A stretch of 64,000 nucleotides of DNA from Phaeobacter sp. CECT 5382 (GTDB taxonomy: Bacteria > Pseudomonadota > Alphaproteobacteria > Rhodobacterales > Rhodobacteraceae). Numbering within the stretch: the first letter of the stretch is position 1; the number at the start of each line of letters is the position of its first letter. The stretch covers positions 248,001 through 312,000 of the forward strand of contig NZ_CYSG01000003.1 of the NCBI RefSeq assembly GCF_001457775.1, in the 5' to 3' direction. The notes under the pieces were generated by a model. That model saw only the letters and a program-made list of their open reading frames with translations, did not search any database and was not told the origin of the DNA. Shown one piece after another: positions 1 through 64,000 of this stretch. A program made the translations under genes and the position numbers.

Positions 1-464
1 GCGCCTATGTCACCCCGGCTGCCGAGGCTGAGGCGTTGGCGCAGGGAGCCAATCTGGTGGTGTCAGCGCTGATCGAACGCGCTGGCGAAGTGCTTTTGGT
101 CGACGATGGCAATGGGGGGCTTACCCTGCCGCAAAAACCTGTGGGGCGTGCCGGTGCTTCGGCTGCCCTGACTGAACTGATCGCGGCCTCAGGCCTCGAA
201 GCAGATCCCGGGTTTATTTATTCGGTCTTTGAAGACGCCGCGCGCGAACACCAGCATATCTCGTTCCTGTGTCAGGCCGCCGATGGCGCGCCAAAACAGG
301 GTTGTTTCACACCGCTCAGCGCTTCGACCATGATGGAGGTGACCGATCCGGCCCTGCGCATCATGCTGGAGCGTTTCGCCAGTGAAAGCCGCATGGGCAA
401 CTACGGGGTATTTTACGGCAATCAGATCAGCGGCGATGTCCGCAAAATCGTGTCAGGGAGTTGA
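1..464 (+). CDS. Flavin reductase-type protein, C-terminal part with degenerate Nudix-like domain (5' end outside window)
   Basis: The reading frame is open to the window edge (first full codon at 3) and ends with TGA at 462-464, so only the C-terminal about 154 residues are visible. The segment from NLVVSALIER through a loop near LPQKPVGRAG resembles a Nudix fold, but the catalytic Nudix box (GX5EX7REUXEEXGU) is not recognisable, so hydrolase activity is unlikely. In Roseobacter-type genomes a flavin reductase domain followed by such a tail is often found next to luciferase-like monooxygenases. That arrangement is the basis for the call, because the reductase domain itself lies upstream of this window. 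Its stop nearly abuts the next start, so it is probably co-translated with the monooxygenase it would supply with reduced flavin. Confidence 0.5.
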   Translation, partial: AYVTPAAEAEALAQGANLVVSALIERAGEVLLVDDGNGGLTLPQKPVGRAGASAALTELIAASGLEADPGFIYSVFEDAAREHQHISFLCQAADGAPKQGCFTPLSASTMMEVTDPALRIMLERFASESRMGNYGVFYGNQISGDVRKIVSGS

Positions 465-469
465 GTGAC

Positions 470-1507
470 ATGAAGTTTTCCTTGTTTGCGCATATGGAGC
501 GCATCTCGCCCGATCAGGACCAAAAGCAGCTTTATGATGAGTTCATCGAACTGTGCAAAATCGCCGATCGTGGCGGCATGCATGCCATCTGGACCGGAGA
601 GCACCACGGGATGAATTTCACCATCTCGCCCAACCCCTTTCTGAATCTCGTCGATATGGCACGCCATACAGAAAATGTGCGCCTGGGCACCGGCACCGTA
701 ATTGCGCCTTTCTGGCACCCAATCCGACTGGCAGGCGAGGCCGCACTCACCGATATCATCACCGATGGGCGGTTGGATCTTGGCATTGCCCGTGGCGCCT
801 ATTCCTATGAATATGAACGCATGATGCCCGGTATGGACGCCTGGGAAGCCGGCCAGCGCATGCGCGAGCTGATCCCTGCAGTGCAGAACCTGTGGAAAGG
901 CGATTATGCTCAGGAGGGAGAGTTCCACTCCTTTCCCAAAACCACGTCCTCGCCCAAGCCATTGCAGCAGAACGGGCCGCCGATCTGGGTGGCAGCGCGG
1001 GATCCCAACAGCCATGAATTTGCTGTGTCCAATGGATGCAACGTGCAGGTCACGCCGCTCTGGCAGGGGGACGGTGAAATCGCCAGCCTGATGACCCGTT
1101 TCACGGATGCCTGCGCCAAATTCCCCGACGTGCCCCGCCCCAAGATCATGCTGCTGCAACACAGCTATGTGGCCGACAGCCCAGAGGACGTGGACCTTGC
1201 CGCGCAGGAGCTGAACAGGTTCTACTGCTATTTTGGCGCCTGGTTCAAAAACGAACGCTCCGTCGATCAGGGCTTGATTGCGCCGCTTTCGGAGGAAGAA
1301 ATCAAAGCGCATCCCTTCTATTCACCCGAGGCCATGAAGCGCGATCTGGTGATTGCCGAGGCCCCCGGTGTGATCGAACGGGTAAAGAAATATGAGGCGA
1401 TGGGCTATGATGAGTATTCGTTCTGGATAGACTCCAGCATGAGCTTTGAGCGCAAGAAAGCCTCGCTTGAACGTTTCATCAACGACGTCATGCCCGCTTT
1501 CGCATAG
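470..1507 (+). CDS. LLM-class (luciferase-like) flavin-dependent monooxygenase
   Basis: A 345-residue TIM-barrel flavin monooxygenase that uses reduced flavin and O2 to oxygenate an unidentified substrate. Family features are the opening KFSLFAHMER, EHH at 44-46, the strand RLGTGTV near 71-77 and RLDLGIARG at 101-109, all typical of bacterial luciferase relatives. The upstream TTG at 461 is possible, but ATG 470 is preferred because CAGGGAG at 454-460 gives a well-spaced ribosome binding site. It follows a probable flavin reductase and precedes an aldehyde dehydrogenase and an FAH hydrolase. This matches a two-component monooxygenase that opens or oxidises a molecule to an aldehyde and then an acid. 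The substrate cannot be read from the sequence. Confidence 0.85.
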   Translation: MKFSLFAHMERISPDQDQKQLYDEFIELCKIADRGGMHAIWTGEHHGMNFTISPNPFLNLVDMARHTENVRLGTGTVIAPFWHPIRLAGEAALTDIITDGRLDLGIARGAYSYEYERMMPGMDAWEAGQRMRELIPAVQNLWKGDYAQEGEFHSFPKTTSSPKPLQQNGPPIWVAARDPNSHEFAVSNGCNVQVTPLWQGDGEIASLMTRFTDACAKFPDVPRPKIMLLQHSYVADSPEDVDLAAQELNRFYCYFGAWFKNERSVDQGLIAPLSEEEIKAHPFYSPEAMKRDLVIAEAPGVIERVKKYEAMGYDEYSFWIDSSMSFERKKASLERFINDVMPAFA

Positions 1508-1534
1508 CCGCCCGCCTTCGCATAAGGACAGATC

Positions 1535-2998
1535 ATGCAGGAATATCAGCAGTATATCGGCGGCCAGTTTGATGCGGGCGCCGCCCAGTTCGACAGTATC
1601 GATCCCGCGACCGGTGCGGCCTGGGCCAGGATGCCCGCGGCCAGTGTGGCAGACGTGGACCGGGCCGTTCAGGCAGCCGAACAGGCTTTTTTTGCCTCTG
1701 ACTGGGCCAATATGACGGCCAGCCAGCGCGGTAAGCTTTTGTTGCGACTGGCGGACCTCGTGGCCGAAAACGCGCAGCGTCTGGCTGAGCTGGAGACACG
1801 TGATACTGGCAAGATCATCCGTGAGACCACGGCTCAGATCGCCTATGTGGCCGAATTCTATCGCTACTACGCTGGCCTTGCGGATAAGATCGAAGGTGCC
1901 CACCTGCCGATCGATAAACCCGACATGGAAGTCTGGCTTCGGCGCGAACCGCTCGGTGTGGTGGCCGCGATTGTACCGTGGAATTCGCAACTGTTCCTGT
2001 CGGCGGTCAAGATCGGCCCGGCGCTGGCCGCGGGCTGCACTGTGGTGCTCAAAGCATCAGAAGAAGCCCCGGCACCCCTGCTGGAATTTGCCCGTATCTT
2101 TGATCAGGTCGGCTTTCCGCCCGGCGTGCTGAACGTGATCACCGGCGGGCCAGAGGCTGGCGCCGCACTGACCAGCCACTCAAAGATCGCCCATGTGGCT
2201 TTTACGGGCGGTCCGGAAACTGCGCGTCATATCGTGCGCAATTCAGCTGAAAACCTCGCCTCTACCTCGCTGGAGTTGGGCGGGAAATCGCCTTTTATCG
2301 TCTTTGACGATGCCGATATCGAGAGCGCAGTAAATGCCCAGATCTCTGGTATCTTTGCCGCTACGGGGCAAAGCTGCGTTGCGGGGTCCCGCCTGGTAAT
2401 TTCCAACAAGATCAAGGATCAGTTTTTAGCACGGCTCAAGGAAAAGGCTGAGGCCGTGGTGATTGGCGCGCCCAATGATATGGCAACCGAAGTTGGCCCG
2501 CTGTGTACAAAGGCGCAGCGCGACCATGCGCTAGCGCTGATTAAGGCCTCAACAGAGGCGGGCGCAAAGTTGGTGACAGGTGGCACCACGCCTGATGGGC
2601 CAGGCTATTACTTCCCCCCTACCATTCTGGATTGCTCTGACAGTCCCAACGCCCCCTGCCTCTCTCAAGAGTTCTTTGGCCCGGTCTTGTCGGTGATCAG
2701 TTTCGACACCGAGGCCGAAGCCCTGGCCATTGCCAATGACACCAAGTTCGGTCTCGCCTCGGGCGTCTTTACCCAAAGCCTGACACGCGCCCACCGGATG
2801 ATACGGGGCATTCGCGCCGGTATAGTCTGGGTCAATACCTACCGGGCGGTTTCGCCTATTGCTCCCTTTGGCGGTCATGGCCTGTCCGGGCACGGACGCG
2901 AAGGTGGGCTGCAGGCGGCACTGGATTACACCAAGGTCAAAGCGGTCTGGTTGCGCACATCAGATGATCCTATCCCAGACCCCTTTGTCATGCGCTAG
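1535..2998 (+). CDS. NAD(P)-dependent aldehyde dehydrogenase
   Basis: A 487-residue aldehyde dehydrogenase that oxidises an aldehyde to its acid in the cytoplasm. The key residues are all present: Asn150 in PWNS, Lys173 for cofactor binding, the general base Glu247 in LELGGKSP, and the nucleophile Cys281 in GQSC. ATAAGGACAG upstream of ATG 1535 supplies the ribosome binding site. It lies 27 bp behind the luciferase-like monooxygenase in the same direction, so it probably oxidises the aldehyde made there. Its closest subfamily (betaine-aldehyde/hydroxymuconic-semialdehyde/general ALDH) cannot be fixed by eye. Confidence 0.9.
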   Translation: MQEYQQYIGGQFDAGAAQFDSIDPATGAAWARMPAASVADVDRAVQAAEQAFFASDWANMTASQRGKLLLRLADLVAENAQRLAELETRDTGKIIRETTAQIAYVAEFYRYYAGLADKIEGAHLPIDKPDMEVWLRREPLGVVAAIVPWNSQLFLSAVKIGPALAAGCTVVLKASEEAPAPLLEFARIFDQVGFPPGVLNVITGGPEAGAALTSHSKIAHVAFTGGPETARHIVRNSAENLASTSLELGGKSPFIVFDDADIESAVNAQISGIFAATGQSCVAGSRLVISNKIKDQFLARLKEKAEAVVIGAPNDMATEVGPLCTKAQRDHALALIKASTEAGAKLVTGGTTPDGPGYYFPPTILDCSDSPNAPCLSQEFFGPVLSVISFDTEAEALAIANDTKFGLASGVFTQSLTRAHRMIRGIRAGIVWVNTYRAVSPIAPFGGHGLSGHGREGGLQAALDYTKVKAVWLRTSDDPIPDPFVMR

Positions 2999-3047
2999 CT
3001 GGTTTCGCTCGCCTCTAAGGCGCTTTGGCATGGGCATCGTGAAAATT

Positions 3048-3080
3048 CTGCCTATGGTACCCGCATGATACCATAGGCAG
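3048..3080. promoter_or_regulatory. 12-bp perfect inverted repeat, candidate operator or attenuator upstream of the FAH gene
   Basis: CTGCCTATGGTA (3048-3059) and TACCATAGGCAG (3069-3080) are exact reverse complements separated by 9 nt. The element sits 38-70 bp before the start of the FAH gene and 50 bp after the aldehyde dehydrogenase stop. The ATGGTA/TACCAT core is the kind of half-site bound by LacI- or GntR-type regulators. There is no following T-tract, which makes a rho-independent terminator less likely. An RNA hairpin that tunes downstream expression is the alternative. Confidence 0.6.
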
Positions 3081-3117
3081 GACCCACACGACCTGCTGGC
3101 CCAAAGGAGCGCATACG

Positions 3118-3822
3118 ATGAGCAAGTCCCTGTTTTCCCTACCAGAGCCACTGTTGATCCCGGTACGCGGCGAAGAGGCTGGTTTTCCAATTGGTCGGAT
3201 CTTCTGCGTCGGGCGCAATTACGCCGCCCATGCTGCCGAAATGGGCGTCGAGGTCGATCGCGAAGCGCCGTTCTATTTCACCAAATCAGCGGCCAATGCA
3301 GTGCTATCTGGCGGTTCGGCTCCCTATCCGCAGGGCACCGAAAATTTCCACTATGAAATGGAGCTGGCACTGGCCATCGGCAAACCTGTGTTTAAGGCAA
3401 CCCCAGACGAGGCCCGCGCCGCCATCTACGGCTATGGCTGTGCGCTGGACATGACCCGGCGCGATCTGCAAATCCGTGAGCGCAAAAAGCAACGCCCCTG
3501 GGATCTGGGCAAAGATCTGGAACAGGGCAGCGTTTTCGCCCCCTTGACCAAGGCCGAAGACTGGGGACCGGTGAGCGACCAACGTATCTGGCTGACTCTG
3601 GACGGGGAGACCAAGCAGGATGCCAGCCTCGCAGAGCTGATCTGGTCGGTCGAAGAAATCATCTGCCACCTGTCCGGATTCTATCACCTGCGACCTGGTG
3701 ATCTGATTCTGACAGGCACCCCGGCCGGAGTCGGACCAGCCCTGCCCGGACAGACCATGCTGGGAGAAATTGATGGGCTAGATCCGGTTTCACTGAAGCT
3801 GTCAGCAGCGGATCAGAAGTAG
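3118..3822 (+). CDS. Fumarylacetoacetate hydrolase (FAH) family protein
   Basis: A 234-residue single-domain FAH enzyme, the size of fumarylpyruvate hydrolase and acylpyruvase relatives. It is likely to hydrolyse a C-C bond in a 2-oxo or beta-diketo acid, using a divalent metal. The metal ligands are visible as Glu80 and Glu82 (HYEMELALAIG) and Asp111 (GCALDMTRRD), with FCVGRNYAAH near 29-38 and the late LTGTPAGVG loop. CCAAAGGAGC before ATG 3118 is the ribosome binding site. It is co-oriented with the monooxygenase and dehydrogenase and precedes a TRAP importer, so it plausibly acts last in the same catabolic route. Confidence 0.85.
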   Translation: MSKSLFSLPEPLLIPVRGEEAGFPIGRIFCVGRNYAAHAAEMGVEVDREAPFYFTKSAANAVLSGGSAPYPQGTENFHYEMELALAIGKPVFKATPDEARAAIYGYGCALDMTRRDLQIRERKKQRPWDLGKDLEQGSVFAPLTKAEDWGPVSDQRIWLTLDGETKQDASLAELIWSVEEIICHLSGFYHLRPGDLILTGTPAGVGPALPGQTMLGEIDGLDPVSLKLSAADQK

Positions 3823-4305
3823 CCTCTGCCCTATCGGACAGCACGACAGGTACGAAACCGGCAAGATCATGTATGCTTGATCCATTCGCAATGATGGTTT
3901 TGCTTTGCATATTAAAACCTGCCACTGCGTTTCAAGGATCACCAGCTCATCCTGAATGCAGTTTCACCTGCGCCCTCGTGTCGCCCGCAAAACGTATAAA
4001 AGAAGGATTGATATTCACAACATTTGATGTTGGAATGTATCAAGATGACACAAGAGGCTAGAATCCTGTAACATTAATGAAAGCCGCAGCGGCAAGACGC
4101 GCCGTTCGAAAATTTCATGAGTGAAAAATACATAATCTGCCATTGATGGTTACAAATGCACCCAATAGCAGAGGGATCGACGGTTCGTTTTGCGAACCAC
4201 GCCAGGGTCGTTGAGATCAGAATGGAAAGAAACGCGCCAGTTATTGCAACATCGTTACAGGTTGATGATATGCTGGCAAAATCGAAGGTCAAAGGGAGGA
4301 ACCAC
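3823..4305 (+). promoter_or_regulatory. 483-bp intergenic region, probable promoter region of the TRAP operon
   Basis: I see no supported gene here; short open frames lack family likeness and ribosome binding sites. The segment is visibly more AT-rich than its surroundings, as expected of a promoter region. It contains an inverted repeat GGTTCG-N5-CGAACC at 4182-4198, 108 bp before the start of the binding-protein gene, which could be an operator. The ribosome binding site AAAGGGAGGA (4291-4300) decides the downstream start at 4306. Confidence 0.4.
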
Positions 4306-5352
4306 ATGACCACTCGCAGAAAGCTTCTCGGAGCCGCAGGCGCCACAGCCCTCGCAGCGCTCTGCGCCACTTCGGCATTTGCCGAAAACGTCACCCTGAA
4401 AATGCACCAGTTTCTGCCAGCTCAGGCCAATGTGCCAAAGCTGATTCTGGACGTCTGGGCTGACAAGGTCGAAGCAGCATCCGGTGGCGAGATCACCATT
4501 GATCGCTTTCCTTCCATGCAGCTCGGCGGTAAGCCACCAGAGCTGATGGACCAGGCCATCGACGGGGTTGCAGACATCGTTTGGACCGTTGTTGCCTATA
4601 CTCCCGGCCGTTTCCCTTCGACCGAGGTGTTTGAACTGCCCTTCATGGTGACCAATGCCCGCGCCACCTCGCACGCGTTTTGGGAAATGTTCGATAAGCA
4701 CATGAAAGACGGTGAATTCAAGGACGTCAAAATCCTGGGCACATGGGTACACGGCCCCGGCATGATTCACTCTGCCGATCCGGTTGAGACCCCTGGCGAT
4801 CTGCAGGGCATGAAGATCCGTGGCGGTGGCCGCTCGGTCAACTCGCTGCTGACACAGCTGGGCGCAACCCCCGTTGGCATGCCCGTTCCAGCGATCCCCG
4901 AAGGCCTGTCAAAAGGCGTGATCGACGGCACCACCATTCCATGGGAAGTCACCACCGCGCTGAAAATTCCTGAGCTGGTAGAAAACCACACCGAGTTCAC
5001 CGGCAAGGCTCTCTATTCGCTGACCTTTGTTCTGGCGATGAACAAAGAGAAATACGAAAGCCTGTCGGACGCGCAGAAAGCGGCGATCGACGAGAACTCC
5101 GGTCTTGAATTCTCGGTCTTTGCCGGCGGTGTTCAGGAAGACTCCGATGGCCCTGCCCGCGAGTTCGCGCTCGACAATGGCAACAATGTCATCACTCTGG
5201 ATGAAGCCCAGACCGCCGAATGGCGCAAGCTGGCGCAGCCCGTCTATGACAAATGGCTGGCCGACATGACCGAAAAAGGTATCGACGGTCAGGCGCTTCT
5301 GGACGAAGCCTCCTACCTGATCGAAAAATACACACCACAGTACGTCAAGTAA
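4306..5352 (+). CDS. dctP: TRAP transporter substrate-binding protein, DctP family
   Basis: A 348-residue periplasmic solute-binding protein that captures an organic-acid-type ligand for the DctQM membrane unit. An N-terminal signal (residues 1-26, TTRRK... to TSAFA) carries a twin-arginine-like RR and a clear hydrophobic stretch ending at an Ala-x-Ala-type cleavage site. An in-frame ATG at 4156 would add 50 residues before the signal peptide, so the start is placed at 4306 behind AAAGGGAGGA. It is first in a dctP-dctQ-dctM operon. TRAP systems use ion gradients rather than ATP. The ligand is probably the substrate of the adjacent monooxygenase cluster, which is inference from proximity. Confidence 0.92.
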   Translation: MTTRRKLLGAAGATALAALCATSAFAENVTLKMHQFLPAQANVPKLILDVWADKVEAASGGEITIDRFPSMQLGGKPPELMDQAIDGVADIVWTVVAYTPGRFPSTEVFELPFMVTNARATSHAFWEMFDKHMKDGEFKDVKILGTWVHGPGMIHSADPVETPGDLQGMKIRGGGRSVNSLLTQLGATPVGMPVPAIPEGLSKGVIDGTTIPWEVTTALKIPELVENHTEFTGKALYSLTFVLAMNKEKYESLSDAQKAAIDENSGLEFSVFAGGVQEDSDGPAREFALDNGNNVITLDEAQTAEWRKLAQPVYDKWLADMTEKGIDGQALLDEASYLIEKYTPQYVK

Positions 5353-5367
5353 GTTAGAAATACAGCC

Positions 5368-5402
5368 AAAGGGCCGCAGCAGCATCTGTGCCGCGGCCCT
5401 TT
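5368..5402 (+). terminator. Intercistronic stem-loop between dctP and dctQ
   Basis: AAAGGGCCGC (5368-5377) and GCGGCCCTTT (5393-5402) form a perfect 10-bp stem with a 15-nt loop between the two genes. Such hairpins behind binding-protein genes commonly protect the upstream mRNA and attenuate transcription. The binding protein is then made in excess over the membrane subunits. The role here is inference. Confidence 0.7.
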
Positions 5403-5426
5403 GCGCATTATTAAAGGGTTTAAACC

Positions 5427-6008
5427 ATGCACAAGCTCATGATGGGGCTGGCCAGATCCATGGCCATATTGGGTGGTATGGTCCTCTCTCTCCTGATCAT
5501 CCTGACCTGCCTGTCGATTATCGGTCGCCTACTGAATGGCTTCCTTCACGGCGACATGATGCAAGCGATTGCGCCCGGGTTTTCAAATTGGATGATCACA
5601 TGGGTCGGACCGATCAATGGCGATTTTGAGCTGGTCGAGGCCGGCGTTGCCTTTGCCATCTTCGCCTTTCTCCCCCTCTGCCAGATCACCGTTGGCCATG
5701 CGTCGGTCGATGTTGTGGCCGATGCCTTTCCCCGTGGCGTGAAACGCTTTTTGCGCATGGTGACAGAACTGCTGTTTGCAGCCGCATTGATCCTGATTGC
5801 CTGGCGCCTGGCTGCGGGCACGATCAGCAAGTTTGGAAATGGCGAGACCTCGTTTCTGCTGGAGTTCAAGGTCTGGTGGGCCTATGGCGCCAGCCTCTTT
5901 GGCGCTGTGATTGCCGCTATCGTCGGCGCTTATATGGGTGCCATGCGCACCATCGAATTTTTTACCGGCCGCATCCAAATTTGGGACGGCGTGGAGGGTG
6001 AACAGTGA
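5427..6008 (+). CDS. dctQ: TRAP transporter small permease, DctQ family
   Basis: A 193-residue membrane protein with about four transmembrane segments, the first at residues 10-32 and the others in the middle and near the C-terminus. This is the normal size and layout for the small TRAP subunit that stabilises DctM. AAAGGGTTTAAACC precedes ATG 5427. Its end overlaps the start of dctM by 4 bp (GTGA), indicating translational coupling within the TRAP operon. Confidence 0.88.
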   Translation: MHKLMMGLARSMAILGGMVLSLLIILTCLSIIGRLLNGFLHGDMMQAIAPGFSNWMITWVGPINGDFELVEAGVAFAIFAFLPLCQITVGHASVDVVADAFPRGVKRFLRMVTELLFAAALILIAWRLAAGTISKFGNGETSFLLEFKVWWAYGASLFGAVIAAIVGAYMGAMRTIEFFTGRIQIWDGVEGEQ

Positions 6009-7510
6009 CTGCTCTTGAAATTGGCATTGCCTCCTTTCCCATCCTGATGGGTCTGATTTTCCTGCGGGTTCCTATTGGCCTGTCGATGTTTCTGGTTGGC
6101 CTTGGCGGGCTGATTCTGGTGACCGACGGCACCCAGGTGGCCTTTGGCCGCTTGAAAAGTGAGACCTACACCACCTTCTCCTCCTACTCGCTGACCATCG
6201 TGCCGATGTTCCTGTTGATGGGACATTTTGCGACCCTGGGCGGAATGTCCTCGGCACTGTTCAAAGCTGCCGAAGGCTTTCTGGGCCACAAAAAAGGTGG
6301 CGTCGCCATGGCCTCGATCGGCGCCTGCGCTGGTTTCGGTGCTATCTGTGGTTCATCGCTGGCGACAGCCGCCACCATGGGCCGCGTTGCCCTGCCCGAG
6401 CTGAAGCAATACGGCTATGCGGGTGGTTTTTCTACCGCAACACTGGCAGCAGGCGGCACCTTGGGCATTTTGATCCCGCCCTCGGTGGTGCTGGTGATCT
6501 ATGCCATCCTGACCGAACAAAACATCGCCAAGCTGTTTCTGGCGGCCTTTATCCCCGGCCTGTTGGCGGCCATTGGCTATGTCATCGTGATTTCGATCTA
6601 CGTGCGCCTGAACCCCAAGGCCGCAGGCACCCGTCCTGCCATTCCCTGGTCCGAACGCTTTGCCAATCTGGTCAAAGTCTGGCCGGTTCTCACGGTCTTT
6701 GGTCTGGTTGTGGGCGGTATCTACGGCGGCTTGTTCACCCCAACCGAGGGGGCAGCAGTGGGTGCCTTCGGCACCGGTTTGATTGCCTGGCTGAACGGCG
6801 GCTTGGATCGCCCAAATCTAGTCGACAGCTTCATGGTGACAGCGCGTTCCACCGCGATGATCTTTTTCATCGTGCTCGGTGCTGGCTTTTACAATGGCTT
6901 CCTCGCCCTGACCAAAGTGCCACAAGAACTGGCTGATTTTGTCGTCAGCCAAGGCTTCAGCCCCTGGATGGTTCTGGCCCTGATCCTCGCCTTCTATCTG
7001 GTCTTTGGCTGCCTGATGGACAGCCTTTCAATGATCCTTCTTACCATTCCGATCTTCTTCCCGGTGATTTCGGTCATGGACTTTGGCCTGCTATCCCTGA
7101 TCGATATGCAAGCAAGTGCAGCCATGGAGGTGCTGAACAACGGGATACCTGATGGCATGGGAGCAGAGATGCTCGCCTCAATTCAGGATGCCATCGCCAC
7201 CGGAACTGAGCTCACCCGCGAACAGATGAAAGAGCTGGGCATTCGGGTCACCGAGGGGCGCGTCAACCGTATCGAAGCCGAATATGTCGCCATCTGGTTT
7301 GGTATTCTGGTGCTCATCGTGGTCGAAGTTGGCTTGATCACACCTCCAGTTGGGATGAACCTGTTCATCATCAACGCAATGGATCGCAAAACCAGGATGA
7401 TCGATACCTACAAGGCAGTGATGTACTTTGTGGCCTCGGATATCATCCGTGTGATCATCTTGGTGCTCTTCCCGTTCATCACCCTGCTGCCGCTGTATCT
7501 TTTGTACTAA
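6005..7510 (+). CDS. dctM: TRAP transporter large permease, DctM family
   Basis: A 501-residue polytopic inner-membrane protein that carries out ion-coupled transport. Hydrophobic segments run through the whole length. Glycine-rich, helix-breaking loops such as GACAGFGAICGSSLATAATM and GTLGILIPPSVVLVIYAI are hallmarks of the DctM/elevator fold. There is a roughly 90-residue polar insertion near residues 360-420. It starts with GTG inside the end of dctQ. A strong terminator follows the stop, so the operon ends here. Confidence 0.93.
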   Translation: MTALEIGIASFPILMGLIFLRVPIGLSMFLVGLGGLILVTDGTQVAFGRLKSETYTTFSSYSLTIVPMFLLMGHFATLGGMSSALFKAAEGFLGHKKGGVAMASIGACAGFGAICGSSLATAATMGRVALPELKQYGYAGGFSTATLAAGGTLGILIPPSVVLVIYAILTEQNIAKLFLAAFIPGLLAAIGYVIVISIYVRLNPKAAGTRPAIPWSERFANLVKVWPVLTVFGLVVGGIYGGLFTPTEGAAVGAFGTGLIAWLNGGLDRPNLVDSFMVTARSTAMIFFIVLGAGFYNGFLALTKVPQELADFVVSQGFSPWMVLALILAFYLVFGCLMDSLSMILLTIPIFFPVISVMDFGLLSLIDMQASAAMEVLNNGIPDGMGAEMLASIQDAIATGTELTREQMKELGIRVTEGRVNRIEAEYVAIWFGILVLIVVEVGLITPPVGMNLFIINAMDRKTRMIDTYKAVMYFVASDIIRVIILVLFPFITLLPLYLLY

Positions 7511-7537
7511 AGCCCGGCACGAGGAGATCAAACAGCG

Positions 7538-7570
7538 CCCTCTTCCAGCCCTGCTGGAAGGGGGCTTTTT
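7538..7570 (+). terminator. Rho-independent terminator of the TRAP operon
   Basis: GCCCTCTTCCAGC pairs with GCTGGAAGGGGC around a CCT loop, with one unpaired base in the stem, followed by TTTTT. The hairpin starts 28 bp after the dctM stop. Confidence 0.85.
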
Positions 7571-7649
7571 GATAGAGGCGTTTGAAAGCCCTCTGCCCCG
7601 AAGTTAGGGTGGCGCAGGCAAAGCGCAGGCGCAGAACAGGCAAGGAATT

Positions 7650-8102
7650 ATGATGACAGAACAGGTTAGCAAGACAGGCAACAGCCCCACCTTTGTCCAC
7701 AGTATCCGTGTTGGCTGGGGCCACTGCGATCCAGCCCAGATCGCCTATACCGGCCACCTGCCCGGCTTTGCGCTGGAGGCCATCGATGCCTGGTGGGAGC
7801 ACCACCTAAACGGCGATGGCTGGTATCAGATGGAGCTGGATCGCGGCACTGGCACGCCCTTTGTGTCAATGAACCTCGAATTTCGCAGCCCAGTTACCCC
7901 CCGCCACCGCCTGGAGTGCGAAGTCTGGCCCTCGGCTATTGGCACCAAATCGGTGACCTTCCGCGTCGATGCCCGCCAGAACGACACCCTCTGTTTCGAG
8001 GGCCGGTTCACCTGCGTCTTTATTGATCCCTCAGAATTCAAAGCGCGCCCCGCCCCCGCTGACTATCGCGCCGTGATCGAGGCCAATCTACGGCCAGAGT
8101 AA
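7650..8102 (+). CDS. Acyl-CoA thioesterase, 4HBT hot-dog family
   Basis: A 150-residue hot-dog-fold thioesterase that probably hydrolyses a short or aromatic acyl-CoA. The family signature lies in GWGHCDPAQIAYTGH (residues 22-36), with Asp27 at the position of the catalytic aspartate of 4-hydroxybenzoyl-CoA thioesterase. CAAGGAATT precedes a double ATG (7650 and 7653), and either could start. It follows the TRAP terminator and is probably transcribed separately, though it may serve the same catabolic cluster. Confidence 0.85.
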   Translation: MMTEQVSKTGNSPTFVHSIRVGWGHCDPAQIAYTGHLPGFALEAIDAWWEHHLNGDGWYQMELDRGTGTPFVSMNLEFRSPVTPRHRLECEVWPSAIGTKSVTFRVDARQNDTLCFEGRFTCVFIDPSEFKARPAPADYRAVIEANLRPE

Positions 8103-8107
8103 GAGCG

Positions 8108-9322
8108 CTACAGCGCCTCTCTCAGCCAGCCATCCGCAAACCTGACTTGGCTAAGCCCGGCAAAACGCGCAACGCGTTCCAGCTCTGCCTCAAGCCGCTT
8201 AAGACGTGCAGGCGAAAACGTAGCGCGCCGCTCAGGCCAGAGCGCCGTCACCCGCAGGCAGTCCCCAGCCCGATCTGCTTTCATGTCGATGCGCCCGACC
8301 ATCTTTTGCCCTTCGATGAGCGGAAAGACATAATAGCCATAGATGCGTTTTGGCGCGGGCGTAAAAACCTCGATCCGGTAGTGAAAGCCAAACAGCCGCT
8401 CGGCGCGTTTGCGATCCCGCAACATCGGATCAAAGGGGCTGAGCAGCCGCAGCCGACCGGGTGCCGCTCCCAGTTCTGCGGCCTGCGCAATGGTATCCGG
8501 GCGGGCAAAGCTTTTGCGCAGGCTCCCGTCTGCCGCCTCGACCTCGATTTCTTCAATCTCACCGCGCGCCTTGGCCGCGCGGCACCAATCGCGCGCTTCG
8601 GCAGCTCTGGCCGTATCCCAAAACGCTGCAAGTTCCCCAGAGGTCGCAAAACCCAACCGGTCCAGCGCGGCATTGCACAACCAGTCAACCGTGGGCGCGG
8701 GGGCCAGCGGATCTGGCGGCGCATGCAGCCGCTCTTCGATCACCCGCTCGGTCAGGTCATAGCGTTTTTGAAACCCCTCACGCCCCACCACAGTCAGCGC
8801 GCCAGTGCGCCACAGGTATTCAAGGGCTGTCTTTGAGGGATGCCAGTCCCACCAGCCGCCAGATCCTTTCTTCTCGTCTTTGCCCAGATCCGAAGAGCTG
8901 ACGACACCATGGTCACGAATATGTTTCAGCACCGTCTCAAACTGTTGCTCAAAGCCATCGCGCCGCCAGTTGCGCCAGCGCTTGCGCAGCAATACCTCAT
9001 CGCGCTGAAACCGCAGATGCCATTGCGGATAGAACTCTAGCGGGATCATCGCTGCATCATGGGTCCAGTGTTCAAACAGTGCCCCACCGCCGTGGTAGAG
9101 TTCCGTCAGATGCTTGGGTCGATAACTGGGTCTGCGCGAATACAGGATCACATCATGCGCCCGCGCCAGGGTGTTGATACTGTCGAGCTGCACAAAACCG
9201 AGCCGGGAAATCAGCTGCAACAGATCCGCGCCTTTGGATGGCCCCGAGGGCTGTTCCAGCAGCGCGTGACGATCCATGAAGAGACGCCGCGCCGCAGTGT
9301 TCCCTAGACGCGGCAGGCCCAT
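8108..9322 (-). CDS. Winged-helix DNA glycosylase-like protein, YcaQ/AlkX family
   Basis: A 404-residue member of the HTH_42 (YcaQ/AlkZ) family, which excises alkylated or crosslinked bases. The residues QLD at 45-47 match the Q-x-D catalytic motif of the AlkX/YcaQ branch rather than the QxQ of AlkZ. Other conserved stretches include LARAHDVILYSRRP and EHWTHDAAMIP. Its ATG overlaps the stop of the upstream LacI-type regulator by one base (TGATG), so the two are translationally coupled. Pairing of this repair family with a sugar-type regulator is unusual. The glycosylase role is inferred from family membership. Confidence 0.82.
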   Translation of the reverse strand: MGLPRLGNTAARRLFMDRHALLEQPSGPSKGADLLQLISRLGFVQLDSINTLARAHDVILYSRRPSYRPKHLTELYHGGGALFEHWTHDAAMIPLEFYPQWHLRFQRDEVLLRKRWRNWRRDGFEQQFETVLKHIRDHGVVSSSDLGKDEKKGSGGWWDWHPSKTALEYLWRTGALTVVGREGFQKRYDLTERVIEERLHAPPDPLAPAPTVDWLCNAALDRLGFATSGELAAFWDTARAAEARDWCRAAKARGEIEEIEVEAADGSLRKSFARPDTIAQAAELGAAPGRLRLLSPFDPMLRDRKRAERLFGFHYRIEVFTPAPKRIYGYYVFPLIEGQKMVGRIDMKADRAGDCLRVTALWPERRATFSPARLKRLEAELERVARFAGLSQVRFADGWLREAL

Positions 9323-10347
9323 CAGCGCCGCTTCAGCGTGTCGCCATAAGAAATCGTCGGTGTAAGGGTCACGTGGCGTTCCAACTCCACCTCCGGGTCA
9401 TCCAGTTGTGCGGCGATAATTTCAGCCGCCTTGCGCCCAATTTCCAACCGGCAGGCATCCATGGTCGCCAGCTGGCGCGGCAACCCCTGCAAAAGCTCAA
9501 CCCCGTTAAACCCCGCCAGACCGATCTGACCCGGCACATCAATGCCCTGATCCATCAGATAGAGCAGCCCACCTGCCCCAATCATATCGTTGGAATAATA
9601 CAGAAAATCCAGATCCGGAGAGCGTTCCAACATCTCCTGCGTCATCTCGCGCCCCTTCGCCAGGGCAGAGCCACCAGAATAGAATGCGCGATCCTCGATC
9701 TCTACGCCTTCCTTGGCGAGCGCTTCGGTGAAGCCCTCGAACCGTTTGCGCGCCCGATGATCCAGCGGCATCTTGGTCCCCATGAAACCGATATGGCGAT
9801 AGCCTGCTTTCAGGATCGCCTTGGCCATTTCACGCCCGGCGCGACGGTGCGAGATCCCCACCATGGCATCCACTGGTTTGCCATCCGTATCCATGATCTC
9901 GACCACGGGAATGCCGGATGCATTGAGCATGGCACGTGCCGCCTCGGTATGTTCCAGCCCGGCAATGATTACACCAGAGGGACGCCAGGACAGCATCTCG
10001 TAGAGGACTTTTTCCTCTTTCTCTGGCTGGTAATCCGTCACCCCAACAACCGGTTGCAGCGCTGTATTTTCAAGTACCTGATTGACGCCTGTCAGCACCT
10101 CAGGGAACACCATGTTCGACAGCGAGGGAATAATGACAGCAACCAAGTTCACCCGATTGGAGGCCAGTGCGCCAGCGATCTTATTGGGGACATAGCCCAG
10201 CTCTTTGGCCGCAGTGAGCACTTTAAGGCGGGTTTTCTCTGAGACATCCCCCCGGTTTCGCAACACACGGCTAACCGTCATTTCCGAAACGCCTGTAGCG
10301 TCTGATACATCGCGAAGGGTGAGCGGGCGCTTGTTTTCCGTGGTCAC
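9322..10347 (-). CDS. LacI-family transcriptional regulator
   Basis: A 341-residue regulator. The N-terminal helix-turn-helix covers about residues 10-55 (LRDVSDATGVSEMTVSRVLR), followed by the LacI hinge (YVPNKIAGALAS) and a periplasmic-binding-protein-like effector domain to the C-terminus. The closest look is to the GntR/gluconate branch of LacI proteins (SLSNMVFPEVLTG). The effector is unknown. It is first in a two-gene unit with the glycosylase-like gene. No sugar genes lie nearby, so its targets are not evident here. Confidence 0.88.
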   Translation of the reverse strand: MTTENKRPLTLRDVSDATGVSEMTVSRVLRNRGDVSEKTRLKVLTAAKELGYVPNKIAGALASNRVNLVAVIIPSLSNMVFPEVLTGVNQVLENTALQPVVGVTDYQPEKEEKVLYEMLSWRPSGVIIAGLEHTEAARAMLNASGIPVVEIMDTDGKPVDAMVGISHRRAGREMAKAILKAGYRHIGFMGTKMPLDHRARKRFEGFTEALAKEGVEIEDRAFYSGGSALAKGREMTQEMLERSPDLDFLYYSNDMIGAGGLLYLMDQGIDVPGQIGLAGFNGVELLQGLPRQLATMDACRLEIGRKAAEIIAAQLDDPEVELERHVTLTPTISYGDTLKRR

Positions 10348-10501
10348 GTTTTACGGCCTCTTATTATGCTGCAATTCGAAGGTTAGCGCACAGTGTGCAC
10401 TCTGTACAATGGGCCGCGGCCAGCCTGCGTAGAAATACGAACTGTAGGCGGCACCTGCCATTGTGGTGACAGGTATGATTTGCTATCGCGTAAACAGGTC
10501 C

Positions 10502-10578
10502 GGCCCCGTGGCTCAACTGGATAGAGCAGCCCCCTCCTAAGGGGCAGGTTGCAGGTTCGAATCCTGCCGGGGTCGCCA
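10502..10578 (+). tRNA. tRNA-Arg (anticodon CCT)
   Basis: A 77-nt cloverleaf: acceptor GGCCCCG pairs with CGGGGTC (one G-U), the D-arm contains GGCTCAACTGGATAGAGC, and the T-arm contains GGTTCGAATCC. The anticodon loop CTCCTAA gives CCT, decoding AGG. The 3' CCA is encoded (10576-10578). Its last 17 bases are duplicated at 20103-20119, marking it as the integration site of the genomic island that follows. Confidence 0.96.
10562..10578 (+). repeat. attL: left direct repeat within tRNA-Arg 3' end
   Basis: TCCTGCCGGGGTCGCCA, identical over 17 bp to 20103-20119. It covers the T-arm 3' strand, the acceptor 3' strand and CCA, which is the normal crossover region for tRNA-targeting integrases. Confidence 0.9.
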
Positions 10579-10675
10579 AATAAAAAAATTATTGCAATTC
10601 AAGGTGGTTACAGGCAAGTGGGAACCGATTTGTGGTGTTAGGGACACCACTGAGGGACACTACCGGAGCACCGTC

Positions 10676-12037
10676 ATGCAATACATTGAGCAGCCGAAAG
10701 GACCGGGGACCGCCTATCGCTTCAGGATGAAGGCCCCTCAGAGTTTGCGGGGCACGCCAAATCCTTGGGCAGAAGGCAAGTCCATCGGAACGTGGATCAT
10801 CAGATCAATGGCAGGTGAAAGGCATCTGCCCAGCGCCAAGAAACTGCGGGACATTTACCTAGCTGAGGTGCGGAAGCTTGAGATCGAATACCGGGCACGG
10901 CACAGGTTCAGTCTGGAGAAGGCAGAACTATGGGCAAACGCACTGCGGAATGACCGCGACGCCACCCTTGTGCGCGACCTCGTCTACGACGAAGCCGAGA
11001 GGGCACCCGAGAGCGACCGCAGGGCATTCCTCAAGGTGGCCACGGCGACTACGCTACCACTGTCCAAGGCGAGAGAACAGTATCTCGAGGCACGGGAACC
11101 GGGCAATCCCTACGGAAACAAGCCGCTTGGCAAGACGTCGGCGAACGAGGTGGTGACGGCAGTCAACTACCTCTGCGCCTTCATGGACACGACGCCTGAT
11201 GCCCTGTTTCTCGATGAAATCACTCCCGAACTGGTATCAAACTTCCAGCATGAGTTTCTCCCCGCGCAAACGTCCAAAAAGACGAGCAGGCCGCTCACAC
11301 CCGCGACCACTGAGAAGCTGATCACCATGCTTCGAGGTCTCTGGCGCTGGGCGCTGGCCAGACGGAAGGTAAAGCTGGAAGCGAACCCATTCAACCGGCC
11401 CGATGACGACGTGCCGAGAGTAAAGAAACAGAACGAGCCAAAGCGCGACCAGTTCAAGCCCGAGGAGACCCGAAAAGTGCTCGCAGCGGTCGCTCAGGGT
11501 GACCGGTTGGGAGACCTTTTCAGGTTGGGGCTGGTGACCGGGGCGCGGGTCACGGAGATCGCAAAAGTGTCCGTCGCAGGAACGAAGGAAGACGGGTCGG
11601 TTTTCCTCATCGCAGGTGGCAAGTCCGAGAATGCGAAGCGCGTCGTCCCCGTGCCCACGGTCGCACAACCCATCGTCCAGCGTCTTCGTGCCGCTGCGCT
11701 GGAGGGAGAACATGATCGGCTGTTTCACGCATTCCCTATCAATGCCGCGACGGGGACAGCCAAATCAGCTTCTAAGGCATTCACCGGGTTGCGGCGGAAG
11801 GTGCTCGGCAGAGAGACCGATGAGCGCCTAGCATTCCATTCTCTTCGACATACATGGAAGACGCTCTCTCGCAGAGCCGGTCTATCAATCGACGATGCCC
11901 ACGACCTCGGCGGATGGGCCGGTGTAAGAAGAACATCAGACCCATACGACCACGGGCTGAACGAGAAAGAACTTGCTGCAGCACAGGAAAAGGTCGCATC
12001 GTTACTTGAAAAAGAGGGCTTCCTCGAAGGTTTTTGA
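10676..12037 (+). CDS. int: Site-specific tyrosine recombinase (island integrase)
   Basis: A 453-residue phage-type integrase that would catalyse excision and insertion of the island at tRNA-Arg. An N-terminal SAM-like/core-binding domain is followed by the catalytic domain with Arg291 (TGAR), H388-x-x-R391 (HSLRHTW), His409 and Trp414 in HDLGGW, and the nucleophile Tyr424 (SDPYDHG). All essential residues are present, so it may be active. The frame is open back to TTG 10592, but ATG 10676 has a better ribosome binding site (CCGGAG) and normal family length. It reads away from the tRNA and ends 62 bp from the convergent restriction gene. Confidence 0.92.
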   Translation: MQYIEQPKGPGTAYRFRMKAPQSLRGTPNPWAEGKSIGTWIIRSMAGERHLPSAKKLRDIYLAEVRKLEIEYRARHRFSLEKAELWANALRNDRDATLVRDLVYDEAERAPESDRRAFLKVATATTLPLSKAREQYLEAREPGNPYGNKPLGKTSANEVVTAVNYLCAFMDTTPDALFLDEITPELVSNFQHEFLPAQTSKKTSRPLTPATTEKLITMLRGLWRWALARRKVKLEANPFNRPDDDVPRVKKQNEPKRDQFKPEETRKVLAAVAQGDRLGDLFRLGLVTGARVTEIAKVSVAGTKEDGSVFLIAGGKSENAKRVVPVPTVAQPIVQRLRAAALEGEHDRLFHAFPINAATGTAKSASKAFTGLRRKVLGRETDERLAFHSLRHTWKTLSRRAGLSIDDAHDLGGWAGVRRTSDPYDHGLNEKELAAAQEKVASLLEKEGFLEGF

Positions 12038-12099
12038 GGCCTGTCCTTCCAGAAATTTTGCCAATAATCCTATCTATTATGCTGCCTTCATCGCACAAG

Positions 12100-14640
12100 T
12101 CAGACTCGTTCAACAACGGTATCGTAGAGCCCATACCGAGAGAGGCCCGAGTGACTTGCGATGCCACTATAAGAAAGCGACGCATCCTCATACCTACGAA
12201 AGGCAAATACGGCTTGGTTCATATGCTCCGTGTTGAACACCTTGAGGCGAACCAGCAAGTGGAAGTCGGCAACGGTCAGCCCTGTCACGCTCAAGAAAAG
12301 GTCGGGTTCGAGTTTCGTGATTACATCTTGCAGCGTGTTTTCGCGGAAGTCTGTCAGATACATAAACGCGGGTATCCGAGTTGCGAATTTTACTAGCTTT
12401 TCTTGAACAAGTTTCCGCTTCGATTTGAATTCTCTCTCCTCTGCGGAAAGCTCATTCCTTTCTTTCTCCGTGATGTCGCCGGACTTGGCCTTCCCCTTTA
12501 GTTCTTTGACCTTTTCGCTCTTGTTGATGATCGTTTCGATGATGTTGTCGCCGAGCGCGCGCCACCCTTCGATACGTTCCACCGCCTTCATGGCTTCTTC
12601 GTCGTCCATGATGCGGCGTAGGGTATCGTTATCGACGTTCACCAACAGCGCGCTTTCCCATTTACGAGCCAGCAGCGTCGCAGAAGTTCCGGCCATCGCA
12701 ATGTCCAGAATGCCGCCAGCATCAATCTGGGTCATGTTCGCGCCGTCGTAGGCCAGCACCGGCAAGAACGACACAAGATCACGAACTGCGTTTTCAGGGT
12801 TTGGTTCGTTTGGCGAAAGCCCAATGCCGTATTCCGACAACTGACGAAGAGCGCGGGTCGGTGCAAAATCGAAGACAAAGCAAACCGGCTTGAGAACTTC
12901 TTCCTCGTTGGGATTGTCGCCATTCGGGTTCTTGATCGCCCACGGTGATTGCACCCTAAACGCGGCTTGAAAATACGTTTCCGGCGATTTCAGGTTCCGC
13001 AGCATCAGGATTGAGGACCATTGCTTGACCGTCACGCCAGTGGTGAGCTTGCCGCAGGACAGGGTTATCGACTTCGTGTCAAAGCCGCTGCCGATAGCCT
13101 CGCGAACTGGTGGTAAGGCTTCAAGCCCGATGCCAGCGGACGTGCCTGCCGACACAACCACGTTGTATTCGTGCCAAAAGGTGTTTTGCCGCTCGGCCAA
13201 CAGTTTTGCCATCGCATGACATGCGGCGACGTTTGGCAGGAACCAGAAAGAGTGCTGGAGGTATGGCAACAGCCGCACGTCGGAATATGGAAACGGCGGT
13301 CGTGTCCCTGTTCTGAGGTTGTCCACCACGTGAGCCCCGTGCTGGCCCCTGATGATATTCAACCACGTCTGAACTTCATCCTTGTAGTTGAACTCGGCAT
13401 CTACGCCTGTCCCGGTCGCAGCAAAGAACTCGTTTAGGTCGAACTCGTCAAACTCACCGGTGCTGGCAATGGCCAACAGATCATCCGGCATTTGATAGGT
13501 CAGCAACCTCATCTGTGGCAGCGAGCCGTAAGGGTTCCATTGGCCAGGGTGGTTTGCGGAAAACTCAGCCTTGGCGCGTTGCTCGTCGGTGTAGGTCCAG
13601 TTGAAAATCTGTTCTTCAATGAACTCGCCCGTTGCCAGCGCTTTGAACGGCGTGCCTGATAGATAGAGAAATGCCCGCGTTTTGATCGACAGGAACTCTG
13701 CCTCAGCCTCAAGCGGTTCAGCCATCTCGGCCACACGGTCAGTGAGTTTCTTTGCATCTTCGAGAAGCTTTTCCTCGCGCTCAAGAGCTTCTTCTTCGCC
13801 TTCGAACAACTCCTTCGCGCTCTCGCGCCATGCGCCGAAATGGTATTCGTCAAAAACCACCAAGTCCCAATTGACCGCGTGAAGCCATTCGTTCTTCGCC
13901 TTGACGTGACCCAGCTTGTCCTTGCCCAACATGTCTTGGAACGATCCAAAGTAAACCACAGGTTTGCTTTCGTCGATCTGGGTTGGATCGGCATCCGACT
14001 TGCGGGACAAGTATTGCCAGCCATCGAAATCGACATGGCTTTCAAGATCTGTTTGCCACGCATCTTCTACGGCTGGCTTGAAGGTCAGCACCAGCACCCG
14101 TTTTGCGCCCATCTTGCGGGCCAACTGGTAGGTGGTGAAGGTCTTGCCGTAGCGCATCTTGGCGTTCCACAGAAAGCGGGGAACGGCGTGCATGTCCTCG
14201 GACCAGCGCGACATGTAATAGGCGTGGGTTTCCTCGACCGCTTCAGCTTGTTCCCGACGCATGGGAAAGTCGAGATGATGGGTGCCAGAAAGTTTCTGCC
14301 CGGAGCGCAGTTCCGTAAGGACGGTCTGCACATCCGCAAGCGAACAACGCATCCATTCTTTTTCAGTATTCACAAAACCCTTGCTGACAAGGCGCGCACG
14401 CACTTCATGGTCGGTTATGAAAGAACCGTCCGCGCGTTCTGCTGGCTCATCAAGTTCGATGGTGAAATTCTTGATCGCAGCGGTGCCGAGTTGCTCGTTT
14501 ACCCGTTGCCGCACATCCCGTGTGGTCTGCCCGACTTTGAGAAGGCCCGCGTGGGCGGCATCGTCAATCGAATAAGCATATATGCGGGGGCGAGCCTTTG
14601 GTTTTGGCTCTAGAATGTCGTCTACGGTTCGCGCCATCAA
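12100..14640 (-). CDS. GIY-YIG nuclease fused to SF2 DEAD/DEAH-box helicase (restriction subunit of an R-M-like system)
   Basis: An 846-residue two-part protein. Residues about 18-100 resemble the T5orf172/GIY-YIG nuclease fold: YAYS at 21-24, KVGQT at 35-39, Arg44/Arg46, and Glu79 in DHEV. Residues about 120-600 are a superfamily 2 helicase/translocase with Walker A MRYGKT (162-167), the DExH box DEYH (264-267), motif III SGT (328-330) and a motif VI-like FRVQSPW. A Glu/Lys-rich insertion at 270-320 and another near 690-740 look like coiled coils. It is third in an operon with two MTase-like genes, overlapping the middle one by 4 bp. By analogy with type I/III/ISP enzymes it would translocate on and cut unmodified foreign DNA. 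The nuclease assignment is family inference. Confidence 0.8.
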   Translation of the reverse strand: MMARTVDDILEPKPKARPRIYAYSIDDAAHAGLLKVGQTTRDVRQRVNEQLGTAAIKNFTIELDEPAERADGSFITDHEVRARLVSKGFVNTEKEWMRCSLADVQTVLTELRSGQKLSGTHHLDFPMRREQAEAVEETHAYYMSRWSEDMHAVPRFLWNAKMRYGKTFTTYQLARKMGAKRVLVLTFKPAVEDAWQTDLESHVDFDGWQYLSRKSDADPTQIDESKPVVYFGSFQDMLGKDKLGHVKAKNEWLHAVNWDLVVFDEYHFGAWRESAKELFEGEEEALEREEKLLEDAKKLTDRVAEMAEPLEAEAEFLSIKTRAFLYLSGTPFKALATGEFIEEQIFNWTYTDEQRAKAEFSANHPGQWNPYGSLPQMRLLTYQMPDDLLAIASTGEFDEFDLNEFFAATGTGVDAEFNYKDEVQTWLNIIRGQHGAHVVDNLRTGTRPPFPYSDVRLLPYLQHSFWFLPNVAACHAMAKLLAERQNTFWHEYNVVVSAGTSAGIGLEALPPVREAIGSGFDTKSITLSCGKLTTGVTVKQWSSILMLRNLKSPETYFQAAFRVQSPWAIKNPNGDNPNEEEVLKPVCFVFDFAPTRALRQLSEYGIGLSPNEPNPENAVRDLVSFLPVLAYDGANMTQIDAGGILDIAMAGTSATLLARKWESALLVNVDNDTLRRIMDDEEAMKAVERIEGWRALGDNIIETIINKSEKVKELKGKAKSGDITEKERNELSAEEREFKSKRKLVQEKLVKFATRIPAFMYLTDFRENTLQDVITKLEPDLFLSVTGLTVADFHLLVRLKVFNTEHMNQAVFAFRRYEDASLSYSGIASHSGLSRYGLYDTVVERV

Positions 14641-16283
14641 TCATCTTTCAGCTTGTCGAACAGGTCCAAGTCCATCGGGCGGACGATTTTTTCGACAAAG
14701 GCGATTTCCTCGTCATTCAGGCCATACTTTTCATACAGTTCTTCATCGGTCCACTGACGATCCCAGCTTTGCTTCGGCACAAATGTGTAGACCCGCTTTG
14801 TGGTGTCCTGAGAGGGCTTGTGCAAAAGGATCAAAAAGCGGGTCAATCGGCATCCCAAATACGATAGGGCACTTTGTGCTTCCTCCTTCTCGGAGAAAGG
14901 GCCAATGCAAAGATATGTCTCGGATGAGATTGAAGCCGGCTCGCCAATAAAGGGTGTGCTAATGATTTTATGTGGATAGGTGTCTCTGTTTCCCGTGCCA
15001 GGTGCAGCGCGGCCAGTAAAAACCTTCCATCCATCGATGTAATTCAAACCAGCTTTTATGGTTTCTCTAGGAGTAAAGCCGACGCCTCCGTTTTGATACA
15101 CTTTGAGGTCGTTCTCTTTTGGCGTCTTCTTCCCCTTGAAAGTTGTTGTTAACCCAAAGGGCTTCCGCGAACTGACCATCGTGTCAAAGCGCTGATCGTC
15201 TGGCAAGACGAGGGTTTCATCTTGGCCAGTCTCAACTTTCATAACCTTCTTTAGGATTGAGACCCCCTCATTGAACCTGACAAAAATCTCCACCCCGTTT
15301 TCCAACAATGGCCGGGTTGCTTCGGATACAGGCCAGTCCTTAAAATTCGTTGAGATGCGACAATCTCCGGGGTGATCTTTATCCCACAGGAAATAGCAAA
15401 CGCCCCCTTTGAGGCCAACGCCGGGAAATACATCTGCCGCACTGAGGTAATCGTTGATCGAACGCAGGCGGTCATCTTCGAGCATGGATTTTCGGAAATC
15501 GTCAAGGCCCTTCCCTCCAGCGAACCAACGAGAAGGTATCACCATTGTCAGGTAGCGTGGGTCGAGCGCTTTCGCCTGCTCTACGAACTTGTGGTAGATG
15601 GGTGCTGCGCTTGTACCATGCCCTCCATCGTCCAATTGATAGGGTGGATTTCCGATTACCACGTCGAAGTGCATGTCGCCTCCAAACAGCGCTGACACGC
15701 GCTCTTGTATGTTGTCTGTATGGATAAAAGCATAGGCGTGACTTTCGCGGTCATCACCTCGATCCAGTGTTGAACTGCTGGCTCCGCAAAAGATGCACTT
15801 TCCCTTGTTCTTTTCGTTCGGTTTTTCCCAAGTATGTTCCACCCGTTCAAACCAGACATTGCCAGTTTCAGAATTGATGCCGCGCGTGATCGAATGCGGG
15901 CCATTTGCGTGTTTGGAGCAATACAGCGACCGCCGTGCCAGCATGGCCGTCAGTTCGGTGATGCCAATGCCGAACACCTGCCGAGTCAGGATGTGGTCTA
16001 CACGCGCTTGTAACTCGGGCATCTGTGGCTCAAGGCCGTCGATCAGACGTTTGGTGATTTCGCGCAGGAACACTCCTGACTTGGTGCATGGGTCAAGGAA
16101 CCTGACGGACGGGTCGGCCCAAATATTTGAGCCGTTATTGTCCGCTGCCCATGCTTCTGCCAGCGTGTCCAACATCCGGTTGGCGAACTCAGGCGGCGTG
16201 AACACTTCGTCGTTGGACAGGTTTGCAATGCAGGACAGAACGTCCGGGTTCCGCCCGCGCAGCGTGAAGGCGGCTTGATTCAT
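14637..16283 (-). CDS. Eco57I-type N6-adenine DNA methyltransferase
   Basis: A 548-residue gamma-class amino-methyltransferase that probably methylates adenine in the system's recognition site. It has motif X-like FTPPEFANRML (28-38), motif I FLDPCTKSG (62-70, replacing the usual FLDPACGSG), and the catalytic NPPY at 212-215. Between motif I and NPPY lie Cys122, His125, Cys163 and Cys166, a probable metal-binding knuckle. The C-terminal third looks like the target-recognition region of Eco57I/TaqI-type enzymes, and no separate specificity gene is present. It overlaps the upstream small MTase-like gene and the downstream helicase gene by 4 bp each. Confidence 0.88.
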   Translation of the reverse strand: MNQAAFTLRGRNPDVLSCIANLSNDEVFTPPEFANRMLDTLAEAWAADNNGSNIWADPSVRFLDPCTKSGVFLREITKRLIDGLEPQMPELQARVDHILTRQVFGIGITELTAMLARRSLYCSKHANGPHSITRGINSETGNVWFERVEHTWEKPNEKNKGKCIFCGASSSTLDRGDDRESHAYAFIHTDNIQERVSALFGGDMHFDVVIGNPPYQLDDGGHGTSAAPIYHKFVEQAKALDPRYLTMVIPSRWFAGGKGLDDFRKSMLEDDRLRSINDYLSAADVFPGVGLKGGVCYFLWDKDHPGDCRISTNFKDWPVSEATRPLLENGVEIFVRFNEGVSILKKVMKVETGQDETLVLPDDQRFDTMVSSRKPFGLTTTFKGKKTPKENDLKVYQNGGVGFTPRETIKAGLNYIDGWKVFTGRAAPGTGNRDTYPHKIISTPFIGEPASISSETYLCIGPFSEKEEAQSALSYLGCRLTRFLILLHKPSQDTTKRVYTFVPKQSWDRQWTDEELYEKYGLNDEEIAFVEKIVRPMDLDLFDKLKDD

Positions 16284-16933
16284 GCTGCGGCCTCGGGTGC
16301 TGGCCCATTTTGCTCGGCTAGGTCTTTGATCGTCATTGGCGGATAGGTCTTCGTCGGTTTGAAAATTTCGTGGTTCCCAAGACCCGCGAATAGCGACCCC
16401 TCGGCGTTAAATGCAGATGCGCCGGTTAATGCATCCAATCGGAAATCCCGACGCTGGAACTTACCTTTGCCAATATATCCCCATTCCGCAAATGAAATCG
16501 GACCACCAAGAGTTGTTTTCATAGATAGCGCATCGCCGTGAACGAGGTTGGTAGAAAGAACATGCGACGCAGCACGGTACAGATCATCCTCTAACGAAAG
16601 GCCCAGATAATCTGACAGCACTTCCAGCATATTGGCCCGGCATTCTTCGATATTGTCGGCCAGAAGCTCGATCCCGTAGCAGCACATCAGAGCCAAGAGC
16701 GTATAGTGACGGCGGTTGAAATCAGACTTGCCAAACTTCATCTGAACAGCCGCCAACTTGCGTTGCAGGACCGGCACGAGGAAGTTGCCGCTACCGCACG
16801 CGGGTTCTAGGAAGCGGGCATCGATCCGCTCTGTCTCGCCCTTCACAAGGTCAAGCATAGCGTCCACCATCCACGCAGGGGTAAAGACTTCGCCATGGTC
16901 GGCGACACGTTTTTTCGAACGAATGAGGCTCAT
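16280..16933 (-). CDS. Small SAM-binding MTase-like subunit lacking motif IV
   Basis: A 217-residue protein with the N-terminal half of an adenine methyltransferase: VFTPAWMVDAML (16-27), motif I FLEPACGSGNFL (41-52), YGIE (86-89) and an HGDAL segment (133-137). The expected NPPY/DPPY is absent; ISFAEWGY (146-153) occupies that stretch. It therefore probably binds SAM or DNA without catalysing transfer. It is first in the R-M-like operon and overlaps the full methyltransferase by 4 bp, which argues for an intended subunit rather than a decaying fragment. There is no strong ribosome binding site before ATG 16933. Confidence 0.75.
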   Translation of the reverse strand: MSLIRSKKRVADHGEVFTPAWMVDAMLDLVKGETERIDARFLEPACGSGNFLVPVLQRKLAAVQMKFGKSDFNRRHYTLLALMCCYGIELLADNIEECRANMLEVLSDYLGLSLEDDLYRAASHVLSTNLVHGDALSMKTTLGGPISFAEWGYIGKGKFQRRDFRLDALTGASAFNAEGSLFAGLGNHEIFKPTKTYPPMTIKDLAEQNGPAPEAAA

Positions 16934-17310
16934 AAGCTATTAATCGCAAAAATAATCGTGCCCTCCAAGGGCTAACCTTGGAAATCAACTGGTTCATTTA
17001 CACCCTACTTGGGGCGGAAAAACATGAAGCAGTTGTGGAAGCAAAAGTGAAATACTTTCTTTGAAAAAATCTGCCAAGGAATGAAATTTATCGAAGCTGG
17101 AGATCCCCCCCGGGTGCCCCTTTCCTCCTCCCACAAGTTTCAACGCTCCAGCATGCCCTTCGATTAAGTTCGCAACTCACAACGAGCGTGCATTAGGGTA
17201 TAGGCTGACGAACACGTCAGAACATAGCGCTTAGTCTGTTCAAGAGGGTTGACTTCGCTTTCTGAACACCCCAGTCATATGAACAGAACTCAAGTGAACA
17301 GGAAAACACC
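16934..17310. promoter_or_regulatory. Divergent intergenic region of the R-M-like operon and the resolvase
   Basis: This 377-bp AT-richer stretch holds no supported gene. On the R-M side an inverted repeat TCCAAGG-GCTAA-CCTTGGA (16964-16982) lies 31-49 bp before the methyltransferase-like start and could be an operator. On the resolvase side four copies of TGTTCA/TGAACA lie at 17237, 17263, 17280 and 17295, next to a TTGACT that could be a -35 element. Confidence 0.5.
17237..17300. repeat. Four TGTTCA/TGAACA boxes before the resolvase, candidate res site or operator
   Basis: TGTTCA at 17237-17242, then TGAACA at 17263-17268, 17280-17285 and 17295-17300. The first two form an inverted pair with a 20-bp spacer. 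Serine resolvases often bind clustered inverted subsites just upstream of their own gene, which this resembles. Two further direct copies of TGTTCAGTC lie downstream of the gene at 18080 and 18110. Confidence 0.5.
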
Positions 17311-17949
17311 ATGTCCAAGGCAATCTTCTATGCCCGCGTTTCCACCAGTGAACAGACCAGCGACCACCAAGAACAGCAGGCGCGGTTGGCAGGGTTTGAT
17401 ATTGATGAAGTTGTGACCGATCATGGCACCTCAGGCGTCACCACCAAATTGGCGGAAAGACCCAACGGCAAGCGGTTGTTTGATATGCTACGCGAAGGTG
17501 ACGTTCTGGTGGTCCGTTGGGTGGACCGCTTGGGGCGCAACTATCAGGACGTGACGGACACCATTCGGGCGTTCATGCGGCGTGGCGTAATCATCAAGAC
17601 CGTGATCAATCGCATGACCTTCGACGGTTCCACCACAGACCCCACACAGCAGGCCGTCAGGGACGCTCTCATTGCCTTCATGGCCGCAACCGCACAGGCC
17701 CAAGCGGAGGCTGTAAAAGAGGCCCAAAAGGCTGGCATAGCGTTCCACAAAAACGCATCCCCAGAGAAGTTCAAGGGCCGCAAACCCTCCTTTGACAGGG
17801 CCGCGTTTGATCAAGTGATGGCCTTACATCAGGCGGGTCAGGGTCAGTCAGCCATCGCCAAAGCAACGGGTCTACAGCGCAACGCAGTCATTCGGATTAC
17901 AAGCGACCCTGCGAAGGTGGACGCGACGTTGAGCCGATGGGGCATGTGA
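17311..17949 (+). CDS. Serine recombinase, resolvase/invertase family
   Basis: A 212-residue small serine recombinase. The catalytic motif YARVSTSEQ places the nucleophile at Ser11 with Arg9, and VDRLGRN carries Asp72, Arg73 and Arg76. The C-terminal 45 residues (RAAFDQVMALHQ... QRNAVIRI) form the DNA-binding helix-turn-helix. Length and domain order are normal, so it is probably functional. It would resolve or invert DNA between its own sites, perhaps the TGAACA boxes on either side. It is divergent from the R-M-like operon inside the island. Confidence 0.92.
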   Translation: MSKAIFYARVSTSEQTSDHQEQQARLAGFDIDEVVTDHGTSGVTTKLAERPNGKRLFDMLREGDVLVVRWVDRLGRNYQDVTDTIRAFMRRGVIIKTVINRMTFDGSTTDPTQQAVRDALIAFMAATAQAQAEAVKEAQKAGIAFHKNASPEKFKGRKPSFDRAAFDQVMALHQAGQGQSAIAKATGLQRNAVIRITSDPAKVDATLSRWGM

Positions 17950-18297
17950 GGCGAACAATAAACCCGCAACCTATCGATTAGCCCGCATCCTTGCCCAAAA
18001 GAGGCGTCCGGCGATTAACCCACCCCCTGTCGATTAACCCACCCCCTAGCCATAGGAAGCAGGGGCGCTCGGCGCGAATTGTTCAGTCGGTCGCACTTCT
18101 CAAACGTCATGTTCAGTCTAAAAGCTGCCCCGCCTTGACCAACGCGTCAGGTGCGGGCGTCTTTGTTCTGCGCGTAGTTTCGAGATAGGGCGACCAGTTC
18201 TTTTCACGAGACAGGGTCACCAGCCTAGACGCTTCAGCGGGGTTTCCCGTTCGGCATCCTCCAACAACATCATTCAGTAATCGCAAGGACCACCCAC
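17950..18297. repeat. Gene-poor stretch with tandem 17-bp repeats
   Basis: CGATTAACCCACCCCCT occurs at 18012-18028 and again at 18031-18047 (period 19), with a related partial copy CGATTAGCCCGC at 17975. Two direct copies of TGTTCAGTC follow at 18080-18088 and 18110-18118. I see no gene. The clustered repeats resemble protein-binding iterons or a recombination site; no replication gene accompanies them. Confidence 0.5.
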
Positions 18298-18981
18298 ATG
18301 ACGACCATCAAGAAACCGGCTGGCTTGTCCAGCGCGGCCCCATTGTGCTGCCCGCAGTGCAGCGTAGAGTTTCACCCCAAGAGAAAAGACAAGAAGTACT
18401 GTTCATCCAAATGCGCCAAGGCGGCGACGCGAAATGCATCGCGCGGTGGAAGATCATTTGAGCAGAAAGTGACGAATGAAGTCCACTACTGCCGCGCCCG
18501 TGATCTTGCCGATATGCTATACACGGCCCCCGTCACTGCACGACTTGGCATAATGAAAGCGATACTGGACGCAGCATCAGATCACGACAGCGGGTTGCGG
18601 CGTATATTGACTGACCCAACGTTCCTCAAAGCATCCCCAGAGACCCCCCATTTATTCCATCGCCGCGCGCCTAGTTCCTACAAGACCATCAGCCAAGCAG
18701 CGAACGCCTACACCCAGAAGTTCCATGGCATTTCCATCCAAACCTACCTCAAGGATGCCCGTTCGGGGGCACTGAAAGAACATCACGAGGTCAGCCGGAA
18801 AGTGGACTATGGTGCGGTGCCGGTGCTGACAAAGATCAGGAAGCCAAAATGCTGGCACCGGCCTCTGTCTGACGACAAAAACATGGAAGCATCTGAGCAA
18901 CTTGCCTCCGACATGGAGCGAGTGCAGCGTATTGTTGATGATGCGCAGGCTCGTGCAGAAGGTCTTCTTGAAGCTGCCTGA
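18298..18981 (+). CDS. Zinc-ribbon protein of unknown function
   Basis: A 227-residue protein with an N-terminal Cys4 zinc ribbon: CPQC (18-21), then Cys35 and Cys39 (YCSSKC). The spacing suits a small DNA- or RNA-contacting or protein-binding finger. The rest is polar with several basic patches and a C-terminal acidic helix (residues about 195-225) likely to coil. There are no membrane segments or signal peptide. It lies downstream of the resolvase in the island. I do not recognise a characterised family; a regulator or defence accessory is possible but unproven. Confidence 0.7.
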   Translation: MTTIKKPAGLSSAAPLCCPQCSVEFHPKRKDKKYCSSKCAKAATRNASRGGRSFEQKVTNEVHYCRARDLADMLYTAPVTARLGIMKAILDAASDHDSGLRRILTDPTFLKASPETPHLFHRRAPSSYKTISQAANAYTQKFHGISIQTYLKDARSGALKEHHEVSRKVDYGAVPVLTKIRKPKCWHRPLSDDKNMEASEQLASDMERVQRIVDDAQARAEGLLEAA

Positions 18982-20102
18982 CGTGGCCCCGAACGTCCCT
19001 CCGTATATGTAATAGAGAACACCTTAATGGGACCTTTGGGTTCTACTCCGTCTTGGCTGTGCCAAGATCAAGATCATCTTTCAACGCTGCACTTTCATGA
19101 GCACTTGATCACCAATCCTGCTTCGCAGGGTCCAACATCAGGTCGCTTGAATGGGAAACTCTCAATTCGGCTTCGCCTTGGGAGACCCATTGAGGAGATA
19201 GTCACCATCGGGCAGCCTCTAACACATCAGCTTTAGATTCAGCCTCAGGATGCAATTTATGCCGACGCGCCCTCGGCATGGGTCTCGGCAAGCGCAGCGA
19301 TTATCCAGTACTTGGGAATGTGGCCATGAGGCAATGACTTATTAAGTTCCTAGTCGGGGGGCAGTGGGGAGGGCTTTACGGCTCTCCTCATTGTTCAAAT
19401 CTTAATGATCACGTCTAGCGACAACCGGGTTACAAATGGTCGCTATGCGGACTTTGCGACCGATCATCACAAGCAAGGTGATAGCAACCGGAGCACTGAA
19501 AAACGTGGTCTCTGTTGGTCGACGATTTGCCGAGAAGGTCAGCGAGCGGCTAGGCCACCTTCAGCTTAGCATCGTTCCCGCCATAGACCCTATCACCAAG
19601 GCCCCCGGCAGTGTGGCCCATAATCCTGCTCTCGACACGCTCGGACGTGCCAGCCAAGATCAGTCAATTTTTCATGTTATGGCGCAGTGACTTAACCACA
19701 TGGTGTGAGTTCTTGGTCACGGAGCGTAGGTGCCTCATCAAGGCCGCAGGGGCCGCGTTAGGGCCATTCTCGCGAGCATATTTCGGGAACAACATGAGGC
19801 GTACTGACGCCCCTTAGAGGCAGCTAGAGCGTCGCCCGCGAGGAGAGCCGACATGCCTAACCACGATGATATAGGGTTCATCAAAGGTGCCCGCGACTTG
19901 GATGAGGAAGCTGGCACTGAACTTAAAAATGCTACCAGCGCAAGGCTTCACGTATAGAGCTTTCCAAGGGTGTCGGGTGTGCTGGTAGAGCCACCTTTCT
20001 AAGTAGTGTAAAGTTCACCACTGCATAAGTACACCACCTCAAAAATTATATTTATTATTGAAATCAATTATATAAACGAATTTTGACCGCTTGCGCTCCC
20101 CC
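18982..20102. other. Gene-poor 1.1-kb right arm of the island
   Basis: Only short open frames occur. Two overlapping plus-strand frames near 19436-19817 lack ribosome binding sites and recognisable family features, and may be remnants of a lost gene. One small open frame at 19853-19957 has a good ribosome binding site and is listed separately. The final 80 bp before the right repeat are strongly AT-rich (runs of AAATTATATTTATTATTG type). Confidence 0.5.
19853..19957 (+). CDS. Possible 34-residue acidic small protein
   Basis: ATG 19853 is preceded by AGGAGA at 19841-19846 with ideal spacing, and the frame runs 34 codons to TAG at 19955-19957. The product is rich in Asp and Glu in its first two thirds (NHDD, DLDEEAG). 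It resembles no family I know. It could be a chance reading frame; only the ribosome binding site supports it. Confidence 0.3.
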   Translation: MPNHDDIGFIKGARDLDEEAGTELKNATSARLHV

Positions 20103-20119
20103 TCCTGCCGGGGTCGCCA
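20103..20119 (+). repeat. attR: right direct repeat of tRNA-Arg 3' end
   Basis: Identical over 17 bp to 10562-10578 (TCCTGCCGGGGTCGCCA). Bases on either side differ from the left copy, so the repeat is exactly bounded. It is not part of a second tRNA gene, as expected for the right end of a tRNA-integrated island. Confidence 0.9.
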
Positions 20120-20260
20120 CTTTTCTTCTAAGCGAAAAGACCGCCTATACCTGATCTATCTCTACATGTTGGCCTTGGGCGCTGGCATGGCGATGGCCTT
20201 CAGTGCTGTCTCTCACGGGAGCAAGGTCAATCTGATAGCTTTGCCACACAATTGAGTGTT

Positions 20261-21295
20261 CTAATCTGGGGTTAGCCCTGCCGAGGTTCCCGCTTGAAGT
20301 TCGAGACGATAGGCTTTGGGTGTTTGACCTGACCAGCGCTTGAACGCGCGCGAAAAGGCACTTTGTTCCGAAAACCCCGTAAGAAAGGCAATTTCAGAGA
20401 AAGAATAGGTTGAGGCGCTGATGAGCTGCTGGGCCAGTTTCTGTCTTGCCTCATCAACCAGAGCCTGAAAGCTCTTTCCTCTTTCATTCAGCCGCCGCTG
20501 AAATGTCCGCCCTCCCAGCCCCATGGTTTTTGACACCTCTGAAAGCTGCGGAACACCGCCGCTCAGAAGTTTCGCGATCTCTTCGATCACCTGTGTTTCA
20601 AACGGCTGCTCGCAGACTTCCTCCTTGGCGAGAGCCTGATCCAGATGCTCGATCAGGAAGCTCCAGATCCCCGCATCGCCAATTGTGCAGGGCTGGTCGA
20701 CCTGTTCGATGTCAAAATGCAGAGCGTCTGATTGCGCACCGAATTCCGGCACACAACCGAAATGCGCAACCAAAGCATCAATCGAGCCTTCTCTTTCATG
20801 GACAAATTGCACGTGGCGTGGCTGCAGATCATTGCTGGTTGTTTCGCGACAGAGTGTGAGTGTGGTCGCCATTGCGGCCTCGTTGGACAGAAAACTCCCA
20901 AGCCGGTCGACATAGGGCGCCTGCATGGACCAACAGAACCGGTCACCGTCCTGATCAGCCGAGAAACTGGCAACGCGGTTGTGTAGCCGGATGTAGCGCC
21001 AGATACGTTGGAAACCATGGCGCAATGTCGGAGCCGATTTGAAAGCGAGACCAAAGACACCAAATTCGTCGCAACACATACTGCGACAGGTTTTCATATG
21101 AAACTGAAGGTCAGGAAACTCACTCTCGGCAATCGCTTCAAGCAGATCATAGTAATCCGCGACAGAGACCATCACCGATGGATCCCTGACCGTCTCTGGG
21201 GTCAGGCCAATGATGTCAAACAGCCGGTCCTTGTCTGGGATCTGTACCGCATGTTCGATCTGTTTTCGGGCATAAATAGCGGAAACGGTCGTCAA
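20261..21295 (-). CDS. AraC-family transcriptional regulator (arabinose-binding-domain type)
   Basis: A 344-residue regulator. Residues about 20-200 form the effector domain seen in OruR/ArgR-like AraC proteins, including FGVFGLAFKSAPTL. The C-terminal about 100 residues carry the double helix-turn-helix (LSEVSKTMGLGGRTFQRRL and FSEIAFLTGFSEQSAFSRAF). It is divergent from the isochorismatase-like gene with a 237-bp gap, so it probably controls that gene. The inducer is unknown. Confidence 0.9.
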   Translation of the reverse strand: MTTVSAIYARKQIEHAVQIPDKDRLFDIIGLTPETVRDPSVMVSVADYYDLLEAIAESEFPDLQFHMKTCRSMCCDEFGVFGLAFKSAPTLRHGFQRIWRYIRLHNRVASFSADQDGDRFCWSMQAPYVDRLGSFLSNEAAMATTLTLCRETTSNDLQPRHVQFVHEREGSIDALVAHFGCVPEFGAQSDALHFDIEQVDQPCTIGDAGIWSFLIEHLDQALAKEEVCEQPFETQVIEEIAKLLSGGVPQLSEVSKTMGLGGRTFQRRLNERGKSFQALVDEARQKLAQQLISASTYSFSEIAFLTGFSEQSAFSRAFKRWSGQTPKAYRLELQAGTSAGLTPD

Positions 21296-21532
21296 ATCCC
21301 TACTCCAAAATGTGGCGTCTCAAATGATGCGCCAAGAATAGGACGCGGTAACTAATCCGTTACCAAAGGTTCCGCCTTTGGCATACCCTGTCAAGTCTTT
21401 GGCACGTTCGGTCAATATTTGAGCGCCTCAAATTGCGTAGTCATCAAAGCACACAAGGAGTTTTGATTTTTCCTGTCTCCTTGGATCTAGCCGCGCGCAG
21501 GTCGCGCATTGTTTGACAGTAAGGACGCAATC

Positions 21533-22372
21533 ATGAACTCCTCCATTACACCATTCATCAAATTTATGGCCGTTGCCCTGCTCGGGGGATGCGCCACACT
21601 CACCGCAGCAACCCTGGTATTGGGTCTGGGTACTTTGCCTTTAAGCGCACAAGAAGCGCGTGTCGCCACCGCCAAGCTGCCTCCGATCAACGATGGTTTG
21701 CCGATGCCGGGTTTCGAGGTCACAACGTCGGACACGGCCATTGTGATTACAGATCCCCAAAATGACTTTTTGTCGCCCGACGGTGTTACCTGGGGCGTGG
21801 TCGGGGAAAGCATCACCAAGAACGGTACCGTCGCCAACCTTGATGCCCTCTTCTCGGTCGCTGAGGAAACCGGAATGCCGGTCTTTGTCTCACCACATTA
21901 CTATTTTGAACATGACCATAAGTGGAAGTTCGAGGGGACACTTGAAACCCTGATGCACAGCATTGGCATGTTCGACCGACCCAGCGCGCTGGACAAAACC
22001 GGATTTGAAGGTTCCGGCGCAGACTGGCTGGAAAGCTACAAACACTATTTTGAAAATGACAATGTGATCGTGTCCAGCCCGCATAAAATCTATGGCCCTG
22101 ATAGTAATGATCTGGCGCTGCAGCTTCGCAAGGCTGGCATCAACAAAGTCATCCTGGGTGGCATGTCGTCAAACCTGTGCACGGAATCACACATGCGGTC
22201 GCTGATCGAAGCCGGGTTCGAAGTCATGGTCGTCACCGATGCGACCGCTGGTGCCATCACCGAGCACTACGATGGCTACGCCTCGTCACTCACCAATTTC
22301 CGTATGATTGCCAGCGCAATCGACAATACCGAAAACACAGTGCGCGCCATCCAAACAGCCTATGGCATGTAG
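21533..22372 (+). CDS. Exported isochorismatase-family cysteine hydrolase
   Basis: A 279-residue protein. The catalytic triad of the isochorismatase/nicotinamidase fold is visible as Asp74 (TDPQNDF), Lys185 (SPHKIYGP) and Cys216 (SSNLCTESH). An N-terminal hydrophobic stretch (residues 8-38) precedes the domain. LLGGC at 16-20 resembles a lipobox, but a second hydrophobic run ending in LSAQEA allows ordinary signal peptidase cleavage. The enzyme is therefore probably periplasmic, unusual for this mostly cytoplasmic family. AAGGACGCAATC supports ATG 21533 over an upstream in-frame start at 21509. Substrate unknown. Confidence 0.85.
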   Translation: MNSSITPFIKFMAVALLGGCATLTAATLVLGLGTLPLSAQEARVATAKLPPINDGLPMPGFEVTTSDTAIVITDPQNDFLSPDGVTWGVVGESITKNGTVANLDALFSVAEETGMPVFVSPHYYFEHDHKWKFEGTLETLMHSIGMFDRPSALDKTGFEGSGADWLESYKHYFENDNVIVSSPHKIYGPDSNDLALQLRKAGINKVILGGMSSNLCTESHMRSLIEAGFEVMVVTDATAGAITEHYDGYASSLTNFRMIASAIDNTENTVRAIQTAYGM

Positions 22373-22532
22373 TGTTTTCAGGGTGAGAATGCCCGAGAGA
22401 TCACCCTGAACGGCGATCATTTGCTCTTCTGCGCCTCAGAACAGCTTGCGCTTGATCGCCCCTCCCGGCCCCGACGACATTCTCGTTGGGGTCGGGCTGG
22501 TTCTGCCGACTGGTTTTGAGCCCCATTGGGCC

Positions 22533-22556
22533 GCCGGTCAGCCGGTCAGCCGGTCA
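22533..22556. repeat. Three tandem copies of an 8-bp unit
   Basis: GCCGGTCA is repeated three times head to tail and followed by a degenerate GCTGG. The run ends on the stop codon of the minus-strand lipoprotein gene and lies beyond its coding sequence. Confidence 0.85.
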
Positions 22557-22994
22557 GCTGGTGTATTTACCACGCCCAAGACTGTCGAGCGTCCCGCCAC
22601 CGATCAGATGGTCTAGGATCAATTCCCTTTGGTAAGCATCGCTTGTGTTCAGCGCCTGAACCTCCTGTGCGGTCAAATCCCGGCGTACATATCCCTGCTC
22701 TCCCAGGCAGCGATCGACCGCTCTGACTTCGCCATTGGATCGGATATTTTTCTGGTTTGACGCCACAATAATTGGCCCCACAACCACGCCTCCCAACAGA
22801 ACTCCAGCAACATAGCTGCCCGTGACAGCGCCGCGCCCGCCCTTTTGCGCCACCCCCTGACAAGAGGCCAAAGCGACCTTTGCAGAAGCCAAATTCTTGC
22901 CGGGCTGTGACGGCACAGACGGGCCCGGCGTTTCAGCGCATCCGGTCAAAACCATCACTGCCAGGCAGGCAAAACACTTGCTTTGCTCACCCAT
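22554..22994 (-). CDS. Putative lipoprotein of unknown function
   Basis: A 146-residue protein. A type II signal runs to the lipobox LTGC (Cys19), followed by a Pro/Ser-rich linker. A short Gly-rich hydrophobic segment (YVAGVLLGGVVVGPIIVAS) resembles glycine-zipper motifs of outer-membrane lipoproteins. Two further Cys (in ASCQG and DRCLG) could form a disulfide. A longer frame from 23033 exists, but ATG 22994 places the signal peptide at the N-terminus. No specific family is recognised. Confidence 0.65.
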   Translation of the reverse strand: MGEQSKCFACLAVMVLTGCAETPGPSVPSQPGKNLASAKVALASCQGVAQKGGRGAVTGSYVAGVLLGGVVVGPIIVASNQKNIRSNGEVRAVDRCLGEQGYVRRDLTAQEVQALNTSDAYQRELILDHLIGGGTLDSLGRGKYTS

Positions 22995-23179
22995 TTTTCT
23001 CAGCAAAAAATCCGCGTTCTGGAAAAATGACATAGGCCAACCTTCAAAAATTCAAATACCCTCGTAGTTTGCTACCGTAGAATTACAAAAATGAGAACGC
23101 TTAAAAGGCATTGGCCACTGGCAACCAAGCGCTCTGCCGCACCACTTGCCAAAGCGCAGATGCGACCGAAGATCGAAAC

Positions 23180-24292
23180 CTACGCCGGAACAAAGGCCTC
23201 AAGCAGGCCCTGCTCTGCGAGGATCGCTTCGGCGTCAGGTCGGCTCATCTGCGGCAGTGTCACACCTGTGTCGATAAAGCCCGCCCGTTTCAGCGACTGG
23301 CCGATCTTTTCCAGATTAAGCTCACCGATGCGGACCTGGCGATATGTTTCCGGATCGCGCGGGATCCATTCCCTATGCAGCTCATCCAGGACATGAATGG
23401 CTGCGCCTCGAAAGCTCTCGATCTGACTGATCGGCTCTTCGCTCCAGCTGGAACGGCGCACGATATAGGCAATACGCTGGTCTGGCCGACACACAAAACC
23501 AAGCAAATGCGCCGCTGAACCATCCGCAATGATGATGTCCTCGGCGGCGCGATAGGCTGCGATCTGGGCTTTGATCGAATGATCCTGTGGATGAAAAATG
23601 GCATAGCCACAGCGCTCCAGAAGAGTTTCCAGTTTGCTTTCACCAATCATCCCGGCGGTTTCCAGCGGGAGTTTCGAGCGCGAAACATATAGTCGTCTGG
23701 CCCCTTGCGGCGCCACGCTTTGGCTCAATTTCTGACTAAAGGTTTGGCGGAACTCGGGCGTTGCAGCGGCAATGTCTCCCAATCCAAACCCCTGTCCCGG
23801 CACCACCAGTTCCTCGAACCGGGCCGCGGGTTTCACGATATGAACCGGTACATCACGCATCAAAAGATCGATAAAATCGCGTTGAAATCCACCAAGCTGC
23901 GGCGGCATCCGCGGCCGCTTGTTCACAAAGACAATACCGCTGAGAGGCTTTTCGTAGTGTTCAAGCGCCCATAGCCGGGCCGTGCTTTCCACCAGAAAAT
24001 GGCCAAAGTGGTGAAACAAAAGTCCGCCCCACAGCCAACGCCCGGGAATCCGCCCCTGCGGGTTTGGCACCGATTTGGGGTGTAGTGTCATGCGATTGTT
24101 GTAACGCCAGGTCGCCCCTTGCGGACAGTAATTTCCATCGCGATCAAACACCCCACAATGCTGGCGAAACCGGCTGTTTTCCGGCGCCATGACCACGGCG
24201 TCGTGCAGCTCGACAATGACGCGCGCCCATCCCTGTTTTGGATCCGGTGGCTGGGCTGCGGAGAAATCAGAAGTCAACGGCAGGTCTCTCAC
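23180..24292 (-). CDS. Glycosyltransferase family 61 protein
   Basis: A 370-residue protein with the GT61 (DUF563) pattern: WGGLLFHHFGHFLVES in the N-terminal half, RRLYVSRSKLP in the middle, and ADGSAAHL toward the C-terminus. Members transfer pentose or hexosamine residues in polysaccharide or glycoprotein assembly. There is no signal peptide or membrane segment, so it probably acts in the cytoplasm on a nucleotide-sugar donor. A small-molecule-type methyltransferase gene lies 38 bp upstream in the same direction, suggesting a two-gene surface-glycan modification unit. Confidence 0.82.
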   Translation of the reverse strand: MRDLPLTSDFSAAQPPDPKQGWARVIVELHDAVVMAPENSRFRQHCGVFDRDGNYCPQGATWRYNNRMTLHPKSVPNPQGRIPGRWLWGGLLFHHFGHFLVESTARLWALEHYEKPLSGIVFVNKRPRMPPQLGGFQRDFIDLLMRDVPVHIVKPAARFEELVVPGQGFGLGDIAAATPEFRQTFSQKLSQSVAPQGARRLYVSRSKLPLETAGMIGESKLETLLERCGYAIFHPQDHSIKAQIAAYRAAEDIIIADGSAAHLLGFVCRPDQRIAYIVRRSSWSEEPISQIESFRGAAIHVLDELHREWIPRDPETYRQVRIGELNLEKIGQSLKRAGFIDTGVTLPQMSRPDAEAILAEQGLLEAFVPA

Positions 24293-24330
24293 AATTGGTC
24301 AGGTTTGGTCAGGCTGAAAACAGCCCCTAG

Positions 24331-25044
24331 CTAGCGGGTTCCGACTCTGGAATGGACCGGGCGATAGCTCTGCCCCTTGTCCAGAACGACGATTGAGTCA
24401 TGCACATGAATGCCGGCGACTGCCTCGCTCAGTATCGGGAAACTGACCGGGCGTTTGTGGTACCAGCGGTGCATATCCTCGACCATCAAGGCCACTTTTC
24501 GAAAGAAATTGCCGTTCCTGCGAAAACCACCACCAAACTGATCCCAATAGGCCGTGTGCAGGTCTTCGATCATATAGGTTCCACCCTCGCTCAGCAGTGG
24601 AAACAGGACCTCCAGGCTTTTTGCAACATGGTCCATTTGATGACTGCCGTCATCCAGCACGACATCCACTCCGCCCATCTCGGCCACAACTGCTTTCAGA
24701 AATTCCGGATCATCCTGCGAGCCGATACGAACCTGCCCCGCCTGACCATCGAACTGGGCACAAGTCGGGTCGATATCGATGCCGAATATGATTGCCTCCG
24801 GACCAAAATATTCTCGCCAGATCTGCAAGGACCCCCCTTTGGAAACGCCAATCTCGAGAAACCGGAGAGGGCGTTTCCGGTAGCGAGAAAAATAACGATC
24901 ATAGAGTGGGATATAGTGATGCCATTTATGGACAACCGGCCCGGCGTTTTCGACAAAGATGCGCGCAAGGTCACCAGAGAAGCCGTATTTATCCTCGATG
25001 TCCTTTGCGACATCTGCGCCGTCGAACCGATATTTTCCGATCAT
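24331..25044 (-). CDS. Class I SAM-dependent methyltransferase (Methyltransf_24/cephalosporin hydroxylase-like)
   Basis: A 237-residue Rossmann methyltransferase with the SAM-binding motif FLEIGVSKGGS (62-72), the acidic loop GIDIDP (88-93) and DDGSHQ (131-136). The last is typical of the group found in macrolide and polysaccharide clusters (MycE/CmcI-like). It probably methylates a sugar or glycan hydroxyl. It is upstream of and co-oriented with the GT61 gene, supporting a joint role in decorating a cell-surface carbohydrate. The acceptor is unknown. Confidence 0.8.
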   Translation of the reverse strand: MIGKYRFDGADVAKDIEDKYGFSGDLARIFVENAGPVVHKWHHYIPLYDRYFSRYRKRPLRFLEIGVSKGGSLQIWREYFGPEAIIFGIDIDPTCAQFDGQAGQVRIGSQDDPEFLKAVVAEMGGVDVVLDDGSHQMDHVAKSLEVLFPLLSEGGTYMIEDLHTAYWDQFGGGFRRNGNFFRKVALMVEDMHRWYHKRPVSFPILSEAVAGIHVHDSIVVLDKGQSYRPVHSRVGTR

Positions 25045-25330
25045 GTGCTTCTCTTACCGCCCAAACCCCTGTGGAATACCCTTTGGGACCACATTTGCCA
25101 ATTTTACACAAGAGAATACACGGTCGACCAACAAGGGGGCCAGCAGGGGCGTCAGGACGGGATGCGCGCGGGATCGAAGGCCTGAAAGGGAGCGGCAAAC
25201 AGGCAGAGCCGCAAGCAGGATTCGCATGACTTCAGACTGGGCGAGACAGAGCCGCAGCCCAAAATCGGTGGCATCACAGGCTTGCCTAAATCAGTATCCG
25301 TCGTGCTATTGAGGTTAGTACAAGAGAAAG

Positions 25331-25406
25331 TGGTGAGCCGTGATGGGTTCGAACCATCGACCTACTGATTAAAAGTCAGTTGCTCTACCAACTGAGCTAA
25401 CGGCCC
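25331..25406 (-). tRNA. tRNA-Lys (anticodon TTT)
   Basis: Read on the minus strand, a 76-nt cloverleaf begins GGGCCGTTAGCTCAG. The anticodon loop CTTTTAA gives TTT, the T-arm is GATGGTTCGAACCATC, and it ends with encoded CCA (complement of 25331-25333). I found no second copy of its 3' end nearby, so there is no sign that it is occupied by an island. Confidence 0.96.
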
Positions 25407-25592
25407 ACTTTCTTGTCGCGGTCTAAGTGATTTCTCCAAGAGGATCAAGCACTTATTTTGCTATCGTCTGGCGCTTCCTAGCTGGTAACGCCGTCTCGAT
25501 TGGCGGCTGTCTACGGTCAGGACGGGAAAGGGTCAAGCCCTTTTTTGAACTTTCTGCGACACAGACTGGATTCATTTCCATCTCAGGTCTAT

Positions 25593-26447
25593 ATGCCCGA
25601 TATGAACACACACTCCGACACCCAGTTCCCCTTTATGAAGATGCACGGCCTCGGCAATGATTTTGTCGTTGTCGATGCGCGCCATCAAAAGCTGGAGATC
25701 ACTCCCGCTTTGGCAAAGGGCATAGCCCATCGTCAGTTCGGTGTCGGCTTCGACCAGCTGGCTTTGATCGAACAGGGCACAGGCGACGCGCATCTCACCT
25801 TCTATAATGCCGATGGGTCCACCTCGGCGGCCTGTGGCAATGCCACCCGCTGCATTGCCCGTCACCTGATGGACGAGAGCGGCAAACCCGCGCTTCACCT
25901 GACCACCGACCGTGGAGATCTGTTTGCCCGCGACGCCGGGGATGGCCTGACCGCTGTTAATATGGGGCACCCCCAGCTGGACTGGCAAGAAATCCCGCTG
26001 GCCTCTGCCATGGAAACGCTAGAGCTGCCCATCGACAGCATGCCAAGTGCATCCGGGCCAACTGCAACAGGTATGGGCAACCCCCACTGCACTTTCTTTG
26101 TTGAAGATGCCGAACAGATCCCGCTTGCAGAATTTGGCCCCCGTTTTGAACACCACCCGCTGTTCCCGGAGCGCACCAATGTGCAGGTCGCACATCTGGT
26201 TGGCCCCGATCATATCCGTATGCGGGTCTGGGAGCGTGGTGTGGGCGTAACCCTTGCCTCTGGCTCTTCCTCCTGCGCCACGGCCGTTGCCGCCGCGCGG
26301 CGCGGCCTGACAGGGCGCAGGGTCCAGATCGATCTGGACGGCGGCACGCTCTGGATCGACTGGCGCGACGACGGCGTCTGGATGACCGGTCCCACCATGC
26401 ATGTCTTTAGCGGCACATTCACTGCCGCCTTTCTGGAAAGCCTCTGA
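25593..26447 (+). CDS. dapF: Diaminopimelate epimerase
   Basis: A 284-residue enzyme that interconverts LL- and meso-diaminopimelate in lysine and peptidoglycan synthesis. Both catalytic cysteines are present: Cys81 in SAACGNATR and Cys228 in SGSSSCATA. MKMHGLGNDF near residue 15 is the family opening. The frame extends to 25500, but ATG 25593 has a TCAGGT site and normal length; ATG 25602 is an alternative. It is followed after 2 bp by mtaB. Confidence 0.94.
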   Translation: MPDMNTHSDTQFPFMKMHGLGNDFVVVDARHQKLEITPALAKGIAHRQFGVGFDQLALIEQGTGDAHLTFYNADGSTSAACGNATRCIARHLMDESGKPALHLTTDRGDLFARDAGDGLTAVNMGHPQLDWQEIPLASAMETLELPIDSMPSASGPTATGMGNPHCTFFVEDAEQIPLAEFGPRFEHHPLFPERTNVQVAHLVGPDHIRMRVWERGVGVTLASGSSSCATAVAAARRGLTGRRVQIDLDGGTLWIDWRDDGVWMTGPTMHVFSGTFTAAFLESL

Positions 26448-26449
26448 CC

Positions 26450-27706
26450 ATGTCCGCGCCCAAGTTCACGACACTCGGCTGCCGTCTCAACGCCTATGAG
26501 ACCGAGGCGATGAAAGAGCTATCCCAGGCAGTCGGTCTGGAAGACCTTGTCGTTGTGAATACCTGTGCTGTGACGGCAGAGGCCGTGCGCAAATCCCGTC
26601 AGGAAATCCGTCGACTGCGCCGTGAAAACCCCGAGGCCCGCATCGTGGTCACCGGCTGTGCCGCGCAAACCGAACCCGAGACCTTTGCCCAAATGGCCGA
26701 AGTCGACACAGTGATCGGCAACACAGAGAAAATGCAGCCCGAGACCTGGCACGGCATGGCGGCAGATTTCGTCGGTGAGACGGAAAAGGTCCAGGTTGAT
26801 GACATCATGTCCGTGACCGAGACCGCCGGTCATCTGATCGACGGTTTCGGCACCCGCAGCCGCGCTTATGTACAGGTGCAAAACGGCTGCGACCACCGCT
26901 GTACCTTCTGCATCATCCCCTATGGCCGTGGTAACTCCCGGTCAGTCCCTGCGGGTGTTGTGGTCGACCAGATCAAACGGCTGGTCGGCAAAGGCTATAA
27001 CGAGGTGGTCCTCACTGGCGTTGACCTCACCTCTTGGGGCGCAGATCTGCCCGCCACGCCCAAACTTGGCGATCTGGTCATGCGCATCCTGAAACTGGTG
27101 CCCGATCTGCCACGCCTGCGGATTTCCTCCATCGATTCGATCGAGGTGGATGAAAACCTGATGCAGGCCATCGCCACCGAGCCCCGTCTGATGCCGCATC
27201 TGCATCTGTCGCTGCAGCATGGGGATGATCTGATCCTCAAGCGCATGGCCCGACGCCACCTGCGCGATGATGCCATCCGCTTCTGCGAAGAGGCCCGCAG
27301 ATTGCGCCCTGACATGACCTTTGGCGCCGATATCATTGCAGGCTTTCCAACCGAAACCGAAGCCCATTTTGAAAACTCGCTGAAACTGGTTCAGGACTGC
27401 GCGCTCACCTGGCTGCATGTCTTTCCCTATTCCAAACGCGACGGAACCCCGGCCGCCAAGATCCCCAACCAAGTCAACGGAAAGGTGATCAAGGATCGCG
27501 CTGCCCGACTGCGCGCTGTCGGAGAGGTTCAGGTCCAATCCCATCTGGCTTCGCAGATCGGTAAAACCCATCAGGTCTTGATGGAAAACCCGCATATGGG
27601 CCGGACCGAACAATTCACCGAAGTGAACTTTGCAGCTCCCCAGAAGGAAGGCCAGATCGTGACGGCAACGATCCTAGGTTTGGACGGCACTCAGCTCATG
27701 GCCTGA
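26450..27706 (+). CDS. mtaB: tRNA t6A37 methylthiotransferase MtaB
   Basis: A 418-residue radical-SAM enzyme that converts t6A to ms2t6A at position 37 of ANN-decoding tRNAs. The N-terminal MTTase cysteines are Cys11, Cys39 and Cys70. The radical-SAM CxxxCxxC is Cys147, Cys151 and Cys154 (GCDHRCTFC). TLGCRLN at the start distinguishes MtaB from MiaB and RimO. It starts 2 bp after dapF and is therefore cotranscribed. A bidirectional terminator follows. Confidence 0.93.
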   Translation: MSAPKFTTLGCRLNAYETEAMKELSQAVGLEDLVVVNTCAVTAEAVRKSRQEIRRLRRENPEARIVVTGCAAQTEPETFAQMAEVDTVIGNTEKMQPETWHGMAADFVGETEKVQVDDIMSVTETAGHLIDGFGTRSRAYVQVQNGCDHRCTFCIIPYGRGNSRSVPAGVVVDQIKRLVGKGYNEVVLTGVDLTSWGADLPATPKLGDLVMRILKLVPDLPRLRISSIDSIEVDENLMQAIATEPRLMPHLHLSLQHGDDLILKRMARRHLRDDAIRFCEEARRLRPDMTFGADIIAGFPTETEAHFENSLKLVQDCALTWLHVFPYSKRDGTPAAKIPNQVNGKVIKDRAARLRAVGEVQVQSHLASQIGKTHQVLMENPHMGRTEQFTEVNFAAPQKEGQIVTATILGLDGTQLMA

Positions 27707-27756
27707 AGCAGGCAGCCAGGGCGTGAAACAGCCCCATGGCATAGCCCCCGAAATAC

Positions 27757-27795
27757 AAAAGCCCCCGCAAGTGACCTTGCGGGGGCTTTTTGATC
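27757..27795. terminator. Bidirectional terminator between mtaB and petC
   Basis: A perfect 15-bp stem (AAAAGCCCCCGCAAG 27757-27771, complement at 27776-27790) encloses the loop TGAC. It has a T-run on the plus side and, read in reverse, on the minus side. The genes on each side converge, so it serves both. Confidence 0.93.
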
Positions 27796-27813
27796 TAAAC
27801 AGAATCCGACCTA

Positions 27814-28605
27814 TCAGGCGGTTTTCTTGCCTTTATGTGGTGCCCAAAGCTTTTTGTTGGTCAGATACAGCAGGACCGACAGAACAGTCAGGATCAGAAC
27901 GCCAACAAAACCAACCTGCTTCCGCGCCATCAGTTTTGGTTCGGCAGTCCACATCAGGAAGGCCGCAACATCCTGCGACATGTGGTGCACAGAGTTGTCA
28001 TGACCGTCGGCAAATTCGACCTGCTCGTCGGACAGCGGTGGTGCCATCGAGATCCAGCCGCCAGGAAAAGCGGTGTTCTCATAAAAGATGGTGCCAGCCT
28101 CTTCCTTTTCTTCACCGGTATAGCCGTCCAGCAAAGAGGCGATGTATTCCGCGCCCCCCATACCTTTGAACAGCTGGTTCATACCGGAACCGTAAGGACC
28201 GTGGAAACCGGCACGTGCCTTGGCCATCAGGCTCAAGTCGGGCGCACCAGCAGCGGTGTTGGCCGGAAAGTGATCCACTGGCTTGGCAGGACGATCTTCA
28301 TCCAGTTCCGCGTCATAAACCGAGAAGTTCTCGGCCGCGTAGGCACGAACCTGATCCGCAGGCAGCGCAGGGCCACCCTCGTCTGCCAGCGTACGCAGAG
28401 GCACGAACTTCAGCCCGTGACAAGCTGCACAGACCTCGGTGTAGATCTGCAGGCCGCGCTGCAGCTGGTTCTGGTCATAGGCGCCAAAAGGCCCTTCGAA
28501 CGAGAATTCAAAATCCTCGACATGGCCGCTTCCGCCTGCCGCATGGGATGCGACAGGGGCAAGGGCCAGAGCGAAGGCGGCACCGATTGCGAGTTTCTTC
28601 AACAT
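27814..28605 (-). CDS. petC: Cytochrome c1, cytochrome bc1 complex
   Basis: A 263-residue haem protein that accepts electrons from the Rieske centre and reduces cytochrome c in the periplasm. It has a signal peptide (residues 1-22), the haem motif C59-A-A-C62-H63, and a C-terminal anchor helix near residues 232-250 ([18 protein letters not shown]). It is last of the petA-petB-petC operon, 19 bp after petB. Confidence 0.95.
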
Positions 28606-28624
28606 TGGTAGCTGTCCTTCTCAG

Positions 28625-29956
28625 TTACTCGGCAGGAGTGGCTGCATCGGATTTCTTGCCATAGTGGGCGTCGAAATCCTCTTCGATTGTAGCAGGCTCT
28701 GCCAGTGGCTTCTCAATGACGCCCAGGAGCGGCAGGATCACCAGGAAGTAGCCGAACCAATAGGCCGATGCGATCAGCGAGAACGATGCATAGGGCTCTT
28801 CAGCGGGCATCGCACCCAGCCACATCAGGGCAAAGAAGTCGATGACCAGCAGGTAGAACCACCACTTGAACATCGGACGATACCGACCGGAGCGCACGCG
28901 GCTGGTGTCGAGCCATGGCACCAGGGCCATGATTGCGATGGCACCGAACATGGCCAGAACACCAAAGAACTTCGCATCGATGATACCACCGGTCACAAAG
29001 GAGGCAATCTGAACAACCCAGACTTCGGAAGTGAAGGCCCGCAGGATCGCGTAGAACGGCAGGAAGTACCATTCAGGAACGATATGCGCAGGGGTTACCA
29101 GCGGGTTCGCCTCGAGGTAGTTGTCGGGGTGACCCAAGTAGTTTGGCATAAAGCCGACGATGGCCCAGAAAATCACCAGCACAACGGCGAGACCGAGGAA
29201 ATCCTTGATCACGAAGTATGGCCAGAAGGGCAGCGTGTCTTTTTTGACTTCGTCTTTCGAGCCTTTGCGCACATCAACACCAGTTGGGTTGTTGTTGCCG
29301 GTGGTGTGGAAAGCCCAGATATGGACGATCACCAGTGCAGCAATGACGAAAGGCAGCAGATAGTGCAGCGAGAAGAAGCGGTTCAGCGTGGCGTTATCCA
29401 CCGCAGGCCCACCCAGCAGGAATGTCTGCAGCGCGTCGCCTACAAAAGGAATGGCACCAAACAGGCCGGTGATCACGGTCGCACCCCAGAAGGACATCTG
29501 ACCCCAGGGCAGAACGTAGCCCATAAAGCCGGTCGCCATCATCAGAAGGTAGATGATCATACCGATGATCCAGGTGATTTCGCGTGGGGCCTTGTAAGAG
29601 CCGTAGAACAGACCACGGAAGATGTGGATGTAGACGGCTACAAAGAACAGCGAGGCGCCGTTGGCGTGCAGATAGCGCAGCATATAGCCGCCATTCACAT
29701 CACGCATAATGTGCTCGACGCTGGCAAAGGCCATGTCAGCATGCGGCGTGTAATGCATCACCAGAACAATACCGGTGACGATTTGCAGCACCAGGCAGAA
29801 TGCCAGAACGATGCCCCAAATCCACCACCAGTTCAGGTTCTTGGGGGTGGGGATCATGATGGTGTTGTAAAGCAGGCCAACGATGGGCAGGCGGCTATCT
29901 AGCCACTTTTCTGCGCCTGTCTTTGGCTCATATGTGTCGTGCGGAATACCGGACAT
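28625..29956 (-). CDS. petB: Cytochrome b, cytochrome bc1 complex
   Basis: A 443-residue membrane subunit that binds two b haems and the quinol Qo and Qi sites. Conserved stretches include [35 protein letters not shown], the Qo loop PEWYFLPFY and the terminal helices. It has the length and organisation of alphaproteobacterial fbcB. It lies 11 bp after the Rieske gene and just upstream of cytochrome c1. The 412-codon plus-strand frame opposite it is a shadow. Confidence 0.96.
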
Positions 29957-29967
29957 GGTGCGTCTCC

Positions 29968-30528
29968 TTATCCCAGCTTGATGGTTGTTGCGTCGGTGAA
30001 CTCTGCGACGGGTACGTGCAGGTTCTCAGGCGCGGGGCCTTTACGGATCCGGCCAGCGGTGTCGTAGTGCGACCCGTGGCAGGGGCAGAACCAACCGTTG
30101 AAATCACCGGCGCCATCACCCAAAGGCACACAGCCAAGGTGGGTACAGACGCCCATCATCACCAGCCATTCGCCGTTTTCATCCATGGCGCGGTTTTCAT
30201 CCGCGGCATCGGTGCCAGGCTTGTTGGGGTTTTCCGACATAGGGTCGATCAGTCCAGACAGCTCCACAGCGCGGGCTTCGTCGATCTCTGCCTGAGTACG
30301 ACGGCGAATGAACACGGGTTTCCCCAAGAACATCACACTGATCTGCGTTCCAACTTCTACACCGCTGATATCCACGAGGATCGAGGACAGCGCCTTGACG
30401 TCAGCCGAGGGGTTCATTTGGTTGACCAGGGGCCAGATAGCGGCACCCGCGGTCACTGCCCCGGCGCCGGCAGTGGCGTAGTAGAGGAAATCTCTCCGGG
30501 TTCCTTCGTTGTCTTCTGCGTGGGACAC
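29968..30528 (-). CDS. petA: Rieske iron-sulfur subunit, cytochrome bc1 complex
   Basis: A 186-residue [2Fe-2S] protein. The cluster ligands are Cys128 and His130 in CTHLGC and Cys148 and His151 in CPCHGSH, with the disulfide cysteines Cys133 and Cys150 also present. The N-terminus carries a Tat-like TRRDFLYY (10-17) before the single anchor helix. It is first in the operon. The 208-bp gap to the GST gene presumably holds its promoter. petP/petR-like genes lie at 43.7-44.9 kb rather than beside it. Confidence 0.96.
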
Positions 30529-30736
30529 GAGGTTTTCTCCAATTCCAGCGCCCGTTTAGGGCAAACATGCGCATGCACCACGAAAAACGCGGTGACTCAT
30601 CGCGGGTCATAAACCGGTGAGGCAGTTTCGTCCAGCGGTCAAAGCCGCACATGTCACTCCAGTTTCAAGTTTCTTTGAAACGGCGGTGTCAAAGCCACAG
30701 ACAAAGCTGCCTCAGCCCCTATTTTGTAAGAAATCG

Positions 30737-31339
30737 TTAACCCTCTGGTGGGCGTGTCGCCTGCATCGACGGACGTGATTCGAAGATCTCGAACCAGTCC
30801 GCGAGCGCTTCATTTCCCACGCGCCAGCCTGCATCCGGGTGCCGGAAGTCGAGATAGGCCAGGGCGCAGGCCACTGCGATCTGCCCAATATCCAGAGGCC
30901 CGCGAAGGTGGCTCATCCAGCGGGCATTCAGCGCCGCACAGGCCCCCAGCGCCTTGCCGCGCTGCGCTGTGATCCAATCCTGGGATTGCAGCGCCTCCGG
31001 ACGCAGGCGCATCTCATAGGTCATCAGCACGGCGGCATCCATGATGCCATCAGCCGTGGCCTCCAGGATTTTGCTGTCCCAGCCCGCCGCGTAGAGCCCG
31101 GAGTCGGCCTGCTCATCCAGATATTCGCAGATCACCCGGCTATCATAAAGCGCAGGCCCGTCGCCCCGTTCCAGCGCCGGGATCTTGGCAAGCGGGTTGC
31201 TGGCCTGCACCTCAGCACTGGGGGAAATGGGTGTTGTCGCCACATTCAGCAGCTCCACCGTATCAAGTGTGTCGGTTTCATGTAGCAAAACCATGACCTT
31301 GCGCACAAAGGGGGAGGTTGGGGCATAGTGAAGTTTCAT
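30737..31339 (-). CDS. Glutathione S-transferase family protein
   Basis: A 200-residue protein: the N-terminal thioredoxin-like glutathione-binding domain (MKLHYAPTSPFVRKV, NPLAKIPAL, and LYDSRVICEYLD with the Ser that binds the gamma-glutamyl group) is followed by an all-helical domain. AGGAGACCACC supports ATG 31339; an in-frame extension to 31384 is unlikely. The substrate is not evident. Confidence 0.88.
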   Translation of the reverse strand: MKLHYAPTSPFVRKVMVLLHETDTLDTVELLNVATTPISPSAEVQASNPLAKIPALERGDGPALYDSRVICEYLDEQADSGLYAAGWDSKILEATADGIMDAAVLMTYEMRLRPEALQSQDWITAQRGKALGACAALNARWMSHLRGPLDIGQIAVACALAYLDFRHPDAGWRVGNEALADWFEIFESRPSMQATRPPEG

Positions 31340-31484
31340 GGTGGTCTCCTTGACGGTTTGCCGCAGCCTAGCTGCTGCAGCCAAAATGGGAAGCCCAGCT
31401 TCGAGTCACAGGTCCATGTCACACATGCAAGACGACTGATACGAGGCTTGCACTTCCCAGCGCTTCTTGGCAAAATCCTATTTG

Positions 31485-31687
31485 TTCTCAGGGCGGGGTG
31501 AAATTCCCCACCGGCGGTAAGCAGGGTCCAACTGGTCTTCTGTCAGCCCGCGAGCGGCTTTTCGTGTCCACGACCCAAAACTGGGAACCGGTTTTGGGGA
31601 ACTTGTGGAATTTGCGCAAAAAGTGTCCAGCAGATCTGGTGTGATTCCAGAGCCGACGGTGAAAGTCCGGATGGAAGAGAACGTGCG
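31485..31687 (+). ncRNA. FMN riboswitch (RFN element) controlling ribH2
   Basis: The conserved RFN core is present: CAGGGCGGGGTGAAATTCCC, ACCGGCGGTAA, GAGCCGACGGTGAAAGTCCG and the closing GGATGGAAGAGAACG. A long variable arm (about 31558-31625) is inserted in the middle, as the variable stem allows. It ends about 85 bp before the lumazine synthase start. FMN binding would repress that gene. Confidence 0.95.
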
Positions 31688-31771
31688 ACAGAACCGTATC
31701 CGGAAAAACCGGGTGCAGTCCTGCCGTTCGTTATCGCCTTGGGTGACGTGTCAAAACGCAAGGAGATAACG

Positions 31772-32215
31772 ATGACACACACCCGTTTTGCTTTTATCAA
31801 GGCGCAATGGCACGCCGATATCGTCGATCGCGCATTGGACGGTTTCTTGGATCTCGTCTCGGGCGATCAGGTGGACGTAGTAGATGTCCCCGGCGCTTTT
31901 GAGATGCCGTTGATGGCGCAGGAACTGGCTAAAACCGGCAAATATGGCGCGATTGTCTGCGCGGCATTTGTCGTGGACGGCGGCATTTACCGGCATGATT
32001 TTGTTGCGCAATCGGTTGTTGACGGATTGATGCGGGTTGGTCTGGACACCGGAGTTCCGGTCCTGTCTGTCTCGCTGACACCGCATCAGTATCAGGAAAC
32101 CGAACATCACAACACGATCTACCGCGACCACTTTGAGGAAAAAGGGCGCGAAGCCGCACAAGCCGCCTTGATGATCACCAAGGCTCGCGAAAAAGCGCAG
32201 GAGGCAGCCGCCTAG
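31772..32215 (+). CDS. ribH: 6,7-dimethyl-8-ribityllumazine synthase, RibH2 type
   Basis: A 147-residue lumazine synthase, the penultimate enzyme of riboflavin synthesis. Trp13 (AQWHAD), PGAFEMP (40-46) and GIYRHDF with His75 are the active-site elements. The Trp and overall form match the decameric RibH2 branch known from Brucella and Mesorhizobium. AAGGAGA fixes ATG 31772. It lies alone behind an FMN riboswitch, apart from any ribBD/E genes in this window. Confidence 0.93.
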   Translation: MTHTRFAFIKAQWHADIVDRALDGFLDLVSGDQVDVVDVPGAFEMPLMAQELAKTGKYGAIVCAAFVVDGGIYRHDFVAQSVVDGLMRVGLDTGVPVLSVSLTPHQYQETEHHNTIYRDHFEEKGREAAQAALMITKAREKAQEAAA

Positions 32216-32250
32216 CTGCAAAGGTAGCGCAGATACTGGCAGGCTCGTAC

Positions 32251-32270
32251 TGGCAGGCCTACGCCTGCCA
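32251..32270. terminator. Hairpin between convergent ribH and thiQ
   Basis: TGGCAGGC and GCCTGCCA form an 8-bp perfect stem with loop CTAC. It lies 36 bp after ribH and 21 bp beyond the end of thiQ. A T-run is lacking, so termination is plausible but not certain. Confidence 0.5.
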
Positions 32271-32290
32271 CTTCTGCCGCCGTCGGCATC

Positions 32291-32983
32291 CTACCCCAAG
32301 TAGTCCTTCAGAACCGGCGGCGGGTTGTCCAGCAATTCCGCCGTTGGCATGGGGCTGCGCGCTTTGCCGTCGGCCACCAGAATCACAGCGTCGGCAATAC
32401 GGCGCGCATCCTGCGGGTCGTGGCTCACCATCAGCACAGTGGCGCCAGTTTCCGTGGCGATTTCCGCCACCAGATCCAGCATCTCGGCCTTTAGCGCAGG
32501 CCCCAGCGCCGCGAAGGGCTCATCCAGCAGTAGCAGATCCCGTTTCTGCAACAACACCCGCGCCAGAGCCACCCGGCTTTGCTGCCCCCCCGAAAGTGCA
32601 GCCGGTTTACGCGCGGCTAAATCGCCCAACCCCACACGCTCCAACGCCTGTTGCACCTGCGCCTGTTCCGCCTGGTTCAGCCGCAGATTCGCCCGCAGGC
32701 CAAGCCCCGCGTTCTGTGCCACGCTGAGATGGGGAAACAGATTGCCATCCTGAAACAACATCGCCACCGGACGCTGTCCCGGCGGCAGGTCCCTCAGATC
32801 CAGATCTCCCCACATGATCCGCCCTTGGCTGAGCGGTAAAAACCCTGCGATGGCTTCGATCAGGGTTGTTTTACCAGCTCCGGATGGGCCGATTACAGCC
32901 ACCCGTGCCCCCGCATTGACCTGTAAATCCGCCAGGACGCTAAAGTCGCCGTTTTCAATCTTGCACTTCTCAAGCCTCAGCAT
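32291..32983 (-). CDS. thiQ: Thiamine ABC transporter ATP-binding protein
   Basis: A 230-residue ABC ATPase with Walker A GPSGAGKT (32-39), the signature LSGGQQSR and Walker B LLLLDEPF. It overlaps the thiP permease by 14 bp. Position behind thiB-thiP and a TPP riboswitch identifies it as the energy subunit of thiamine/TPP uptake. Confidence 0.92.
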   Translation of the reverse strand: MLRLEKCKIENGDFSVLADLQVNAGARVAVIGPSGAGKTTLIEAIAGFLPLSQGRIMWGDLDLRDLPPGQRPVAMLFQDGNLFPHLSVAQNAGLGLRANLRLNQAEQAQVQQALERVGLGDLAARKPAALSGGQQSRVALARVLLQKRDLLLLDEPFAALGPALKAEMLDLVAEIATETGATVLMVSHDPQDARRIADAVILVADGKARSPMPTAELLDNPPPVLKDYLG

Positions 32984-34526
32984 GCCAGCGTCCTCCGCGA
33001 TCCAAAATCCAAAACGCCGCCATCGACAGCAGTAACAGCAAAAGCGCGGCCCCTGCTGCGGCCTGCATCTGGTAGGCGCCCATCAAGCGATAGATCTGCA
33101 GTGGCAGCGTGGCTATCTCGGGATCTGCAAACAAAGTGATCACGCCCAGATCGCCCATCGACAAGGCTGCCGCCAGACCGGCAGCAAAGCCGATCTGCGC
33201 CCGCATCCGGGGCAGAAAAACCCGCCACAAGAACGCCCAGCCTGCCATATCGAGCGAAAGCACCAGCTTGCCATAGCGCGACACCACCGCCTGCGCCTGT
33301 GGCACCAAAATGCGCAGGGCAAAAGGCAGCGCCATCACTGCATTCACCAACGCTGTGACCGGCAGGGCCAGATCAAACGGATCCGCGATGGGATAGATCA
33401 CGATGAACAATCCAGTCCCGATCACCAGCGGCGAGGCCGCCAATCCCAGAATCCCCGCGACCTCGATCAACCTCGCCTTTCCCAGCGCCACCGAAGCCGC
33501 CATTGGCACCGCCAACAAAAGCAAAAGTACCGTACTACCAGCAGAGACCAAAATGGATGTCAGCGCCGCCTCCCAGACTGCGATTTTCAACAGAACCAAC
33601 CCTGAGACACCCGACAAGACCACTGCGATCAGTGGCAGCAACAAAAACACCGTCGCAAACAGTATCCAGGCCCAATCAATTGTTTTGGCCCTCCCCCCCG
33701 TTCCATCCCAGCGGCGCAGGCTCCGATCCAACCCGGCGCCCGTTCCCTCAACCGAGGATGCCCTCAGCGCCAGATAAGCGGCACAGCCCGTCAGCAGCAG
33801 CTGTACTGCGGACAACAGTGCGGCCCGTCCAAGGTCGAAATCAAACCGGAAGGCCTGGTAGATCGCCAGCTCGATCGTGGTGGCGCGTGGGCCACCCCCG
33901 AGGGTCAGCGCTACGGCGAAACTGGACAGGCAGATGGCAAAGACCACCGCCAGCGCGCCGGGCACCACGCGCGCCAGCATCGGGGCCTCCAACAGGTGCC
34001 ACATAGCACCGGGGCCCGCGTTGATCTGTGCGGCCAGGCGAAAGCGTTCTGCCGGGATTTCCTGCCAGCCCTGCAGAATCAGGCGGGTTGCCAGCGGCAG
34101 GTTGAAAAACACATGCGCCAGCACCACCCCGTGCAGGCCATAGATTTGCAGAGATTCAAAACCAAAAAAGCCCAGCGCCTGACTGATCCACCCGGCACGA
34201 CCAAAAACGGCCAGAAGTCCCAGAATGGCAACAATTACCGGCAGGATGAAGGGCGCGCCCAGCAGTGCAATCAGCAGCGACCGACCAACAAACCTGCGCC
34301 GCGCCAGCGCCCGGGCAACGCCAATGGCCAGCCCGACACTAAGGACAGCTGACAGCACCGCCTGGGTCAGGGTAAAGCGCAGCGCGGCCCAGTCACTGGC
34401 CGCAAAGCCACGTCCGGCTTCGGCCCGCAGCGCCACCGCTGCAAGTGTTCCCAGGATGAGCGCGGCCACCAGAAGGGCCGCGCCAGCGCCGGGAATAGCG
34501 CTTATTGGCTGAGCGCGTCGAGCCAT
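32970..34526 (-). CDS. thiP: Thiamine ABC transporter permease
   Basis: A 518-residue permease with about twelve membrane segments in two homologous halves, the fused form typical of ThiP. The EAA-type loops are visible (PLATRLILQGWQEIPAERFRLA in the first half and AWAFLWRVFLPRMRAQ in the second). It overlaps thiB by 25 bp and thiQ by 14 bp, so the three are tightly coupled. Confidence 0.92.
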   Translation of the reverse strand: MARRAQPISAIPGAGAALLVAALILGTLAAVALRAEAGRGFAASDWAALRFTLTQAVLSAVLSVGLAIGVARALARRRFVGRSLLIALLGAPFILPVIVAILGLLAVFGRAGWISQALGFFGFESLQIYGLHGVVLAHVFFNLPLATRLILQGWQEIPAERFRLAAQINAGPGAMWHLLEAPMLARVVPGALAVVFAICLSSFAVALTLGGGPRATTIELAIYQAFRFDFDLGRAALLSAVQLLLTGCAAYLALRASSVEGTGAGLDRSLRRWDGTGGRAKTIDWAWILFATVFLLLPLIAVVLSGVSGLVLLKIAVWEAALTSILVSAGSTVLLLLLAVPMAASVALGKARLIEVAGILGLAASPLVIGTGLFIVIYPIADPFDLALPVTALVNAVMALPFALRILVPQAQAVVSRYGKLVLSLDMAGWAFLWRVFLPRMRAQIGFAAGLAAALSMGDLGVITLFADPEIATLPLQIYRLMGAYQMQAAAGAALLLLLLSMAAFWILDRGGRWHAEA

Positions 34527-35479
34527 TCGCCCAATGCGCCATCACGCACTGCTGCCGCCTCATCTGCCGACAAAAGCAGCGATTTCGTCGGGGTGATCAG
34601 GGTCTCGAAGCCCTCGGGCAATCCAGCCGCCGGAGTCACCGATGGGTACATCCAGTTGGTGGTTGGAATGATCGACTGGAATGCGTCGGAAACCATGAAC
34701 TGCATGAAATCGCGCGCCAGTTCCGGCTGATCACTGCCTGCCAGGATGCCAGCCACTTCGACCTGCATATAGTGACCTTCATCAAAAGCAGCGGCGGCTT
34801 TGGAGCCGTCTTCTTCGGCAATCAGGTGATAGGCAGGCGAGGTGGTATAGGAGAGCACCATATCGGCCTCGCCTTCCAAGAACAGACCGTAAGCCTCGGA
34901 CCAGCCTTTGGTCACGGTGACCACATTGTCCGCGAGATCCTTCCAGATCATGGGGGCCTCATCGCCATAGGCGGCCTTGACCCACATCAGCAGACCCAGA
35001 CCGGGGGTGGAGGAGCGGGGATCCTGAATGACGATTTTCATGTCACTGGCCGCCAGTGATTTGAAATCTGTCGGCGCTGCCGCGTCCGCATTATGGACAA
35101 AGGCAAAGTAGCCCCAGTCATAAGGGGCAAAGGTAGCATCATCCCAGGCGATCGGCAGGCTGTAGTCCGCAGTCACGCCATGTTCGGCAAACAGACCGGT
35201 TGCGGCGGCAGCTGCCGTAAGGTTGGTATCCAGCCCCAGCACCACATCCGCATCTGAACGCGCGCCTTCCAGTTTGACGCGTGCCAGCAGGGCGGCGCCG
35301 TCGCCTGCCCCAACCAGTTTCAAGTCACAGCCGCACTGGGCCTCAAAGGCTTTTTCCACCGCAGGGCCCGGGCCCCAGTCAGAGACAAAGCTGTCATAGG
35401 TATAGACGGTCAGTTCTGGCGTCTCGGCATATGCTGCCGATGCGCCCAAAAGTGCCGCTGCAAAAACAGAATACTTCAT
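34502..35479 (-). CDS. thiB: Thiamine-binding periplasmic protein
   Basis: A 325-residue binding protein with a short signal (MKYSVFAAALLGASAAYA). The mature start TPELTVYTYDSFVSDWGPGP is characteristic of ThiB. The ribosome binding site AGGAGGATGCC supports ATG 35479 rather than the upstream in-frame start at 35506. It heads the thiBPQ operon under TPP riboswitch control. Confidence 0.94.
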   Translation of the reverse strand: MKYSVFAAALLGASAAYAETPELTVYTYDSFVSDWGPGPAVEKAFEAQCGCDLKLVGAGDGAALLARVKLEGARSDADVVLGLDTNLTAAAAATGLFAEHGVTADYSLPIAWDDATFAPYDWGYFAFVHNADAAAPTDFKSLAASDMKIVIQDPRSSTPGLGLLMWVKAAYGDEAPMIWKDLADNVVTVTKGWSEAYGLFLEGEADMVLSYTTSPAYHLIAEEDGSKAAAAFDEGHYMQVEVAGILAGSDQPELARDFMQFMVSDAFQSIIPTTNWMYPSVTPAAGLPEGFETLITPTKSLLLSADEAAAVRDGALGEWLDALSQ

Positions 35480-35519
35480 GGCATCCTCCTTTGCGGCATC
35501 GGGCAAGGGTGGACCACGT

Positions 35520-35602
35520 CCGTAACCTTCCCTCCGCCGGTTCTAGCCGGTTCAGGTTCTACGGGTTTACTCTCAGCCTGGTTTCCCACGCACCCCGAGG
35601 TG
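35520..35602 (-). ncRNA. TPP riboswitch (THI element) controlling thiBPQ
   Basis: Read on the minus strand: CTCGGGGTGCGTGG, then GGCTGAGAGTAAACCC, GAACCTGAACCGG, and CCGGCGGAGGGAAGG. These are the conserved TPP aptamer blocks in order. It ends about 40 bp before thiB. Thiamine pyrophosphate would switch the uptake operon off. Confidence 0.95.
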
Positions 35603-35709
35603 AGGCGCAACCTACGTGGCACCCCCTGCAAAGACAAGCGAAACCGCAATAGCTCTTGAGCCATGGCCGCAGCATCGCTAAGCACATCTCGCAAAGGAGA
35701 TCCCAGCAC

Positions 35710-36816
35710 ATGTCGATGAACAGCTTTGGCCATCTTTTCCGTGTCACCACCTGGGGCGAAAGCCACGGACCCGCATTGGGTGCAACTGTGGATGGCTGCC
35801 CGCCGAATGTGCCGTTGGATCCCGCAATGCTGCAGCAATGGCTGGATCGCCGTCGCCCCGGCCAGAACAAGAACACCACCCAGCGCAATGAACCGGACGC
35901 GGTCAAGATCTTGTCCGGAGTGTTTGACGGCAAATCAACCGGCACGCCGATCCAGCTGATGATCGAAAACACCGACCAGCGCTCAAAGGACTACGGCGAT
36001 ATCGCTCAGACATTTCGCCCCGGTCACGCTGACATCACCTATTTCCAAAAATACGGCAATCGCGACTATCGTGGCGGCGGGCGGTCCTCTGCCCGGGAAA
36101 CTGCCGCTCGCGTTGCCGCCGGGGGCGTTGCGCGCGAGGCGATCAAGGCGCTGGTGCCGGGGCTGGAGATCACCGGTTACATGACCCAGATGGGTGAAAT
36201 GGAAATCGACCGCAGCCGTTTTGACTGGGACGCAATCAGCCAGAATGATTTCTGGATCCCCGATGCGGGCGCCGTGCAGGACTGGGAGGATTACCTGCAA
36301 GGCCTGCGCAAGGCGCATGATTCCGTCGGCGCCGTGGTTGAGGTTGTCGCGCGCGGTGTGCCCGCAGGCATTGGCGCGCCGGTCTACAGCAAGCTCGACA
36401 CAGATCTGGCCGCCGCGATGATGTCGATCAACGCAGTCAAGGCAGTCGAGATTGGCGAAGGCATGAATGCCGCTCGCCTCAAGGGGTCGCAAAACGCCGA
36501 TGAAATCTTCATGGGCAACGATGGCCAGCCAGTCTATTCCTCCAACCATGCCGGCGGCATTCTGGGGGGGATCTCTACCGGGCAAGACGTTGTTGTGCGC
36601 TTTGCGGTGAAACCAACCTCCTCGATCCTGACACCGCGCCAGTCGATCCGCAAAGATGGCACCGCCGCCGAAGTCATCACCAAGGGCCGCCATGACCCCT
36701 GCGTTGGCATCCGCGCCGTGCCTGTAGCCGAAGCCATGATGGCCTGTGTGATCCTGGATCATCTGCTGCTGCATCGTGGCCAGATTGGTGAAAACCAAGG
36801 CACCATCGGCGAATGA
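35710..36816 (+). CDS. aroC: Chorismate synthase
   Basis: A 368-residue FMN-dependent enzyme that makes chorismate from EPSP, the last step of the shikimate pathway. The signatures [17 protein letters not shown] near the N-terminus, [18 protein letters not shown] in the middle and [17 protein letters not shown] near the end are all present. GCAAAGGAGA supports ATG 35710. It overlaps the next gene by 4 bp (ATGA). Confidence 0.96.
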
Positions 36817-37499
36817 GCCTGAAACAGCTCCAGTCGCAACTACGCCGCGTCGCCAAAGAGCAGATGGCGCAGGATCCGGCCCATGACATCGCCCATCTGG
36901 ACCGGGTCTGGGCCAATGCCCATCGGATCGCGCGCGCTGAAAACAAAAAGGCCCGGGGCCGGGTCGATTTACGGGTGTTGATGGCGGGGGCCTATCTGCA
37001 TGATCTGGTGAACCTGCCAAAGGATCATCCCGACCGCGCCAAGGCGTCGACCTTCTCGGCAGACAAAGCCGCACCGATTCTGGCTGACCTGGGCTATGCG
37101 GCGGACGAGGTCGCAGCTGCCCAGCATGTGATTGCCGCCCATAGTTTTTCCGCCGGGATTACGCCGAAAAGCTTTGAGGCTGAAATCCTGCGCGACGCCG
37201 ACCGGCTGGATGCCCTAGGGGCCGTGGGCATAGCGCGCACCTTTATGGTGGCCGGGGCGATAAACCGCCCTTTCTGTGACCCGGATGATCCCTTTGCCGC
37301 CAACCGCGCGCTGGATGATCAGCTCTGGTCGATCGACCACTGGCATCTGAAGCTGTTGAAACTGCCCGGTGATATGGCGACAGAAAAGGGCCGCAAGATT
37401 GCCCGCAAACGCGCCCGCCTGATGCTGAGCTATCTGCAGCAGTTGGCCAAGGAAATGGATACCGAGCTGCCGGACCACTGGGCTGATCTGTTGAAATGA
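36813..37499 (+). CDS. HD-domain phosphohydrolase-like protein
   Basis: A 228-residue HD-superfamily protein, similar to the YedJ group. Metal ligands appear as His28, His63-Asp64 ([16 protein letters not shown]) and the later Asp in [10 protein letters not shown]. It probably hydrolyses a phosphate ester; the substrate is unknown. It is coupled to aroC and to the following AEC transporter by 4-bp overlaps. Confidence 0.85.
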
Positions 37500-38440
37500 T
37501 CGCCATCCTTGCCATCACCTTTCCCATCTATGCCGCCATGGCGCTGGGATATCTGGTGGTCTGGAAAGGCTGGTTCAGCAGTGACGACATGCGCAGTTTT
37601 GGCCGCTATGTGCTGAATATCGCGCTGCCAGCACTAATTTTCTCCGCCGTGGCTGCACGCAGTCCGGCACAGGTGTTTCAGCCCGGATATGTTGCGGCCT
37701 ATGCCATTGGCGGTCTGGCCACAGCAGCCCTGGCCTATCTGCTGTTTACCTGGCGTGGCACCGACCCGCAGCGGCGTGCGCTGGGAGTGATGGGGTCGAC
37801 CTGCCCCAACAATGGCTTCATCGGCTATCCCATTATGCTCTTGGCCTTTCCCGACCTGGCGGGAGTCATTCTGGCGCTGAACCTGCTGGTTGAGAACCTG
37901 ATCCTGATCCCGCTGTGCCTGTTGCTGGTCGAACTTGCAGGCGGGAATCCCGGCCAGCCAGTCCTGCCCCGACTGGGGCGTATCCTGCGGGATCTGGCCA
38001 AGATGCCAATGCTCATCGGTCTGGCGCTGGGGATGCTGGTGTCGATCCTTGGCCTGCCGCTGCCCGGCCCGTTCCTGCGCTTCGTCGATATGCTGGCGGC
38101 CTCGGCCGGGGCGGTCTCACTCTTGGTGATCGGTGGCTCACTGGTGGGACTGCCGCTACATGGCAACCGGTCTCTGGCGGCGCAGATCAGTGCCACCAAG
38201 CTGCTGCTACATCCTGCACTGGTGGCGCTGGCCGCAGCCGTCCTGTTGGCAACTGGCTTGATTGACCTCAGCCCTGCCTTGCACAGCGCCCTGGTCCTGT
38301 CGGCAGCGATGCCGATGTTTGGGATTTATACCGTGCTGGCGCAACGACAGGGTTTGGAGGGCGCGGCCAGTCTGGCCATGTTGATGGCCACCAGCTGCGC
38401 CTTTGTCAGCCTCACTGCTTTGCTGTGGCTTTTGACCTGA
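37496..38440 (+). CDS. AEC-family transporter (auxin efflux carrier type)
   Basis: A 314-residue membrane protein with about ten transmembrane segments in two five-helix halves, and the polar crossing region MGSTCPNNGFIGYPI typical of AEC carriers. Members include the malonate carrier MdcF. Its convergent neighbour is malonyl-CoA synthetase, so malonate transport is a reasonable but unproven guess. It overlaps the HD gene by 4 bp. Confidence 0.85.
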   Translation: MIAILAITFPIYAAMALGYLVVWKGWFSSDDMRSFGRYVLNIALPALIFSAVAARSPAQVFQPGYVAAYAIGGLATAALAYLLFTWRGTDPQRRALGVMGSTCPNNGFIGYPIMLLAFPDLAGVILALNLLVENLILIPLCLLLVELAGGNPGQPVLPRLGRILRDLAKMPMLIGLALGMLVSILGLPLPGPFLRFVDMLAASAGAVSLLVIGGSLVGLPLHGNRSLAAQISATKLLLHPALVALAAAVLLATGLIDLSPALHSALVLSAAMPMFGIYTVLAQRQGLEGAASLAMLMATSCAFVSLTALLWLLT

Positions 38441-38448
38441 TTACGGCT

Positions 38449-39960
38449 CTAATCTTGAGAAAATAGCCCTGCATAGGTTTCGCGCAGGGCCTTTTTCTGC
38501 ACTTTGCCCATGGTATTACGTGCGAGTTCCGGCACCAGTTCGATGTGTTTGGGCTGTTTGAACTTCGCCAGCTGATCCGCAAGGGCCGCGCGAATATCCT
38601 CGGCCGAGATCGCAGCATCCGGCTGCGCCACAACCACCGCCACGACGGCCTCGCCAAAATCGGGATGCGGCACGCCGATCACCGCGCTTTCCAACACGCC
38701 GGGCAGATCATCAATCAGGCTTTCGACCTCTTTCGGGTAGACGTTGAAGCCGCCGGTGATCACCAAATCCTTTTGCCGCCCCACGATGGTGATATAGCCA
38801 TCCGCATCCTTGCAGGCGAGATCCCCGGTGATGAACCAGCCATCGGCCTGCAACTCTTCGGCGGTTTTTTCCGGCATCTGCCAATAGCCCTGAAACACAT
38901 TCGGCCCGCGCACCTCAAGCACGCCAGTTTCATGCGTCGCAACCTCGCGTCCCTGATCGATGATACGTGCCTCGACACCCGGCAGCGGAAAGCCGACAGT
39001 ACCTGCGCGACGCTCGCCCTCATAGGGGTTGGAGGTGCTCATATTGGTTTCGGTCATACCGTAGCGTTCCAGAATGCGGTGCCCGGTGCGGGCCTGCCAT
39101 TGTTCATGCGTGTCCACCAGCAAAGGGGCGGAGCCCGAGATGAACAGCCGCATATTGGCAGCGCGGTCCATCGTCAGGCGGGGATCCTGCAACAGGCGGG
39201 TGTAAAAGGTCGGAACCCCCATCAACGCCGTGGCCTGTGGCATTGCCTCCAGAATCTGGTCCGCGTTGAATCCGGACAGGAACACCACCCGCGCACCTGC
39301 AAACAGGGCAACATTGGTCGCCACAAACAGCCCGTGAGTGTGAAAAATCGGCAGAGCATGGATCAATACATCCGAGCTGGTGAACTGCCAGTAATCCCGG
39401 AGGGTTTTGGAATTTGAGGCAAGGTTTGCGTGGCTTAGCATCGCGCCCTTGGACCGACCTGTAGTGCCAGAGGTATAGAGGATCGCCGCCAGATCGTCCG
39501 GCCCGCGCGGCACCGGGGTAAACCCACCCCGACCCACAACCGAATCCGTCAGGCTGCCAGCTCCCTTGGCATCCAGTGTCACTACGCGCGCGGCACCCGC
39601 GATCTCTGTCATCTCGGACAGGCGGGCGGGATCACAGACCACCACGCGGGGGCTGGCGTCACCAAGGAAATAAGCTACCTCAGGCGTAGTGTAAGCGGTA
39701 TTGAGCGGCAGAAAAACGCCCCCGGCCATCACAGTACCAAGATAAAGCTGAATCGCCTCGATGGTTTTCTCCACCTGCACAGCCACCCGATCTCCGGGCT
39801 GCACTCCCATGGCCACCAGCGCCGCCGCGTTACGCTCAGCACCTGCGAAGAGTTCTCCGAAGGTCACACTGGCACGCGCCGGGAAAGTCGCAAAATTACG
39901 GGTCTCATGCCCCTTCGAGGCCGCGTGCAGCTGCGAAATCAGATGGTTGGCATCATACAT
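38449..39960 (-). CDS. matB: Malonyl-CoA synthetase (MatB-like AMP-forming ligase)
   Basis: A 503-residue ANL-superfamily ligase. The AMP-binding motif YTSGTTGRSKG, the motif RYGMTETNMSTSNPYEGERR and the hinge GRQKDLVITGGFNVYPKE are present. The TETNM-NPYEGER region matches characterised MatB enzymes of rhizobia and Rhodopseudomonas. It would activate malonate to malonyl-CoA. AAAGGAGCCC supports ATG 39960. A DMT transporter is divergent, 95 bp away. Confidence 0.88.
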   Translation of the reverse strand: MYDANHLISQLHAASKGHETRNFATFPARASVTFGELFAGAERNAAALVAMGVQPGDRVAVQVEKTIEAIQLYLGTVMAGGVFLPLNTAYTTPEVAYFLGDASPRVVVCDPARLSEMTEIAGAARVVTLDAKGAGSLTDSVVGRGGFTPVPRGPDDLAAILYTSGTTGRSKGAMLSHANLASNSKTLRDYWQFTSSDVLIHALPIFHTHGLFVATNVALFAGARVVFLSGFNADQILEAMPQATALMGVPTFYTRLLQDPRLTMDRAANMRLFISGSAPLLVDTHEQWQARTGHRILERYGMTETNMSTSNPYEGERRAGTVGFPLPGVEARIIDQGREVATHETGVLEVRGPNVFQGYWQMPEKTAEELQADGWFITGDLACKDADGYITIVGRQKDLVITGGFNVYPKEVESLIDDLPGVLESAVIGVPHPDFGEAVVAVVVAQPDAAISAEDIRAALADQLAKFKQPKHIELVPELARNTMGKVQKKALRETYAGLFSQD

Positions 39961-40055
39961 CAAAGGGCTCCTTTGGCTTTGGCGCAACTTGCGCCAGAGG
40001 CAGCTGGGAAATCAACCCATTGATCTTTTTGTCGCAGGGGCGCAGGGTCCGCCGC

Positions 40056-40997
40056 ATGGTCAAATCCTTAACATCGCATCGACCCATGCTGGCGATCACC
40101 CTTAAAGTGGTGGCCATCGGCCTGTTCACCGGACTTTCCGCATTGATCAAGGAGGTCTCGGATGTGGTGCCAGCAGGTGAAGCTGTGTTCTTTCGCTCGT
40201 TTTTTGCCATTCCCGTGATCGTGGTCTGGTTGGCCAGTCGCGGCGAGCTGCGCCACGGATTGGTGACCAAAAAGCCGATGTTTCATGTCTGGCGCGGCCT
40301 AGTTGGCACCTCGGCGATGGCCATGACCTTTATGGGTTTGGCATTGCTGCCTCTGCCCGAGGTCACCGCGATTGGCTACGCGACACCGATCTTCACGCTG
40401 ATTCTGGCGGCGGTCTTTTTGGGAGAACGCATTCGCTTGGTGCGTATCAGCGCCGTGGCCATTGGCCTGCTGGGGGTACTGATCATGATCTCCCCCCGTC
40501 TGGGCGGAGGTGCGGGCCTGACCGAGGGCGCCACGCTGGGCGTGCTTTTGGTCATTGGTGCCACCGTGGCGCGTGGCTTTGTGCAGATCCATATCCGGCG
40601 CATGGTTCAATCAGAGCATACTGCCGCCATCGTGTTTTATTTCTCGCTCACGGCCTCCGGACTGGCGCTTCTCACCCTGCCCTTCGGCTGGGTGATGCCG
40701 GATGGCAAAACACTGGCCCTGCTGATTGGCGCCGGGGTGGTTGGTGGTGTGGCACAGATTCTTGTGACCTCCTCCTACCGGTTCGCCCCGGCCTCGATGC
40801 TGGCGCCCTATGACTATGTTTCGATGCTGTTTGCGATTGTCATCGGCTACATCTGGTTCGCTGAATTGCCCACTCTGGTGATGCTTTCGGGGGCACTGCT
40901 GGTGATTTCTGGCAATATCTTGGTGGTCTGGCGCGAAAGCCGTCTGGGGTTGGAACGCGGCAAGGCAAAATCACTCACGGACCCCAAGGGCGGCTGA
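40056..40997 (+). CDS. DMT-superfamily transporter (EamA)
   Basis: A 313-residue protein with ten predicted helices in two EamA repeats (GEAVFFRSFFAIPVIV and PLPEVTAIGYATPIFTLILA in the first; RFAPASMLAPYDYVSMLFAIVIG in the second). It resembles the S-adenosylmethionine/riboflavin-type roseobacter EamA carriers, but its substrate cannot be fixed. A TTG start at 40020 is possible; ATG 40056 is preferred. Confidence 0.85.
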   Translation: MVKSLTSHRPMLAITLKVVAIGLFTGLSALIKEVSDVVPAGEAVFFRSFFAIPVIVVWLASRGELRHGLVTKKPMFHVWRGLVGTSAMAMTFMGLALLPLPEVTAIGYATPIFTLILAAVFLGERIRLVRISAVAIGLLGVLIMISPRLGGGAGLTEGATLGVLLVIGATVARGFVQIHIRRMVQSEHTAAIVFYFSLTASGLALLTLPFGWVMPDGKTLALLIGAGVVGGVAQILVTSSYRFAPASMLAPYDYVSMLFAIVIGYIWFAELPTLVMLSGALLVISGNILVVWRESRLGLERGKAKSLTDPKGG

Positions 40998-41064
40998 TCC
41001 GACAGAGCAAAACCGACAGGTCGGGATAGAGCCCGTCAGTTTGCCCGATCTTGCCTCGGTGGAA

Positions 41065-41558
41065 CTAGGCGGCGACCCTGTCGGGTGCAGGGGCGCAAAG
41101 CGAGAACACCACCACAACGGCGGCGCCGTTCACCCAGTAAAAATTCGGCATCCAAACCGGAAAGCCCCGAGATGGTGGTCCGTCAGCACGGTCAGCAGAA
41201 AGACTGCTACTCCCGTCATCACCAAATGATACAGCGCAGCCGGGTTGCTCTCGCCAAGGCTCAGCACGAAGGGCCTGGGCAAACGCTTCCTCTTCCACCT
41301 TCAGCGCGATGAGGTCGCCGCCCATGCGTGCATTGTCCGCCTCGGAGTCGATCTCTCGCAGAATCGCTTCCAGCCAGGCGCGACGATGAACGAAATAGAC
41401 CCTGCCACATTCTGAGAGGCAGGCACATGCCCCCAAGGTGGCGCAAAGGACGTGCGAAAAAAGAGCGTTCCCTTGAAAGACAACTGGATCAGTTTGTCAC
41501 TTGGCAGATCAAGCAGGGGTCCAGAAGCGCGGAAGATCAGAGCTGCCTTGGCAGTCAC
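41065..41558 (-). pseudogene. Decayed AraC-family regulator (cupin type) behind ohrR
   Basis: Two overlapping minus-strand frames together carry pieces of one AraC regulator of the Cupin_6 type. The first (from GTG 41558, overlapping the ohrR stop as GTGA) reads DLPSDKLIQLSFKGTLFFRT and then APPWG. The second, in another frame, reads AWLEAILREIDSEADNARMG and ALKVEEEAFAQALRA, the conserved linker before the AraC DNA-binding domain. The centre of the cupin and the whole helix-turn-helix are missing, so the gene is dead. The final part (to 41065) has a hydrophobic run that may be debris from another gene. Confidence 0.65.
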
Positions 41559-41992
41559 TTCGCCCGCTGGAGTCGATCCGCCAGTTCCTGAACCCTGTCG
41601 CGCAGCTCAATCAGATCTGCAACCTCATCCCCTGAGGCGGCAAGTATGCAACGCGATATCTCGGCTGCCTCACTCTCCAGCGCGCGCCCCTTGTCGGTAA
41701 GGGTGACCACTACGCTGCGCTCGTCCTTGGGATTGCGCCTGCGCTGAAGCAGCTCTGCAGTCTCCATACGTTTCAGCAAAGGTGTCAAAGTGTTGGATTC
41801 CAGATTCAGATCAGCACCGAGGTCCGACACCTTTTGCCCGTCGCGCTGCCAAAGCGCCACCAACACAAGGTACTGTGGATAGGTCAACCCGTGCTGCGCC
41901 AGCAAGGGACGGTACAACCGCCCCATGGCATTGTTTGCGGAATAAAGCGCAAAGCACAGGAGTTCATCAAGGGTAAGGGCACGATCCAGCAT
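41555..41992 (-). CDS. ohrR: MarR-family organic peroxide sensor OhrR
   Basis: A 145-residue winged-helix repressor. The N-terminal sensing cysteine Cys13 lies in LLCFALYSANNAM, the hallmark of OhrR. The wing NPKDERSVVVTLTDKG follows. Peroxide oxidation of Cys13 would release it from DNA and derepress ohr, which is divergent. Two near-identical palindromes lie in the shared promoter. Confidence 0.93.
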   Translation of the reverse strand: MLDRALTLDELLCFALYSANNAMGRLYRPLLAQHGLTYPQYLVLVALWQRDGQKVSDLGADLNLESNTLTPLLKRMETAELLQRRRNPKDERSVVVTLTDKGRALESEAAEISRCILAASGDEVADLIELRDRVQELADRLQRAK

Positions 41993-42003
41993 AGCTTCTC
42001 GAT

Positions 42004-42075
42004 ATATCGCGCGCGATTAAGTCGCAAGACCTTGCGCTCAGTCTGTCATTTGACTAATTATATCGCGTGCGATTT
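42004..42075. promoter_or_regulatory. Paired OhrR operators in the ohrR-ohr intergenic region
   Basis: ATATCGCGCGCGATTA (42004-42019) and ATATCGCGTGCGATTT (42060-42075) each centre on an ATCGCGNGCGAT palindrome. They are 56 bp apart in the 121-bp gap between divergent ohrR and ohr. The form matches known OhrR boxes (AT-rich flanks around a GC palindrome). Confidence 0.88.
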
Positions 42076-42113
42076 ATTCGCCAGCGATGTTCATAACTTT
42101 TGAGGCCAAACCG

Positions 42114-42542
42114 ATGTCGATTTCTCCTGTCTATACTGCCCGTGGAACCGCAACCGGAGGCCGCAATGGCCGCGCTGTGGTCGAAGAATCCGGTCTTGAT
42201 CTGGTTCTGGCCACACCACCTGCCATGGGCGGGGATGGCAAGGGCAGCAACCCCGAACAGCTTTTTGCCGCAGGCTATGCAGCTTGCTACATCGGTGCCA
42301 TGCAGTTCGCGACCACCCAGGATACAAGCCTCGCCAAGGTGCCTGCGGATGTCTCGGTAGAGGCAAGTGTCGGTATTGGCCCGCGCGCTGAAGGCGGGTT
42401 TGGTCTGGCTGTGACCCTCACCGTTAAAATGCCCGGGGTAGAAAAAGACGAGGCCGAGCGCATTGCCGAGGCTGGTCACAAGATCTGCCCCTACTCCAAT
42501 GCCGTGCGTGGCAATGTTGCGGTCACAACCGAAGTGGTCTGA
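42114..42542 (+). CDS. ohr: Organic hydroperoxide resistance protein Ohr
   Basis: A 142-residue OsmC/Ohr-fold peroxidase that reduces lipid and organic hydroperoxides with dihydrolipoamide. The reactive cysteines are Cys58 (GYAACYIGA) and Cys125 (HKICPYSNA). ATG 42114 gives the normal Ohr length; the frame extends to 42087. It is divergent from its regulator ohrR. Confidence 0.94.
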   Translation: MSISPVYTARGTATGGRNGRAVVEESGLDLVLATPPAMGGDGKGSNPEQLFAAGYAACYIGAMQFATTQDTSLAKVPADVSVEASVGIGPRAEGGFGLAVTLTVKMPGVEKDEAERIAEAGHKICPYSNAVRGNVAVTTEVV

Positions 42543-42554
42543 AACCAAGCCCAG

Positions 42555-42600
42555 AATTGCAAGAGCGCGGAAGAAGCCTTCCGCGCTCTTGCAATTTGAA
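42555..42600. terminator. Bidirectional terminator between ohr and ilvE
   Basis: A perfect 19-bp stem (AATTGCAAGAGCGCGGAAG, 42555-42573, with its complement at 42578-42596) encloses an AAGC loop. It lies between convergent genes, 13 bp after the ohr stop. Confidence 0.9.
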
Positions 42601-42618
42601 CCATGACAGGTTGAGCGA

Positions 42619-43485
42619 TCAGCTGCGCACCAGCGCCTCATAGGCTTCGGCGATGTCGCGGGTCATCTGGCCCACTTCGAATTTGTAGGGGCCGATTTCA
42701 CCAACCGGCGTCACTTCGGCGGCAGTACCTGTGAGCCAGCACTGCTCAAACCCGTCCATTTCCTCGGGCAGGATATGGCGTTCATGTACGGTGATGCCCT
42801 TGTCCTTGAGCATTCCGATCACGGTCTGGCGAGTGATCCCGTTGAGGAAGCAATCCGGCAACGGCGTGTGCACTTCTCCGTCTTTGACAAAGAAAATATT
42901 GGCGCCGGTCGCCTCGGCGACATAGCCGCGATAGTCCATGAACAGAGCGTCCGAACAGCCCTTGGCCTCGGCCTTGTGCTTGGAGATGGTGCAGATCATA
43001 TAAAGACCCGCCGCCTTGGCGTGGACCGGGATTGTTTCCGGGCTGGGCCGTTTGTATTCGGCGATATCCAGTTTCGCGCCCTGCATCTTGGCATCGCCAT
43101 AATAGGCGCCCCAACCCCAGACGGCGACGGCCATGCGCACCGGATTTTTGGCAGAAGCCACGCCCATGTCTTCACCGGAACCACGCCAGACCAAAGCCCG
43201 CACATAGGCGTCCTGCAGACCCGAGGCCTTCAGAGTTTCTTCCTTGGCAGCTTCGATCTCATCCACCGAATAGGGCATCGGCATATCCAGCGCCTCGGCG
43301 GAGGCGATCAAACGCTCGGAGTGGGCCCGGCTTTTAAAGATTTTACCGTTATAGGCGCGCTCGCCCTCGAACACCGAAGAGGCGTAATGCATCGCGTGGG
43401 TCAGGACATGCACTTTGGCATCCCGCCATTCGATCATTTCCCCATCCATCCAGATCAAACCGTCACGGTCATCATAGCCAGCCAT
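42619..43485 (-). CDS. ilvE: Branched-chain amino acid aminotransferase
   Basis: A 288-residue fold-type IV PLP enzyme. VHVLTHAMHYASSVFEG and YVAEATGANIFFVKDG are conserved, and the Lys in HAKAAGLYM is the probable PLP lysine. It interconverts 2-oxo acids with Leu, Ile and Val. GGAGGCTGCGGC precedes ATG 43485. It is divergent from the petP-like gene. Confidence 0.93.
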   Translation of the reverse strand: MAGYDDRDGLIWMDGEMIEWRDAKVHVLTHAMHYASSVFEGERAYNGKIFKSRAHSERLIASAEALDMPMPYSVDEIEAAKEETLKASGLQDAYVRALVWRGSGEDMGVASAKNPVRMAVAVWGWGAYYGDAKMQGAKLDIAEYKRPSPETIPVHAKAAGLYMICTISKHKAEAKGCSDALFMDYRGYVAEATGANIFFVKDGEVHTPLPDCFLNGITRQTVIGMLKDKGITVHERHILPEEMDGFEQCWLTGTAAEVTPVGEIGPYKFEVGQMTRDIAEAYEALVRS

Positions 43486-43658
43486 GCCGCAGCCTCCTCA
43501 AAGCAGGTCGATATTTCCATAAGTTGCGCCCTAAATGACCGGAGCGGACATATTATTGCGCCAAAGCTGCGATTCGATACATCTTCGCTCTTGGAATGTC
43601 AACATGGCTGACATAAACTGACCCAAAGGGTATTGAGGTAAGCATAGGGGAGAGCGCC

Positions 43659-44195
43659 ATGGCAGAGGGTGGCTCAAACGGGCGGTCAACAGGCCGGTCC
43701 AGCCAAGGGTTTGGCGGCGAAAGCCTGCTGTTTCTGACCGATGAACAGCTGCGTCAGGGGATCGAGGCAATGTTCTTTGCCTATCGCGGCTTCACCGCTG
43801 ATCCCGACCGCATTCTGGCCGAAATGTCCTATGGGCGCGCCCATCACCGCGCCATTCACTTCATCAATCGGGCCCCTGGCACGACGGTGAACAACCTGCT
43901 CACCATCCTGGGGGTGACCAAACAGTCGCTCAACCGGGTGCTGCGCACGCTGATCAGCGATGGGCTGGTGGAAAGCCGCGTCGGTGTTTCCGACAAGCGC
44001 GAACGACACCTGCATCTGACCGAAAATGGCAAGGCGCTGGAAGCAAAGCTCTCTGATGCCCAGCGCGCCCGCATGCGTGCCGCCTACAAGGATGCCGGAC
44101 CCGAAGCGGTGCAAGGGTTTAAAAAGGTTCTCGAGGCTATGATGGATGCAGATATGCGCCGGGCCTATGTCACTTTGCGGGAAACAGGATCATGA
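43659..44195 (+). CDS. petP: MarR-family regulator, PetP-like
   Basis: A 178-residue MarR-type protein with a winged helix around NNLLTILGVTKQSLNRVLR and the wing SDKRERHLHLTENG. It overlaps the following OmpR-type gene by 4 bp. This MarR-OmpR pair matches Rhodobacter capsulatus petP-petR, which was found linked to bc1 genes. The symbol is assigned on that gene pairing and order, not on regulator specificity. Confidence 0.75.
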   Translation: MAEGGSNGRSTGRSSQGFGGESLLFLTDEQLRQGIEAMFFAYRGFTADPDRILAEMSYGRAHHRAIHFINRAPGTTVNNLLTILGVTKQSLNRVLRTLISDGLVESRVGVSDKRERHLHLTENGKALEAKLSDAQRARMRAAYKDAGPEAVQGFKKVLEAMMDADMRRAYVTLRETGS

Positions 44196-44893
44196 GCACT
44201 TTTGACTCTCATCTGCTGATCATTGACGATGACGAGCGTATTCGCGGATTGCTGAAAAAATTCCTGATGCGGGCCGGGTTTCTGGTCTCGGCGGCGCGCG
44301 ATGCCGCTCATGCGCGCCGGGTGTTGGCCGGGCTCGATTTTGATCTCATCATCTGCGATGTGATGATGCCGGGCGAAGACGGGATCTCGCTGACCCGATC
44401 CCTGCGCGAAACCATGACCACACCAATCCTGCTGCTCACTGCCAAGGGGGAAACCGACGACCGAATTGTCGGGCTCGAGGCTGGGGCAGATGACTATCTG
44501 CCAAAACCTTTTGAGCCCAAGGAGCTGCTGCTCAGGGTCAATGCCATTTTGCGTCGGGTGCCCGACACAACAGCGCAGGACAGCGCCCCCAAGGTACTGC
44601 ATCTTGGCCAGATCCGCTATGATATTGAGCGCGGTGAGATGTGGCAGGGTGACGATCTGGTGCGCCTGACTGGCACTGAAAGCCAGCTGATGAAGATCTT
44701 TTCTGCCTGTCCGGGCGAACCCGTGAGCCGCAGCAAGCTGGTCGAAGATCTGGGGCGCGATCGTGGCCAGGCCCAGGAACGCGCTGTGGATGTCCAAATC
44801 ACCCGGCTGCGGCGCAAGATCGAACCAAACCCCAAACAACCGCAATATCTGCAAACCGTCCGTGGTGCCGGCTACATGTTGGCGCCTGACTAA
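44192..44893 (+). CDS. petR: OmpR-family response regulator, PetR-like
   Basis: A 233-residue response regulator. The receiver domain has acidic residues DDD (12-14), the phosphoacceptor Asp56 (LIICDVMMPGEDG) and Lys105 (LPKPF). A C-terminal winged helix (LVEDLGRDRGQAQERAVDVQ, RGAGYML) follows. It overlaps petP by 4 bp, and no histidine kinase gene is adjacent, as with R. capsulatus PetR. The link to bc1 expression is inference. Confidence 0.8.
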   Translation: MSTFDSHLLIIDDDERIRGLLKKFLMRAGFLVSAARDAAHARRVLAGLDFDLIICDVMMPGEDGISLTRSLRETMTTPILLLTAKGETDDRIVGLEAGADDYLPKPFEPKELLLRVNAILRRVPDTTAQDSAPKVLHLGQIRYDIERGEMWQGDDLVRLTGTESQLMKIFSACPGEPVSRSKLVEDLGRDRGQAQERAVDVQITRLRRKIEPNPKQPQYLQTVRGAGYMLAPD

Positions 44894-45017
44894 TTCTGGC
44901 GCCCGCCTCAAAAGATTGATGCGGGTTGAGGTTTTAAGGACCATTTTTTCCGAAATAGTCTAGGCTGCCTCCAATCACCCCCGAGGAAAATGGGGCGTTT
45001 CAATTGGAGGGATAGAC

Positions 45018-45506
45018 ATGAACATTTTTAAACTCGCCATGACTACCGCCTGCCTGTTGCCACTCTCAGTTCAAGCTCAGGAGCTGCAGTATTGGGGCGA
45101 AGCTGGCGGTTGGGATGTTATGATCGATCCCTCGCTTGGGAATGGCTGCCTGATTCAGACCACCAATAATGACGGCTCTGTGGTACGGATCGGCTTTGAT
45201 CGCAATCAGGGCAACGCCTATGTCACCGCCTTCAACACCGCCTGGGAGGGCATCGAGGAAGGCGAGACCTATCCAATTGCCTTTGATCTTGACGGTCAGG
45301 AATATGATGGCGAGGCGACCGGTATCTACCTCAATGATGTGCCCGGCGCCGATATCGCCTTTTCCAACTCTGACTTCCTGTTCGATCTGGCGCAAAAATA
45401 CACCATGACGCTTTACAACGAACACGGCGAAGTCATGGCGATAGATCTGCAGGGTTCCTATGTTGGGTTTGAGGCCACTGTCGCCTGTCAGGAAGAAATG
45501 GGCTGA
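45018..45506 (+). CDS. Secreted protein of unknown function
   Basis: A 162-residue protein with a clear signal peptide (MNIFKLAMTTACLLPLSVQA, cleavage after VQA). The mature part is acidic and has Cys in GNGCLIQ and in VACQEE, perhaps a disulfide. It resembles small periplasmic hypothetical proteins of Rhodobacterales. GGAGGGATAGAC provides the ribosome binding site. No function can be assigned. Confidence 0.75.
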   Translation: MNIFKLAMTTACLLPLSVQAQELQYWGEAGGWDVMIDPSLGNGCLIQTTNNDGSVVRIGFDRNQGNAYVTAFNTAWEGIEEGETYPIAFDLDGQEYDGEATGIYLNDVPGADIAFSNSDFLFDLAQKYTMTLYNEHGEVMAIDLQGSYVGFEATVACQEEMG

Positions 45507-45648
45507 GCCCGCTCTAATGGAGCTCAAACTCTTGTGATCTCAGAGTTGCATCTTGTGGCTCGACACTGTTGGACAATAAGCTTTGATGCAGTGATGCCAC
45601 CAGTTTGGCAGCTCAAAATCTTCCAATTCACGTCCCGGGACATGCTGA

Positions 45649-46575
45649 ATGACAACTGCCCTGATAACCCATGCCGACTGCCTGACCCATGAAACCCCTG
45701 AAGGTCACCCGGAACAGGTGGCCCGACTGCAGCATATCCTGCACGCGCTCGAACCACTGGAGCTAAAGCGGGTCACAGCCCCCATGGCCGCAGAAGATGA
45801 CATCCTGCGCGTTCACCCCATCGATCATCTGCGCGCGCTGCGTTCGGCCCGCCCGCAGGAAGGCTATGCGCAGATTGATGGTGACACCTTCCTGTCGCCT
45901 GGATCCTTAGATGCCGCTTTCCGCGCCGCAGGTGCGGCAGTACGGGCTGTCGACATGGTGCTGAGCGGTGAAGTTCAGAACGCCTTTGCCGCCATTCGCC
46001 CGCCGGGTCATCACGCTGAGCGCGAGACGGCAATGGGGTTCTGCTTCTTTGGCAATGCAGCTCTTGCGGCCAAACATGCCCTGGATCACCACGGGCTGAA
46101 ACGGGTCGCTGTGGTGGATTTTGATGTCCACCACGGCAACGGAACCCAGGATCTGCTGTGGGACGACGCCCGCGCCCTGTTTATCTCCAGCCAGCAAATG
46201 CCGCTCTGGCCCGGCTCGGGCCGGGCGGACGAAGACGGAGCACACGGACAGATCCTCAATATGCCGCTGCCACCGGAATCGGGTGGCGAACAGATGCGTG
46301 CCGCCTATGAAACACTGGCTTTCCCCCGCCTGCGCGCTTTCAAGCCCGAGCTGATCATCATCTCGGCCGGCTTTGACGCGCATCACGACGACCCGCTCGC
46401 CAGCCTCAACTGGAGTACGGCAGATTTTGCCTGGCTGACATCAGCGCTGTGTTCAATCGCCGATGAGATGTGTCAGGGCCGTATCGTCTCGACTTTGGAA
46501 GGCGGATATGATCTGAACGCGCTTGCGCAGGCCACGCGCGCGCATGTGGAAGAATTGATAAAGGCAGCGACATGA
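45649..46575 (+). CDS. Histone deacetylase-family protein
   Basis: A 308-residue zinc-dependent amidohydrolase of the HDAC/acetoin utilization fold. Conserved elements are RPPGHHAE with the paired active-site His, VVDFDVHHGNGTQD with metal Asp and His, and SAGFDAHHDDPL. The bacterial substrate is unknown (acetylpolyamine or acetyl-lysine). It overlaps xseB by 4 bp. Confidence 0.88.
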   Translation: MTTALITHADCLTHETPEGHPEQVARLQHILHALEPLELKRVTAPMAAEDDILRVHPIDHLRALRSARPQEGYAQIDGDTFLSPGSLDAAFRAAGAAVRAVDMVLSGEVQNAFAAIRPPGHHAERETAMGFCFFGNAALAAKHALDHHGLKRVAVVDFDVHHGNGTQDLLWDDARALFISSQQMPLWPGSGRADEDGAHGQILNMPLPPESGGEQMRAAYETLAFPRLRAFKPELIIISAGFDAHHDDPLASLNWSTADFAWLTSALCSIADEMCQGRIVSTLEGGYDLNALAQATRAHVEELIKAAT

Positions 46576-46823
46576 CTGACACCCCCGCCCCCTCCGTAGA
46601 AGAGATGAGCTTTGAGCAGGCGATGCGCGAACTGGAAACCGTGGTTGGCCAGCTAGAGCGCGGTGATGTGGCCTTGGACGCCTCAATTGCGCTGTATGAA
46701 CGCGGCGCCGCCCTGAAAAAACGCTGCGAAGATGAGCTGAAACGCGCCGAAGAAAAGGTCGCGGCCATCACGCTGGACGCCAGCGGCACCCCAACGGGCA
46801 CCCAACCGCTGGACGCAGGCTGA
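46572..46823 (+). CDS. xseB: Exodeoxyribonuclease VII small subunit
   Basis: An 83-residue, mostly helical protein with the family pattern SFEQAMRELETVVGQLERGD and LDASIALYERGAALKKRCE. With XseA it degrades single-stranded DNA. It lies between the HDAC-like gene and ispA, a common alphaproteobacterial order. Confidence 0.93.
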   Translation: MTDTPAPSVEEMSFEQAMRELETVVGQLERGDVALDASIALYERGAALKKRCEDELKRAEEKVAAITLDASGTPTGTQPLDAG

Positions 46824-46829
46824 CCCCTC

Positions 46830-47693
46830 ATGACCGCGAAATTCACAGCCGCACTGACCTCAGCGCAGCACAAAATCACCAGCCATGCCGAAACCCGCTT
46901 GGCAGGTCACGACTCTCTGCATGTAGCGATGCGCTACGCTATTGTCGGCGGTAAAATGTTGCGTGGTTTTTTGGTGCTGGAAAGCGCCCGCCTGCACGGT
47001 GTCAGCAAAGACGCTGCTCTGGAAGCGGCGCTGGCGATCGAATGTGTTCATGCCTACTCACTTGTGCATGACGATCTGCCCTGCATGGATGACGATGATC
47101 TGCGCCGTGGTCAGCCCACCCTGCACCGCAAATGGGACGAGGCCATGGCCGTGCTCGCAGGCGACAGCCTGCAGACCTTTGGCTTTGAACTGCTAGCCAA
47201 CCCCGATATGGGGCCCAATGCGCTAATGCTGATCCAAGGGCTGGCGAAATCGGCAGGCAAAGATGGCATGGTATCCGGCCAAATGCTGGATATCGCAGCT
47301 GAAACCGCTGCCACCCCACTGACGCTGGATGAAATCACCCGGCTACAAGCCCGCAAGACCGGCTGCCTGATCGAATGGTCCGCCACAGCCGGCGCGGTGC
47401 TGGCCGGGGCTGATCCCGCCCCCCTGCGGCAATACGCAACCGCCCTTGGCCTTGCCTTTCAGATCGCTGACGACATCTTGGATATCGAAGGGGATGCCGA
47501 AAAGGTCGGAAAAGCCGTGCGCAAGGATGTGGATGCAGGCAAGGCCACCTTTGTTTCCTTGCTGGGTCTGCAGGCCGCCAAGCAACGTGCGCATGACCTT
47601 TGCGATGCAGCCTGTGCTGCTCTGGCTCCCTACGGCGCACGGGCGGAAAGCTTGAAGGAAGCCGCGCGCTTCGTTATTGCCCGCGAGAGCTAA
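46830..47693 (+). CDS. ispA: Polyprenyl diphosphate synthase (farnesyl/geranylgeranyl type)
   Basis: A 287-residue prenyl transferase. The first Asp-rich motif is DDLPCMD (81-87) and the second is DDILD, each binding Mg-diphosphate. It condenses IPP with allylic diphosphates to C15 or C20. It starts 6 bp after xseB and precedes dxs, forming an isoprenoid pair. Confidence 0.92.
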
Positions 47694-47760
47694 ACCGCTT
47701 TTGCGCCCTACCCGGCCCGGGGGATCCGAACGCCCCCAGGCAACCGTCCAAGGAGAAGCC

Positions 47761-49689
47761 ATGTCAGATCGGCCTCATACCCCGCTGCTAGACCAGATCT
47801 CGCGCCCCGCGGACATGAAAGGGCTGTCTGATGCCCAACTGGTCCAGCTGGCGCATGAGCTGCGGCAAGAGACCATATCGGCGGTGTCCGAAACCGGCGG
47901 CCATCTGGGCGCAGGTCTGGGTGTGGTGGAACTGACCGTGGCCCTGCATGCGGTATTTGACACCCCGCGTGACAAACTGATCTGGGATGTGTCGCACCAA
48001 AGCTACCCCCACAAGATCCTAACCGAGCGCCGTGACCGGATCCGCACCCTGCGCACTAAGGGCGGTCTTTCCGGTTTCACCAAACGCTCCGAAAGCCCCT
48101 ATGACCCCTTTGGCGCGGCCCATAGCTCCACCTCAATTTCGGCGGCCCTTGGCTTTTCCGTCGCCCGTGATCTGGGCGGCGTAGTCCCCGAAGGTCTGGG
48201 GGATGCGATTGCGGTGATCGGGGATGGCTCAATGTCGGCGGGCATGGCCTTTGAGGCGATGAACAACGCAGGCCATCTCGACAAGCGCATGTTCGTGATC
48301 CTCAACGACAACGAGATGTCGATTGCGCCACCCGTTGGCGCGCTGTCCTCCTATCTGTCGCGACTCTATGCCGAAGAGCCCTTTCAGGAACTGAAGGCCG
48401 TCGCCAAGGGGGCAGCCTCGCTGCTGCCGGAACCCTTCCGCGAAGGCGCGAAACGCGCCAAGGACATGATCAAGGGCATGGCCGTGGGCGGCACCCTGTT
48501 CGAAAGCCTGGGGTTTTCCTATATCGGGCCTATCGATGGGCATGATCTCGACCAGCTGCTACCGGTGCTGCGCACCGTCAAGGCCCGCGCCAGAGGGCCG
48601 ATTCTGATCCACGTACTGACCAAAAAGGGCAAGGGCTACGCCCCCGCCGAGGCCGCACGTGACAAGGGTCACGCCACCGCAAAATTCGACGTGGTGACCG
48701 GAAAGCAGCAAAAAGCCCCCTCCAATGCGCCCTCCTATACCGGCGTCTTTGGGGACGAACTGGTCAAACTGGCCGCCAAGGACGACAAAATCTGCGCTGT
48801 CACTGCCGCCATGCCGGACGGAACCGGCCTCGCCCTGATGGCAGAACGCTACCCTTCGCGCTGTTTTGATGTGGGCATAGCCGAACAGCACGGGGTCACC
48901 TTTGCCGCCGCATTGGCTGCGGGCGGGATGAAGCCATTCTGCGCGATGTATTCGACATTCCTGCAGCGCGGCTATGATCAGGTGGTGCATGACGTCGCCA
49001 TCCAGCGCCTGCCTGTGCGCTTTGCCATCGACCGCGCTGGTCTGGTCGGTGCCGATGGCGCGACGCATGCCGGATCATTCGACATCGGCTTTATGTCCAA
49101 CCTGCCCGGCATGGTGGTAATGGCCGCCGCAGACGAGGCAGAGCTGGCCCATATGGTGACCACTGCTGCCGCCTACGATGACGGCCCAATCGCCTTTCGC
49201 TACCCCCGGGGTGAGGGCGAGGGCGTCGACATGCCCGAAACTCCGGAGGTTCTGGAAATCGGCAAAGGTCGGATCATTCAGGACGGTAAGCGTGTGGCGC
49301 TCCTGTCCTTTGGTACTCGTCTGGGCGAAGTCCGCAAGGCAGCGGAGGCACTGGCCGCCAAGGGTATCACACCCACCATCGCAGACGCTCGTTTCGCCAA
49401 ACCGCTGGACCGCGAGCTGATCTTGCAACTGGTGGCCGACCACGAGGCGCTGATCACGATTGAGGAAGGTGCCGTGGGCGGCTTTGGCTCCCATGTGGCA
49501 CAGCTTTTGTCGGATGAGGGCGTGTTTGATCGTGGCTTCAAATTCCGCTCAATGGTGCTGCCGGATACCTTCATCGACCAGGCCAGCCCTGCCGACATGT
49601 ACGAGGTCGCCGCCATGAATGCCCCACAAATCGAAGCCAAAGTGCTGGAGGTTCTGGGGGTTGCACGGATCGGCGAGAAGCGGGCCTGA
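47761..49689 (+). CDS. dxs: 1-deoxy-D-xylulose-5-phosphate synthase
   Basis: A 642-residue thiamine-diphosphate enzyme for the first step of the MEP isoprenoid pathway. [18 protein letters not shown] is the ThDP-binding motif, and a transketolase-like pyrimidine domain follows ([17 protein letters not shown]). CAAGGAGAAGCC supports ATG 47761 rather than the longer frame from 47677. Confidence 0.95.
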
Positions 49690-50118
49690 TAATTCTCATT
49701 CAGCCCAGGGCAGTTTGGGCCTGCTGATAAAATACATAGACACGGTACCAGACGCAGACAAAGCCGACTTAGAATACCTTTTCAAGACAGCCCACACGTC
49801 TTGTTCAGAATTCGATACAGCCATGCTGACCGTTTTTGGTTCAATTTGAAAACCGGCTCTGCGATTTCATCCTCGCCCAACTGCATGACAGGAATTTCAT
49901 CGCGCCGTGCTACGAAGACAATTAGCAGAGCTGCCCGATCAGAAATGAAGGCAAAGACCGACGGGGCCGTCGCTATGCCGATTTGAACATTGTATCCTAG
50001 GCTGTCCCAAATCTGCTCCATCTGGCCTGGGAAACGTTATTAAAGCTTTTTACGGATGCGCCCCAACAGTCTGAAATTCAAGAACACAAAGATAAGATCC
50101 AGCATTTAGCCCTGTCCG
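49690..50118. other. 429-bp intergenic region without a supported gene
   Basis: A 79-codon minus-strand frame (49782-50021) reads NVQIGIATAPSVFAFI and DRAALLIVFVARRDEIPVMQ, which looks protein-like. It has no ribosome binding site or recognised family, so it may be a remnant. No terminator-grade hairpin was noticed directly after dxs. Confidence 0.4.
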
Positions 50119-50997
50119 CTACAGCGCCGGAGGTTCCGCCGGCGGAACAAATCTCTCCATGTCCTCGGCCTTTAGCACTGCCCGCAACCCTTCACGATAG
50201 CTCGGGTAGAGCAGCTCTACACCCAACTCATCCTTGATACGATTGTTTCGGACGCGTTTGTTTTCACCGTAAAAACTACGCGCCATTGGGGTCATGCCTG
50301 CCTCATCAAAGGGCACCTCAGCCGGCACCGGCAGCCCTAGCAACTCAGCTGCATAGCCCAGCACGTCCTGAGGCGGGGCCGGATCATCGTCACACAGGTT
50401 GTAGATCGCCCTTGGGCTGGGTGTCTTTATCGAGGCCAGCAACGTTTGCGCAATATCATCCACATGAATGCGCGAAAACACCTGCCCCGGCTTGACAATA
50501 CGCCGTGCCCGCCCTGCCATCAGCTTGGCAAAAGGGCCGCGCTCGGGGCCATAGATACCGGCCAGGCGAAAAATGTGCAGCGGCAGACCCGGTACCTGCT
50601 GCCACTGCGATTCGGCCATAGCGCGCCAATGGCCGCGTTCACTGGTTGGGGCAACGGTTGCGGTTTCATCCACCCATCCACCCTGCCGGTCACCATAGAC
50701 CGCCGTAGTGGACAAATAGCCAACCCATTCGAGATCAGGCGCCGCTGCGATCTCTGCCGACAGGGCAGCCAGCACAGGATCCCCAGCTACATTTGGACCA
50801 ATCGAGCTGAGGATATGGGTCACGCCCTTTAGCGGCAGTGGATTCCCTGGCCAAGTGATGATCTCAACTTCGGCTAAAGGTCTGTCTTCACGTGCGTCTC
50901 GCGTGGTTCCGATCACCCGCCAGCCCTGCGCCAGAAGCTGCTGCGCAAGCACCCGTGCGGTATAGCCAAATCCCAGACATAAAAGCGTTTTCTGCAT
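50119..50997 (-). CDS. SDR-family NAD(P)-dependent epimerase/reductase
   Basis: A 292-residue Rossmann protein of the atypical extended SDR group (YeeZ-like). The nucleotide-binding opening is LLCLGFGYTARVLAQ, and YLSTTAVYGDRQGGWVDE carries the catalytic Tyr region. The substrate is not known. ATG 50997 places the Rossmann motif at the N-terminus; the frame extends to 51081 only into the neighbouring promoter. Confidence 0.8.
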   Translation of the reverse strand: MQKTLLCLGFGYTARVLAQQLLAQGWRVIGTTRDAREDRPLAEVEIITWPGNPLPLKGVTHILSSIGPNVAGDPVLAALSAEIAAAPDLEWVGYLSTTAVYGDRQGGWVDETATVAPTSERGHWRAMAESQWQQVPGLPLHIFRLAGIYGPERGPFAKLMAGRARRIVKPGQVFSRIHVDDIAQTLLASIKTPSPRAIYNLCDDDPAPPQDVLGYAAELLGLPVPAEVPFDEAGMTPMARSFYGENKRVRNNRIKDELGVELLYPSYREGLRAVLKAEDMERFVPPAEPPAL

Positions 50998-51070
50998 CCC
51001 TTTTAAATGGGACGAAGCCCCGTGCGGCGCAAGCCTTGATTCGAATCTGGCGACGTTCTTTGATGGACAG

Positions 51071-51706
51071 ATGGATAGCAAAGCACCTGACCTCGCCGCC
51101 GCTTACGATCTTGCCTCTTTATCAGGCACAAAGCGACTCTATGCCGAATGGGCAAAAACCTATGATCGCGGGTTTGCCGCTGAGGAAAAATACCTTCTGC
51201 CGCAGCGAACCGCGCAGGCCTTTGTTACGGTCGGCGGCAAGGGGCCGGTTCTGGACGCCGGGGCCGGTACCGGTCTATGCGCCGAAGAACTTATCCGGCT
51301 TGGCATCTGCGAGATCGATGCCACCGATATCAGTCCGGAGATGCTGGCACGAGCCCGGCAGAAAAACCTGTACCGCAGCACCATCGAGGCCGATCTTCTC
51401 GCTGGTATCCCGGTGCGGGATGGCAGCTATCGCGGCGTGATCTCTTCCGGCACTTTTACCCATGGCCACATCGGACCAGAAGCACTGGAAAATCTGCTAC
51501 GTGCGGGTGCAAGTCGCGCGCAGTTTGCCTTGTCGATCAATGCAAAATTCTACCACAAGGCCGGGTTTGCAGAGGCCTTTGATCGAATGCTTGCACAGGG
51601 ACAGATCACAGACCTGGCCCTGCCAAAGGTAGCTATCTACGGATCCGGCGCGACAGGCGAACATCAACACGATACCGCCCTGATCGCGCTGTTTAAAAAA
51701 TCCTGA
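51071..51706 (+). CDS. Class I SAM-dependent methyltransferase
   Basis: A 211-residue methyltransferase with motif I VLDAGAGTGLC and DATDISPEMLARARQKN (motif II and the following helix). The substrate is unidentified. It is divergent from the SDR gene and convergent with the caiD operon across a hairpin-rich gap. Confidence 0.83.
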   Translation: MDSKAPDLAAAYDLASLSGTKRLYAEWAKTYDRGFAAEEKYLLPQRTAQAFVTVGGKGPVLDAGAGTGLCAEELIRLGICEIDATDISPEMLARARQKNLYRSTIEADLLAGIPVRDGSYRGVISSGTFTHGHIGPEALENLLRAGASRAQFALSINAKFYHKAGFAEAFDRMLAQGQITDLALPKVAIYGSGATGEHQHDTALIALFKKS

Positions 51707-51812
51707 GGCCCCTATCGCTGTTGGGACCGCGTGTTCGGCCCTAGATAGGGTGCCGCGCAGAATGCCTGTGCACCGGCTGGTCCGTAAGGTGGTTCCTTAG
51801 CAGCTTTCCCCT

Positions 51813-51919
51813 GCGCCGCGCTTTGCGCGGCGCCAGGCCCAACTGTGTCGGATCCTCCCGCAGGGAGGTTCCAGAGCAGGCGGGAGCTCCCGCCCCTTTA
51901 GCTTGCATCACAGATGCAA
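51813..51919. repeat. Cluster of four hairpins between convergent genes
   Basis: In about 107 bp: GCGCCGCGC-TTT-GCGCGGCGC (51813-51833), CCTCCC-GCA-GGGAGG (51854-51868), the 16-bp palindrome GGCGGGAGCTCCCGCC (51879-51894), and TTGCAT-CACAG-ATGCAA (51903-51919). The density of consecutive perfect stems exceeds a normal terminator and resembles an intergenic repeat element of the REP/RIME kind. Copies elsewhere in the genome could not be checked. Confidence 0.75.
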
Positions 51920-51967
51920 CCAAAAGCCTTGGGCCAGGCATCGCGCCGCCTTGGGCGACGCGATGCG

Positions 51968-52768
51968 TCAGCGCCCTTTCCAGACCGGATCGCGTTTTTC
52001 GGCAAAAGCGCGTGCGCCTTCAAGCTGGTCGTCGCTGGAATACAGCACATCCACAGAGCGCAACTGACGCTGGGTGATGTGGTTCATCGCATCCTGGAAT
52101 TTGCTATCCTCTGCATCGCGCACCACCTCCTTAATCGCCGCGTAGACCAGCGGTGGCCCCGAGGCGAGCAGGCGCGCCAGCTCCCAGGCGCGGTCCATCA
52201 GCTGATCAGCTGGCACGATCTCGTTCACCAGCCCCCAGCGGTTGGCCTCGACCGCATCGAACCAACGCCCAGTCAACAGGAGCTCCATGGCGATGTGATA
52301 GGGGATGCGTTTGGGCAGTTTGATTGACGCCGCATCGGCCACGGTGCCTGAACGGATTTCCGGCAAAGCAAATGTTGCGTGATCCGCCGCCAGGATCATA
52401 TCGGCAGAAATCGCCAATTCCAGCCCGCCACCGCAGGCGATACCGTTCACCGCAGCAATCACCGGCTTGTTCATGTCGCGCAGCTCTTGCAACCCACCAA
52501 AGCCGCCAACCCCATAGTCCCCGTCTACGGCATCACCATCAGCCGCCGCCTTGAGATCCCAGCCCGGGCAAAAGAATTTGTCGCCACCGCCCGTCAGGAT
52601 TGCCACGCGCAGGTCTGGATCATCGCGAAAATCGCGAAACACCTCGCCCATGATCCGGCTGGTCGCCAGATCAATCGCATTGGCCTTGGGGCGGTCCAGT
52701 GTCACCTCGAGGATGGCACCCTCGCGCCGGGTTTTGACGGGTCCGTTTTCCGTATCGATACCGTTCAT
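51968..52768 (-). CDS. caiD: CaiD-like enoyl-CoA hydratase (carnitinyl-CoA dehydratase type)
   Basis: A 266-residue crotonase-fold enzyme. It shares long stretches with E. coli CaiD: DRPKANAID, FRDDPDLRVAI, GWDLKAAADGDA and the C-terminus AFAEKRDPVWKGR. Gly-rich CGGGLELA forms the oxyanion hole. It would hydrate crotonobetainyl-CoA or a close analogue. It is last in a four-gene operon and overlaps the ligase by 4 bp. Confidence 0.85.
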   Translation of the reverse strand: MNGIDTENGPVKTRREGAILEVTLDRPKANAIDLATSRIMGEVFRDFRDDPDLRVAILTGGGDKFFCPGWDLKAAADGDAVDGDYGVGGFGGLQELRDMNKPVIAAVNGIACGGGLELAISADMILAADHATFALPEIRSGTVADAASIKLPKRIPYHIAMELLLTGRWFDAVEANRWGLVNEIVPADQLMDRAWELARLLASGPPLVYAAIKEVVRDAEDSKFQDAMNHITQRQLRSVDVLYSSDDQLEGARAFAEKRDPVWKGR

Positions 52769-54801
52769 CTCATAAAATCCTTTCTCTGCATCAGGGCATC
52801 CGCTGCCACCGCATCATCTGGCGTACACAGGAGCGGGTTGATTTCAATTTCTTCCAGACCCTCGGCCTCGGCAATAACATAGTCCTGCACTGCTTTTACC
52901 GCTCGCAGGATTGCAGCCCTGTCAGCGCTAGGCTGGCCGCGATATCCGCTCAGCAGCGATGCCACCTTTAGGGTATCAAGTGCTGCCGAGAGTGCCGCAT
53001 CACTGGCTGGCACCAGAACCGACGCGCTGTCGGCAAGAATTTCCGTCAGCGTTCCCCCTGCCGCCAGTGTCAAAACGAATCCATGGGCGGGATCCTTCAC
53101 GACACCAATCAGCAGTTCAGCCACGCCACCAGTGACCATTTCTTCGACCAGAAACCGGCTGGCTGGCATCATGTTTGCCGCATCGCTGACGGCACCGCCA
53201 GATTGCAGGTTCAGCACCACAGCGCCGGCTTCGGTCTTATGGGCAACACCTTCGCCCTTGAGCACAACAGGATAACCAATGTCGGCGGCGGCGGCCCGCG
53301 CCGCGCCGGGCGTTTTTGCCTGAATGGATTTTGGCACCCGCAGCCCATAGTCAGACAGGCGCAGCTTGGCCTCTGCCTCTGGGATCATGCTGGGCGACAC
53401 CACCGGGCTGGGCAACAACAATGGCTCAGCCAGATCCGGCAGCGGCTGGCTTGCCGCCGCACAGGCAGCCAGTGCTTCGCTGAGACCGCAGAAGGGCACA
53501 ACGCCTGCTGCCATCAGCTGTTCTGCCACCGCTTCCGGCAACAGCTCTGGCAGGGTGGCGACCATAGCCACATTTGCCCCGGTGGCATTGCGCGACCCGA
53601 TAGCTGCACCAATGGCACAGTCCCAGTCACTGGCAGAACACCGATCTGCACGCGGAAAATCCACGATCAGCAACGTCATCGCCAGATCAGGATCCATCAT
53701 GGCCGAAAAAGCGCGGGTCATCGCGTCGGTATCGCGCCAGATATAGGTGTGGTAGTCCAGTGGATTTGCCAGGGCAACCATTGGCCCCAGTGCCGCCCGC
53801 AGAGCCGTTTTCTGTGTGTCATTCAATGCAGGAAAGACCACCGGCAGGTCATGGCCTGTATCCGCCGCAAGACTAGCCTCGCCCCCAGAACAGCTGATCG
53901 ACGCGATGCGGTTTGACGGCAAGCGCCCCGTCACATGCAGCAGCTTCAGAGTCTCCAGAAATGCTGGCAGATCATTCAGACGCGGGATGCCAAGCCGTGC
54001 AAGCAAAGCCTCAGCTCCCGCGTCACCACCCGCAAGCGAGGCGGTATGAGAAATCGTTGCTGCCTGCGCTTCGGCGGATTTACCGACCTTGAGCGCAACA
54101 ATGGATTTGCCCAGAGCACGCGCCCTGGCTGCCAGTGCCTCAAAAGCACGCAGATCGCCAAAGCCTTCGATATGCAGACCTAGGGCCGTGACGCGATCAT
54201 CGTCCAGCAAGGCTTCGCCAATGGCAGCAATACCAGACTGCGCCTGATTGCCTGCCGCCACCACATAGGCGATGGGCAGGCCACGGGTCTGCATGGTCAG
54301 ATTGATAGCGATGTTGGAGCTTTGGGTGACCAGGGCCACGCCCTTTTCCACCCGCTTGCCACCATGCTGATCCGGCCACAACAGGGCACCATCCAGATAG
54401 TTGATAAAGCCGTAGCAATTGGGCCCCAAGAAAGGCATATCGCCTGCGGCCTCCAGTAACTGCGCCTGAAGATCAGCGCCTTCGGCATCTTCTGCCTGGG
54501 CCTCAAGGAAGCCAGAGGCAAAGCAAACAGCGCCGCCTGCATCGCGTGCAGACAGAGCGCGCACCACTTCGATGGTGGCAAAACGATTGACGCCAACAAA
54601 TGTCGCATCGGGGGCGTCCGGCAGACTTGCGACATCCTTGTAAACCTGTAGGCCTGCGAGTTCTTCAGCCTTTGGGTGGACCGGCCAGATCTGCCCGTCA
54701 AATCCCATCTTCTGGCATTGTTCAATCACCAGACGACACCAATCCCCACCGCCGACAACGGCAATGGTTTTGGGTCTAAACAGCCTGTTTAGAGACTTCA
54801 T
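52765..54801 (-). CDS. Acetate-CoA ligase-family protein (ADP-forming acyl-CoA synthetase)
   Basis: A 678-residue fused enzyme. The N-terminal CoA-binding Rossmann domain is followed by succinyl-CoA-ligase-like domains (GPNCYGFINYLDG; SISCSGGEASLAAD near the active site) and a C-terminal ATP-grasp domain (from about residue 450; YPVVLKGEGVAHKTEAGAV). It makes acyl-CoA with ADP or the reverse. Within this operon it probably activates the acid that the dehydrogenase and CaiD then process. Confidence 0.87.
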   Translation of the reverse strand: MKSLNRLFRPKTIAVVGGGDWCRLVIEQCQKMGFDGQIWPVHPKAEELAGLQVYKDVASLPDAPDATFVGVNRFATIEVVRALSARDAGGAVCFASGFLEAQAEDAEGADLQAQLLEAAGDMPFLGPNCYGFINYLDGALLWPDQHGGKRVEKGVALVTQSSNIAINLTMQTRGLPIAYVVAAGNQAQSGIAAIGEALLDDDRVTALGLHIEGFGDLRAFEALAARARALGKSIVALKVGKSAEAQAATISHTASLAGGDAGAEALLARLGIPRLNDLPAFLETLKLLHVTGRLPSNRIASISCSGGEASLAADTGHDLPVVFPALNDTQKTALRAALGPMVALANPLDYHTYIWRDTDAMTRAFSAMMDPDLAMTLLIVDFPRADRCSASDWDCAIGAAIGSRNATGANVAMVATLPELLPEAVAEQLMAAGVVPFCGLSEALAACAAASQPLPDLAEPLLLPSPVVSPSMIPEAEAKLRLSDYGLRVPKSIQAKTPGAARAAAADIGYPVVLKGEGVAHKTEAGAVVLNLQSGGAVSDAANMMPASRFLVEEMVTGGVAELLIGVVKDPAHGFVLTLAAGGTLTEILADSASVLVPASDAALSAALDTLKVASLLSGYRGQPSADRAAILRAVKAVQDYVIAEAEGLEEIEINPLLCTPDDAVAADALMQRKDFMR

Positions 54802-54807
54802 TTGTGT

Positions 54808-55116
54808 CTATTCACCACTTTTGACCCGGTCCAGATGGCCCAGATCCTGTTGCGGGTTGATCTGGTCACGTACGCGGGATTTCAGCTCTTTCACATCAGG
54901 AAAGCCTCCGTCGCGCTTGCGCTCCCAGATCAGTTCATCATCCACGGAGATCTCAAAGACCCCACCGACCTCCCCTGGCACCAAAGTGACCGCGCCGAGC
55001 ATCCCCTGAAAGGTCGAGAGCAATTCCTGCGCCATCCAGGCCGCCCGCAACATCCAGTTACAGCCGATGCAATAGGTGATGGTCACTGTTGGTTTTTGGG
55101 GGGGCGTCGTGGTCAT
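54808..55116 (-). CDS. Rdx-family (SelT/SelW/SelH-like) thioredoxin-fold protein
   Basis: A 102-residue protein with the Rdx motif Cys16-x-x-Cys19 (YCIGCNW), the cysteine form of selenoprotein W. Its redox role is unclear. It is placed between acyl-CoA dehydrogenase and the synthetase with gaps of only 4 and 6 bp. Confidence 0.87.
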   Translation of the reverse strand: MTTTPPQKPTVTITYCIGCNWMLRAAWMAQELLSTFQGMLGAVTLVPGEVGGVFEISVDDELIWERKRDGGFPDVKELKSRVRDQINPQQDLGHLDRVKSGE

Positions 55117-55120
55117 CTCA

Positions 55121-56284
55121 TCAGGCTCCTAGCGCGCGTAGCATTTCGCGGCTGATGATATGACGTTGGATCTCGCTCGTCCCCTCCCAAATGCGTTCAA
55201 CACGGGCATCGCGCCAAATACGTTCCAATGGCAGCTCATCCATCAGGCCCATGCCACCATGGATCTGGATCGCCTCATCCGCGACCATCGCCAGCATCTC
55301 GGTCGCTTTCAGCTTGGCCATAGACATGTCGCTCTCGGTCACGGTGCCCTGATCGAATTTCCAACCAGCCTCAAAAGTCAGCAGATTTGCCGCTTTCAGC
55401 TCCAGCGCCATATCGGCCAGCTTGAAAGAAACCCCCTGGAATTTGCCGATCTGCTGGCCGAATTGCTTGCGCTCGGCGGCATATTCGACCGAGTGTTGCA
55501 GAGCCCGGTCGGCGCGGCCCAGACAGGTCGCCGCCACCTGCAGCCGTGTGGCGCCCAGCCAAGTGTTGGCCACATCAAAGCCTTTGTCGACTTCGCCCAA
55601 GATGGCCGAGGACGGCAGGCGACAATCGTCGAATTCCAGCACCGCATTGGTGTAGCCACGATGGCTAACGTTGCCATAGCCGTCGCGCACCTCGAAACCC
55701 GGCGTGCCTTTGTCGACGAAAAAGGCGGTGATCTTTTTCTTTGGCCCGCGCGGGGTGTCTTCGACCCCGGTCGCCATGAAACAGATGGCAAAATCGGCGA
55801 TATCGGCATGGCTGATGAAATGTTTGGTGCCGTTCAGGATCCAATCGTCACCGTCCTGACGGGCGGTGGCCTTCATGCCACGAAGATCCGAGCCCGCGTC
55901 TGGTTCTGTCATGGCCAGACAGTCCCATTTTTCGCCCTTCATGCAGGGAAAGAGGTATTTCTCTTTCTGCTCCTCCGTGCCCGCCAGCAGGATATTGGAG
56001 GGGCGCGCAACCCCGGTCCAGTGCAGCGCATAGTTGGCGCGGCCCAGCTCCTTTTCGTACATCAACCAGCTGAGAGTATCGAGCCCGGCACCGCCGACCT
56101 CTTCGGGCATGTTGGCCGCATAGAGTCCGGCCTCCATTGCCTTTTTCTGGACATCCCGAATGATGTCCATATCCAAATGACCGGTGCGTTCGATCTCCAG
56201 CTCGTGGGGATAGAGTTCTTTTTCCACAAAGGCGCGGGTGGTGTCGACGATCATCGCCTGTTCTTCTGTCATGCCAAACTGCAT
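55121..56284 (-). CDS. Acyl-CoA dehydrogenase
   Basis: A 387-residue flavoenzyme. MTEPDAGSDLRGMK and the C-terminal QIHGGMGLMDELPLERIWRD and EIQRHIISR are family hallmarks. ALHWTGVARPS and the neighbouring CaiD-like gene suggest a gamma-butyrobetainyl-CoA or similar betaine-thioester substrate. That is inference. It is first in the four-gene operon, with the GlxA-type regulator divergent 78 bp away. Confidence 0.9.
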   Translation of the reverse strand: MQFGMTEEQAMIVDTTRAFVEKELYPHELEIERTGHLDMDIIRDVQKKAMEAGLYAANMPEEVGGAGLDTLSWLMYEKELGRANYALHWTGVARPSNILLAGTEEQKEKYLFPCMKGEKWDCLAMTEPDAGSDLRGMKATARQDGDDWILNGTKHFISHADIADFAICFMATGVEDTPRGPKKKITAFFVDKGTPGFEVRDGYGNVSHRGYTNAVLEFDDCRLPSSAILGEVDKGFDVANTWLGATRLQVAATCLGRADRALQHSVEYAAERKQFGQQIGKFQGVSFKLADMALELKAANLLTFEAGWKFDQGTVTESDMSMAKLKATEMLAMVADEAIQIHGGMGLMDELPLERIWRDARVERIWEGTSEIQRHIISREMLRALGA

Positions 56285-56362
56285 CGCGCGTGTCCTTCTC
56301 TTTGACTTGCCGTACAGTCTATCGTCGCGCTAGGTTCACTTCGTGCAGTTCAGGATTATTTC

Positions 56363-57319
56363 ATGCAGAGTTGGGAGAAAGATCACGCCGCAGTGCAGCA
56401 GGTCGATCTGCTGCTCTTTGACGATTTTTCAGGCCATTGCCTGGCCAATACGGTGGAGCCAATGCGCGCCGCAAATACTTTGGCGAGGCGTTCGCTTTAT
56501 GCTTGGCGCTTTGTGACCCTGGATGGGACCTCGGCTACATCTTCGGCCGGGATGGAAGTCAGCCCCGACGCCAGACTCGCCGATTGTCGTGGCGAGATGC
56601 TGATCGCGCTGCCCAGCTATCGCTATCGCCGTTTAGGCAGTCAGACCGTACTGCGCGGGCTGCGAGCTGCGGCAGAGCGCTATGCCACCCTGGCGGGGTT
56701 TGACGCAGGGGCCTGGTTGTTGGCTGCAGCCGGGCTGCTGGACGGGCGGCAGGCTACCATCCATTGGGAGGAACTGCCCGGCTTTGCCGAGGATTTCCCC
56801 CAGGTGGACGCCCAGCGCCTGCGCCATGTGCAGGATGGCAACCGCATCACCTGCTCTGGCGCGCTGGCGGCCTTTGACCTGATGATGGATCTGATTGGCC
56901 AGCGCCACGGCCCCGCCCTGCGGCTAGAGGTCGCCGCTCTGTTCATGAGCCCGGAAGTCACCGAAGCCCCGGTGCAGATAACCAGCCAGACACTGGCCCG
57001 CAGCCGATCGGTGGCCCGCGCCCTGTCGCTGATGCAGGAGCATATCGAAACCCCGCTGAGCATCCGCGAAATTGCCCGTCAGATAGGGCGCAGCCGCAAA
57101 GATTTGGAACAGCGGATGAAGGCTCAGCTGGGGGCAACACCCCAGGCGATCTATCGACGGCTACGGCTGATTCAGGCCAGAAAGCTTGTGTTAGAGACGG
57201 ATCTAACCGTGGCAGAGGTCTCCCTGCGTGCAGGATATGAAGACCCCAGCGCCATGACCCGCGCCTATCGGCAGGAGTTTGGTGTCACCCCGCGCCAGAT
57301 GCGGCGCAACAACCAGTAG
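56363..57319 (+). CDS. GlxA-family transcriptional regulator (DJ-1/PfpI-AraC fusion)
   Basis: A 318-residue regulator. The N-terminal DJ-1/PfpI-like domain (about residues 12-185) lacks an obvious catalytic Cys, and the C-terminal AraC domain has IREIARQIGRSRKDLEQRM and AEVSLRAGYEDPSAMTRAYR. Relatives such as CdhR and GbdR respond to carnitine and betaine. It is divergent from the acyl-CoA operon and probably activates it. Confidence 0.9.
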   Translation: MQSWEKDHAAVQQVDLLLFDDFSGHCLANTVEPMRAANTLARRSLYAWRFVTLDGTSATSSAGMEVSPDARLADCRGEMLIALPSYRYRRLGSQTVLRGLRAAAERYATLAGFDAGAWLLAAAGLLDGRQATIHWEELPGFAEDFPQVDAQRLRHVQDGNRITCSGALAAFDLMMDLIGQRHGPALRLEVAALFMSPEVTEAPVQITSQTLARSRSVARALSLMQEHIETPLSIREIARQIGRSRKDLEQRMKAQLGATPQAIYRRLRLIQARKLVLETDLTVAEVSLRAGYEDPSAMTRAYRQEFGVTPRQMRRNNQ

Positions 57320-57706
57320 ACTTGCTCGCCTTAAGTATTCCCCACCGGCCTTGAAAGCAGAGTTTTTCTCCCCATATTCGCTGGGCTAAGGGCTGGTTTC
57401 AGGCTTCCCATCCAATTTCTTAGTTTTCTTTTCCATTTGCCGCCAACCAAACACGCAATAGCGTAGGGGCTCGTATGGAAAATGATCCGCTTGCCCTTTC
57501 CGTAGGAAAAGACAGTGGAAAATCCAGAACTCATTATTGCTTTGGTAAAGATGCTCGCTGCAGCATTCAAATTCGGCTCGGTTTGTTTCATGGCCTTCTT
57601 TTTGCGCGCAAAGTAGCAAAGGTCTGTCGCGTGAGCGGCAGACACGCGCCTGCCCGCCCCACGGCGGGCGCGTTCCGCTCCCGCCCGGGCAGACGCTTAG
57701 CGTAAT
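57320..57706. other. 387-bp intergenic region
   Basis: No supported gene is present. Minus-strand frames opposite one another in 57331-57645 lack family likeness. At about 57637-57664 a GC-rich hairpin (CCCGCC-CCAC-GGCGGG core) probably terminates the sterol-desaturase transcript coming from the right. Confidence 0.45.
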
Positions 57707-58726
57707 CTACCCAAACATCCGCTTCTTGCGGGCGCGGGTTTCGGCGGTGGCCTCTGCGCTGCCGTCGTGGAAGGTGCCAAACCAGCGGTCCCAGGGCATT
57801 TCCTGATTGCCATAGTTACACTCGTAGTAGCGGTGGTGCAGCTGATGATAGAACGTGCCCAGCGCCAGCCAGCGTTTGTCCTTGATCAGCAAATCCTCGT
57901 ATCCGGTGTGGGTCATCGCGGCACCCGGCCCCTGAAACACGATGTGAAAATACAGATGGATCGGGTGGCTCGCCACAACCCAATGGATGCATAGTGTGGT
58001 CAGGTAGACGAAGTGCTCTATCGGATGCATGGAGAACCCGGACCAGGGACCGATATTAACGTTGCGATGGTGCAGGGAGTGGACCCGCTTGTACAGAAAC
58101 GGCTGATGCAGCAGCCGATGCACCCAGTAGAAATGAAAAGCCGACCACATCGGCAGAATCACCAGAAAGGCCAGAAACCACACCGGGTTTTTGGCAAAGG
58201 TAATCATCGGGGTGTAGCCATTGGCCATCAGCCACATGGTCACCACCTGAAACGCCGTCAGCTGCAGAACACCGGACCCCAGCGACCAGAACATATTGTC
58301 CTTTACCTGATCACTGAAATCCCACAACCTGTTGTTCCGCCCCTGTTCGCGGCGCTCGAACTTCAGCTTTTTGCCCTGGCCCCGGCGCATGTAGAAATAC
58401 CAATGCAGCCCACCCGCCACGACAAAGATCATTAGGAAATTCACCAGCCAGACCTGCAAGATCCAGCCCGGTGCAAATGTCTGGGCCGTCTCAATTGCAG
58501 GATATAGAAACCACCACAGGATCAGCGCCAGCCCCAGCATCAGCACCCGCTCGCTGAGGGTCAGCCAGTTGCGCATGAACCAGCGCATCAAAAACGCCGG
58601 ATTTGGCGGCCACTGAAAGATCGAGGGGTTCTGCAAGGGCAGCTCAGGATGGTAATTCCAATTCCGCCCCATATCCTGCATCTGCGGGTCCTGCATCTGC
58701 GGGGTGTCTTGTTCGGATGTGGTCAT
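57707..58726 (-). CDS. Sterol desaturase/fatty acid hydroxylase-family protein
   Basis: A 339-residue membrane di-iron oxygenase. Histidine boxes are HRLLH, HSLHHRN and HHRYY, with several transmembrane helices before them. Substrates of bacterial relatives are lipids, including ornithine lipids and hopanoids; this one is undetermined. The N-terminus has a tandem MQDPQMQD repeat. Confidence 0.88.
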   Translation of the reverse strand: MTTSEQDTPQMQDPQMQDMGRNWNYHPELPLQNPSIFQWPPNPAFLMRWFMRNWLTLSERVLMLGLALILWWFLYPAIETAQTFAPGWILQVWLVNFLMIFVVAGGLHWYFYMRRGQGKKLKFERREQGRNNRLWDFSDQVKDNMFWSLGSGVLQLTAFQVVTMWLMANGYTPMITFAKNPVWFLAFLVILPMWSAFHFYWVHRLLHQPFLYKRVHSLHHRNVNIGPWSGFSMHPIEHFVYLTTLCIHWVVASHPIHLYFHIVFQGPGAAMTHTGYEDLLIKDKRWLALGTFYHQLHHRYYECNYGNQEMPWDRWFGTFHDGSAEATAETRARKKRMFG

Positions 58727-58850
58727 TGTGGCGACTCCTCAGGGTGGAGTGTGGGTTGCAACAGCCATGCCTTTCCCTGCCCGCAAGAAGACACCCGCGA
58801 GGGAAAAGGTAGTGCCGGAGTTTCAGGTCTGACAGGATCAGATCAGGGGA

Positions 58851-59606
58851 TTAGCTTGCGTAGGTGGAGCCTTCGCTATCAAGGATCAGCTTGATCTCTC
58901 GCAGATGCGCCTCAGCTTGGGCGGGATAGTCTTCCAACTCGCGGGCGGTTTTCTCGGCGATCTCATCCGACAGGATCCGCAGCTTTTGGCCAGTCTGCAA
59001 AGCACGGATATAGGTCTCGGCGGCGCGCTCAAAATAGTACAGTCGGTTCAGCGTGTCCGCCGGATCAGAGCCGATCACCAGCACGCCGTGGTTGCCCATG
59101 ATCATGACCTTTTGCTTTGGGTCCGTCAGCATCGCCGCACAGCGCGCACCTTCGTCTTCGAACGCCAGCCCACCATAGCCATCATCAATCACGTAGCGAT
59201 TGAAAAAGGTCGCCGTGTTCTGATCAATTGGCGGCAGGGTGCTATCCGCCAGTGAGGCCAGCACCGTGGCGTGGATCGAATGCACATGCATCACGCAGCG
59301 CGCCTGTGGGCACAGCCGGTGAATAGAGCCATGCAGCCCCCATGCCGTGGGATCCGGTGCGCCCGGTTTGGCCATCGTCTCGGGATCGTTGGCATCCAGG
59401 AACAGCAGGTTCGAGGCGGTAATCCGGGCAAAATGCATCTGATTGGCGTTCATCAGGAACTGGCTGCCGTCCGCGTTCACCGCGAGGCTGAAATGGTTTG
59501 CTACACCTTCGTGCATATTGAGGCGTTCAACCCAGCGAAAGCTCGCGGCCAGGTCAACGCGGTCCTGCCAGTGATCGATATTGGGGCGCAGCTCGGTGAC
59601 GCTCAT
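58851..59606 (-). CDS. Class II aldolase/adducin-family protein
   Basis: A 251-residue protein. Zn-binding histidines appear in HVHSIHA and near MGNHGVLV. Members act as sugar-phosphate aldolases or in 3-oxo-tetronate 4-phosphate decarboxylation. The precise reaction cannot be read here. It is divergent from the LysR gene 110 bp away, which probably regulates it. Confidence 0.85.
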   Translation of the reverse strand: MSVTELRPNIDHWQDRVDLAASFRWVERLNMHEGVANHFSLAVNADGSQFLMNANQMHFARITASNLLFLDANDPETMAKPGAPDPTAWGLHGSIHRLCPQARCVMHVHSIHATVLASLADSTLPPIDQNTATFFNRYVIDDGYGGLAFEDEGARCAAMLTDPKQKVMIMGNHGVLVIGSDPADTLNRLYYFERAAETYIRALQTGQKLRILSDEIAEKTARELEDYPAQAEAHLREIKLILDSEGSTYAS

Positions 59607-59716
59607 CTCGGGGCTCCTGTAGCAATTGTCTTGTTGCCCAAAACCTGAGCCGCAAAGACCTGTTTGACCAGCGTATTATTTGCAGTCTTGCCATTAGCTG
59701 CACTTATGGCAAACTT

Positions 59717-60631
59717 ATGCACATGAAAAACGCTCTCCCTCCCCTTGGCTGGTTGCGCACCTTCGAGGCCGCAGCCCGGCATCTGTCCTTTACCGGCGCG
59801 GCACGCGACCTCAATATGACGCAAAGCGCGGTCAGTCAGCAGATCAAGGGGCTGGAATCACATCTGGGCAAAACCCTGTTTCACCGTCGCCCCCGCGCGC
59901 TGGAGCTAACCCCGACAGGAACCACCTATCTACCAGTCGTGCGCGAGGCCTTTCGCACGCTGACCAATGGCACCCGAGCCATCTCCGGCCCGCAGAAAAA
60001 CGTGGTGCAGGTGCAATCCAATATATCTTTTGCGGTGCAGTGGCTGTCGCCACGGCTGGGGCAGTTCTACGATGCACACCCAGATGTGTTACTGAACATC
60101 TCGACCGAGATCTGGGAGCCGCGCGGCATGGCCGAAGGGGCCGATGTGGAAATCCGCTTTTCGCTAGGGCTGGCCGACACGGTGCGCGGAGAGCTGTTGC
60201 GGCGCGATCACTATTATCCGGTCTGCGCGCCCGGGTATGAGGTCACTCTGGCAGACCTGCACCAGCATCGGCTGTTCGACTGCGCCAATCTGATGGCCAA
60301 TTTTGCCGCTTGGGCCGAGGATCAGCGCCTGCCCTGGCCCAATCCGCCCGTCACCTATACCACCACCTATATGGCTTGCCTGCCCGCCGTGGCTGCCGGC
60401 GCCGGGGTCGGCATGGCGCATGACATCATGGCCGGGGACATGATCCGCCAAGGTAGACTGGTTGCCCCCTTTGAACACCGTGCGCCAGTGCCCGAGGCCT
60501 ATTACCTGCTGCTGTCAGCCCAGGCCGAGCACAGCCCAAGTGCGCGCGCCTTTGCCGATTGGCTACGAAGCGAGATGGCACTGGAACCCAGCGGCGGCAA
60601 GGATTGGCCCGAAGGCTTTAAAGACGTCTGA
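59717..60631 (+). CDS. LysR-family transcriptional regulator, GcvA-like
   Basis: A 304-residue LysR protein. The helix-turn-helix is FTGAARDLNMTQSAVSQQIKG within residues about 20-40, and the effector domain follows. Its WLRTFEAAARHLSFTGAA opening matches the GcvA group. ATG 59717 and 59723 are both possible. Divergent position makes the class II aldolase its likeliest target. Confidence 0.9.
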   Translation: MHMKNALPPLGWLRTFEAAARHLSFTGAARDLNMTQSAVSQQIKGLESHLGKTLFHRRPRALELTPTGTTYLPVVREAFRTLTNGTRAISGPQKNVVQVQSNISFAVQWLSPRLGQFYDAHPDVLLNISTEIWEPRGMAEGADVEIRFSLGLADTVRGELLRRDHYYPVCAPGYEVTLADLHQHRLFDCANLMANFAAWAEDQRLPWPNPPVTYTTTYMACLPAVAAGAGVGMAHDIMAGDMIRQGRLVAPFEHRAPVPEAYYLLLSAQAEHSPSARAFADWLRSEMALEPSGGKDWPEGFKDV

Positions 60632-61051
60632 TCAAATCGGTCGGCTCGGCACCCAGGCATAGCCATTGTCACACAGGATATAGGCCTCGCGCAGACCATG
60701 GGGTTTATCCGTCGGTGCCTGCAGGATTGTATAGCCAGCAGCCGTCGCCCGTGCCTCAGCAAGATCTGGATCTGATTCATACAGTCGGATCTCCAGCCCA
60801 CCCCCGCGCGGCGGCATCTCTGGCACGAGCCCCAGCAGCGGATTGGAGTGATAGGTGCCATCGCTGTGCAGCTGAAACAGCTGACTGCCATAGGAGATGA
60901 TGGCAAAATCCTTGCTTGGTTGATGCGCTTTCAACTCGAAAACAGTCTCTAAAAAGGATATTTGCACCGTAACATCGCGCACCAGCAGGTTCAACCCGAT
61001 GCCAGTCAGGGAGCGGCCAAACTCAGCCGCTTCTACCGTGTCATAATTCAT
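60632..61051 (-). CDS. VOC-superfamily (glyoxalase-like) protein
   Basis: A 139-residue beta-alpha-beta-beta-beta protein of the vicinal-oxygen-chelate fold (GIGLNLLVRDVTVQISFLET; GGGLEIRLYESDPDLAEARA). Metal ligands and substrate are not evident. GAAGGCAATAGG supports ATG 61051; the longer frame to 61276 overlaps the adenine deaminase start. Confidence 0.75.
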   Translation of the reverse strand: MNYDTVEAAEFGRSLTGIGLNLLVRDVTVQISFLETVFELKAHQPSKDFAIISYGSQLFQLHSDGTYHSNPLLGLVPEMPPRGGGLEIRLYESDPDLAEARATAAGYTILQAPTDKPHGLREAYILCDNGYAWVPSRPI

Positions 61052-61135
61052 CCTATTGCCTTCTCTATAGGTGTTTCTCGTGCAAGCGCAGATCGCAGGG
61101 CTTGCACTTGTCGCAGCAATCAGAACAATTGGCAC

Positions 61136-62950
61136 ATGACAGATAAAGCATTCCCCAGTTGGCCCGATATCGCCCCTCACCTGATCAATGTTGCAGCGGG
61201 TCGCGCGCCTGCTGACACTGTGATCCGACAGGGCAAATGGGTCAATGTCCACACCCGCGAAGTGCTTGATGGCCACGACATCGCCGTGGTGTCAGGGCGC
61301 ATTGCCTATGTCGGCCCCGATGCCAGCTATTGCATCGGCCCCGACACAAAGGTGATCGAGGCCAAGGGACGCTTCATGATCCCCGGATTGTGCGACGCAC
61401 ATATGCATATCGAAAGCGGTATGCTGACACCGGCGGAATTTGCCCGCGCCGTGATCCCGCATGGCACCACATCGATGTTCACCGACCCGCATGAAATTGC
61501 CAATGTGCTGGGGCTTGAAGGCGTGCGTCTGATGCATGACGAAGCCCTGTTGCAGCCGGTCAATATCTTCACCCAGATGCCGTCTTGTGCACCCTCGGCG
61601 CCGGGGCTGGAAACCACCGGTTTTGAGATCACCGCCGAAGACGTCGCAGAGGCCATGTCCTGGCCCGGCATAATCGGGTTGGGGGAAATGATGAATTTCC
61701 CCGGTGTCGCCAATGCCGACCCAAAAATGCTGGCCGAGATCGCCGCCACCCAGCGTGCGGGCAAAACCGTCGGCGGGCACTATGCCTCACCGAATCTGGG
61801 GCGCGATTTTGCCGCTTATGTTGCCGGTGGGCCTGCCGATGATCACGAGGGCACCTGCGAGGCAGATGCCATTGCCCGGATGCGTCAGGGCATGCGCGCC
61901 ATGGTGCGCCTGGGCTCGGCTTGGTACGATGTCGAGGCACAGATCACCGCCATCACCGAAAAGGGTCTGGACCCGCGCAACTTCATCCTCTGCACCGATG
62001 ACTGCCATTCCGGCACCTTGGTGCATGACGGTCATATGAACCGGGTGGTACGCCATGCCATCGCCTGTGGTTGTGATCCGCTGATCGCCTTGCAGATGGC
62101 CACGATCAATACTGCCACCCATTTCGGATTGGAGCGCGACATCGGATCCATCACTCCGGGACGGCGCGCCGATGTGATCCTGACCTCTGACCTGCGTGAG
62201 TTGCCGATTGAGCTGGTGATGGCACGTGGCCAGGTCGTGGCAGAAGCAGGCTCTATCAAAGTGAATTGTCCACATCTTGACTGGCCAGACACCGCCCGAG
62301 GCACCGTGCATCTGGGCCATGCGCTGGCAGAAACCGATTTTGAGATCAAAGCCCCCGAAGGCGCCAACGCAGTCACCGCAAATGTCATCGGCATGGTGGA
62401 AAATCAGGCCCCGACCAAGGCACTTAAGGCAGAACTGCCCGTACACGACGGTCTCGTCGAGGCCACAATGGCCGCGGATGGCGAGACCTGCCAGATCGCT
62501 CTGGTAGAACGGCATCAGGCAACCGGCGGCGTCACCAATGCCTTTGTATCTGGCTTTGGCTATCAAGGCAAAATGGCGATGGCCTCTACCGTGGCACATG
62601 ACAGCCACCACATGATTGTCGTCGGAACCGATCGCGCCCAGATGGCGATGGCCGCAAATCGCCTGGCTGAAGTCGGTGGCGGCGTCACCCTGTTTCGCGA
62701 CGGCGAAGAACTGGCACTGGTCGAGCTGCCCATTGCAGGCCTGATGTCCGACAGCCCCGCCACCGAGGTCGCTGCCAAGGCGCAAAAACTGGGCGAAGCG
62801 ATGGAGGCCTGCGGCTGTTCGCTGAACAATGCCTATATGCAGCATTCGCTGTTAGCTCTGGTGGTTATCCCAGAACTCAGGATTTCGGACCTTGGACTGG
62901 TGGACGTGCGCACATTTGAAATGATCCCGGTGATTGAGCCCTCAACATGA
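61136..62950 (+). CDS. ade: Adenine deaminase
   Basis: A 604-residue amidohydrolase that converts adenine to hypoxanthine and ammonia. PGLCDAHMHIESGMLTP carries the metal His, and PHEIANVLG is characteristic of Ade. The C-terminal domain is also complete. The frame is open to 60962, but ATG 61136 gives the normal N-terminus. It overlaps AMP nucleosidase by 4 bp (ATGA). Confidence 0.93.
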   Translation: MTDKAFPSWPDIAPHLINVAAGRAPADTVIRQGKWVNVHTREVLDGHDIAVVSGRIAYVGPDASYCIGPDTKVIEAKGRFMIPGLCDAHMHIESGMLTPAEFARAVIPHGTTSMFTDPHEIANVLGLEGVRLMHDEALLQPVNIFTQMPSCAPSAPGLETTGFEITAEDVAEAMSWPGIIGLGEMMNFPGVANADPKMLAEIAATQRAGKTVGGHYASPNLGRDFAAYVAGGPADDHEGTCEADAIARMRQGMRAMVRLGSAWYDVEAQITAITEKGLDPRNFILCTDDCHSGTLVHDGHMNRVVRHAIACGCDPLIALQMATINTATHFGLERDIGSITPGRRADVILTSDLRELPIELVMARGQVVAEAGSIKVNCPHLDWPDTARGTVHLGHALAETDFEIKAPEGANAVTANVIGMVENQAPTKALKAELPVHDGLVEATMAADGETCQIALVERHQATGGVTNAFVSGFGYQGKMAMASTVAHDSHHMIVVGTDRAQMAMAANRLAEVGGGVTLFRDGEELALVELPIAGLMSDSPATEVAAKAQKLGEAMEACGCSLNNAYMQHSLLALVVIPELRISDLGLVDVRTFEMIPVIEPST

Positions 62951-64000
62951 CCAAAGCTTCCCCAGTGACCCCAGCTTCCTATGCGATCACCATCAAGCAG
63001 CCCGAAACCCCGGCACCTGAAAGCTTTACCGATGCCGCCGCCGCCGTGGCGCAGCTGGAAAAGCTATATGCGCAAGCGACGGATTTCTTATGTGACGAAT
63101 TCATCCGTAGTATGGCCGAAGGGGCGGTGGCCGATCAACGCATTCGCGCCTATTACCCAGAGATCCGGTTCACCACCTCCAGCTTTGCGCAGGTGGATAG
63201 CCGCCTCAGCTTTGGCCATGTCTCGGCCCCCGGCACCTATGCCACCACGGTGACGCGCCCAGATCTGTTTCGCCACTATCTAATCCAGCAGATTGGCCTG
63301 CTGATCAAAAACCACGGCCAGCCGGTGACCATCGCCGCCTCCGAAACACCGGTCCCGGTACATTTTGCGGTCGCCTCGCGCCCTGATCTGTCGGTGCCGC
63401 AGGAAGGTGCCGGGGATTTCACCCTGCGCGACGTCTTTGACGTGCCTGATCTTGCGACCACCAATGACGATATCGTCAATGGCCCCTATCAATCTGAGGA
63501 CGGCATTGGCCCCCTCGCCCTGTTCAGCGCTCAGCGCATCGACTACTCGCTGGCGCGGCTGACGCATTATACCGCCACTGACGCCGAGCATTTCCAAAAC
63601 CACGTGCTCTTCACCAACTATCAATTCTACGTGGCCGAATTTGAGGCCTATGCCCGCGCGCAACTGGCCGATCCCAATTCTGGCTATGTCAGCTTTGTCA
63701 GCACCGGCAATCATGAGATCACCGATCCGAAGGCTGAAATTCCCGGCATTGCCAAACTGCCGCAGATGCCGACCTACCATCTGAAACGTGCCGACGGCAA
63801 AGGCATCACTCTGGTCAATATCGGTGTCGGGCCATCGAACGCCAAAACTGCCACCGATCATATTGCCGTTCTACGCCCGCATGCTTGGCTGATGGTTGGT
63901 CACTGTGCCGGTCTGCGCAACACGCAGGCGATGGGTGATTTTGTCCTTGCCCATGGCTACCTGCGCGAAGACCACGTGCTGGACGATGACCTGCCCATCT
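62947..64000 (+). CDS. amn: AMP nucleosidase (3' end outside window)
   Basis: The first 351 codons of the gene. The product hydrolyses AMP to adenine and ribose 5-phosphate. Recognisable stretches are EIRFTTSSFAQVDSRLSFGH and the late SNAKTATDHIAVLRPHAWLM leading into GHCAGLRNTQ of the phosphorylase-fold domain. It overlaps ade by 4 bp; together they pass AMP to adenine and then hypoxanthine. The reading frame runs off the window edge. Confidence 0.94.
   Translation, partial: MTKASPVTPASYAITIKQPETPAPESFTDAAAAVAQLEKLYAQATDFLCDEFIRSMAEGAVADQRIRAYYPEIRFTTSSFAQVDSRLSFGHVSAPGTYATTVTRPDLFRHYLIQQIGLLIKNHGQPVTIAASETPVPVHFAVASRPDLSVPQEGAGDFTLRDVFDVPDLATTNDDIVNGPYQSEDGIGPLALFSAQRIDYSLARLTHYTATDAEHFQNHVLFTNYQFYVAEFEAYARAQLADPNSGYVSFVSTGNHEITDPKAEIPGIAKLPQMPTYHLKRADGKGITLVNIGVGPSNAKTATDHIAVLRPHAWLMVGHCAGLRNTQAMGDFVLAHGYLREDHVLDDDLPI

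Follow-up and report, generated by a model that had tools for sequence, protein, structure and literature searches.

A DrdVI-type restriction–modification operon with a probably divided adenine methyltransferase on a tRNA-linked island of Phaeobacter sp. CECT 5382

Within the 64,000-nucleotide stretch of Phaeobacter sp. CECT 5382 DNA analyzed here (the window), three consecutive open reading frames lie on the minus strand at 16933–12100, and none is interrupted in the window's ORF list. They encode two methyltransferase-related proteins, M1 and M2, and a nuclease-motor protein, R. The operon is carried by a 9.5-kb element that extends from tRNA-Arg(CCT) to a 17-bp copy of the tRNA end and includes a tyrosine integrase. 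The features are as follows.

10502–10578, plus strand: tRNA-Arg(CCT), the integration site (attL core at 10562–10578)
10592–12037, plus strand: tyrosine integrase of the island (ORF and Pfam match)
12100–14640, minus strand: R, GIY-YIG (T5orf172) nuclease plus SF2 helicase/translocase
12691–14265, minus strand: SF2 motor of R, approximately residues 126–650 (AKMRYGKT, DEYH, SGTP)
14311–14580, minus strand: T5orf172/GIY-YIG domain of R, residues 21–110 (Pfam match)
14637–16283, minus strand: M2, 548-aa Eco57I-type m6A methyltransferase subunit
14784–15278, minus strand: target-recognition region of M2, approximately residues 336–500 (approximate boundaries)
15639–15650, minus strand: motif IV, NPPY, residues 212–215 of M2 (present in 113 of 113 pairs)
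15909–16283, minus strand: M2N, the N-terminal half of M2 (residues 1–125), a paralogue of M1 with an altered motif I, DPCTKSGVF (K68), and G107 in place of the motif-II acid
16280–16933, minus strand: M1, 217-aa methyltransferase half with motifs X, I, II (acid E89) and III and without motif IV
16781–16807, minus strand: motif I of M1, EPACGSGNF
17311–17949, plus strand: serine recombinase/resolvase inside the island, divergent from the operon
20103–20119, no strand assigned: attR, an exact 17-bp copy of the tRNA 3' end (sequence match)

An earlier note, made from the letters of the sequence, had described a three-gene restriction–modification-like operon on a tRNA-integrated island, and both parts of that description are borne out. 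A search of the family at E 1e-50 detected R in 5 of 295 genomes (its own genome counted, and one of the five a fragment), which fits a mobile element. The domain content also agrees with what the note had read from motifs. M1 matches the Pfam model N6_Mtase at 20.8 bits (cut-off 20.4), only over residues 11–57 around motifs X and I, and NPPY was not found in it. M2 matches Eco57I at 121.9 bits and carries NPPYQ at residues 212–216, and R matches T5orf172 (GIY-YIG type) over residues 21–110 and ResIII over residues 126–279. Pfam assigned neither an HsdS nor a PD-(D/E)xK domain to any of the three, again as described. The 4-bp overlaps that had been reported hold for M1 and M2 (ATGA). For M2 and R, the overlap is 4 bp if R starts at the TTG at 14640 (846 aa), but it is 1 bp (TGATG) with the ATG at 14637 (845 aa), which is the probable start. 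Promoter and terminator scans at the operon gave results at chance level.

To place the operon, R was compared with plasmid sequences. A tblastn search of PLSDB returned 79 records, in 34 of which a single place covers 80% or more of the query. Over its full length, R is 73.7% identical to the product of a gene of plasmid pDrdVI (Deinococcus wulumuqiensis NEB 479), where M1, M2, and R adjoin in the order seen in the window; M1 and M2 are 69% and 71% identical to their DrdVI counterparts. M1-2.DrdVI was cloned and expressed in E. coli ER2796 by Fomenkov and colleagues, with m6A methylation assigned to GCAGCC and the system classed as type IIG (PMC6430315, PMC4996451), and later literature refers to DrdVI-like “split methylase” genes (PMC10113651, for MaeIV). 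The full-length R match, the identical gene order, and the methylation by cloned DrdVI together place the operon in the DrdVI family, and it is almost certainly a restriction–modification system of this kind, already named but little studied. DrdVI resides on a 15.5-kb plasmid, whereas the window's operon lies on a tRNA-linked island. Between the two M2 proteins, identity is 81% over residues 1–125 but only 69% over the target-recognition region (residues 336–500), so the target may differ; by analogy, these values perhaps make GCAGCC a fair guess for the window. The target-recognition domain (TRD) varies separately from the rest of the protein across relatives. For example, in one relative (L117), M2N is 83% identical to that of the window and the TRD 26%.

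The earlier note had considered the combination of genes to be undescribed, and a truly undescribed defense system is now very improbable. No NCBIfam model reaches its cut-off for M1, M2, or R, and PADLOC gives its best matches to unspecific IIG or MTase_II models and lower-scoring ones to PglX and mad2, among others (for M1, among the best 25 of 37 matches), all of which would suit a new system. However, the literature already documents DrdVI and MaeIV as family members, and the DrdVI match (R at 73.7%, gene order, and assigned methylation) rules this reading out; in effect the whole operon matches a described system, by homology rather than by profile. What is of interest is the reciprocal split between M1 and M2 and the natural one-chain proteins described below, more than the operon itself being unknown.

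Known classes fit the operon to different degrees. Type ISP enzymes (LlaGI, LlaBIII) are single polypeptides with an Mrr-type nuclease and are not known to have an M1, whereas the window has three chains and a T5orf172/GIY-YIG nuclease and so falls outside a single-polypeptide class. In type III systems, Mod is a beta-class methyltransferase with motif IV before motif I and is accompanied by Res; in M2, by contrast, the altered motif I precedes motif IV. Pfam scans of the three operon-encoded proteins and of four others from the island or its flank returned nothing of the HsdS type, which sets the operon apart from type I. BREX and MADS do not apply either: their PglX and MAD2 NCBIfam models score 11–25 bits where 400 and 720 are required. 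A strict type IIG enzyme joins REase and MTase in one polypeptide, whereas the window has three ORFs. The PADLOC model REase_MTase_IIG (PDLC03626, 1359 residues) is a single chain of which R aligns to 181–679 and M2 to 1010–1348, as successive parts; M1 is absent against it among the matches listed (best 25 of 37). The DrdVI-type layout looks like a permutation in which the methyltransferase itself is divided. One TRD-like region is present in the operon, in M2; M1 ends before a TRD, and the three proteins gave no S-type match. One source broadens IIG to “IIG-like” on the basis of a single TRD (PMC4752239). MaeIV of Methanococcus aeolicus, which is likened to the window by description rather than by sequence, places m6A on one strand of GCACY (PMC10113651), a target different from the GCAGCC of DrdVI; for both, methylation is known from cloned M1–M2. 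DnmA-YeeB-YeeC (PMC9973331) and the type IIG-like OspHL35III (PMC4752239) likewise combine an m6A methyltransferase, a translocase, and a GIY-YIG/T5orf172 protein; however, as given in the accessible portions of these papers, they have one MmeI-like methyltransferase chain and a separate nuclease and translocase, and those portions mention no M1.

A survey of the gene order across genomes, which the earlier note had suggested, revealed a recurrent arrangement. In 80 related genome loci, a distinct split-type M2 was present in 79, M1 lay upstream in 76, and R lay downstream in 75, a recurrence that puts the M1–M2–R order beyond chance. M1 is more than 300 bp away from M2 in 11 of the 76, and six of the seven cases of a missing M1 or R are at contig ends. 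These loci are the best 80 of 566 confirmed and were found with two patterns, one of which is the M2 motif [FW][LF]DP[CGF][CT]K[SA]G; their K-S-G counts therefore lack independence, and for the principal count we turned to loci selected through R. For this purpose, 45 viral-contig loci were picked by R patterns alone, to avoid circularity, and yielded 36 distinct split-type M2 proteins. Two duplicates were left out, as were seven loci without a split-type M2 by the thresholds used: three that begin at R at a contig end (L197, L207, L232) and four that are distant (L237–L240).

M1 and M2N are paralogous, as an hhalign alignment across motifs X and I indicates (probability 97.3, E 2.1e-11), and the motifs kept by one are lost by the other. 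At R-chosen loci, the first glycine of motif I is a lysine in all 36 M2N sequences (DPxxK[ST]G versus DPxxGxG) and NPPY is present in all 36 M2 proteins; M1 is found upstream at 34 of these loci, with GxG in 34/34 and NPPY in 0/34. One of the two loci without M1 is at a contig end; the other, L233, has room for M1 upstream, where none was detected, and M2 and R are present. All 113 M1 proteins carry the motif-II acid (E or D), whereas none of their M2N partners does (G 70, A 39, S 3, P 1), a count over pairs from all sets preselected at above 150 bits for M1, 90 for M2N, and 300 for M2C (the catalytic half of M2), so that divergent members such as the EITCGEAP subclass are excluded. In that subclass of M1 (L035, L180, L181, L183), EITCGEAP replaces EPACGxGNF, but the first glycine and the motif-II acid are retained. 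Among the M1 proteins of the genome loci, 3 of 76 fell outside the motif-I pattern and were left out of examination. K68, G70, H150, C163, C166, and H188 of M2 are conserved in 111–113 of the 113 pairs, with K68 and G70 partly favored by the search pattern of the genome scan; this conservation indicates that M2N is not decaying. H150, C163, C166, and H188 form a possible zinc site. Motif I of M2N was also followed in 23 fusions of the motor to M2N or M2N–M2C, where it reads K-[ST]-G 20 times and T-A-G twice, was not found in one, and is never GxG. A glycine-type motif I does occur in the M2-like protein beside R of three distant cousins (L237, L238, and L240), two of which (L237 and L240) also have an M1-like gene. 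A description of the reciprocal motif loss or of M1–M2C fusions was not found in the literature searched, a search to which REBASE and supplements did not belong.

Natural proteins that join M1 directly to M2C were found in four viral-collection contigs, each with both parts in one chain and without M2N (L156, L157, L180, and L194). Two are on phage contigs, a 523-aa protein with head-protein matches nearby (L156) and a 520-aa protein with a T7-like RNA polymerase nearby (L157); R was not detected in approximately 9 kb downstream of either. The other two contigs are the more revealing. In a 718-aa ORF at 7879–10035 (L180) and a 678-aa open frame at 4094–6127 (L194), a divergent M1 is joined to M2C, and R, encoded by the next gene, carries a C-terminal M2N. 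Compared with the stand-alone M1 of L183, the M1 portion of L180 shows 46% identity. This division indicates that M1, and not M2N, can stay with the catalytic half even in a system that contains R. Adjacent M1 and M2C genes without M2N occur in L160 and on a contig that ends soon after M2C (L158/L250). In a Treponema locus (L036), an Arthrobacter locus (L037), and others, M2N is at the C-terminus of the motor and M2C is a separate gene, a cut at the same joint. Two further proteins were not counted: a one-chain methyltransferase whose N-terminal half scores alike as M1 and M2N (L176) and a joined but interrupted M1–M2C copy (L170). Cellular M1–M2C fusions numbered 0 in 398 genomes of the phylum at E 1e-15, where separate genes were found in two, our own included.

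Gene order, homology to a proven methylation system, reciprocal motif loss, and natural one-chain M1–M2C proteins are observed. We think it likely that the operon is a DrdVI-type, ATP-dependent restriction–modification system whose adenine methyltransferase is divided over M1 and M2. M1 would give the S-adenosylmethionine (SAM) half (motifs X–III); M2 would add NPPY for catalysis and the one target-recognition domain. Together they would place m6A on a single strand of an asymmetric site. R would be recruited through M2, translocate along DNA with unmodified sites, and cut via GIY-YIG, while M2N, the conserved altered copy of the SAM half, would couple M2 to R. SAM binding by M1 and its completion of the M2 active site, translocation, cleavage, the role of M2N, and specificity are inferred. 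That M1 is the working SAM half is nearly as probable as the scheme as a whole; a restriction-coupling role for M2N is a suggestion to which we give slightly less than an even chance. The one-chain M1–M2C proteins in operons with R (L180 and L194) raise both estimates. If right, the “split methylase” label becomes a testable division of labor, cofactor half versus catalysis and target reading, with a conserved third half-domain, and a natural two-part adenine methyltransferase would exist across many bacterial phyla, judging by record titles, and could serve as a model of how protection and attack draw on one recognition module. The named reference, with its known methylated site, also replaces the reading as an unknown system.

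The motif losses bear on a different view, that M2 is a complete methyltransferase which binds SAM in M2N despite the motif-I lysine. M1 would then bind SAM in an accessory or regulatory capacity, as a sensor, an activator, or an assembly factor on which restriction or the tuning of activity depends. We consider this unlikely, though M2 alone is predicted by AlphaFold2 to fold as a complete methyltransferase (with an alignment of the window's M2 and 58 relatives, drawn from a non-redundant set of 111), M2N is highly conserved and hence not decaying, an M2-like protein with a canonical motif I (DPCCGRGTF) occurs alongside an M1-like gene in the distant cousin L240, and L233 has M2 and R with no M1 detected. 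Against it, M2N has lost the motif-I glycine (36/36) and the motif-II acid (113/113) and M1 in those sets has lost neither; where the catalytic half shares one chain with a single SAM half, that half is M1 rather than M2N in four contigs, and phages retained M1 and dropped M2N. A further possibility is that the operon has lost restriction, its nuclease-motor being dead and its methylation module an orphan. The same has been proposed for dnmA-yeeB-yeeC of B. subtilis, where, in the accessible part of the report, neither three phages nor transformation were affected (PMC9973331). For the operon here, this reading is more doubtful still. The three ORFs of the window are intact, and R retains its active residues: Y21, K35, G37, D77, and E95 in 111/111 aligned rows and R46 in 110/111, with the Walker, DEYH, and SGTP motifs and the nuclease residues kept in 110–111 of 111, the rows being the window and homologues preselected by score (GIY above 60, helicase above 700 bits), with divergent members excluded. 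The same part of that report states that Vibrio crassostreae homologues alter sensitivity to some phages (PMC9973331).

Within the divided-methyltransferase scheme, a bolder and rather unlikely extension is half-domain exchange, in which M2C would pair with M1 to methylate and with a SAM-blind, motor-held M2N to restrict. It is consistent with the presence of M2N in 36/36 R-chosen split systems, a motif I that is never GxG in the 23 motor fusions, the chains of L180 and L194 divided exactly into M1–M2C and R–M2N, and phage methyltransferases with M1 and M2C but without M2N. The distant cousins L237, L238, and L240, whose half next to R has a glycine-type motif I, speak against it. Structural and coevolutionary comparisons added little. 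The best matches in a PDB sequence search (M1 to 3ufb_A, E 0.075; M2 to 5hx7_A, 0.2; R to 8bao_A, 0.63) gave nothing useful, the alignment for M1–M2 coevolution lacked sufficient depth (113 pairs, effective 89, 703 columns), and joined M1 and M2C scored against Pfam gave a mixed result. In the predicted structure of the L157 fusion, the halves are undocked (pTM 0.67, both halves in only 2/61 alignment rows), and the M1 half is weak at residues 1–60 (block pLDDT 54–78), so the model favors neither side.

The phage proteins were also placed in FastTree trees of 130 M1 and 132 M2C sequences. L157 groups with the L132 system in both, with support of 0.911 in the M1 tree (together with L132 and L077) and 1.0 in the M2C tree. 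L156 falls among other restriction–modification systems, with its M1 near L107 (support 0.42, weak) and its M2C with L133 (0.895). The different neighbors in both trees suggest that the two phage joins probably arose separately. Such fusions could be self-methylating escape genes acquired from restriction–modification systems of this kind.

Parts of DrdVI-type systems also occur on phage contigs as methyltransferases that join M1 (the half with cofactor motifs X–III) to M2C (the catalytic, DNA-reading half of M2) and have no M2N, the N-half of M2 with an altered motif I. These include:

L156, 5653-7224: M1 + M2C methyltransferase without M2N, phage contig
L157, 317-1879: M1 + M2C methyltransferase without M2N, phage contig

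M1 and M2C of DrdVI-type systems, with M2N absent, were likewise seen on the phage contigs L158/L250 (a single contig) and L160. It is possible that the phage M1-M2C enzymes of L156, L157, L158/L250, and L160 provide self-methylation against the DrdVI-type restriction family. In other related loci, a restriction–modification operon is divided into two chains, with R denoting the GIY-YIG nuclease–helicase protein:

L180, 7879-13369: operon, chain one M1-M2C, chain two R-M2N
L194, 4094-9435: operon, chain one M1-M2C, chain two R-M2N

Incomplete sets were also found. In L041, M1 and M2 are both present and no R was detected in approximately 5 kb downstream, and this may be an orphan methylation pair. 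L233 encodes M2 together with R:

L233, 7395-9005 and upstream: locus with M2 and R

No M1 was found in the 7.4 kb upstream; a 344-residue open frame lies there in its place. The viral contigs L281-L301 carry a solitary M1-like open frame of 136-215 aa, with no neighboring M2C match except a weak one in L300. In the one such frame that was read (L283), motif I is canonical and NPPY is absent.

Among distant cousins, the gene order is R-M2-M1 in L237 and L240, and motif I of their M2-like protein is of the glycine type. L238 has the same motif type in its M2-like protein, and M1 was not found there. These three loci possibly represent a state preceding reciprocal motif loss.

Two further features lie in the window:

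15720-15836: His-Cys-Cys-His set of M2 (residues 150, 163, 166, 188), between motifs II and IV
18298-18981: 227-aa island protein, Cys-rich stretch at the N-terminus

The His-Cys-Cys-His set is near-invariant and may form a zinc site. For the 227-aa protein, a Pfam scan gave nothing over the cut-off. In the relatives' genomes G677, G681, and G385, the contig with the intact tRNA-Arg(CCT) also bears, at a distance of 13-15 kb, a second 47-bp copy of the tRNA 3' end, which suggests other islands at this same site.
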